In this document: piece by piece, positions 1-28,918 of the stretch
Layout of the letters: each line of letters begins with the position of its first letter
How positions within the stretch are numbered: the first letter of the stretch is position 1
Virus record (IMG/VR): IMGVR_UViG_3300046460_000116
Span: 1-28,918 of that record
Length of the DNA: 28,918 nucleotides
Source of the DNA: a virus
Direction: 5' to 3' (one strand)
Position numbers and translations under genes: made by a program
The notes under the pieces: generated by a model
The model's database searches: none
Seen by the model: only the letters and a program-made list of their open reading frames with translations
What the model was told of the DNA's origin: nothing

Positions 1-15
1 TCGATACGGTCTATA

Positions 16-420
16 TCAGCCATGGGAGGGCTCCATCACAACAGGAGGCTCCGCGAACGGCTCCCACATGGTCTTCATGTATTCCCAGCGAGGCGCAAGG
101 AACGCGATGATAGCAGGCTCGTCGGCGCGGCAAACGGCTACCTCAAATGATAGTAGCTTGGCCTTGCGCTGGCCGATCATTTGAAGCAGAAAGACGGCGT
201 GGCGATAATAATCATCGCCGGAGTAGACGCCTAAATCCCACTTCTCGCCTTCCCGCCAGTCCCAGCGAACGAACCAATTATAGTCCATATCGCTGTCGTT
301 GAATTCGTCAAGAAATTCGCCCCACGTCTTGTACTCCGTGTGGCAGTCATTGCTGAAGTAATTTCCTTCGGACATGTAATAGGGATGGTCGACTTCCCAA
401 AGGTGCTTCCGCTCGCTCAC
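16..420 (-). CDS. Hypothetical 134-aa phage protein, end of leftward operon
   Basis: I do not recognise this protein. It is acidic and rich in Trp and Tyr, especially in the first 70 residues, with no membrane segment or signal peptide. The start is a GTG whose GTGA overlaps the stop of the upstream gene, the same coupling seen along the whole operon. That coupling is the main reason to accept it as real. It is the most promoter-distal leftward gene visible here, and more genes of the operon may lie beyond the window edge. Confidence 0.75.
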   Translation of the reverse strand: MSERKHLWEVDHPYYMSEGNYFSNDCHTEYKTWGEFLDEFNDSDMDYNWFVRWDWREGEKWDLGVYSGDDYYRHAVFLLQMIGQRKAKLLSFEVAVCRADEPAIIAFLAPRWEYMKTMWEPFAEPPVVMEPSHG

Positions 421-1667
421 CGTCCATCCTCCGGGCTGGAAGGATCAGAAGGCTTGGGAGAGCGTCGCCTGCGTTCGATGTCGATTTCATCCATGCGCTC
501 TGCCCAGAATTCACCGGGAGAGCCGCCACCATCTGAGCGGTTCGAGAACTTTTCGGCTGCGGAAGCGTATTCCTCATCAAGCTCGCTGTTGGAAAGCTCA
601 TGCGCCGGAACCTGCCAGCGCTCCATGCGTCGAACGCTTTCCTTTCCTGGCACTGAGGAGAGAGCGGCGGTGAGGGCGCTGGTGACGGCATCAGTGCATT
701 CCGCGCGAAGCTCTTCGGACAGGTCCAGCGCGTCGAAAACGATCTGTCGCAGCATCGCCTCAGAAACAGCGGGGCGAGGAATAGTAGTGAAGAGGGGGCG
801 GAACTTGCCTTCGCACAGCGGCAGCCGCATTCCGTACTGCTCTGGCGTCAAAATGCTGTAAGGCGCGCTGATGTTTTGCCAAGCAACCGGCTGCGCCTCC
901 CCTTCCGTGTCTGGAGGGAGGAGGGCTGCGAACTCTTCCTTGCTGAGTGTGATTACGCCATGGGAACCTTCCGCCCCATCCTTTTCAGGAGAGCGAATAG
1001 TGATCTCGACTAAGCCGTCAACCTCATTGATCGAAATGTAGGGCGGGTAATAGCCCTCGTATTTCGTTGCCGTGAAAGCTGCTATGTTTGTCCGAGTTCC
1101 AACGGCTGCCCGTTCTAGCCGGCGCCTTCTTACCTCAGATTCAACCTCATCAACGTCGTAAAATCTGCGAGCCGCCCCTTCTGTGCCTGGAGGGAGGAGG
1201 GCTGCTACACGGTCATCCGCTGCGGTATCATGTTGGGCTGCAACGGAAGGGGTGGGGGATGCGAGGGCCGCTTCGGCGCGCTTTACGACACCGCTGATTT
1301 TGTCCCACAACGGGCCTTCGATTTTGTTGTCGAGGAAGCGGTCATTCTGGATCGAGCGACCGAGAGCCAAATCTGCCAGCAGCGTCTTCGCTTCTCGCAA
1401 CGCCCCGCCCATCTCCCCCGCAGGCGCATCGACAAGCGCAGAGCGAATGCGACGCTCGTAATCGGACTGTGCGGCGGCTTTGGCTGCGTCTCGTGTAGGG
1501 TATGTGGTGCCTACAAACGAGCCGCAACCAATTGCTGCGAACAAGCCATCGCCTTGCTCTTGCGTGGTATAGGCGCTGCCAAAACCCGTCTTCGCATCGC
1601 CGTCTCGCCAAATCAGCGCCTTCACCGCCACCCCCGCCGCGTCCAGCCCGTCCGTATGGTTGGTCAT
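417..1667 (-). CDS. Hypothetical 416-aa modular phage protein
   Basis: This is the longest leftward gene, with no assigned function. The ATG at 1667 is chosen because it overlaps the upstream stop as ATGA and follows an AGAGGAG ribosome-binding site at good spacing. The open frame continues further upstream, but that part lies over two other genes. Residues 60-80 (DAAKAAAQSDYERRIRSAL) resemble a segment I associate with rhizobial phage hypothetical proteins. The sequence ALLPPxTEG occurs twice, near residues 156 and 248, matching a duplicated DNA segment, so the protein looks assembled from two or three modules. The C-terminus is charged and probably disordered. A role in overcoming the host is possible but unsupported. 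Confidence 0.75.
   Translation of the reverse strand: MTNHTDGLDAAGVAVKALIWRDGDAKTGFGSAYTTQEQGDGLFAAIGCGSFVGTTYPTRDAAKAAAQSDYERRIRSALVDAPAGEMGGALREAKTLLADLALGRSIQNDRFLDNKIEGPLWDKISGVVKRAEAALASPTPSVAAQHDTAADDRVAALLPPGTEGAARRFYDVDEVESEVRRRRLERAAVGTRTNIAAFTATKYEGYYPPYISINEVDGLVEITIRSPEKDGAEGSHGVITLSKEEFAALLPPDTEGEAQPVAWQNISAPYSILTPEQYGMRLPLCEGKFRPLFTTIPRPAVSEAMLRQIVFDALDLSEELRAECTDAVTSALTAALSSVPGKESVRRMERWQVPAHELSNSELDEEYASAAEKFSNRSDGGGSPGEFWAERMDEIDIERRRRSPKPSDPSSPEDGR
899..929. repeat. 31-bp direct repeat, copy 1
   Basis: This segment matches 1175-1205 at 29 of 31 positions. Both copies lie in the same frame of the 416-aa gene and encode the ALLPPxTEG segment. The sequence between them shows no comparable similarity, so this looks like a duplicated module junction rather than a simple tandem repeat. 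Confidence 0.85.
1175..1205. repeat. 31-bp direct repeat, copy 2
   Basis: Second copy of the 899-929 repeat. It differs at two positions, both of them C/T changes. The run of GGAG-like bases on the plus strand is a shadow of the Leu-Pro-Pro codons on the minus strand. Confidence 0.85.
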
Positions 1668-1864
1668 GGGGCGCGCTCCTCTGCCTTGCGCAAAGCGTTC
1701 CAGACAGCACCCTTGGTAATGCCAACCATGGCCGCTATAGCTTCTAGCGTCAGACCTTGCTCGCGCCATTTGATGACGTGGTATAGGCTCTCGGAGCCGC
1801 ACTTCGGGCCGATGGCGATGGCCAGTCTCAGGTTTGCGGTCAGACCGTCTGTCTCGTTGGTCAT
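1664..1864 (-). CDS. Small helix-turn-helix protein (66 aa)
   Basis: Residues about 39-60 read as a helix-turn-helix (TLEAIAAMVGITKGAVWNAL): a first helix, a Gly-containing turn and a recognition helix. This suggests a small DNA-binding regulator, possibly of the leftward operon itself, which is inference. The start at 1864 follows AAGGAA with 7-nt spacing and overlaps the upstream stop as ATGA. The downstream gene starts inside this gene's stop, also by ATGA. Its first residues, MTNETDGL, resemble the N-termini of the two flanking genes. Confidence 0.8.
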   Translation of the reverse strand: MTNETDGLTANLRLAIAIGPKCGSESLYHVIKWREQGLTLEAIAAMVGITKGAVWNALRKAEERAP

Positions 1865-2100
1865 GGCTGGGTTCCTTCATCGAGAATTTCGGTGAACACG
1901 AACCACGGATCACCAGCTTCGTATCCGTACCCATCAACATCCTCGTGGATGGCGGGATCGAATGGGACGCGCTTGACAAGGCCATACTTTTCAGCCGCCT
2001 CCTGAATGATGTCGCCGCCCTCGCAACCTTCCCATGAGGCTCGGATCATTTCCTTGGCGAAAGCCGCCAGCCCGTCCGTCCGCGATTCTCTGGTGGTCAT
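1861..2100 (-). CDS. Hypothetical 79-aa protein
   Basis: I do not recognise this small acidic protein. The ATG at 2100 is preferred over an upstream in-frame start because it overlaps the Lar-like gene stop by ATGA and follows CGGAGAT. Its N-terminus (MTTRESRTDGL) shares the MT...TDGL pattern with the next two genes downstream. A Gly/Tyr/Trp-rich segment sits near residues 55-70. Function unknown. Confidence 0.7.
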   Translation of the reverse strand: MTTRESRTDGLAAFAKEMIRASWEGCEGGDIIQEAAEKYGLVKRVPFDPAIHEDVDGYGYEAGDPWFVFTEILDEGTQP

Positions 2101-2291
2101 GGGGCGATCTCCGCTCGACGGTTCCAGGTAGCGAGAGCGTCTTCGGCATGCTCTTCGCTGATCTCGATGCCGCACTCGTCACAGGCCACAGAATGGCGGC
2201 ATGAGAAGCTGCCAACCGGATCGGTGTAGTGTTCGATTGTCTCTCGGTGAACGGCCTCGGTGCCGCAAAATGGACATGGCTTTATCGTCAT
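2097..2291 (-). CDS. Lar-like restriction alleviation protein
   Basis: The 64-residue protein begins with CPFCG at residues 6-10 and continues with a CxxCG pair, then EEHAEDALATWNRR. This matches the layout of the Lar/restriction-alleviation zinc-ribbon family: CPFCG, CxxCG, then an Ala/Trp-Asn-x-Arg ending. Lar proteins of Rac and related phages modulate host type I restriction and modification. That role is taken from the family, not shown here. The start follows AAGGA at 7 nt and overlaps the HNH gene stop by ATGA. Zinc-ribbon proteins of this size are easily mis-assigned, so the exact activity is uncertain. Confidence 0.7.
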   Translation of the reverse strand: MTIKPCPFCGTEAVHRETIEHYTDPVGSFSCRHSVACDECGIEISEEHAEDALATWNRRAEIAP

Positions 2292-2638
2292 GGCGTCATC
2301 CTTGTGAACAGTATTTTCGGGGCGAGCGAGGGTCTTGAGACGCGCTCAGGCTTGGGTGGGCTGGGGATCTTCCCGGCGGGGCGAACGGCTCCGGAGGCTT
2401 TATCGCGTTGTCGATCGGCTTTGCGGGTGCGCTGAATATCCACCGCGGATTTTTCGGTGTGACAGACCCGGCAAAGCACCTGAGCATTGGCAAGGATCGG
2501 CTCGCCGCCTAGAATGTCGGGCAGCACATGGTCGACTTCACCTTCGCGCGGCTTAAGCACAGCCTGGCACTTCTCACACTTGCCGGCGGCGCGCGTGATG
2601 GCGGCTTGCTTGATCTTGCGGCTGAACTCGCGTCTCAC
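2288..2638 (-). CDS. HNH endonuclease
   Basis: This 116-aa protein carries the HNH layout: C21 and C24, then D36-H37 in EVDHVLP, N51, and LCRVCHTEKS with C56, C59 and H60. The Asp-His pair and the distal Asn/His form the beta-beta-alpha metal site, and the four cysteines form the structural zinc knuckle. The family nicks or cuts DNA. In phages it may act in recombination, host DNA degradation or packaging. The location beside recombination genes, far from the terminase, argues against a packaging role. The start is GTG, overlapping the upstream 54-aa gene stop as GTGA. The C-terminal 45 residues are basic and Pro-rich. Confidence 0.85.
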   Translation of the reverse strand: MRREFSRKIKQAAITRAAGKCEKCQAVLKPREGEVDHVLPDILGGEPILANAQVLCRVCHTEKSAVDIQRTRKADRQRDKASGAVRPAGKIPSPPKPERVSRPSLAPKILFTRMTP

Positions 2639-2799
2639 GACCGCCTCCCCAGCCAGCCCAGCAGCTTCTTCAGCAGCGAGGGCTCCGATTTATCCAGTCC
2701 TCGACGTAGCTCCTGGTGGATGGCGTCTTGGCGGACGAGATAGGAAATCGTGGAGGTTCTGGCGTTGGGGAAACGCTTTAGATGGCTCTGGATTGTCAT
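2635..2799 (-). CDS. Small 54-aa basic protein
   Basis: This small gene fits exactly between its neighbours. The ATG at 2799 overlaps the upstream stop (ATGA) and its stop overlaps the HNH start (GTGA). The protein begins MTIQSHLKRF, has a central helix-prone segment, and ends in a Leu/Lys-rich amphipathic stretch (SLLKKLLGWLGRR). The function is unknown. DNA binding or weak membrane association would both fit the composition. The reciprocal start-stop overlaps are the evidence that it is translated. Confidence 0.65.
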   Translation of the reverse strand: MTIQSHLKRFPNARTSTISYLVRQDAIHQELRRGLDKSEPSLLKKLLGWLGRRS

Positions 2800-3215
2800 G
2801 CTGCGCGATCCTTCTGCTCGGAGACGTAGCCAAATTCCTTCGCCAGCAGCTCTTCGACGCTCTGGAAAAACGCGATCATCTCGGGCTCGTCACACTCGCG
2901 GGTGTTGATCGGACGCCCGACGCCGACGAAATGCCCGGAAGCCAGACGGATGGCGTCCACAAAGCCCACAGCTGGCCGCACGTAGGCGTCCAGCGCTTCC
3001 TTGCTAGGTGCGCACCCGGTGGCGTTCACGCAGTCCTGCAGGGTTGCCCAATAAGCGCGGAGGCGGTCCAGGTTGCGCCACTGCTTGATCTCAAGCTTGA
3101 CGCGCTGGTTCTGCGCGATCCCATCCAGTGCGGTGGCGTCGTATTCCATGTCAGGGAACAAGCCATCGCCGCGACGGACGAATGCATAGACGGGCTTTTC
3201 GGGGCGCTTGGTCAT
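2796..3215 (-). CDS. Hypothetical 139-aa protein, DUF1367-like
   Basis: The N-terminal half has a GDGLFP motif, a VKLEI strand, then RNLDRLRAYWATLQ. This order recalls the DUF1367 phage family, where a G-x-L-P segment is followed by an R-N-x-x-R-x-x-x-W motif. The family lies near recombination genes in many lambdoid phages and has no firm biochemical role. Here it also lies in a recombination neighbourhood, near the ERF gene. The start overlaps the upstream stop by ATGA. The family assignment is from memory of the pattern and is moderate. Confidence 0.65.
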   Translation of the reverse strand: MTKRPEKPVYAFVRRGDGLFPDMEYDATALDGIAQNQRVKLEIKQWRNLDRLRAYWATLQDCVNATGCAPSKEALDAYVRPAVGFVDAIRLASGHFVGVGRPINTRECDEPEMIAFFQSVEELLAKEFGYVSEQKDRAA

Positions 3216-3400
3216 CTCGCGTCCTTCCGCTTGAAGGCGAGGGACTGGAAGCGGCCTTTCTGCCCTTCCTTGGTCCAGGCTGACACCCAGTAATCCACGC
3301 CGTCGATTATTGCCGAGCCGGTGGCGTGAGGCTGCGAATCCTTCTCGCGCTTGTCGTTCTTGAAGAGCGTTCCGCTATTGTCTTTTTGCTCGTAAGCCAT
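3212..3400 (-). CDS. Hypothetical 62-aa protein next to ERF
   Basis: The protein has a recurrent phage look: MAYEQKDNSGTLFKN, then a charged loop, then DYWVSAWTKEG and a basic end. Similar small proteins are common in phages of Gram-negative hosts, but I know of no function for them. The strand pattern could support a small beta-rich DNA- or protein-binding fold, which is speculation. It starts 3 nt after the ERF stop and its own stop overlaps the next gene by ATGA, so it is probably co-translated with ERF. Confidence 0.75.
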   Translation of the reverse strand: MAYEQKDNSGTLFKNDKREKDSQPHATGSAIIDGVDYWVSAWTKEGQKGRFQSLAFKRKDAR

Positions 3401-3403
3401 CGG

Positions 3404-4123
3404 TCAACCCGCCTGGATTGTGGAGACGTAGCCAGACGGCCGGTCGCCGGGGAAAATGTCATCGTCGGGAAGCCCGTTGACGAGGATTTCGCGGCGCTTG
3501 TTGATCTCTTCCTTGGCGAGTTCGCGCCAATGGCTTGGCCACTTGTCGCGCTCTGCAATGTTGGACCAGCCCAGCGCCAGCTTCGTCAGCATTGGCACGG
3601 TTTCACATTCGACCAGTTCGCTCTGGAAGGCTTCCCAGTTGTCGGGGCCTTTGTCCTTCTTCAGCGCGTTGGCGGTCGCCATGCCGGTCTTGGGATTGAT
3701 GCCTACCTGTCGGGCCGGAACCGTCTCACGCTCCATAGCCGCTTCGCCATCATCGTCTGTCGGCGGCAGGCCAAGCATGGCCATGAGGGAGTATCGGCAG
3801 CCGTAGGTGATAGCCGAGCCGACGCCTTGCGGATCGCGCTTGCCAAGCGGTACATGCAGCGTGGACTTCATCCACTCGCCGGAGGTGTGGACGAGCATGG
3901 TGGTGACTTCCACCGAACCGTCGATGACCATTCCAGGCGCCTGCACAAAGGCAATGCCAGCCTCTTGGAGCGCCGGCCGCGCGGTGTCGATGACGTTCTC
4001 CAGCGTGGCGTAGCTGCTCCTGAAATGCGGGTTCTTGGCGTTCTTGTGGACACCGCTGATCGCGCCTTGGACCTTGATGATGCTGGCGGTCAGCGCTACA
4101 ATCTGTTCGCTTGTCTCGATCAC
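3404..4123 (-). CDS. erf: ERF-family single-strand annealing recombinase
   Basis: This 239-aa protein matches the ERF superfamily (P22 Erf). It has an N-terminal helix with IIKVQGAISGVHKNAKNPHF, then SSYATLENV, a central HTSGEW strand pair, and GSAITYGCRYSLMAMLGLP followed by a DDDG acidic motif. ERF proteins anneal complementary single strands and circularise or recombine phage DNA. The frame is open to a TTG at 4159, but GTG at 4123 is preferred: it follows GGAG at 8 nt and overlaps the upstream 51-aa gene stop as GTGA. No partner exonuclease is recognised in the window. RusA in the rightward operon may resolve the resulting junctions. Confidence 0.9.
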   Translation of the reverse strand: MIETSEQIVALTASIIKVQGAISGVHKNAKNPHFRSSYATLENVIDTARPALQEAGIAFVQAPGMVIDGSVEVTTMLVHTSGEWMKSTLHVPLGKRDPQGVGSAITYGCRYSLMAMLGLPPTDDDGEAAMERETVPARQVGINPKTGMATANALKKDKGPDNWEAFQSELVECETVPMLTKLALGWSNIAERDKWPSHWRELAKEEINKRREILVNGLPDDDIFPGDRPSGYVSTIQAG

Positions 4124-4275
4124 TTGACGATCTCCATCAGGTAACGCCGCCAGTACCAACGGCTGTTGTTGACGAGGCGGACAACCTCGCTCATGTTTCC
4201 GGTTTCCTTGACGTACCGCGCCGTTCTCAAGAGCCCGAGAGCGCAGTCACGACAGGCGAGGGCATAGGTTGACAT
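4120..4275 (-). CDS. Small 51-aa protein upstream of ERF
   Basis: The ATG at 4275 is preceded by CAGGAGG with 7-nt spacing, one of the best ribosome-binding sites in the operon, and overlaps the upstream stop as TGATG. Its stop overlaps the ERF start as GTGA. The protein begins MSTYALACRDCALGLL, with a CxxC pair, and ends with an aromatic and basic segment (SRWYWRRYLMEIV). No family is recognised. The start-stop coupling also fixes the ERF start. Confidence 0.7.
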   Translation of the reverse strand: MSTYALACRDCALGLLRTARYVKETGNMSEVVRLVNNSRWYWRRYLMEIVK

Positions 4276-4442
4276 CACGCGGCCTCCTGCTGCATTTCGG
4301 CGCGATCAGCGGCAGCGCGGCGCACGATGCGCTCGGCCTCGTCGGCATCGACGCCGGCTGTCAGAAGCAGTTCGTATTCATGAAACCTGCGCTCCCAATC
4401 CGTTTGGAAGCGAAGCAGGCGGGAGGCTTCTAGGATGTCCAT
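4275..4442 (-). CDS. Small 55-aa helical protein
   Basis: The protein begins MDILEASRLLRFQTDWERR and continues as a charged helix-rich chain ending EMQQEAA. The upstream open frame has the composition of a shadow and overlaps two real genes, so the ATG at 4442, which forms TGATG with the preceding gene's stop, is chosen. Function unknown. Its size and helix content would suit a small host-interaction protein, but nothing specific supports that. Confidence 0.65.
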   Translation of the reverse strand: MDILEASRLLRFQTDWERRFHEYELLLTAGVDADEAERIVRRAAADRAEMQQEAA

Positions 4443-4624
4443 CACGACCGGCCCTCCGCTTTTGCGATAGCCGCCACCGCCGCCTTGTGGCAGTCGCGAT
4501 AGGTGTGTGCGTCGTTTAGGACCATGGCCTTGAGCGCAGCCAGTAACTCGGACGCTCCGTATTTGAAGCCGTCTTTGAACCCGTCGCCATACCCGCTCAT
4601 GTATTCGTCTTTCTTCGGGGTCAT
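4442..4624 (-). CDS. Small 60-aa protein with Gly/Asp-rich N-terminus
   Basis: The start at 4624 overlaps the upstream stop by ATGA. The protein begins MTPKKDEYMSGYGDGFKDGF and then forms an amphipathic helix to the end. The GYxxGFxxGF pattern recurs in small phage proteins of unknown role. No catalytic or binding motif is visible. Confidence 0.65.
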   Translation of the reverse strand: MTPKKDEYMSGYGDGFKDGFKYGASELLAALKAMVLNDAHTYRDCHKAAVAAIAKAEGRS

Positions 4625-5001
4625 GGCTTGGCCTCCGGCACGGGCACAGGCATCCATTTCGTGAAGTGGTTCGCCGACAAGTGGCGCGGAGTTCCCTCCT
4701 TGCGGGCACCGTGAAAAAGCTCGGCCTTCCAACAAGAAACCATGTCAGGAAATTCAGGGGACCATGCTAGGAAGAACCCAGTCTTTGGCGCGGTATCGGC
4801 ATCCTGCCAGAGCAGATAGACAGGGTTGCGCCAAGCGTGCCTAGCGATGCTTCGGAGGTCGTCCATCGAAAGCTTGCGCAGGACATGCGCCATCGAAGGG
4901 TCATCCCTAAGGGCCGTCCAGTAATCCCGCGTCGGTGCGCCTAATTGTCCAGGCTGGTAGAAATTGCCGCTTTCGTCGTTGCTATCGCCGTATGCGTTCA
5001 T
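4621..5001 (-). CDS. Hypothetical 126-aa protein, DUF551-like C-terminus
   Basis: The C-terminal third reads VYLLWQDADTAPKTGFFLAW, then HFTKWMPVPVPE. The W-M-P-x-P ending and the preceding strands recall the DUF551 domain of phages and plasmids (a ThWMPLPEPP-type ending), which has no known function. The N-terminal half is unrecognised. The start at 5001 has GGGAGG at 8 nt. It is separated by 3 nt from the upstream gene and overlaps the downstream start by ATGA. Confidence 0.7.
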   Translation of the reverse strand: MNAYGDSNDESGNFYQPGQLGAPTRDYWTALRDDPSMAHVLRKLSMDDLRSIARHAWRNPVYLLWQDADTAPKTGFFLAWSPEFPDMVSCWKAELFHGARKEGTPRHLSANHFTKWMPVPVPEAKP

Positions 5002-5004
5002 TGC

Positions 5005-5313
5005 TCAATCCTCCCAAGCGTCTGAAGCTTTTGCGAACGCCATGCCGATTGCTGTCATCTCAGCTTCAGCAAGGCTGACCGTCCTGACGCATTCCAGATA
5101 CCGCCTCTCCGTGTCAGGGAGCCATCTACGGCAGGCTGCTACATAGGCCCGGCTGTGGATGAGGTGGCCCGATACAAGCCGCTCGTCGCGCTCGTTAATC
5201 ACCCTGCGATATTGACGACAGAAGCGAATAGCCTCGACTACATCCTGAGAGGCTATGCGCCAGCTATCGGCTAGGGTGGGGGAGAAGGTGGTGGGGGAGG
5301 CGTGGGCGTTCAT
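5005..5313 (-). CDS. Hypothetical 102-aa protein
   Basis: I do not recognise this protein. Residues 20-60 are Arg-rich (FCRQYRRVINERDERLVSG) and the rest is helical and acidic. The ATG at 5313 overlaps the upstream stop by ATGA, so the 34 residues of open frame before it are not counted. Confidence 0.65.
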   Translation of the reverse strand: MNAHASPTTFSPTLADSWRIASQDVVEAIRFCRQYRRVINERDERLVSGHLIHSRAYVAACRRWLPDTERRYLECVRTVSLAEAEMTAIGMAFAKASDAWED

Positions 5314-5669
5314 GATGCGACCGACCAATCGACTTCGCCAGTTGCGACGAGATGGCGAAGGACGGCTGCGGCTTGCGTTGGCTTGACGCGGCGATAGTCT
5401 TCCACGTCTCTGCATCTAGGCGTAAAAAGGCCTTCGGCTTCCTCGCTGCTGAGACCTAGAAGACTGCGCGCCTCAGTGGTATAGTGGGTGCTATCATCGG
5501 CCTTGCTGAAAACCTTAATGGTCCAGCCAGCGATGCAGCCGACAGTTCCGCAATTCCATTCCGACATGTTGAAGGCTGAGAGTTCGCCGATTGACGACGC
5601 CCAATCAACCGTTCCATGCGGCAAGCCTTCGATCACATCAGCCAGCTTGAGAATTCGTTCGGCGTTCAT
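5310..5669 (-). CDS. Hypothetical 119-aa protein with CGTVGCIAGW motif
   Basis: The protein has an N-terminal helix (ILKLADVIEGLP), a central CGTVGCIAGW motif with two cysteines, and a C-terminal segment with SSEEAEGLFTPR. The Cys-Gly-Thr-x-x-Cys-x-x-Gly motif followed by a short ARxLLGL helix is a recurrent theme in phage proteins of unknown function. The cysteines could bind metal, which is only a guess. The start follows AAGGA at about 8 nt and is not overlapped by the gene upstream, which ends 38 nt away. Confidence 0.75.
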   Translation of the reverse strand: MNAERILKLADVIEGLPHGTVDWASSIGELSAFNMSEWNCGTVGCIAGWTIKVFSKADDSTHYTTEARSLLGLSSEEAEGLFTPRCRDVEDYRRVKPTQAAAVLRHLVATGEVDWSVAS

Positions 5670-5707
5670 TGTCTCTGTCCTTCTGGAATGTATTGGGGTG
5701 GGAGGGG

Positions 5708-5944
5708 CTAGAGCTGCTCGTCAGGCCACTCGCCTTGACGCTCTCTGTCTTCGCGGCGCTGCTCCATGAGGTCGTCCGGATCGGGCTGGCTCTCTTCCCA
5801 GGCGCAAACGCTGTCGTCCTCGTTGAACATGTCGCAGTGGTCGGTGTCGGCCGCGCCGCAGAAGGGGCACAGCGGGCCAAACAAGCGCTCGCGCTCATCC
5901 TCGGGCGTTTCTGTCTTCCATGCGTCGTATCCGGGGATGCTCAT
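5708..5944 (-). CDS. Small CPFCG zinc-ribbon-like protein (78 aa)
   Basis: CPFCG near residue 26, followed by CDMFNEDDSVC, gives four cysteines that could bind one zinc ion. The remainder is very acidic and ends in a charged helix. The pattern is similar to, but shorter than, the Lar-like protein at 2097-2291, without the terminal W-N-x-R motif. It may bind a nucleic acid or a host protein, and the function is not established. The start overlaps the first gene of the operon by ATGA. Confidence 0.7.
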   Translation of the reverse strand: MSIPGYDAWKTETPEDERERLFGPLCPFCGAADTDHCDMFNEDDSVCAWEESQPDPDDLMEQRREDRERQGEWPDEQL

Positions 5945-6123
5945 GCGTCCAGCCCCGCAAAGAAGGCATCGAACTCTGCACCCGTCAGGCGGTCCTCAAG
6001 CGCAACCGTAACTGCCGCCCGAGCCATGACTGCCTCGCGGGTTTCGGCGCTGTTGAGCAGCATGGCCATTTCCAAGAGCTGGTTTGTGGTGGCTGTCTTG
6101 GCTTTTGCGATCAGGGCGTTCAT
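5941..6123 (-). CDS. First gene of leftward operon, 60-aa helical protein
   Basis: The protein is almost entirely helical (MNALIAKAKTATTNQLLEMA at the start) and ends LTGAEFDAFFAGLDA. No family is recognised. The ATG at 6123 follows AAGGAG at 7 nt. The 59 residues of open frame before it would include the promoter and are rejected. It lies about 18 nt after the predicted transcription start, so it is the first product made after derepression. Confidence 0.75.
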   Translation of the reverse strand: MNALIAKAKTATTNQLLEMAMLLNSAETREAVMARAAVTVALEDRLTGAEFDAFFAGLDA

Positions 6124-6147
6124 GTCGGCGTCTCCTTGTGTGAGGAG

Positions 6148-6177
6148 AATGTAGCGCCAATCGCTACGCACTGTCAA
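6148..6177 (-). promoter_or_regulatory. Leftward early promoter (sigma70-like)
   Basis: On the minus strand, TTGACA (6177-6172) is followed after 18 bp by TACATT (6153-6148). The predicted start near 6141 leaves a leader of about 18 nt with AAGGAG. Three CGCTAC-type half-sites lie in or next to it, as expected for a repressor-controlled early promoter. Confidence 0.7.
6150..6168. promoter_or_regulatory. Putative repressor operator, inverted half-sites
   Basis: TGTAGCG (6150-6156) and CGCTACG (6162-6168) form an inverted repeat separated by 5 bp. It covers the -10 element and spacer of the leftward promoter, where bound repressor would block polymerase. The half-site recurs at 6184 and 7409 and within the Cro-like promoter. 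Confidence 0.55.
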
Positions 6178-6183
6178 CAGGCA

Positions 6184-6197
6184 TGTAGCGATAAAAG
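6184..6197. promoter_or_regulatory. Putative operator, 14-mer shared with the Cro promoter
   Basis: TGTAGCGATAAAAG is found here and, as its exact reverse complement, at 7435-7448. It lies just upstream of the leftward -35. An exact 14-base match at two divergent early promoters is unlikely by chance and points to one regulator, most simply the S24 repressor. Confidence 0.65.
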
Positions 6198-6230
6198 ATA
6201 CAATTATTGACAAGCCGCCCGACAGAGCGC

Positions 6231-6266
6231 AAAAGAAAAGCGCCGGCGGGATGATCCGACCGGCGC
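6231..6266 (-). terminator. Rho-independent terminator (leftward)
   Basis: On the minus strand a perfect 7-bp stem (GCGCCGG with CCGGCGC) is extended by an inner CGG/CCG pairing across a one-base bulge. It is followed by TTTTCTTTT. It would end the repressor transcript before it reaches the leftward early promoter, insulating that promoter from lysogenic transcription. Confidence 0.8.
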
Positions 6267-6790
6267 GCGAAGGAATGCAAATGTCTGAGCTGTTATACAA
6301 TAACGCTCATGGTTCCGCAACAGGAGCCGACGCTTCGCGGCGCAAAAACCTCAATATCTTGTGTCTGCTCGGAGGTTCCCGGCAAGGCATTGTGGCGCGA
6401 GCGCGAAAGCGGCGGTCTTTCCTGGGACTTGTCCCGCCAGCTCCGATTCATCCGGCGCATGAAATCCCCCACGATGCCGGCGACGTGCACACCGGACAGA
6501 ACTCGACGGGGCATGACGGGCCCGACCGGAAACACGAGGAAGGCACCTCGCCGGTAAACCATAGGCACTGAAGCACCAAGACACCCTCACGCGCTGTGGC
6601 GCGGAGCCGGCAACAGGATCGGGCGACTTTACCCATCGCCATTGTGATCGCCGGGTGCAGCGGAGAGGCGACCTCCGTTATCAAAGATCGAGCCTATGGG
6701 GGAATTCGAGTTCGACGGATGCTAGGCGGCTTCAGCAAGCCGTGCCTTCGGGTGGTGCAGTACCCGTCTATGATAGAGCTATGCCTTGAG
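6267..6790. other. Unresolved 520-bp region between repressor and terminator
   Basis: Three short open frames compete. The plus frame 6281-6571 (96 aa) has AAGGA at 6 nt and a TACAAT box upstream at 6199-6204, but no good -35. The minus frame 6293-6568 (91 aa, GTG) sits on the repressor transcript but has no ribosome-binding site. The plus frame 6309-6557 has neither. None shows a recognisable domain and base use does not decide between them. The part from 6572 to 6790 has no supported gene, only short hairpins without T-tracts. The region is probably a long repressor 3' untranslated region with one small unknown gene. Confidence 0.5.
6287..6308. repeat. Short imperfect palindrome
   Basis: GAGC-T-GTTAT-ACA-ATAAC-GCTC forms a 9-bp imperfect inverted repeat with one unpaired T. 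It could be an operator for an unidentified protein or a small RNA hairpin. It has no T-tract and does not match the CGCTACA operators. Confidence 0.4.
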
Positions 6791-7363
6791 TTACCTGGGC
6801 TTGGTCCAGTCGATAGGAGCCGCCCACTCAACAACCTCATCCACCATGTCTGCATAAAGCGTGTTGACGCTCTGCAGGGTCCACGTCCTGTCTGTCGAAC
6901 CCTTCCGAAGCACCTTGACGAAGATCCGACCATCGCCGAGCTGCACGACACAGCGGCGGTTCACCATCGCATCGGGCGGCAGGAGTTTGCTGTAATAGAG
7001 TAACGTCCCTTCCTCATATGCGGGGAACATCGATTCGCCGGAAATCTCGACGGCGACCGTTCCAGGCTTCGCTTCGGCAGGAGCGGCAACGTGGTCGTCA
7101 TCTTCTGAATGGATGGCGATGACTTCTTGGCCGGCGCCTACCTTGCCCTTGAGCGGCACCATGATTTCTTTCGGCGCCGTCAGACCGGTGATACGCTCGA
7201 TCTCAAGCAGTTCGTCGCCGGCAATAGCTCGCCCACCCGTAGCCATCTTGTTGACGGCGGCCCGGTCGATTGAACGGCCTAGACGCTGGGTCAACTCGCG
7301 CGCAATCGCCGCCTGCTTCACGCCGGATTGCTTGATCGCCTCACGTAGCCATTCTGACAACAT
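6791..7363 (-). CDS. S24-family (LexA/CI-type) phage repressor
   Basis: This 190-aa protein has an N-terminal helix-turn-helix (about residues 14-48: VKQAAIARELTQR, then DRAAVNKMATGGR) and a C-terminal S24 peptidase domain. The catalytic Ser is S111 in SGESMFP and the Lys is K150 in RIFVKVL. VGAGQE at 75-80 contains an Ala-Gly pair that may be the self-cleavage site. The family represses lytic promoters and is inactivated by RecA-stimulated self-cleavage, so the phage is probably SOS-inducible. The ATG at 7363 gives the usual family length. Its ribosome-binding site is weak. It is divergent from the Cro-like gene, and TGTAGCG-type sites lie between them. Confidence 0.9.
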   Translation of the reverse strand: MLSEWLREAIKQSGVKQAAIARELTQRLGRSIDRAAVNKMATGGRAIAGDELLEIERITGLTAPKEIMVPLKGKVGAGQEVIAIHSEDDDHVAAPAEAKPGTVAVEISGESMFPAYEEGTLLYYSKLLPPDAMVNRRCVVQLGDGRIFVKVLRKGSTDRTWTLQSVNTLYADMVDEVVEWAAPIDWTKPR

Positions 7364-7408
7364 GAAAAACCGATAGCCTGCGCGGCCTTCGGCGTATATT
7401 TCCGTATT

Positions 7409-7415
7409 CGCTACA
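7409..7415. promoter_or_regulatory. Putative operator half-site near repressor promoter
   Basis: CGCTACA, preceded by ATT, repeats the half-site seen at the other operators. It lies between the divergent genes, about 45 bp before the repressor start, where it could serve repressor autoregulation. No convincing -35 and -10 pair for the repressor was found. Confidence 0.4.
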
Positions 7416-7422
7416 AATCCAC

Positions 7423-7450
7423 TTGCGTTTGTTGCTTTTATCGCTACACT
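7423..7450 (+). promoter_or_regulatory. Rightward early promoter
   Basis: TTGCGT (7423-7428) and TACACT (7445-7450) are separated by 16 bp. The predicted transcription start falls at or next to the ATG at 7458, so the message may be leaderless. The late promoter at 13139 has the same TTGCGT -35 box. The operator at 7435-7448 covers the spacer and part of the -10. Confidence 0.6.
7435..7448. promoter_or_regulatory. Putative operator, 14-mer shared with leftward promoter
   Basis: CTTTTATCGCTACA is the exact reverse complement of the 6184-6197 site. It overlaps the rightward promoter, so a bound repressor would block Cro-like gene expression. Confidence 0.65.
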
Positions 7451-7457
7451 ACGCAGC

Positions 7458-7712
7458 ATGGAACCAGCCCGCACAATCATTTTATCCCTCGGTGGACCGA
7501 ACGCAGTCGCGAAGATTGCGGGCGTTCACCGCACCCGCGTCTCGAACTGGATGCGCGCCAAGGAAGCCGGCGGCACTGGCGGCATGGTCCCGTTCAAGCA
7601 CGTCCCGGCCATGATCGCGGCTGCTAAGGACAAAGGCATTGAACTGAGCGCAGACGACTTCCTCCCGCCAGTCGCGTCGCAGGAAGAAACCTCGCAAGAG
7701 GAAGCCGCTTGA
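7458..7712 (+). CDS. Cro/YdaS-like DNA-binding protein
   Basis: This 84-aa protein starts MEPARTIILSLGGPNAVAKI, continues AGVHRTRVSNWM, then VPFKHVPAMIAAAKDKG and DDFLPP. The order of a GG turn, helix-turn-helix, basic loop, a PxxHVPAxIxAA helix and a D-D-F-L-P end is that of YdaS/Cro-like regulators opposite S24 repressors. It likely binds the same operators and lowers repressor synthesis during lytic growth. No ribosome-binding site precedes the ATG, consistent with a leaderless message. Its stop overlaps the next rightward open frame as TGATG. Confidence 0.85.
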   Translation: MEPARTIILSLGGPNAVAKIAGVHRTRVSNWMRAKEAGGTGGMVPFKHVPAMIAAAKDKGIELSADDFLPPVASQEETSQEEAA

Positions 7713-8179
7713 TGTCACTGCAGCCACATGGGGTTGAGACGCCGAATTGTGCCCTTTTCTTCGGTCGGGATCAGCATGGATTTGCGGACTGCATCTGGGA
7801 CTTCGACCAGCGGCATTATGATGCCGGGGCGAAACACTCGGATGATCGAGCCATCTTGACGAAATCTGTTCAGGTAGCAAACGAAGCGGGCACAGCCGCC
7901 GCCAATCAATTCGATATGCGAAAGCCCCGACACATAGATGTCGGCGGTATGCTCGTCTCCAGCCATTTTGACGATCCCTCTGCCCGGCGCGGTTTTGCTT
8001 TTTCTTCGCCGGCTGAAGGACAGAATTCCCGATTTCGCGCCGCAGCATCAACCCCCCGTGAAGGTCAGTTCAGCTTAAACAAATCTTATGGTTTCGGCGC
8101 CGTTAACGCCTTCAACGCTCGGCTGCATGGTTCGCGCAAAGCGTTCATCGCCGCCAACTCATATGCGGTGGCGGCATGA
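7712..8179 (+). CDS. Possible 155-aa protein overlapping an antisense gene
   Basis: Its start is coupled to the Cro-like stop as TGATG and follows AGAGGAA, and its stop overlaps the next gene's ATG as ATGA. Both favour translation. Against it, residues 1-85 lie opposite a minus-strand frame with more protein-like content, and that stretch looks like shadow sequence. The C-terminal part (about residues 125-155, ending FIAANSYAVAA) is more protein-like and lies outside the antisense overlap. A shorter gene with an internal start is possible. Function unknown. Confidence 0.35.
   Translation: MSLQPHGVETPNCALFFGRDQHGFADCIWDFDQRHYDAGAKHSDDRAILTKSVQVANEAGTAAANQFDMRKPRHIDVGGMLVSSHFDDPSARRGFAFSSPAEGQNSRFRAAASTPREGQFSLNKSYGFGAVNAFNARLHGSRKAFIAANSYAVAA
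7715..7966 (-). CDS. Small 83-aa protein on the opposite strand
   Basis: The reading begins MAGDEHTADIYVSGLSHIEL and continues with alternating beta-type segments (IELIGGGCARFVCYL, then IIMPLVEVPDAV). It looks like a conserved small protein I associate with rhizobial phages and plasmids, without a known function. A GAGGG-type site precedes the ATG. It runs against the surrounding genes and no promoter of its own was identified, so expression is uncertain. It overlaps the plus-strand candidate at 7712-8179, and only one of the two is likely to be fully real. Confidence 0.55.
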   Translation of the reverse strand: MAGDEHTADIYVSGLSHIELIGGGCARFVCYLNRFRQDGSIIRVFRPGIIMPLVEVPDAVRKSMLIPTEEKGTIRRLNPMWLQ

Positions 8180-8361
8180 GCGCTCCAGACACCAACGGCT
8201 GGGTTGAATGGACTGGCGGAGAGTGCCCCGTTAGCCGTACCGCTAGGGTCGAATACCGGTTGCGCGATCTGGTTGAAGGCAAGTCAATCGCATCTGATCT
8301 CGATTGGCGCCACGAAGTCATGGACGACGACATCATTGCCTACCGCGTGGTGCAGTCATGA
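8176..8361 (+). CDS. Hypothetical 61-aa phage protein
   Basis: The reading WVEWTGGECPVS, then RVEYRLRDL, then WRHEVMDDDIIAYRVV is a recurrent small phage domain: W-x-x-W-x-G-G-x-C-P-V, a strand, then D-D-I-I-A-Y-R-V. It is common in alphaproteobacterial and enterobacterial phages, with no known function. The ATG overlaps the stop of the open frame before it and the stop overlaps the next start, both as ATGA. Confidence 0.8.
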   Translation: MSAPDTNGWVEWTGGECPVSRTARVEYRLRDLVEGKSIASDLDWRHEVMDDDIIAYRVVQS

Positions 8362-8456
8362 CCACGTTCCTCTACGTCCTCGCCATCTGGTTCATTGCCT
8401 CTCTCCCCCTCGCCTATGCCACTGGTCATTACCTCAGGGGGCGAGACGGACAATGA
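8358..8456 (+). CDS. Tiny single-span membrane peptide (32 aa)
   Basis: The protein begins MTTFLYVLAIWFIASLPLAY and ends in the charged sequence HYLRGRDGQ, so a single membrane span with a basic C-terminal tail is likely. ATGA overlaps join it to genes on both sides. It could be a small inner-membrane host modifier. It is too short and too early in the genome to be called a holin. Confidence 0.6.
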   Translation: MTTFLYVLAIWFIASLPLAYATGHYLRGRDGQ

Positions 8457-8983
8457 ACACCGCCTCAATCAGATTTACCCGAGCGCACGTTCCTGGCGTT
8501 CCCCTCAACTGGAGCCTCGACCGTGAACCCGTCGCTGTTCGAACCTGCGCTCGGCTGCGCTGGCGGGCGCATAGCGACATCACAAACGCACAAACCCCGC
8601 CAGCTACCGCATCCGCTGCTGTTTCTACCCCTCTCAGCGGTGTGATCGCTGCCTTGTCCTCCCTCGGCAGTGTCGACTGGCGGACAGCGATTGAGCTTGC
8701 GCCCATCACTGGAGCTCTCGCTGTCCGCCGTTTTCTCCCGACACGCAGGGACAGCAGTCGGGGAACCAATTTCAGCGGAGGAATTGTTCAGACCCTCCGC
8801 AGCCTGTTTACGCGCTATCCGCTCGTCCCAGTCTCGCCAAAGACGACGTGCGGCAGCTTCAAGTGTTTCGTCTTCTCGCCAATTCCTTTCGTTGCGCCTG
8901 CTGACCATGGAAACAACCATGAAGCAGGAGCAGTCGGAAATGGCCAAATATCGCGTGGAGAAATCCGAAATGTCGTCCGTTGA
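8453..8983 (+). CDS. Doubtful 176-aa reading frame
   Basis: The ATG overlaps the preceding stop as ATGA, the coupling used throughout this operon, but the product is unlike any family I know and its last 44 bases overlap the well-supported gene starting at 8940. A minus-strand frame at 8465-8908 begins MVSRRNERNWREDETL and is equally protein-like at its N-terminus. Third-position GC does not separate the options. The stretch 8457-8939 should be read as without a confident gene. Confidence 0.3.
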   Translation: MNTASIRFTRAHVPGVPLNWSLDREPVAVRTCARLRWRAHSDITNAQTPPATASAAVSTPLSGVIAALSSLGSVDWRTAIELAPITGALAVRRFLPTRRDSSRGTNFSGGIVQTLRSLFTRYPLVPVSPKTTCGSFKCFVFSPIPFVAPADHGNNHEAGAVGNGQISRGEIRNVVR

Positions 8984-9311
8984 GTTTGTTCAAAGTGCCC
9001 TACGAGAGAGGGTAGCGCCGCCCTCTTTCGGCTCAACAAAGGCGCGCATCCGTTTGGCCTCCAGAACGTTGGGTTGGTCGGCGAACAGAACCAAAGATGC
9101 TTGGTATGCCGATCCCCGCATATCGATCAGCGCCGACGAACTCAGGGAGATAGAGAGGAAAACGGGCCTTCGCTATGCGCAAGAAGAACTCAGAACCAAC
9201 GACGACCTCATCGCCAGAGCCGAAGCTCTCATGGTGGGCCACGAAGCGGATTTCTACAGCGCGTTCATTGCTGCGCTCCGCTCGTTGGCTCGCCCTGATC
9301 ATCGCACCTGA
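8940..9311 (+). CDS. Hypothetical 123-aa protein with DNA-binding look
   Basis: After MAKYRVEKSEMSSVEF the chain reads ARIRLASRTLGWSANRTKDA, then ISADELREIERKTGL, then an acidic helix. The region with SADELREIE resembles the distal helix of small HTH proteins, so DNA binding is plausible. It recalls a conserved hypothetical family I associate with rhizobial phages and prophages. The frame is open further upstream, but the ATG at 8940 has AGGAG about 9 nt before it, better than those at 8907 or 8919. Confidence 0.7.
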   Translation: MAKYRVEKSEMSSVEFVQSALRERVAPPSFGSTKARIRLASRTLGWSANRTKDAWYADPRISISADELREIERKTGLRYAQEELRTNDDLIARAEALMVGHEADFYSAFIAALRSLARPDHRT

Positions 9312-9329
9312 ACTCAAAGGAGAATGACC

Positions 9330-9701
9330 ATGAAGCTCAACGAATTTAAAGCATGGTTCGAAGGCTACACCGAGGCCATGGAAGGTGCACCCAGCAAGAA
9401 GCAATGGGAGCGCATCAAGGAACAGGTTGCCGCCGTCGATGGCGTAGCAATCACGCCGACAAGCTACCCGGTCTATATCGATCGCTATGTACGGCCTTGG
9501 TATCCCCACTGGAGCTATTTCGGCGCCGGCAACGTCTCGTCGGCAGTCGGCTCATCGGCCCAGAGCTACAACACCACTGCCGCATCCTCTGCCTATTCCA
9601 AGACCATTGAAGGCGTGGCAACGACCCATCCCGGCGTTCCCGCCTTCGACGGCGCCGCAGCCATGTACGAGGCCGGCAAAGCGGAAGCGGCGGCTCACTA
9701 G
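9330..9701 (+). CDS. Hypothetical 123-aa protein
   Basis: The N-terminal 50 residues (KLNEFKAWFEGYTEAMEGAP, then QWERIKEQVAAVDG) form a helix-rich module, followed by a Tyr/Trp/Pro segment and an Ala/Ser-rich tail. Function unknown. Two ATGs lie 6 nt apart. The second, at 9330, is chosen because it sits 8 nt after AAAGGAG, whereas the first is too close to it. Confidence 0.75.
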   Translation: MKLNEFKAWFEGYTEAMEGAPSKKQWERIKEQVAAVDGVAITPTSYPVYIDRYVRPWYPHWSYFGAGNVSSAVGSSAQSYNTTAASSAYSKTIEGVATTHPGVPAFDGAAAMYEAGKAEAAAH

Positions 9702-9746
9702 CCCGTGACCATCACTCACTCAGATAAAACACAAGCGGAGTAGGGG

Positions 9747-10112
9747 ATGACGCGCATCGAGCTTCCGTTTCCTGTGCCGCTGCACGCTCTTTGGCTGAAG
9801 CACAAGGGCGGCGGCGGCATACCTTCGCCGCGCTATCGCGCCTACGGCAAGGAAGCCTGGGCTGTAATAGCCCAGCAGCGGCCACAGAAGCTCAAGGGTA
9901 CGGTTTCGGTGTTCGTCCGCCTCGTCGCGCCTGACAAGCGCGAGAGAGACGCTGACAACCTCGGCAAGTGCGTTCTCGACACGCTCAAGACGAATGGCCT
10001 CATCGAGAACGACAGCAACCGGTTTGTTCGGCGCCTGACGTTCGAATGGGCTTCGGACGGACCGCCTTGCGTCGTGATCATACAGCAGACTGAGGAGGCA
10101 ATGGCAGCATGA
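9747..10112 (+). CDS. rusA: RusA-family Holliday junction resolvase
   Basis: The 121-aa protein starts with a short beta segment (ELPFPVPLHALW) and has the RusA signature ERDADNLGKCVLDTL, with D68, D70, N71 and K74, followed by GLIENDSNRF with D89. The acidic residues form the metal site in E. coli RusA. The family cuts Holliday junctions and branched phage DNA before packaging. It follows from this that recombination intermediates made by ERF in the opposite operon could be resolved here. GGAG precedes the ATG. Confidence 0.9.
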   Translation: MTRIELPFPVPLHALWLKHKGGGGIPSPRYRAYGKEAWAVIAQQRPQKLKGTVSVFVRLVAPDKRERDADNLGKCVLDTLKTNGLIENDSNRFVRRLTFEWASDGPPCVVIIQQTEEAMAA

Positions 10113-10246
10113 AGCGTCCGAGCCTGTTCACAACCTGTGGAAAACTTTCCTGCCCTGTGGATAGCGGGTGTCCGTGCTGGTTTTCGGCCCCAAGCAGTTC
10201 AATAGAATATAGAAGCGAGTTTTTGCTTCGCCAGGAAGGCTGTTGA
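10109..10246 (+). CDS. Possible 45-aa Cys-rich peptide between RusA and initiator genes
   Basis: The ATG overlaps the rusA stop (ATGA) and the frame ends just before the initiator gene. Five cysteines occur in 45 residues (C10, C15, C21, C23, C45). Such a density would suit metal binding, but the coding DNA also carries two DnaA-box-like sites and an AT-rich segment, so the sequence may be conserved as DNA rather than protein. No family is recognised. Confidence 0.35.
   Translation: MKRPSLFTTCGKLSCPVDSGCPCWFSAPSSSIEYRSEFLLRQEGC
10136..10164 (+). promoter_or_regulatory. Two DnaA-box-like sites, 20 bp apart
   Basis: TGTGGAAAA (10136-10144) and TGTGGATAG (10156-10164) are in the same orientation. 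The second differs from the complement of TTATCCACA at one position. A 20-bp spacing puts them two helical turns apart, and an AT-rich stretch follows at 10198-10224. They may bind host DnaA or the phage DnaA-domain protein. Confidence 0.45.
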
Positions 10247-10248
10247 AA

Positions 10249-10953
10249 ATGAGCCCGGAAATGTTCCGCAAACTTGCCAGTCTCGGCCTCAGCCATGAGC
10301 AGATGGCCGGCGTGCTGGAAATCTTCGATGAGGATGCCGGCGAACGTCGCGCCAAGGTCAAGGCTCGCGTTGATAAATGGCGTGCTAAGAACAAACCGGA
10401 AACGTTACGTAACGTTACAGAACGTTCGGAAACATCACAGGCCGTTACGGAACGGCTCGTGCGCGTAGAAGGTAGTTCTTTAGAGGAAGATAAAAAAGAA
10501 AAGGAAGAAAGGAAGAAAGACAGAGCGGCCAAGCCGCGTGGGGATCTGGACGCCTTCAAAGGCGAACTGTCTTCCATCCTCGATCCTGCCCGCATCGAAG
10601 CCCTTGTCGCTGTTCGACGCAAGAAGGGCGCGACGTTCTCGGCTCACGCCGGCTCGTTGCTCGTCTCAGCACTCCAAGCTTGTCCCGATCCGCAGGCGGC
10701 GGCTGACGAGATGGTTCTCCGTAACTGGACGGGCATCAAGCCGGAATGGCTCGAAAGCCGAACAGCACCACCTCAACGCTCGACGGCGCCACCGGCCAGG
10801 TCGGCACACAACGAAATTCTCGACGCAATCATTCGAGGCGAAAACAGTGTCCCAGCAATCAGCCCAACAATCGATGCCAGCTACGAACGGTCAGACGGCG
10901 GAAGCGCTACAGGTCCTGTTCGACTCTATGCGCTTCCCTCCGGGCGTCGATGA
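10249..10953 (+). CDS. Lambda-O-like replication protein carrying the origin
   Basis: This 234-aa protein has a helical N-terminal part (residues 1-50, MFRKLASLGLSHEQ, then VDKWRAK), a charged linker (about 73-95) and a second helical domain (about 100-170, with RIEALVAVRRKKGATFSAHA and NWTGIKPEWL). The position after rusA and before a probable helicase-loader gene is that of lambda O. I do not see a classical O motif; the strongest support is that its linker region is encoded by iteron repeats and a purine tract. ATG at 10249 is chosen over TTG at 10243 for its 9-nt spacing from GGAAGG. The C-terminus overlaps the next gene by 107 bp. Confidence 0.65.
   Translation: MSPEMFRKLASLGLSHEQMAGVLEIFDEDAGERRAKVKARVDKWRAKNKPETLRNVTERSETSQAVTERLVRVEGSSLEEDKKEKEERKKDRAAKPRGDLDAFKGELSSILDPARIEALVAVRRKKGATFSAHAGSLLVSALQACPDPQAAADEMVLRNWTGIKPEWLESRTAPPQRSTAPPARSAHNEILDAIIRGENSVPAISPTIDASYERSDGGSATGPVRLYALPSGRR
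10401..10462 (+). repeat. Tandem 10-bp iterons inside the initiator gene
   Basis: Six consecutive 10-bp units begin at 10401, 10411, 10421, 10431, 10441 and 10451. They are AACGTTACGT, AACGTTACAG, AACGTTCGGA, AACATCACAG, GCCGTTACGG and AACGGCTCGT. Units 1, 2 and 5 are closest to AACGTTACRG. The period of 10 is not a multiple of 3, so the repeat is kept as DNA and not as protein. The first 16 bases (AACGTTACGTAACGTT) are a perfect palindrome. Like lambda ori, the iterons lie within the initiator gene. Confidence 0.8.
10482..10520 (+). other. Purine-rich A/G tract, probable unwinding element
   Basis: Thirty-eight of 39 bases on the plus strand are purines, with A predominant. It begins about 20 bp after the iterons. 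It encodes the Glu/Lys-rich linker of the replication protein. In lambda ori a purine-biased AT-rich segment next to the iterons is the place of first unwinding, and this tract holds the equivalent place. Confidence 0.7.
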
Positions 10954-11437
10954 GAAGCGCGCCATCTTCGGCTACATGACGGCGCTCAATGGCTTCACCA
11001 TCGAGGCGATCGAATACGGTATCCGCAAATTCCTTCGGGGCGAGTGCGAGGGCGTCAACCCGAAATACTGCCCACACCCTCCGGAGCTGGCCGCTATCAT
11101 TCGGACGGCAGTGGTCCCCAATCGCGTCCTCCGCCTTCCGACGCCGGTTCACCCTGACGCGCCGACACAAGGCGAGCGGGAACGCATGCGGTTGAAGATG
11201 CCAATGTACCGCCATGCCTACGCCTGCGGGCTCATGGACGAACTGGACGCGGCCAACAAAGCCGGCTTCGGCGCTATGGTTGTCCTCGCCACCAGATGGG
11301 GCATCGAGGTCCCTGAGGAGCTTCTATCTGTTCCTGAGGCTCAAGCGGAGCGGCAATGGCGTGAGGCTCGCAACAGAGCCTGGGGCGCCATCGAGCGGAA
11401 CCCGCCACCATTCATGCGCAGAATCCGAGTAGCGTAA
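10847..11437 (+). CDS. Hypothetical 196-aa protein in lambda-P position
   Basis: The start is probably GTG at 10847, 6 nt after CGAGGCG. An ATG at 10874 has no ribosome-binding site. The frame runs inside the initiator gene's 3' end for 107 bp and then alone. Residues about 30-85 (LFDSMRFPPGVDEK, then GIRKFLRGECEG, then YCPHPPELAAII) and the basic C-terminus (RNRAWGAIER) look like a phage replication protein. The gene order suggests a helicase loader. No Walker motif is seen, so a DnaC-type ATPase is excluded. Confidence 0.65.
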   Translation: MSQQSAQQSMPATNGQTAEALQVLFDSMRFPPGVDEKRAIFGYMTALNGFTIEAIEYGIRKFLRGECEGVNPKYCPHPPELAAIIRTAVVPNRVLRLPTPVHPDAPTQGERERMRLKMPMYRHAYACGLMDELDAANKAGFGAMVVLATRWGIEVPEELLSVPEAQAERQWREARNRAWGAIERNPPPFMRRIRVA

Positions 11438-11442
11438 GGGAG

Positions 11443-11451
11443 TTATCCACA
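11443..11451 (+). promoter_or_regulatory. Perfect DnaA box overlapping a start region
   Basis: TTATCCACA matches the bacterial DnaA box exactly. It fills the spacer between the AAGGGAG ribosome-binding site and the ATG of the DnaA-domain gene, with its last A being the A of that ATG. It could serve DnaA or phage-protein binding to control this gene. As a 9-mer it has some chance of arising by accident. Confidence 0.5.
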
Positions 11452-11963
11452 TGCAAATGTTTGCTTATCGAAACACCGAGCGCGGCATCCGCATGCGCCA
11501 CGTCCAACAGATTGTGGAACAGCCCTTCAAGAGGCCGGTGTTGCTTCATGTGGTTGAGGAAGATCCGGTCGCCATCGCAGAACGCGCCAAGCTGGCCGCC
11601 ATCGAGCATGAGCGGCTTGATGGCATGCGATTGCTACGGAGAAACGGCATGCCGGAATGGGCAATTTCCATCGCCTCGGAAGTGTCAGACAGGCACGCCA
11701 TCCCGTTATCGGATATCGCCGGACGAAAGCGGTTTCAAGGGATAGTCGATGCCCGCAAAGAGGCCGCCTACCTCATCAAGGCAAAGCAGCCGATGCTTTC
11801 AATGGTCCTGCTCGGCAAATGGTTCGCCAGGGACCATACGTCAGTCACGCACCTAGTCGCCTGCCACGCAGCGGCGCACAATCTTCCAAAGCTTGTTGGC
11901 TACGATCTGGAAAAGGTCCGCAACAGGGACAAGCAGCGCAAGGCCGCAGGAGCAGCACCATGA
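11451..11963 (+). CDS. DnaA domain-IV-like DNA-binding protein
   Basis: Residues about 75-140 resemble the C-terminal DNA-binding domain of DnaA: PLSDIAGRKRFQGIVDARKE, then LGKWFARDHTSVTHL. The RDHTSV sequence at 127-132 matches the RDHT[TS]V signature that contacts the DnaA box. There is no AAA+ ATPase, so this is a stand-alone domain IV with a 70-residue N-terminal extension. It may compete with host DnaA for boxes, act as an initiator for phage boxes, or repress its own gene. The start at 11451 follows AAGGGAG by 8 nt. The stop overlaps the next start by ATGA. Confidence 0.8.
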   Translation: MQMFAYRNTERGIRMRHVQQIVEQPFKRPVLLHVVEEDPVAIAERAKLAAIEHERLDGMRLLRRNGMPEWAISIASEVSDRHAIPLSDIAGRKRFQGIVDARKEAAYLIKAKQPMLSMVLLGKWFARDHTSVTHLVACHAAAHNLPKLVGYDLEKVRNRDKQRKAAGAAP

Positions 11964-12253
11964 GCCAATACCCCGCTGACATCCTCACCACCGCTCAATC
12001 CATAGTAGCAGCAATAAGCTCTCGCATGGAGGCATCATCCACTCTCGGCGATGCTGCAACGGAGGTTATTGCGGAGGGGCTGACACATACTGTTTGGGTG
12101 GTGGCCCCATGGTATCCATACGAAGGGTATGGCGAGCCTGAAGCTGTTTGCGCCTCCAAAGAACTAGCTGAAGCATGGGTGGCGTCGCAACCATCTCATC
12201 GCGACTTGGAAATAACAGAACTCCCGCTCATCCGCTCAGGAGAACAGCCATGA
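11960..12253 (+). CDS. Hypothetical 97-aa protein
   Basis: I do not recognise this protein. Residues about 40-70 (THTVWVVAPWYPYEGYGEP) are aromatic and Pro-rich, followed by a helix with ELAEAWVASQ. The ATG overlaps the upstream stop as ATGA and the stop overlaps the next start the same way. The open frame before the ATG belongs to another gene. Confidence 0.7.
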   Translation: MSQYPADILTTAQSIVAAISSRMEASSTLGDAATEVIAEGLTHTVWVVAPWYPYEGYGEPEAVCASKELAEAWVASQPSHRDLEITELPLIRSGEQP

Positions 12254-12387
12254 GCTACACCATCGACAAATTCGGCTTCTTGCGCCGGGATGGAAAGATC
12301 ATCGGCTGGACACCATACGACTTTTTCTGGGCGCGAGGATGGTTCAAGTCCCCCAAAAAAAAGCAGCCAGAGAGGACAACCGAGTGA
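12250..12387 (+). CDS. Small 45-aa protein, candidate frameshift donor
   Basis: The protein begins MSYTIDKFGFLRRDGKIIGW and ends in a basic tail (KSPKKKQPERTTE). The basic tail coincides with an A8 run and the slippery site at 12357-12363. In-frame translation ends at 12387 with a GTGA overlap to the following gene. If ribosomes shift back by one on A_AAA_AAG, the chain continues in the frame of the next gene, giving a fused protein of about 95 residues. Function unknown. Confidence 0.65.
   Translation: MSYTIDKFGFLRRDGKIIGWTPYDFFWARGWFKSPKKKQPERTTE
12357..12363 (+). promoter_or_regulatory. Candidate -1 frameshift site A_AAA_AAG
   Basis: In the frame of the 12250 gene this is the heptamer A_AAA_AAG, the slippery sequence of E. 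coli dnaX, inside a run of eight A at 12355-12362. A GAGGA lies about 17 nt upstream and could act as a stimulatory internal Shine-Dalgarno. A -1 shift leads exactly into the next gene's open frame. No downstream pseudoknot was identified. The run could also cause transcript slippage. Confidence 0.55.
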
Positions 12388-12560
12388 ACGGCGAGCCCCA
12401 CGTCTTCCTCTTCGATGTACCGCTGCCTCCAGTCTGGAAGGTAATGCTCATCGATGGTGTCTGGTGGCACGTCCCACCCGACAAGAAACCACCAAACGCC
12501 TTCCACCGCTTCATGCACAAGCTGGTGTTCGGGCTGAAATGGGAACGGATTGAACAATGA
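12384..12560 (+). CDS. Small 58-aa protein, frameshift recipient frame
   Basis: The GTG at 12384 overlaps the upstream stop (GTGA) and follows AGAGGA at 7 nt. The protein reads GEPHVFLFDVPLPPVWKVML, then WWHVPPDKKPPNAFHRFMHK, with many Pro and aromatic residues, and ends before the NusG gene with an ATGA overlap. The same frame is open upstream to 12339, so it can be entered by a -1 shift at 12357-12363. No family is recognised. Confidence 0.65.
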   Translation: MNGEPHVFLFDVPLPPVWKVMLIDGVWWHVPPDKKPPNAFHRFMHKLVFGLKWERIEQ

Positions 12561-13135
12561 AGCCAGTCGATCCAACCAAAGCCTGGTATGTCGTTCGCTG
12601 CAACATCAAATGCGAAGCGAAAGCGGCCGACAACATCAGGCTTGCCGGGTTCGATGTCTATTTCCCTCGGATGCGCTTCGAGAAAAAGCACCGGCGCACG
12701 AACCTCTACACCGAACACGAGCGTCCGCTGATGATCAGCTACATCTTCGTCGGAATGCCGAGAGACGACAAGCTCAAGCACTTCGGCTTCGTCAGGGCAT
12801 GCGAGGGTGTAGAGAAGTTCCTCGAATACCAGGGCAAACCCATTCCCGTGCTTGGTGCTGACGTGCAGGAGCTTTACCTTGCCGAGGTGGACATGAAGTT
12901 CGATGACACCCGCGCAGCTCGCATTCACCGCAAGGAAGAGGCTGCGACGCGCAAGGCGACTATAGAGATGAAATACCAGCGGGGCAGGGAGTTCACCATC
13001 GTAGACGGTCCGTTCGCCACCTTCGCAGCCGTTGTCGAGGAAGTCACCAAGAGCGGCAACATCAAGGCCATGGTGAACCTGTTTGGCCGGCTGACATCGG
13101 CAGAGTTCGAGGCCGCTCAACTATCCGCCGCATAG
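12557..13135 (+). CDS. NusG/RfaH-family transcription factor (late antiterminator candidate)
   Basis: This 192-aa protein has an NGN domain: WYVVRCNIKCEAKAADNI at 10-27, FDVYFPRMRF at 32-41, SYIFVGM at 61-67. It also has a KOW domain with GREFTIVDGPFATFAAVVEE at 143-162 and NLFGR near 174-178. The NGN binds the RNA polymerase clamp. The family suppresses pausing and can couple transcription to translation. As the last early gene, immediately before a promoter and terminator, it is the best candidate for late-gene control in place of lambda Q. It is not the host nusG, given its location and small-phage neighbours. Confidence 0.85.
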   Translation: MKPVDPTKAWYVVRCNIKCEAKAADNIRLAGFDVYFPRMRFEKKHRRTNLYTEHERPLMISYIFVGMPRDDKLKHFGFVRACEGVEKFLEYQGKPIPVLGADVQELYLAEVDMKFDDTRAARIHRKEEAATRKATIEMKYQRGREFTIVDGPFATFAAVVEEVTKSGNIKAMVNLFGRLTSAEFEAAQLSAA

Positions 13136-13138
13136 GGC

Positions 13139-13167
13139 TTGCGTCAGAAATGTTTTGGCCCTATTAT
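13139..13167 (+). promoter_or_regulatory. Late promoter candidate
   Basis: TTGCGT (13139-13144) and TATTAT (13162-13167) are separated by 17 bp, a good sigma70-like pair. The -35 box is the same as at the Cro-like promoter. The predicted start near 13174 precedes a terminator by about 50 nt, the layout of a lambda-type late leader. Confidence 0.65.
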
Positions 13168-13224
13168 TTCAGCAGATGATTTGTGTTGCCTGGCGGACCG
13201 TTTGGGACAACTCGGCCGGACACT

Positions 13225-13256
13225 GACGAGAGTTCATCGCTCGTCGTTTCATTTTC
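13225..13256 (+). terminator. Late-leader terminator
   Basis: GACGAG and CTCGTC form a 6-bp stem with a 9-nt loop, followed by GTTTCATTTTC. It is a moderate rho-independent terminator. It would stop transcripts from 13174 before the terminase unless an antiterminator acts, which fits the neighbouring NusG-family protein. The bases from 13257 to 13389 hold no supported gene; GATCC/GGATC hairpin arms at 13325-13337 have no T-tract. Confidence 0.55.
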
Positions 13257-13389
13257 ACGTCTACAATTCACAGTTTGCAGGTATTCGGGCGTCGCGTCGA
13301 AACGCATCGCTACGGCTAAGCGCTGATCCTGAGGATCGCCACCTGCAAAGCCCATCATCAGGCAACCTCCCCTGAAAAGGACTGCCACC

Positions 13390-13581
13390 ATGTTCGGATT
13401 CGGATCGATCTGGAAATGCCCTAAGGCGCCAGAGCCGCCTGCGTTCTCAACCCATCGCGCGTGGGCCGGAGCGCAGAGGTTCAACGCGGATGCCATGACA
13501 CTTATGGCTTTGCTTGCCCTTAACCCGGCCGTGCGTCACTGCCGTATTGGCAAAATCATACCGAAGTCCAATGCCCGATAA
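13390..13581 (+). CDS. Small 63-aa protein before the terminase
   Basis: The protein begins MFGFGSIWKCPKAPEPPAFS, a start of the kind seen in small phage proteins before the terminase. It continues with an Ala/Leu-rich helix and ends with basic residues. The ATG follows AAAGGA at 8 nt. The stop overlaps the small terminase gene by 11 nt. It could be a minor packaging factor, but no family is known. A minus-strand frame at 13164-13496 is a weaker alternative. Confidence 0.5.
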   Translation: MFGFGSIWKCPKAPEPPAFSTHRAWAGAQRFNADAMTLMALLALNPAVRHCRIGKIIPKSNAR

Positions 13582-13843
13582 ACAAACGCCCAAAATCGGC
13601 GAAGGCAAGCCAGGCCCGGGTAGGCCGAAGGGGCAGCCGAACAAGACCACGGCGCTGCTCAAGGATGCGATCCTGCAAGCCGCAGAGGCCGCCGATAAGG
13701 ATGGACTAGTTGGCTACCTCACAATCCAAGCGGTGGAGAATCCTGGTCCCTTCTTGGCGCTTCTCGGCAAAGTCCTGCCCATGCAGATCGCCGGCGACGT
13801 GGATAACCCGCTGGTCCTCAACGTCACATATGGCGGCAAGTGA
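13571..13843 (+). CDS. Small terminase subunit-like protein
   Basis: This 90-aa protein starts with KPGPGRPKGQPNKTT, a basic G-R-P-K-G segment that binds DNA in related phage proteins, then helices LLKDAILQAAEAADKDG and YLTIQAVENPGPFLALLGKV. It recognises phage DNA for packaging and directs the large subunit. This is inferred from its place immediately upstream of the large terminase (GTGA overlap) and its general pattern. The start at 13571 is preferred to 13514 by family length, although its ribosome-binding site is weak. Confidence 0.65.
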   Translation: MPDKQTPKIGEGKPGPGRPKGQPNKTTALLKDAILQAAEAADKDGLVGYLTIQAVENPGPFLALLGKVLPMQIAGDVDNPLVLNVTYGGK

Positions 13844-15096
13844 GAGTAAATCTCACCTTCCTGCCACGGCCGCAATTTCTACCCTATCTCGAACGAAAAG
13901 AGCGCTGGGCTGCTGTCGTCGCTCATAGACGAGCCGGCAAGACTGTCGCCTGCATCATGGATCTGATCAAGCGCGCCTCAGAGAATAAGCAGCGAGAGCC
14001 GCGCTACGCCTACATTGCCCCGACCTACACCCAGGCCAAGGACGTGGCATGGGCCTACCTCAAGGAATACACCTCGGCCATTCCTGGCGTTGACAAGTCC
14101 GAAAGCGAACTGTTCGTCACGCTGCCGCACAACGGGGCTAGAATACGGCTCTACGGCGCTGAGAACTACGATCGGCTTCGCGGCCTCTATCATGACGGCG
14201 TTGTGATTGATGAGGCGGGTGACCACGATCCAAGGGCATGGCCTGAAGTCATTCGCCCGACGCTATCAGATCGCAAGGGCTGGGCAACGTTCATCGGTAC
14301 GCCAAAGGGCGACAATGATTTCCACACCATCTTCGAGCGCTCCCGCAAAGAGGATGACTGGTTCTCGGGCGAACTGAAAGCCAGCGTCACCAAGCTCATC
14401 GATGATGAGGAATTGGCAGACGCCAGGCGCACACTGACGCCAGAGCAATATGCTCAGGAATACGAGTGCTCGTTCAATGCTGCCATTCTCGGCGCCTATT
14501 ATGGCCGGGAGATGGAATTGGCCGAGGCTGATGACCGGATCACCAAGGTTCCGCACGATCGCGCTGCAGACACCTATGCATGCTGGGATTTGGGGATAGG
14601 CGATTCCACGGCAATCTGGGTGTTTCAGATCGTCGGCAAGGAATGGCACTGGCTGCGCTACTACGAGAACAGCAGCCAGCGGCTCGATCATTACGTGGAT
14701 TGGATCAAGGCGCTACCATTCACGGTTCACAAGCATCTTCTGCCCCACGACGCTGAAGCGCGCGAGCTGCAGACCGGCAACAGCCGAGTGGAATTCCTCG
14801 AAGCCCGTCAGTTCAATTGCGAAGTCGTTCCCCGGCACAATGTGGATGACCGCATTAACGCGGCCCGGGTGAAGTTCAATCGCTTCTATTTCGATGAAAA
14901 AGGCTGCGGCGACGGCATCAAGGTGCTGCGCATGTATCGCGCCGAATACGACGACAAACACAAGACGCTGAAGCCGAGACCGCTCCACGATTGGGCATCT
15001 CACGGTGCTGATGCATTTGGCTGCGGTGTCATGGGCGCCGAGGAGAAGCGAATGTCAGTCTCCTACGCAGCGCCAGACAACAAATGGGTGGTCTAG
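13840..15096 (+). CDS. terL: Large terminase subunit (TerL)
   Basis: This 418-aa packaging motor has an N-terminal ATPase, with Walker A AHRRAGKT at 28-35 and Walker B VVIDEAG at 121-127. The C-terminal RNase-H-fold nuclease has acidic residues at D250 (YACWDLGIGDST), D304 (LLPHDAEA) and a later Asp (WASHGADAFG). It pumps DNA into the prohead through the portal and cuts the concatemer. The start is GTG and overlaps the small terminase stop by GTGA. Packaging strategy (headful or cos) cannot be read from the sequence alone. Confidence 0.95.
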   Translation: MRVNLTFLPRPQFLPYLERKERWAAVVAHRRAGKTVACIMDLIKRASENKQREPRYAYIAPTYTQAKDVAWAYLKEYTSAIPGVDKSESELFVTLPHNGARIRLYGAENYDRLRGLYHDGVVIDEAGDHDPRAWPEVIRPTLSDRKGWATFIGTPKGDNDFHTIFERSRKEDDWFSGELKASVTKLIDDEELADARRTLTPEQYAQEYECSFNAAILGAYYGREMELAEADDRITKVPHDRAADTYACWDLGIGDSTAIWVFQIVGKEWHWLRYYENSSQRLDHYVDWIKALPFTVHKHLLPHDAEARELQTGNSRVEFLEARQFNCEVVPRHNVDDRINAARVKFNRFYFDEKGCGDGIKVLRMYRAEYDDKHKTLKPRPLHDWASHGADAFGCGVMGAEEKRMSVSYAAPDNKWVV

Positions 15097-15109
15097 ATGA
15101 AAGTTACCC

Positions 15110-17365
15110 ATGGCTGAGCGCGAGCGCTACGACGACGAATCCCTGAAGGCGCTTATCGCCTCTGAGATTCAGTCGTCAGTCAGCTTCATGGAGACGGAGC
15201 TATCCGGCGATAGGTCACGCGCGCTTGAATACTATCGCGGCGTCATGACCGACACGCCGGCAGCGGCCAACCGCTCGTCTGTTGTCTCTCGCGATGTTGC
15301 CGACACAATCGGCTGGATGCTGCCTGGCATTATCCGGGTTTTCTCTGCTTCTGACCGCATGGCTGAATATGAGCCGGTCGGCAAGGGTGATGAGGAATTC
15401 TCCAAGCAGGCGACGGACTATTGCAACTACGTCTTCTGGAAGGACAACAACGGCTATCGCGTCATCTGGGACGCGACGCACGACAGTCTGCTTCTGGGCA
15501 ATGGCATCGTCAAGCATTGGTGGGACGACAAAGAGGACTGCGAATACTCCGAGCTGACCGGCATGACAGCCGAACAGATCGCCATTCTGCAGCAGGAGCG
15601 CGGCTTCGAGATCACCGCTCAGGAGCCCGGCGAGCCGCAGACCGTGGAAATGCCAGATCCGCAGACTGGCCAGCCTATCCCGCAGGAAATCCAGACGTTC
15701 AACATCAAGACCAAGCGCGTCACTCGCTCGGGGCGCCTTAGGATTAAGTGCATCGCGGGCGAAGATTTCCTCAAGGACAAGGATTCGATCGATCTTGAGG
15801 ATGCACGGTTCACCGCCCACAGGGACAGCGTAACGCGCTCCGATCTTGTCGAGATGGGCTTCAACCAGGACGTTGTGGATGAACTGCCGACCTATCGCCC
15901 TTCCGGTCTGCAGGAAGAGCGCACGGCGCGCGATCCGACCTATGATTTCAGCGCCGACACGTCCGACAAGTCGATGCAGCTTATCGACCTATACGAATGC
16001 TACATCAAGGTTGATGTCGACGGGGACGGCATAGCTGAGACTGTTCGGGCTTACTACGCAGGCTCCGGTGGCGCAGGGGAACTGCTCGACTGGGAAACAT
16101 GGGACGACGATTGCCCGTTCTCCGACATTCCCTGCGAGCCTGTGCCCCATCGTTGGGACGCACGCTCCATTGCCGATGAGACGATGGACACCCAGCGCGT
16201 CAAGACGGTGCTGACCCGGCAGTTTCTCGACAACCTCTATTGGGTGAACAACCCGCTGATGGAGGCGGAAGTAGACACCGTTACCAACCCTGAAATGCTG
16301 AAAGCCCCGGTATTCGGCGGGACAGTGTGGCGCAAGAAGGGTTCGCAGGCCAGTTCGCCAATCACGCCGCTTTCAATCCCGTTCATTGGTGATAAGGCCC
16401 TGATGGGTCTGGAGCACTTTGATCAGGTCACGGAGAAGCGTACAGGCGTTTCGCGCTCCACAATGGCGCTCGATCCCGAGACGCTTCAAAACCAGTCTGC
16501 CACGGCCAATCAGAACCAGAAAGACGCTTCCTACTCCCAGGTGGAGTTGATCGCCCGCAACCAGGCCGAATTGGGCTGGAAGCGCGTATTCAAGATGATC
16601 CTTCGGTTGCTTGTGAAGCATCAGGATCGCCCGAGGACAATCCGCATCCGCGACAAGTGGGTGGACATGGACCCGCGCTTCTGGAATGCCGGCATGGACG
16701 TGACGGTAAACACCGGCATGGGGACCGGCTCCCGCGACCGCGACATCGCGATGCTGAACAACATCCTGATGACGCAGAACCAGATGGCAATGACCCTGGC
16801 TCAGGGTGGGTTTGCCGGCGAAGCGCTGGAAATGCTTCCGAAGATCGTCAAGACGGCAACCAAGCTCGCTGAATCGTCCGGCATTCGAAACCCAGACGAA
16901 TATTACATGGAGATTGACGACGACAAGCTTGCTCAGATGCAGCAGGCAGCGGCGCAGCCCAAGCCAGATCCGGCGCTGGAACTGGAAAAGGCCAAAGCTG
17001 AGGCGCAAATCCAGCTTGAGCAGGCCAAGATGCAGATGTCCATGCAACTTGAGCAAGCCAAGGCCCAGGCCATGGTGCAAAAAGAGCAGGCGCAGATGCA
17101 GGCCGATCTTCAGGTGAAGATGGCCGAAATGCAGAAGAATGCCGAGGGCGAGGCGCAAAAGCAGCAGCTTGAGTATGCAAAACTGCAAGAGGATGCGCGC
17201 CAGAAGCAACTCGACCGCGAGCATCAGATGACCATCGAGGTCATGAAGATCAATGCGCAGCGTGAGGCGGCGCGGGAATCGAACGCTCTCGCAGCACATA
17301 CAGCACAGCAGAACAACGCCGTGAAGGTGCAGACCTCACAGCAGAAGCAAAAGGCCAAGCCATGA
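15110..17365 (+). CDS. P22-type portal protein
   Basis: The 751-aa size and the layout are those of podovirus portals. The N-terminus (SVSFMETELSGDRSRALEYYRG), with conserved Asp/Trp-rich motifs such as VIWDATHDSLLLGNGIVKHW, forms the wing, stem and clip. The last 130 residues are a Gln/Ala/Met-rich coiled coil (EQAKAQAMVQKEQAQMQ) and correspond to the barrel seen in P22 portal. Twelve copies form the ring at one head vertex that passes DNA and binds the terminase and adaptor. It follows TerL by 13 nt and overlaps the next gene by ATGA. Confidence 0.9.
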   Translation: MAERERYDDESLKALIASEIQSSVSFMETELSGDRSRALEYYRGVMTDTPAAANRSSVVSRDVADTIGWMLPGIIRVFSASDRMAEYEPVGKGDEEFSKQATDYCNYVFWKDNNGYRVIWDATHDSLLLGNGIVKHWWDDKEDCEYSELTGMTAEQIAILQQERGFEITAQEPGEPQTVEMPDPQTGQPIPQEIQTFNIKTKRVTRSGRLRIKCIAGEDFLKDKDSIDLEDARFTAHRDSVTRSDLVEMGFNQDVVDELPTYRPSGLQEERTARDPTYDFSADTSDKSMQLIDLYECYIKVDVDGDGIAETVRAYYAGSGGAGELLDWETWDDDCPFSDIPCEPVPHRWDARSIADETMDTQRVKTVLTRQFLDNLYWVNNPLMEAEVDTVTNPEMLKAPVFGGTVWRKKGSQASSPITPLSIPFIGDKALMGLEHFDQVTEKRTGVSRSTMALDPETLQNQSATANQNQKDASYSQVELIARNQAELGWKRVFKMILRLLVKHQDRPRTIRIRDKWVDMDPRFWNAGMDVTVNTGMGTGSRDRDIAMLNNILMTQNQMAMTLAQGGFAGEALEMLPKIVKTATKLAESSGIRNPDEYYMEIDDDKLAQMQQAAAQPKPDPALELEKAKAEAQIQLEQAKMQMSMQLEQAKAQAMVQKEQAQMQADLQVKMAEMQKNAEGEAQKQQLEYAKLQEDARQKQLDREHQMTIEVMKINAQREAARESNALAAHTAQQNNAVKVQTSQQKQKAKP

Positions 17366-17646
17366 GCAAGACCAAATACACGCGCGTCACCGCAGACGGC
17401 CAGATCAAGGCCGGTAACGGCTTCGTCCACAACATCAGTATCGCGCCGACGACCGCTACGCCTACGGCCGGGCTCCTCACCATCTATGACAGCCTGACCG
17501 AGGCCAACACCATCATCTATTCGGAATGGGTGTTCGCCACCACGGTCGGCCACACGATCAATCTGGACGTGTTTTTCAACACCGGGCTTTATGTCGGCTA
17601 CGATGCCACGCTTGCCAACGTCTCCTGTACGGTGGGCTACTATTGA
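17362..17646 (+). CDS. Hypothetical 94-aa structural-like protein
   Basis: A beta-rich protein, with strands VHNISIAPTTATPT, GLLTIYDSL, and YSEWVFATTVGHTINLDVFF. Its composition resembles small virion decoration or adaptor proteins and it shares a general type with the protein at 24493. No family is recognised. The ATGA overlap ties it to the portal gene. Confidence 0.65.
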   Translation: MSKTKYTRVTADGQIKAGNGFVHNISIAPTTATPTAGLLTIYDSLTEANTIIYSEWVFATTVGHTINLDVFFNTGLYVGYDATLANVSCTVGYY

Positions 17647-17882
17647 ACCCCGACCACTACGCCAAGGAAGCCGCAAGGCTCCTGGCTGACGACACACTGA
17701 CCTACGCCTTTGATCGGGTGAAGCTCGAAGCGCTCGAAGCGCTCGCCACCGTCAAGGCAGACGATACAACAGCGGTCCTTCGCCTTCAGCAGAGGGTGCA
17801 AGCGATCGAAGACATTCGCTCCGAACTGCAAAACGCAGTCAACAGGACGAAAACGGCGAACTCCTCCGGAACCTTCGCCTAA
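17643..17882 (+). CDS. Small 79-aa helical protein, TTG start
   Basis: The start is TTG at 17643, giving TTGA overlap with the preceding stop. The alternative upstream starts run through another gene. The protein is helical (NPDHYAKEAARLLADD, then LEALEALATVK, then RLQQRVQAIEDIRSEL), perhaps with a coiled coil. In podoviruses small helical proteins follow the portal gene, with no firm function. Confidence 0.65.
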   Translation: MNPDHYAKEAARLLADDTLTYAFDRVKLEALEALATVKADDTTAVLRLQQRVQAIEDIRSELQNAVNRTKTANSSGTFA

Positions 17883-17904
17883 CCTCCACAAGGAACATCA
17901 AAAC

Positions 17905-18930
17905 ATGACCGTAAGCAACCTCCCCGACGAGGGGACTGCTAGCGACAGCGCGTTGTCTTTTAACGACGGCGCGGACGCCATTGAAAACCTGCTTGACGAC
18001 TCGGGTGATCCGAAACTCGCTAAAGAGGTTGAGGCCAAGGAAGAGGCTGAAGCTGACGCGCCCGAAGAGGGTGAGGCCGACGAAGCCGAGATTACTGAAG
18101 AACAAGAAGACGGCGAAGAGCAAGACGGTCCCGATGAAGTCAAATCGGGTGGCAAGTTCGTGTCGAACGATGCGAAGGTCACCCTAAATGACGGAACTGT
18201 GACCACCGTTGAGGCTCTGAAGCGCGGCTTCATGTCCCAGCAGTCTTTTACACGATCTACGCAGGAAGTAGCGGCGGAAAAGAAAGAAATCGCCGAATAC
18301 AAAACGCAGATCGCTCAAACCGCTCAGTCTCTTGTGCAGCAGCGGGACTTTGTTCTTTCGATTGCTCAACGTTTTACGCCAAAGGCCCCAGACAGGGCCA
18401 TGCTGGACCCAGCCTCGCAGTCATTCGACCCGATAGGCTACACCCAGCAAAAGGCGGACTACGACGAGCATATGCAGGTGCTCAATCAAATCAACTATCA
18501 GCAGCAGGCCGAACGCGGCCGGATGACTGAAGAGCAGAAAATCGCAGCCAACCAGTTGAAGGCCCAGGAATGGGAGCAACTGTCAACTGCGGTTCCTGAG
18601 TTCAAGGACAGCAAGACCTACCAGAAGTTCTGGAGCGATGCCGTTGAAACGATGGCAGCGTATGGCTTTGCCGAACAGGAACTCAGCGAAACGATTGACC
18701 ACCGCATGTATCTTGCGATGCGTGATCTCGTGCAATTCCGAAGGGCCAAACAACAGGCCCCGAAGGTCAAGCAGGAGATCGAGGCAAAGCCCCGGATTAT
18801 TCCCGGCGGCCGTCGCATGGACCCGAAAGCCAAAACCTCCCGCGAAGCTCAGCAGAGGGGCGAACAGCTCCGCAAGACCGGCACGTTCGACGCCGGCATT
18901 GCGTCCCTCATGGACCTCAAAGACCTTTAA
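17905..18930 (+). CDS. Scaffolding protein
   Basis: The 341-aa protein has a very acidic N-terminal region (about residues 25-75), a coiled-coil middle (AEKKEIAEYKTQIAQTAQSL), and a basic C-terminus (IIPGGRRMDPKAKTSREAQQ) that would bind capsid protein. This architecture and the place between portal and major capsid are those of phage scaffolds, which template procapsid assembly and then leave. AAGGAA precedes the ATG. Confidence 0.85.
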   Translation: MTVSNLPDEGTASDSALSFNDGADAIENLLDDSGDPKLAKEVEAKEEAEADAPEEGEADEAEITEEQEDGEEQDGPDEVKSGGKFVSNDAKVTLNDGTVTTVEALKRGFMSQQSFTRSTQEVAAEKKEIAEYKTQIAQTAQSLVQQRDFVLSIAQRFTPKAPDRAMLDPASQSFDPIGYTQQKADYDEHMQVLNQINYQQQAERGRMTEEQKIAANQLKAQEWEQLSTAVPEFKDSKTYQKFWSDAVETMAAYGFAEQELSETIDHRMYLAMRDLVQFRRAKQQAPKVKQEIEAKPRIIPGGRRMDPKAKTSREAQQRGEQLRKTGTFDAGIASLMDLKDL

Positions 18931-18942
18931 CGGAGAACTCAC

Positions 18943-19944
18943 ATGGCACAGGTTGCCAACACCTTTGAAACCTACGACGCCGTAGGTAACAGGGAAGAGC
19001 TTGCCGACAAGATCTATATGATCACGCCGGAAGAAACCCCCTTTACCTCCCTCATCGGCCGCAAGTCCGTCATGACCGTTCATCCCGAATGGCAGACCGA
19101 CACGCTGGCTACTCCCGTCACCACGAACAACCAGCCGGAAGGCAATGACTGGACGTTCGACGCCATCAACCCGACGACCCGCATCGGCAACTACTGCCAG
19201 ATCTCGGAAAAGGCGTTCATCATCTCGCGCACCCAGGATCAGACGGACAAGGCCGGACGCAAGTCCGAAGTTGCCCGCGAGACCGCCAAGAAGGGCGTCG
19301 AGCTCCGCACCGACATGGAAGTCACTCTCCTGAGCAATCAGGCGGCTTCCGCAGGCACGGGCAACGGCGCCACCAACCGCACTTCGGCGGGCTTCCGTGC
19401 CTGGCTGACCACGAATGACGATCTCGGCGGCTCCGGTGCTTCCGGCTCGTTCTCGAACGGCATCCAGGGCGCGGCGACCAATGGCACCCAGCGGGCTTTC
19501 ACCAAGGCCATTCTGGATTCGGTGATCCTGAACACCTACAATGCCGGCGGCAACCCTGACGTTCTCATGGTCTCGCCCTACGTCAAGACGGTGTTCTCGC
19601 GCATCCTTGACGACTCGGACGTTGTTCCGCTTCGCCATGAAATCCGTAGCGGCCAGGCGCAGATCATCGCGGCGGCCGATACCTATCTGTCCGACTTCGG
19701 CACGATCACTGTCGTTCCGAACCGCCAGATGGCGCGCGCGGGTGCGACTGTTGCCCGCAATGCCTTCCTGATCGACCCCAAGATGGTGCAGATGGGCGTC
19801 TTCCAGGACATTACCATGAACAAGCCGGCCAAGACCGGTGACTCCGAAAAGCGCGTTCTGAACGTTGAGTACTGCCTCATCGTCAAGAACGAAGCCGCTC
19901 ACGGTGTTGCCGCCGATCTCTTCGGCCTGACCGCTTCGACCTGA
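18943..19944 (+). CDS. Major capsid protein, SU10-like (DUF5309-type)
   Basis: The 333-aa protein begins with NTFETYDAVGNREELADKIY, then ITPEETPFTSLIGR, and continues with ISRTQDQTDKAGR and a long Gly-rich stretch. This is the pattern of the SU10/DUF5309 major capsid family, which has an HK97-like fold. The C-terminal third (MVSPYVKTVFSRIL, later TITVVPNRQMAR) fits. Hundreds of copies form the icosahedral shell. The gene follows the scaffold by 12 nt with GGAG at 7 nt. High third-position C is consistent with strong expression. Confidence 0.9.
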   Translation: MAQVANTFETYDAVGNREELADKIYMITPEETPFTSLIGRKSVMTVHPEWQTDTLATPVTTNNQPEGNDWTFDAINPTTRIGNYCQISEKAFIISRTQDQTDKAGRKSEVARETAKKGVELRTDMEVTLLSNQAASAGTGNGATNRTSAGFRAWLTTNDDLGGSGASGSFSNGIQGAATNGTQRAFTKAILDSVILNTYNAGGNPDVLMVSPYVKTVFSRILDDSDVVPLRHEIRSGQAQIIAAADTYLSDFGTITVVPNRQMARAGATVARNAFLIDPKMVQMGVFQDITMNKPAKTGDSEKRVLNVEYCLIVKNEAAHGVAADLFGLTAST

Positions 19945-19956
19945 GGAGAAACGACA

Positions 19957-20382
19957 ATGGCATATGCAATGCAGCCTATCGCGGTCACCGCCGCGACCAC
20001 GCTTTCCCAGCGTCCACACGCAGGGAATGAAGTCGTTCTCAACAGCACGACCGGGCGCATCATCACGCTCCCGGCATCGACTGGTAAGGGCGATGTCTAC
20101 ACCGTGTTTGTCGTGGCGACCGTTTCGTCCGGCAGCCACGTTATTCAGGTGGCGAACTCCACCGACGTTCTTCAGGGCGGCGTTGCCCTGACGACCGACA
20201 TCGCCGGCTCGTCCATGCCGACCACGACCACCACGGACACCATCACCATGAACGGCTCCACCACAGGCGGTGTTGTCGGCTCGTGGGTCCGGGTCACGGA
20301 CGTTTCGGCCGGCTTCTGGATGCTGGAAGGCTTCCTTGTCTGCACCGGCACTGAAGCCACGCCGTTCAGTGCCGCCGTTTAA
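19957..20382 (+). CDS. Probable capsid decoration or head-fibre protein
   Basis: A 141-aa protein of beta strands and Thr/Ser-rich loops (SHVIQVANSTDVLQ, TTTTDTITMNGSTTGG), with no charged core. The place after the capsid gene and the ending WMLEGFLVCTGTEATPF fit small outer-capsid proteins. No family is recognised. It is followed by a terminator, so the capsid gene and this gene form the 3' end of a highly expressed block. Confidence 0.6.
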   Translation: MAYAMQPIAVTAATTLSQRPHAGNEVVLNSTTGRIITLPASTGKGDVYTVFVVATVSSGSHVIQVANSTDVLQGGVALTTDIAGSSMPTTTTTDTITMNGSTTGGVVGSWVRVTDVSAGFWMLEGFLVCTGTEATPFSAAV

Positions 20383-20401
20383 CCGACGCGCATATCTACG
20401 G

Positions 20402-20432
20402 AAGGGGGCTGCCATCACGGTGGCCCCTTTTT
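20402..20432 (+). terminator. Rho-independent terminator after capsid genes
   Basis: AAGGGG pairs with CCCCTT, and CTGCC pairs with GGTGG across a single bulged G, with an ATCAC loop and five T. It is the strongest rightward terminator in the late region. The next gene has only a ribosome-binding site between, so some read-through must occur or an antitermination factor must act. Confidence 0.8.
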
Positions 20433-20453
20433 CTATCAACCAAGGAGAACACC

Positions 20454-20801
20454 ATGCCGCGTGGCATTCCCAACGCAAAGCCGATCATCGAAGCGCCTGA
20501 GCCTGTAGCATCTGAGCCTGCCATCAAGATGGTCGCCATGAAGCTGCTCCGGCACTATCGCCCGGTCGGCGCCTATGAAGTCGTCGGCTACCTGAAGACC
20601 GCAATCGAGCGCAAGCAGTCTGATGGCACGGTCAAGGTGATCGAGCCGGAAGAGTACATTCCCGGCCAGCAGGCGCCAGCACCATTCCCGGGTGTCGTCT
20701 CCACCGGCAAGGTGTGGGCAAACACCACGATCCTGGTTCCGGAAGACGAAGGCAAGACCATGCGTCGCCTTGGGATCGCTGAGCGTGACTTCGAAGATTG
20801 A
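20454..20801 (+). CDS. Hypothetical 115-aa head or connector protein
   Basis: The N-terminus is Pro-rich (MPRGIPNAKPIIEAPEP) and is followed by MKLLRHYRPVGAYEVVGYL, then a Pro-rich segment and a charged end (TMRRLGIAERDFED). It is one of four small genes in the usual place of head-completion proteins. No specific family is known. AAGGAG precedes the ATG. Confidence 0.65.
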   Translation: MPRGIPNAKPIIEAPEPVASEPAIKMVAMKLLRHYRPVGAYEVVGYLKTAIERKQSDGTVKVIEPEEYIPGQQAPAPFPGVVSTGKVWANTTILVPEDEGKTMRRLGIAERDFED

Positions 20802-21156
20802 TCCGGAGCGGATCAACATTCCAGACGATGCCTGGAAGCTGATCGAGGTCACGGAAGACTTTCATCGTTACGAGGCGCCGCTAGAGCGTCTTGCCAACGG
20901 CGATGTCGTCTATGTCCGCAAGACCGTCCCGCGTGGGCTGGTGGCCTTCCTTGAGGACAACAAGCGGTCTTTCGATGAAAGCCAGGGCAAGCGCTTCGGT
21001 GACGGTAAGATCGTCGGGCGCATTCCTCTCAACGTGCTGTTCGACCCCAAGCTGCAGATTGCGGAGAAAATCCGCGAAGGCGACCGGGACCACATGAAGT
21101 GGTTTCTCAACTCTGAAGCAGCGCTGCCTTATCGACGGTTTCGGGGGAAAGTATGA
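20785..21156 (+). CDS. Hypothetical 123-aa head or connector protein
   Basis: GTG at 20785 is chosen as the start, overlapping the previous gene by 17 nt. Its ribosome-binding site is weak. The protein reads DAWKLIEVTEDFHRYEAPLE, then YVRKTVPRGLVAFLEDNKRS, and ends ALPYRRFRGKV. It is a compact alpha/beta protein with basic ends. The position suggests head completion or adaptor assembly, which is inferred from the neighbours. Confidence 0.55.
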   Translation: MTSKIDPERINIPDDAWKLIEVTEDFHRYEAPLERLANGDVVYVRKTVPRGLVAFLEDNKRSFDESQGKRFGDGKIVGRIPLNVLFDPKLQIAEKIREGDRDHMKWFLNSEAALPYRRFRGKV

Positions 21157-21767
21157 CCACGCTCGCCACCTACTCCGATCTCGTCACCGCGATCACGACA
21201 GACTGGCCGGCTCGTCCCGATATTCTGGCGAACGCCGATCAGTTCATTGTCCTTGCTGAAGCCATCTTCAATTCGAAGCTTCGCATGCGGCAGATGGAGA
21301 CCACAGCTACACTGACGCCGGTGTCCAATCTCTGCACGCTGCCGACCGACTACATCGAATACAAGCGCGTTGTGGAAGTCGCGTCAATCCGCCGTCCACT
21401 CGACTACATCACCGAAGATGCAGCGGATCGGCTCTATCCCGACCGCGCATCCGGACTGGCGTGTAATTTTACGATCCTCGGTACGCAGTTGATGGCGTTT
21501 CCGCTGTCCACGAACAACATCGAACTGACCTATTACCAGAAGATCCCGGCGCTTTCGGGATCGAACACGACCAACTGGCTTCTGACCGCGCATCCCAACG
21601 CCTACCTTCATGCCTGCCTGCTCTATGTCGGGGAGTACATCAAGGATGCCGAGCGCATCAGCGGCGAATCTCAGTTCCTCCAGAGCTATATCGACCTCAT
21701 GCAGAGCGTCGATAATCGCGGCAAGTTCGGCAATGCCGGCGTCACCTTGACAGGCTGCACGCCGTGA
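21153..21767 (+). CDS. Head-tail adaptor protein
   Basis: The 204-aa protein is helical at the start (YSDLVTAITTDWPARPDILA, then EAIFNSKLRMRQME) with a central beta segment and a C-terminal helix (ACLLYVGEYIKDAERI). This is the pattern of the phage adaptor family that binds below the portal ring in short-tailed phages (SU10 and P22 gp4-like). The overlap with both neighbours (ATGA) fits a portal-adaptor-hub assembly order. Confidence 0.75.
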   Translation: MTTLATYSDLVTAITTDWPARPDILANADQFIVLAEAIFNSKLRMRQMETTATLTPVSNLCTLPTDYIEYKRVVEVASIRRPLDYITEDAADRLYPDRASGLACNFTILGTQLMAFPLSTNNIELTYYQKIPALSGSNTTNWLLTAHPNAYLHACLLYVGEYIKDAERISGESQFLQSYIDLMQSVDNRGKFGNAGVTLTGCTP

Positions 21768-23209
21768 TATCGTTCCCGCCATTTGAGCCGGATCGATCGA
21801 TCTTCAACCCGGCCTCATCCATCAATGTCGTCAATTGCGTGCCTGTTGCGGATGGCTGGGGGCCGATGCCCGATCTCACAGTGATCTCCACCGCGCTGGC
21901 CTCGGCATGCCTCGGAGCGGTCTATGCGAGGACATCAGCGGGAGCCTATCGCATCTTCGCCGGCACAACGACCAAGCTCTACGAGTATAATTCCGCCACC
22001 CTTGGCTGGACCGATATTACCCGTCTGGCTGGCGGCAATTATGCGGTTCCTGCCGGCGACAAATGGTCGTTCACCGTTTTCGGCTCGAACCTCATCGCCC
22101 ACAACATTACGGATGACATCCAGTTCATAAACATCAATTCCGGCACGAATTTCGCGCTCCTGACCGGCTCTCCTCCGAAGGCGAAATATAGCTGGATCGC
22201 GGGCGAATATCTCTGCCTCGGCAACATCGCCAGCTTCCCTAACCGTATCATGACATCGGGTATTGGCGATGCGACGTATTGGACGATTGGTTCCAAGGGC
22301 TGCGACATTCAGGACTTCCCCGATGGTGAGGAAGTCATGGGCGGCAGGGGCTCGCAACAGGGCGCCGTGATCTTCCAGCGGACCCGCATTCGCTCAATGA
22401 CGGTCACCACGGGTGATTTCTCGTTTCGCACCGACGTGCTCAACCAGGATCGCGGCGTTGTTTCCCCTCTGTCCATCGCGGAAATCGCACCGGGCCAGTA
22501 TTTCTACTATTCGTCGGATGGGTTCTTTCTCGGTGTTGAGGGCAACGCAATCGGCCGCGAGCGTGTCGACAAATGGTTCGACAGCCAGATCGACCGATCT
22601 GCTACAAACGAAATCAAGGCAATGCCTGACCCGTTCCAGAAGATCGTCTGGGTGCAGGCCAAGAAGGTCGACACGACCAAATTCCTCCTCGGCTACCATT
22701 GGGGGCTGGATCGCTGGTGCTACGCATCGAGCAACGTCACCGACATGGCCTCACTGGTTACGCCGGCCGTCACCATTGACGGTATGGACCTCTACTACGC
22801 CACAATAGATACTGCGGACGTGCCGTTCGATAGCCGCCTGTTTACCGGTGGCACGCCGACCATGGCTGTCTTCGATACCTCAAACCGGCTCTGCTACCTC
22901 TCGGGCACGGCAAGGGCTGCAACGCTCGACACGCCGGACACCGAACTCAACCCAGGCATGAGGAGCTTCCTTCAGCAAGCGAGGGTCTATACCGACGCGC
23001 CGACATTCACCGTCCGCCCGATCACATCGGACTATCATGGCGGGACAAGGACGGTCGGCAATGCGGTCACGCCATATCCGTCGACTGCAACGGTCAACTT
23101 CCGCACGCCAGGCCGCATCCATGGCTTCAGGATGGAAATCCCGGCTGCGACGGACTGGCATCAGGTGATTGGAATTGAGGCAACCGCGAAGGTGGAGGGC
23201 CAGCGGTGA
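21764..23209 (+). CDS. P22 gp10-like tail hub or DNA-stabilisation protein
   Basis: A 481-aa beta-rich protein with repeated strands (TTTKLYEYNSATLGWTDIT, then KWSFTVFGSNLIAHNITD) that suggest a propeller. The start FEPDRSIFNPASSINVVNCV resembles tail-hub proteins. P22 gp10 closes the adaptor and supports the tailspike. The same place between adaptor and tailspike is seen here. The assignment is from layout and fold type, without an identified motif. Confidence 0.7.
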   Translation: MISFPPFEPDRSIFNPASSINVVNCVPVADGWGPMPDLTVISTALASACLGAVYARTSAGAYRIFAGTTTKLYEYNSATLGWTDITRLAGGNYAVPAGDKWSFTVFGSNLIAHNITDDIQFININSGTNFALLTGSPPKAKYSWIAGEYLCLGNIASFPNRIMTSGIGDATYWTIGSKGCDIQDFPDGEEVMGGRGSQQGAVIFQRTRIRSMTVTTGDFSFRTDVLNQDRGVVSPLSIAEIAPGQYFYYSSDGFFLGVEGNAIGRERVDKWFDSQIDRSATNEIKAMPDPFQKIVWVQAKKVDTTKFLLGYHWGLDRWCYASSNVTDMASLVTPAVTIDGMDLYYATIDTADVPFDSRLFTGGTPTMAVFDTSNRLCYLSGTARAATLDTPDTELNPGMRSFLQQARVYTDAPTFTVRPITSDYHGGTRTVGNAVTPYPSTATVNFRTPGRIHGFRMEIPAATDWHQVIGIEATAKVEGQR

Positions 23210-24474
23210 ACCTTTCGACATTCGGACGCCGCTGGATAGCCTTGCCAAATGCGGTGTTTGCACTGTCGTTTCTTGGTATTCGCGAGGCACTTTCGGCCAA
23301 TCGGACTTACTATGTTCGCGCGGATGGCAACGATGCAAATACCGGCCGTGTCGATAACGCCGGTGGGGCGTTCCTGACGATCCAAAAGGCCATCGACACC
23401 GTTCGCGACAAGATCGACACGGCGGGCTTTGATATAACAGTTCAATGCCGGACTGGAACCTACGCGACCGGGTGGCTTGATGGCCCGATAACAGGTGGCG
23501 GGACGCTCTCGATTCTAGGCGACAGGACGAACGCTGCGGCATGGGATAACTGCGCTGTAGTTGGCGGCTTCCTCGCTACGAACGGCGCGCAATTCTTTGT
23601 GCGCGGCTTCAAGATTTCCAGCACCGCCGCTAGCACATGGTCGCTTTACGCGAGCGGTGCGGGGTCAAGCATTACTTGGAGCGAGATCAATTTCGGCGCG
23701 GTGACTGGCGGTGCCGATCACATGATCGCGACTGATCGCGGCGTGCTTATCAACGATATCGCACCATCGCCATACAAGATCACGGGCGGCGCGCTCAACC
23801 ACTATCACTCCACGGAAGGCGGTCATATCCGGATCGCAGCGCAGGTCGTGGCGATCACAGGGACACCGGCCTTCACCGGCCAGTTCGCCGGCTGCGCTTC
23901 GAGCGACATATACGTGGTCGGCGTCACCTATTCAGGGGCGACCACAGGCAAGGCCTACCTGACCCACTTGAACGGCGTGATCCGGGCCGGTCTGGACACT
24001 CGAAACGTATTTCCTGGCAACGTCAACGGCGAAGAGAAGAACGGTGGTCGCCTTGATGGTGCGCCGCTGTTTGCAGCCAACAAGAATGGCACCAATCAGG
24101 TCATTGCAAATGGTGGCTGGGTCAAGGTCACCATGGGGACAGTGGCGCAACAGATAGGTGGCGACTACACTGCGGGAACCAGCATATGGGTTCCGCGCTC
24201 CGGTGCGGCGGTTATCTCTGCTACGGTCACCTTCTCGGCATTCAATGCAGTCAACGAGATATGTGGCCTCTCTATTTTCAAGAACGCCGCCGAGTACAAA
24301 AGCGTCCTGTTCAACAGCACACACGTCACAAACCCGCAGTCGGCGACAATCACGATTGAGGATATCTGCAACGGCGGCGACACCTACGAGGTTTACGCAC
24401 GCGGCGGGAACGCGGGCAACAGCACGATCCATGGCAGTACCGCATGGACCTATTGGTCCGGCCGGCAATTCTAA
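23206..24474 (+). CDS. Tailspike-like protein with beta-helix
   Basis: The 422-aa protein starts GTG with GTGA overlap. After a hydrophobic N-terminus, residues 34-65 (YYVRADGNDANTG, then AFLTIQKAIDTV) match the start of pectate-lyase-type right-handed beta-helix domains. The middle is Gly-rich with repeating short strands. The C-terminal 130 residues (VIANGGWVKVTMGTV onward) look like a jelly-roll-type domain. Tailspikes bind and usually cut cell-surface polysaccharide. Catalytic residues cannot be named from the sequence. It probably determines host range. Confidence 0.75.
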   Translation: MNLSTFGRRWIALPNAVFALSFLGIREALSANRTYYVRADGNDANTGRVDNAGGAFLTIQKAIDTVRDKIDTAGFDITVQCRTGTYATGWLDGPITGGGTLSILGDRTNAAAWDNCAVVGGFLATNGAQFFVRGFKISSTAASTWSLYASGAGSSITWSEINFGAVTGGADHMIATDRGVLINDIAPSPYKITGGALNHYHSTEGGHIRIAAQVVAITGTPAFTGQFAGCASSDIYVVGVTYSGATTGKAYLTHLNGVIRAGLDTRNVFPGNVNGEEKNGGRLDGAPLFAANKNGTNQVIANGGWVKVTMGTVAQQIGGDYTAGTSIWVPRSGAAVISATVTFSAFNAVNEICGLSIFKNAAEYKSVLFNSTHVTNPQSATITIEDICNGGDTYEVYARGGNAGNSTIHGSTAWTYWSGRQF

Positions 24475-24492
24475 TGCTTTAGAGGCTGAGAA

Positions 24493-24867
24493 ATGCGTGA
24501 AGTTTCCAACGCCAACGGCCTCAACGAACCGATATCACTACTTCTGACCGCGACAACCGTAACGGACGTGCTTTCCATCTCTGCAGGGACCGTCTCAACG
24601 ACGCTTGTCTATGGCGCGATCATCGTCAACGACGACACGGCGACGTGCCTGGTTAACCTCTACTGGACGCTAAACGCGACCGATTATGGGATTTTCTCTC
24701 ATACGATAGGGGCCGGGGAGACCATGACGGTTGGTTTTGACGTGCCGCTGAAGCTCTACGCCAAGTCCACCGCGCGCAAGATCCGCGCCAAGGCAGCGAC
24801 GGCTAACAAGGTGACAATTACGGTGCTCTCTGCGCTCTCCGGCCAAACGACAGATGCTGCAAACTAA
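24493..24867 (+). CDS. Hypothetical 124-aa beta-rich virion protein
   Basis: Strand-rich and Thr-rich (SLLLTATTVTDVLSISAGTV, then VYGAIIVNDDTATCLVNLYW), ending with a basic segment and a polar tail. It lies immediately after the tailspike and overlaps the next gene by 14 nt, so it may be a tailspike partner or a minor tail protein. It recalls the type of protein at 17362 but sequence similarity is weak. Confidence 0.55.
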   Translation: MREVSNANGLNEPISLLLTATTVTDVLSISAGTVSTTLVYGAIIVNDDTATCLVNLYWTLNATDYGIFSHTIGAGETMTVGFDVPLKLYAKSTARKIRAKAATANKVTITVLSALSGQTTDAAN

Positions 24868-25267
24868 CCTCTGGCCGACCGCTCAGGTCGATGCCATTTG
24901 GCCGCATATCGCGGAAGGTATCCATCGGTCTTGCGTCAAGTCAGGCGGGCAGTTGTCAGCCGGCTGGCTCTGGCAGGAATGCAGGGCAGGGAACGCCTAC
25001 CTCTACATCGTGAGCGACGGCGAAGCGCTTCACGGCGCATCGATCTTCGCCTTCAGGGAATGGCCTTCCGGGCTTCGGTATGTCGGCCTCGCTCTTTGGG
25101 GCCAAGATGCGAAAGACTGGTTCGAAATCCTGCATGAGAAGGTCAAGGAAGACGCTCGCCAAGGTGGTGCTGTCGCCGTGGTCGATGCCGCCAGACCGGG
25201 CATGAAGAACTACTACAAATCGAAGGCCATCAAGACGGTTCAGATTGTCTATGAGGAGCGGCTATGA
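24854..25267 (+). CDS. Hypothetical 137-aa protein, possible GNAT-like fold
   Basis: The order LWPTAQVDAIWPHIAEGI, then AYLYIVSDGEALHGASIF, then YVGLALWGQDAKDWFEILHE and a VVDAARPGM strand could form an acetyltransferase-like alpha/beta sheet. T7-type phages carry a virion protein with a similar fold near the tail genes. No acetyl-CoA loop (R-x-x-G-x-G/A) is visible, so enzyme activity is doubtful. ATGA links it to the next gene. Confidence 0.5.
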   Translation: MLQTNLWPTAQVDAIWPHIAEGIHRSCVKSGGQLSAGWLWQECRAGNAYLYIVSDGEALHGASIFAFREWPSGLRYVGLALWGQDAKDWFEILHEKVKEDARQGGAVAVVDAARPGMKNYYKSKAIKTVQIVYEERL

Positions 25268-25488
25268 CAGCTAAGGTTGTAGGCTTCAAACCGGCGTCTG
25301 TCGGTTCCGGCTTTCGTTTCGATTCCGATGAAATCCTTGAGCAAGCCAAGGGCCAAAGCTTTATCACTTTCGCGATTATCGGCGAGCTTGAAGACGGCAC
25401 AATCTGGACGGACGGCAACGCCAACCCGGGCGAAACCCTCGTCCCCATGGAACGCGCAAAACACCATCTCGTATTCGGTGAGGACTAG
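25264..25488 (+). CDS. Small 74-aa hypothetical protein
   Basis: The protein begins MTAKVVGFKPASVGSGFRFD and has a helix followed by a strand-turn-strand (ITFAIIGELEDGTIWTDGN). The ATGA overlap and the context within the virion gene block support a translated gene. Function unknown. Confidence 0.65.
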   Translation: MTAKVVGFKPASVGSGFRFDSDEILEQAKGQSFITFAIIGELEDGTIWTDGNANPGETLVPMERAKHHLVFGED

Positions 25489-25490
25489 CC

Positions 25491-26339
25491 ATGAGCGGCG
25501 ACAACAAGACCACGACGACAGCCAGCAACCAGCCCTATAAGGCGGCTACGCCCCTTCTCGACAAGGGCATGGGCGATGCATTGAAGCAATATAATGCCGG
25601 GGGTCTCGTCAAACCAAACACCATGTCGACGGTGGTTCCGTTCTCCCAGCAGACACAGCAGGGCATGTCGTCTCTCGGCAATCTCGCCACCGCCAATTCG
25701 AACGGGCAGGGGCTTTCGGGGCAGTATCAGAACATCATCAACAACGGCGGTTATAACGCTGACCAGCAGAGCGCGGTCAACAACATCAAGCAGACCGCGA
25801 ACAGCTCCTACGATATGAACGCCAACCCCGGCTTTGCCAACGTGCTCCAGCAGGCTCAGGACGCGGCTACAGGCTCCGTCAACGGTCTCGCAGCAGGAAT
25901 GGGCCGCTATGACAGCGGAACGCATCAGGGCGTGCTTGGCAAGACCGTGGGCGATGTCACCGGCAATCTCGTCAACAGCGATTTCCAGAACTGGCTTGGC
26001 CGCAAGGACAGCGCACAGCAGCAGTTGTTCAATGCAGGACAGCAGGGCCAGACCAATCTTGGAAACGCCTACACAGGCGCACAAGCCCCGGCAAACACCA
26101 ACATGCAGCTCGGCCAGATGAATGAGGATCTGTATGGGCGCACGCTCAACGATCAGCTGCGGATTGCCAATGAGCGGTCCAACGCTCCGCTCGCCAATAT
26201 CCAGGCATTGCTTGCAGCTGCGAACGGAGCAGGTTCTTACGGCACCAACACCCAGACCGCGCAGGGTCCAAATAACACCTTCTCCAACATCGCGGGCGGC
26301 ATACTCGGCGGCGGTAGCCTTCTCGGAGGGCTTTTCTGA
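25491..26339 (+). CDS. Gln/Asn/Gly-rich virion protein, probable ejection protein
   Basis: The 282-aa protein is rich in Asn, Gln, Gly and Ala, with few charges (QQTQQGMSSLGNLATANSNG), and ends in a hydrophobic Gly-rich tail (SNIAGGILGGGSLLGG). In P22-like phages such proteins are carried inside the head and leave with DNA to build a conduit. The assignment follows from the position after tail genes and composition, not from a specific domain. The next gene starts inside its stop (TGATG). Confidence 0.6.
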   Translation: MSGDNKTTTTASNQPYKAATPLLDKGMGDALKQYNAGGLVKPNTMSTVVPFSQQTQQGMSSLGNLATANSNGQGLSGQYQNIINNGGYNADQQSAVNNIKQTANSSYDMNANPGFANVLQQAQDAATGSVNGLAAGMGRYDSGTHQGVLGKTVGDVTGNLVNSDFQNWLGRKDSAQQQLFNAGQQGQTNLGNAYTGAQAPANTNMQLGQMNEDLYGRTLNDQLRIANERSNAPLANIQALLAAANGAGSYGTNTQTAQGPNNTFSNIAGGILGGGSLLGGLF

Positions 26340-26695
26340 TGTCCGGCGGCGGCAAGAAATCCACAGCGAAGACCAATACGCCAGCGGCCACGACGCAGCC
26401 GATGCAGACGGTTCAACCCGGAATGCCGGGCCAGATCGATGCGCTTTCCCAGCAACTGGCGGCTGGCTTCGGTCAACAGCCAGCCGACATCATGACGCAG
26501 TTGATGCAGTACTATCAGCCGATGTCGCTGCCCAACTATGCGCCTGTGACGCCAACAACCCCAACGCCAACCACACCAACCCCGGCGACCCCAAGGCCCC
26601 AGACGACGCGTGATCAATGGACGCCTCCCACGTCGTCATCGGGTCTCGGCCTGTTTGGGAATGGTTCCACCCGATCCGGGGGATCGAATAGATGA
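26339..26695 (+). CDS. Pro/Thr-rich 118-aa virion protein
   Basis: After a basic N-terminus and a Gln-rich helix (IDALSQQLAAGFGQQPADIM) the chain becomes a Thr-Pro repeat (about 65-85, TPTTPTPTTPTPATPRP) and a Gly/Ser tail. Extended Pro-Thr linkers join folded parts in virion proteins or keep chains apart. TGATG and ATGA overlaps to both neighbours place it in the ejection-protein block. Confidence 0.6.
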   Translation: MSGGGKKSTAKTNTPAATTQPMQTVQPGMPGQIDALSQQLAAGFGQQPADIMTQLMQYYQPMSLPNYAPVTPTTPTPTTPTPATPRPQTTRDQWTPPTSSSGLGLFGNGSTRSGGSNR

Positions 26696-27729
26696 GCATC
26701 TTTGATTCCATCTTCGGCCAGCAGGCACAGGTTCCGGGCTCAACCCAGCAGCCATCCGGCTTGCAACAGTTGTTCTCCCCGGATGTCGCCATGCCAGTGG
26801 CTGCGGCACTTCTCGGCAATCAGGGCAACGCTACCAATTTCGGCAATGCGCTCGGCGCCTACGGACAGGTGAAGGCTCAGACTGCTCAGAAGAACAAGAC
26901 CATGGATTTCTTCCGCCAGCAGGCGCCGGAATATGCGCAGATGGTCGATGCCGGGCTTCCTCTCGAACAGGCGTGGCAGAGCTACACGAAACAGCGCTAC
27001 GCCCAGAAGGGGCAGGGCATCGTCAACGCTGGCGGCGGCAATCTGTATGATTCCGAAACGGGTAAGTGGCTTTCCGCTCCCGGTGGTGGCGCGGAAGGTA
27101 TCGCCGGTCTCCAGCCGGTGTGGTTGCAGGGTCCGAACGGTGAGCCGGTTCTTGGCCAGATGACCAAGGATGGCAAGGTTATCCGCTCCCAGATCGAAGA
27201 GGGCCTAACGCCGGTCAGCCCCTACCAGAAGTCGTTCGAAACAAGCCGTGGCACGAAAGAGGGCGGTGTGGTCGGCGAAGCAGCCGGAGCGCTCCCCGGC
27301 GTTACTCAGATGGCTCAAAAAATCAACGATCAGGTTGAAGCCATCAAGAACGACAGTAGCCTTCCGAACGTGCTTGGCCCGTGGGATTCGCGGACGCCTG
27401 CTATCCTTCCGGGCAGCGTTGGAGTGCAGACCAAGATCGACGCACTCAAAGGTGGCGCGTTCCTCCAGGCTCGGAATTTGCTTAAGGGCGGTGGCGCGAT
27501 CACCGACTATGAAGGCCAGAAAGCCGAAGCAGCATTCGCGCGTCTCAACCAGGCTCAGAGTGAAGAGGATTTCAAGGCCGCTCTGGACGAGTTCAATATG
27601 TACGTGCAGCAGGGCCTCTACAAGCTTCAGCAGCAGGCCGGGCAGCAGCGCATGGGCGGCGGTTATCCCCAGCAGCAGCCACAGGGCGCTCCGACCGTTG
27701 ACTACAAATCACGCTATGGGCTCGACTGA
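26692..27729 (+). CDS. Probable internal virion (ejection) protein, 345 aa
   Basis: The N-terminus (SIFDSIFGQQAQVPGSTQQ) is hydrophobic and Gln-rich, the middle has GNALGAYGQVKAQTAQKNKT and a long helix-rich section, and the C-terminus is a Gln-rich coil with GGGYPQQQPQG. It has no recognised domain. The overlaps with neighbours, the similar composition and the place before a very large protein suggest it is injected with the DNA. Confidence 0.6.
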   Translation: MSIFDSIFGQQAQVPGSTQQPSGLQQLFSPDVAMPVAAALLGNQGNATNFGNALGAYGQVKAQTAQKNKTMDFFRQQAPEYAQMVDAGLPLEQAWQSYTKQRYAQKGQGIVNAGGGNLYDSETGKWLSAPGGGAEGIAGLQPVWLQGPNGEPVLGQMTKDGKVIRSQIEEGLTPVSPYQKSFETSRGTKEGGVVGEAAGALPGVTQMAQKINDQVEAIKNDSSLPNVLGPWDSRTPAILPGSVGVQTKIDALKGGAFLQARNLLKGGGAITDYEGQKAEAAFARLNQAQSEEDFKAALDEFNMYVQQGLYKLQQQAGQQRMGGGYPQQQPQGAPTVDYKSRYGLD

Positions 27730-28918
27730 TGGCAACGCGGCAGGCCAGCCCGATTGGACCTTTCCCCGGAATGCGGCCGGGGAATATTGATCTTGCGAAG
27801 CGGCCGATAGTTCATAACCCAGACGGCTCGTACAGCACAGTTCGGTCAATGTCGTTTGGGACGGACAACGGCGAAACGTTGGTGCCTACTGTCTCCCCGG
27901 ACGGGCAGATTATGTCCGATCAGCAGTCGATGGACCAATACGGGCAGACTGGTCAGAACCTGGGCCAATTCGACACACCGGAACACGCCGATATGTACGC
28001 TCAAGCGCTGCACAAGGCCCAGGACCAGTACTACGGCGCTCAAGCGCAGTCAGGTGGCGGTATGGCTGACCTCGCTCGCATCAAAAGCAATGTCGCCAAG
28101 ATGGCCGCGCAAAACGCGCCACCGGAAGACATTGACGGCTATATCGCCTCGGAAGGCGTGACCGTTGATGACGTGCGGAATTTCAAAGCCGCGCCGCAGG
28201 CCGCGCCAGCAGGCAACAACATCGAATCCCTCATTCGCGGAACGGAACAGGCACCGGCACCAGGCGTTGGTGAGGACATGGCCCGTAGCGCGGCAACCGG
28301 CGTCCGCCAAGGCGTCGAAAGCATGGCTGGCGGGTTTGGCGATGCCAACAAAATGAGTGGCGACATGGCGGGTTGGGCCGCCGGCAAACTCGGCTTTGGT
28401 GAGACAGGCCAGAACGTTGCTTCGTGGATTGGTAGCCACGCCACGCCCATGGCGATGATGCCGTCGACGGATGACATCCGGCAAGGCACCACGCCAGTCC
28501 TCGGGGAGAACTACCAGCCGCAGACCGTCGCGGGGGAATATGCCCGTACAGCCGGCCAATTCGCTCCCGGCGCTGCTCTTGGGCCCGGCGGGCTGATGCG
28601 CAAAGCTGCAATGACAGCTGTCCCCGCGATCGCTTCGGAAACTGCCGGCCAGATGACCAAGGGGACCGCCTACGAAGGCCCGGCTCGGTTCGTCGGTGGC
28701 TTGGCGGGTGGCGTTGCGTCAGCGGGCCGCAACGTGTCACCCAAGGGGATGTTGCCGGCCGCTCGCACCGCCGATGATCTCGCCGCTGAAGCCAATTCGC
28801 TCTATAAGCAGGCAGATCAAGCCGGCGTCACCATCAAGGCTCCTGCCGTCACGAAACTGGCGGCAAACATCGAATTTGCGGCTGGACGGCTGAACGATAA
28901 ATTGCGCCCGAACACTCA
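27729..28918 (+). CDS. Large internal virion protein, cut by window edge
   Basis: The frame is open from the ATG at 27729 (TGATG with the previous stop) to the last base, so at least 396 residues are present and the rest lies outside the window. Residues 15-105 form a module I have met in phage structural proteins: MRPGNIDLAKRPIVHNPDGS, then TVRSMSFGTDNGETLVPTV, GQTGQNLGQFDTPEHADMYA and a helix. Gly/Ala-rich segments near 230-330 could cross a membrane. A lytic or protease domain may follow beyond the edge, as in many ejection proteins, but it cannot be seen. Confidence 0.75.
   Translation, partial: MATRQASPIGPFPGMRPGNIDLAKRPIVHNPDGSYSTVRSMSFGTDNGETLVPTVSPDGQIMSDQQSMDQYGQTGQNLGQFDTPEHADMYAQALHKAQDQYYGAQAQSGGGMADLARIKSNVAKMAAQNAPPEDIDGYIASEGVTVDDVRNFKAAPQAAPAGNNIESLIRGTEQAPAPGVGEDMARSAATGVRQGVESMAGGFGDANKMSGDMAGWAAGKLGFGETGQNVASWIGSHATPMAMMPSTDDIRQGTTPVLGENYQPQTVAGEYARTAGQFAPGAALGPGGLMRKAAMTAVPAIASETAGQMTKGTAYEGPARFVGGLAGGVASAGRNVSPKGMLPAARTADDLAAEANSLYKQADQAGVTIKAPAVTKLAANIEFAAGRLNDKLRPNT

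Follow-up and report, generated by a model that had tools for sequence, protein, structure and literature searches.

A candidate phage replication origin inside its initiator gene, with an adjacent basic helix as the putative reader of its repeats

The window, by which we mean the whole 28,918-base virus record IMGVR_UViG_3300046460_000116, contains an O-like replication initiator gene flanked by a RusA resolvase gene and a gene for a protein of unknown function. A tandem repeat array lies inside the initiator gene. The features discussed here are as follows.

6791-7480: CI-like repressor gene
9747-10112: RusA resolvase gene, neighbour of the initiator gene
10249-10953, plus strand: O-like replication initiator gene, 234 amino acids from the ATG at 10249 (assigned by phrog_678, phrog_6451 and the homologs L002 and L003)
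10366-10389, plus strand: RVDKWRAK, a basic motif (residues 40-47) that closes a predicted long helix and is the proposed reader of the iterons, with W at the specificity position
10401-10460, plus strand: six tandem 10-bp iteron-like units at one-turn spacing, consensus AACGTTACRG, namely AACGTTACGT (10401), AACGTTACAG (10411), AACGTTCGGA (10421), AACATCACAG (10431), GCCGTTACGG (10441) and AACGGCTCGT (10451)
10401-10416: perfect 16-bp palindrome AACGTTACGTAACGTT, which opens the array
10466-10525, plus strand: most AT-rich 60 bp of the window (67% AT against a mean of 41%), proposed DNA unwinding element
10482-10520, plus strand: purine tract, 38 of 39, encoding most of LEEDKKEKEERKKD
10540-10764, plus strand: C-terminal helical domain of the initiator, residues 98-172 (AlphaFold2 pLDDT about 88; alignment)
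Ending at 11437: protein of unknown function, neighbour of the initiator gene
11451-11963: DnaA-domain-IV protein (Pfam match to Bac_DnaA_C)

The initiator ORF matches phrog_678, 'replication initiation O-like', at E=1.5e-8 through profile positions 151-300 only, and the primosomal phrog_6451 at E=4e-8. AlphaFold2 (pTM 0.35) predicts a short helix, a long helix over residues 16-47 that terminates in the basic motif, a disordered segment at residues 58-94 and the helical C-terminal domain. The disordered segment is most of the array and the purine tract as protein. A search of the PDB for folds resembling this model (pTM 0.35) gave no match. The array begins at residue 51, 150 bp inside the gene, and lies within the disordered linker.

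The DnaA C-terminal DNA-binding domain is the sole recognisable part of the 11451-11963 product, which is encoded directly downstream of the replication genes. A perfect DnaA box, TTATCCACA, at 11443-11451 overlaps the start of this gene, and two one-mismatch boxes (10136-10144 and 10156-10164, 20 bp apart) lie just upstream of the initiator gene. DnaA-box-like sites, perfect or with one mismatch, number nine in the window versus 2.7 expected. Among the relatives, L126 also has a perfect box upstream and the others lack one.

An earlier note on this DNA had described six 10-bp units opened by a perfect 16-bp palindrome. The palindrome is confirmed and the array is real, but its units are degenerate, the full AACGTTAC occurring in the first two only. 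Counting both strands, three exact copies of AACGTTAC fall within 20 bp. Our literature search, which covered sources open without subscription, did not find the palindrome and found GTAACGTTAC in unrelated contexts only. No other place in the 28.9 kb window scores as high as the array at period 10: it has 27 of 50 matches and the next best 24. Taken by itself this autocorrelation is weak evidence: 408 of 20,000 synonymous recodings of the same peptide (about 2%) reach the bare period-10 signal, which is thus modest. We also counted exact copies of AACGTTAC, a motif fixed from other phages. Three or more copies arose in 3 of 200,000 recodings under phage codon usage and in 82 of 200,000 under uniform codons. 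Few recodings reproduce them because the array requires codons such as TTA, which encodes 1 of the 252 leucines in 11 other ORFs of the window. On the 3 in 200,000 recodings and the reading of the same DNA in several frames, we rejected pure chance and a protein repeat as explanations of the array.

Homologs of the initiator include L002 (61% identity) and L003 (47%), both with 10-bp arrays at the same place over different peptides (ANVSKRLPTTANVSS; VTLQKVTETQRNG). It had been suggested beforehand that the repeats should persist in relatives while the amino acids vary, and this is the case in seven relatives (L002, L003, L006, L028, L029, L126 and L155), among which peptides have changed and C-terminal domains have been swapped. 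This persistence and the 3 in 200,000 recodings support the claim that the 10-bp period, being off the codon frame, is selected as DNA. L028 and L126 have the N-half and array as in the window with another C-terminal domain, while L006 and L155 have an AACGTTWGC array in common and differ in their C-terminal domains; in alignments, residues 98-172 are replaced by an unrelated domain in L028, L126 and L006. Because the array is shared along with the N-half despite these swaps, it travels with the N-half, as would be expected if the N-half reads it. A Sinorhizobium meliloti pSymB protein (L161 2030-2911) is a homolog of the C-terminal half, with another N-half and no GTTAC array. No relatives of the window initiator were found in INPHARED phages or in scans of genome contigs, and the N-domain alignment was too divergent to serve for scanning.

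A wider scan of IMG/VR used DNA only, searching for AACGTTAC three times with gaps of 0-22 and no assumed spacing. It returned at least 75 non-redundant ORF arrays, in two main classes. Arrays in structural proteins encode GNVT/NVT-type amino-acid repeats at in-frame spacings of 9, 12, 18 or 24, and those in replication proteins have one- or two-turn spacings (9-14 and 21-24 bp), many of them out of frame. GTAACGTTAC-type arrays occur in phage initiators that are unrelated to one another, spanning Alphaproteobacteria to Firmicutes. In the class of replication proteins a basic motif, R-x-x-x-[HFYWC]-R, occurs 5-29 residues before the array, in 30 of the 75 ORFs among the matches listed; its fuller form is R-x-x-[RK]-X-R-[ED]-[RK]. 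Its density among these matches is 30 in 3224 positions upstream of arrays versus 7 in 28307 elsewhere in the same proteins, a 38-fold enrichment (p about 1e-23). The 30 ORFs have spacings of 9-14 and 21-24 bp only, and more than one reading frame is used in 16 of 29 motif-plus-array genes, again among the matches listed. Sixteen of the motif-plus-array proteins were compared with family libraries. Twelve of them matched initiator, replisome-organiser, primosomal, helicase-loader or DnaD-like families; L111 had no match in three libraries, and L089, L099 and L133 had none in the one library used for each. The window follows the same plan. RVDKWRAK conforms to R-x-x-[RK]-X-R-x-[RK] and starts at residue 40, within 5-29 residues of an array that runs from residue 51, and the iterons, of the GTTAC/GTCAC kind found one or two turns apart, are spaced at 10 bp. 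As a control, arrays of the scrambled motif AAGCATAC were collected, and the basic motif was absent from all 17 ORF arrays. This is not a clean negative, because the control set includes L185 and L191, which are initiator-like and have another basic motif with its own array.

The AT peak of the window (10466-10525) is likewise located at the array end. Among the matches listed, the AT-richest 50 bp starts at the array end in 21 of 34 helix-plus-array genes, where 4.0 are expected (binomial 6e-12). The earlier note had a purine tract following the array. The 38 purines in 39 bases are correct, but the tract begins 21 bp past the last unit and not directly after it. It is the longest such tract in the window, the runner-up 39-mer having 32 purines, and a similar A/G-rich stretch also follows the arrays of phi11, Javan393 and phiEf11.

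A second scan, for TCACGTGA arrays with GTCAC half-sites, again matched initiator-like proteins. The helix was located by a score blind to its position 5, and position 5 was read afterwards. Among the matches listed, it is aromatic in 26 of 28 GTTAC genes versus 0 of 19 GTCAC genes (p=3e-11, or p=8e-8 with three doubtful GTCAC genes counted as aromatic), p-values that overstate independence, since members of a class are in part related to one another. Neither the position-5 rule nor the GTCAC scan had been set in advance; both came out of the analysis itself. As a check free of selection on DNA, we chose 18 PF09681-type phages solely by the similarity of their proteins. All 12 with an aromatic position 5 have mostly GTTAC, phiIPLA7 by just 3 versus 2; in one of the 12, the PinkBerry phage, the score moved the helix by two residues and the Y was read by eye. 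Three of the four non-aromatic cases (CNPx, 187 and MT835477, all with RKQKQR) have mostly GTCAC, and Oenococcus phiS11 (X=S), with mostly GTTAC, is an exception to the rule. Bacillus phage 031MP004 has the helix and no array in the gene, and one of the 18 genes is broken. A third helix type, RWxxW[KQ], is paired with AACGTTWGC in L002, L006 and L155 of the window's family. The same pair occurs in L173, which belongs to an N-domain family unrelated to that one; L089, a relative of L173, combines RLKKHR with AACGTTAC.

Several other arrangements were observed. In L185 and L191, two different initiator-like proteins, a KREGGxxGG motif is followed by CTTCAAGCATACC arrays at 12-bp steps, which may be a second helix-iteron pair. 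The related phage proteins L019 and L020 have a KREQYSxAGKxSAExRR stretch and then AACGTT arrays at 10 bp. Terminase-small-subunit-like genes (L070, L075, L100 and L101) have an HTH-like region and, in the linker that follows it, GTAACGTTAC arrays at 21-24 bp; these may be packaging sites of the same build. In the DUF1376-like initiators L150 1177-1884 and L004, ANARW is followed by a repetitive linker of the GCGAAYGC type, which may be a further kind of iteron. Upstream of GTCACGTGAC arrays in L247, L227 and L248 are the helices RQSRLRESRKQ and AERQRRRREKLK, which superficially resemble the basic regions with which eukaryotic bZIP/bHLH proteins recognise CACGTG; the likeness is probably convergence.

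On the strength of these comparisons, we think it quite likely that the segment is a phage replication origin inside its own initiator gene, with the adjacent basic helix as reader of the repeats; the array itself is probably best read as an intragenic phage origin. DNA binding, melting and helicase loading by the initiator are suggested by analogy with lambda, SPP1 and 80alpha (PMC7466680, PMC6316719, PMC5499656). In this reading the AACGTTAC/GTAACGTTAC units, set 10 bp apart, would be bound by the initiator along one face of the DNA, and the spacing of one helical turn claimed earlier for the units is supported. Binding would probably be as dimers, with two basic helices on the palindromic GTAAC/GTTAC half-sites. 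The helix RVDKWRAK, encoded immediately before the array, would be the DNA reader, one of its positions, aromatic or not, tracking the GTTAC or GTCAC half-site. The AT- and purine-rich tract just downstream would be melted by the initiator, whose C-terminal domain may help load helicase there. Reader and sites would then form one contiguous portable cassette, common to otherwise unrelated phage initiators.

Other explanations can be given for the same array. The repeats might be an operator for autoregulation or for the phage repressor rather than an origin, as binding close to their own genes is common among initiators, a palindrome is a fitting site for a repressor and the CI-like repressor gene is present in the window. 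We consider this improbable, since 150 bp of the gene precede the array, no sigma-70-like promoter was found near it, and unrelated phages also have such arrays in their initiator genes, with the AT peak after them. More improbable still is that the DNA has no role and the array simply results from a linker peptide of repetitive, low-complexity (NVTER-type) sequence. The 10-bp period is out of frame, TTA is otherwise nearly absent, only 3 in 200,000 recodings produce the motif copies, the same DNA is read in several frames, and the DNA motif tracks the helix; in favour of a by-product are the modest bare periodicity in the window and the NVT-type arrays of structural proteins with their in-frame spacings.

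A different concern is the identity of the reader. The array could be an origin read by the rest of the N-terminal part or by another protein, for example the DnaA-domain-IV protein; the basic helix would then be a charged spacer whose covariation with the array reflects only adjacency and joint inheritance. Linkage is expected of adjacent elements, and the DnaA-C-like protein is encoded nearby. We nevertheless find this unlikely, if less so than the other two explanations: helix type and motif change together even where the N-domains are unrelated (L089 versus L173; the FRKL family versus PF09681), a single helix position separates GTTAC from GTCAC, and recurrence in unrelated families exceeds what linkage alone explains.

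Beyond the intragenic origin and its basic helix in this one phage, we lean towards a broader proposal, that many unrelated tailed-phage initiators share a portable origin cassette with a recognition code, in which the gene encodes a short basic recognition helix and then carries the binding sites of that helix and an unwinding element. In R-x-x-x-X-R, an aromatic X would specify GTTAC and a non-aromatic X GTCAC, while RWxxW[KQ] would specify GTTWGC. If true, both origin and specificity would be predictable from about eight residues. Phage origins are mostly unmapped and initiators mostly annotated by vague similarity, and a cassette recognisable by sequence would place origins in many temperate phages. 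It would also account for odd NVT/KRY/ETL linkers as DNA showing through the protein, and would supply a directly testable code of protein-DNA recognition, one evolving in cis since reader and sites are inherited together. Intragenic origins are already known; for the pairing of helix and repeats, no report was found in the literature open without subscription.

The origin had been called lambda-type. In lambda, ori lies inside the initiator gene O, with repeats and then an AT-rich tract (PMC7466680), and this layout is the part of the comparison that holds. Kinship of the proteins does not, as no resemblance between the initiator and lambda O could be detected, whether by BLASTP (E=9.7), by hhalign (probability 0.1%) or in Pfam (nothing above cut-off). 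The lambda iterons are 18 bp long, of another sequence and start 20-24 bp apart in the annotated record, in contrast to the 10-bp units here, and lambda O is without a basic motif of the RVDKWRAK kind. Direct repeats and an AT-rich element within the initiator gene have also been described for SPP1 gp38/oriL (PMC6316719) and 80alpha gp20 (PMC5499656). SPP1 is like the window in this respect, judged by its published description; in 80alpha the array units differ, are about 15 bp apart and are accompanied by no such basic helix. The database record for the lactococcal phage Tuc2009 states that its rep gene (orf16) holds the origin of replication, an origin in a gene as in the window, although repeats and protein differ. 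The helix-repeat code is absent from the lambda, 80alpha, TP901-1 and Tuc2009 initiators, and we therefore reject a code valid for all phage initiators. Because these four use other arrangements, the basic-helix cassette is one of several classes. The PF09681/TIGR01714 phages, such as phi11 and SM1, are closer to the window than lambda is in the sequence and spacing of the iterons. The N-terminal domain of their initiators differs from that of the window protein, which has no match to PF09681 in a Pfam search. Yet these replisome organisers (phi11, SM1, phiEf11, A500 and Javan393) have a basic helix, GTAACGTTAC iterons at 11-12 bp and then a purine/AT-rich tract in the linker.
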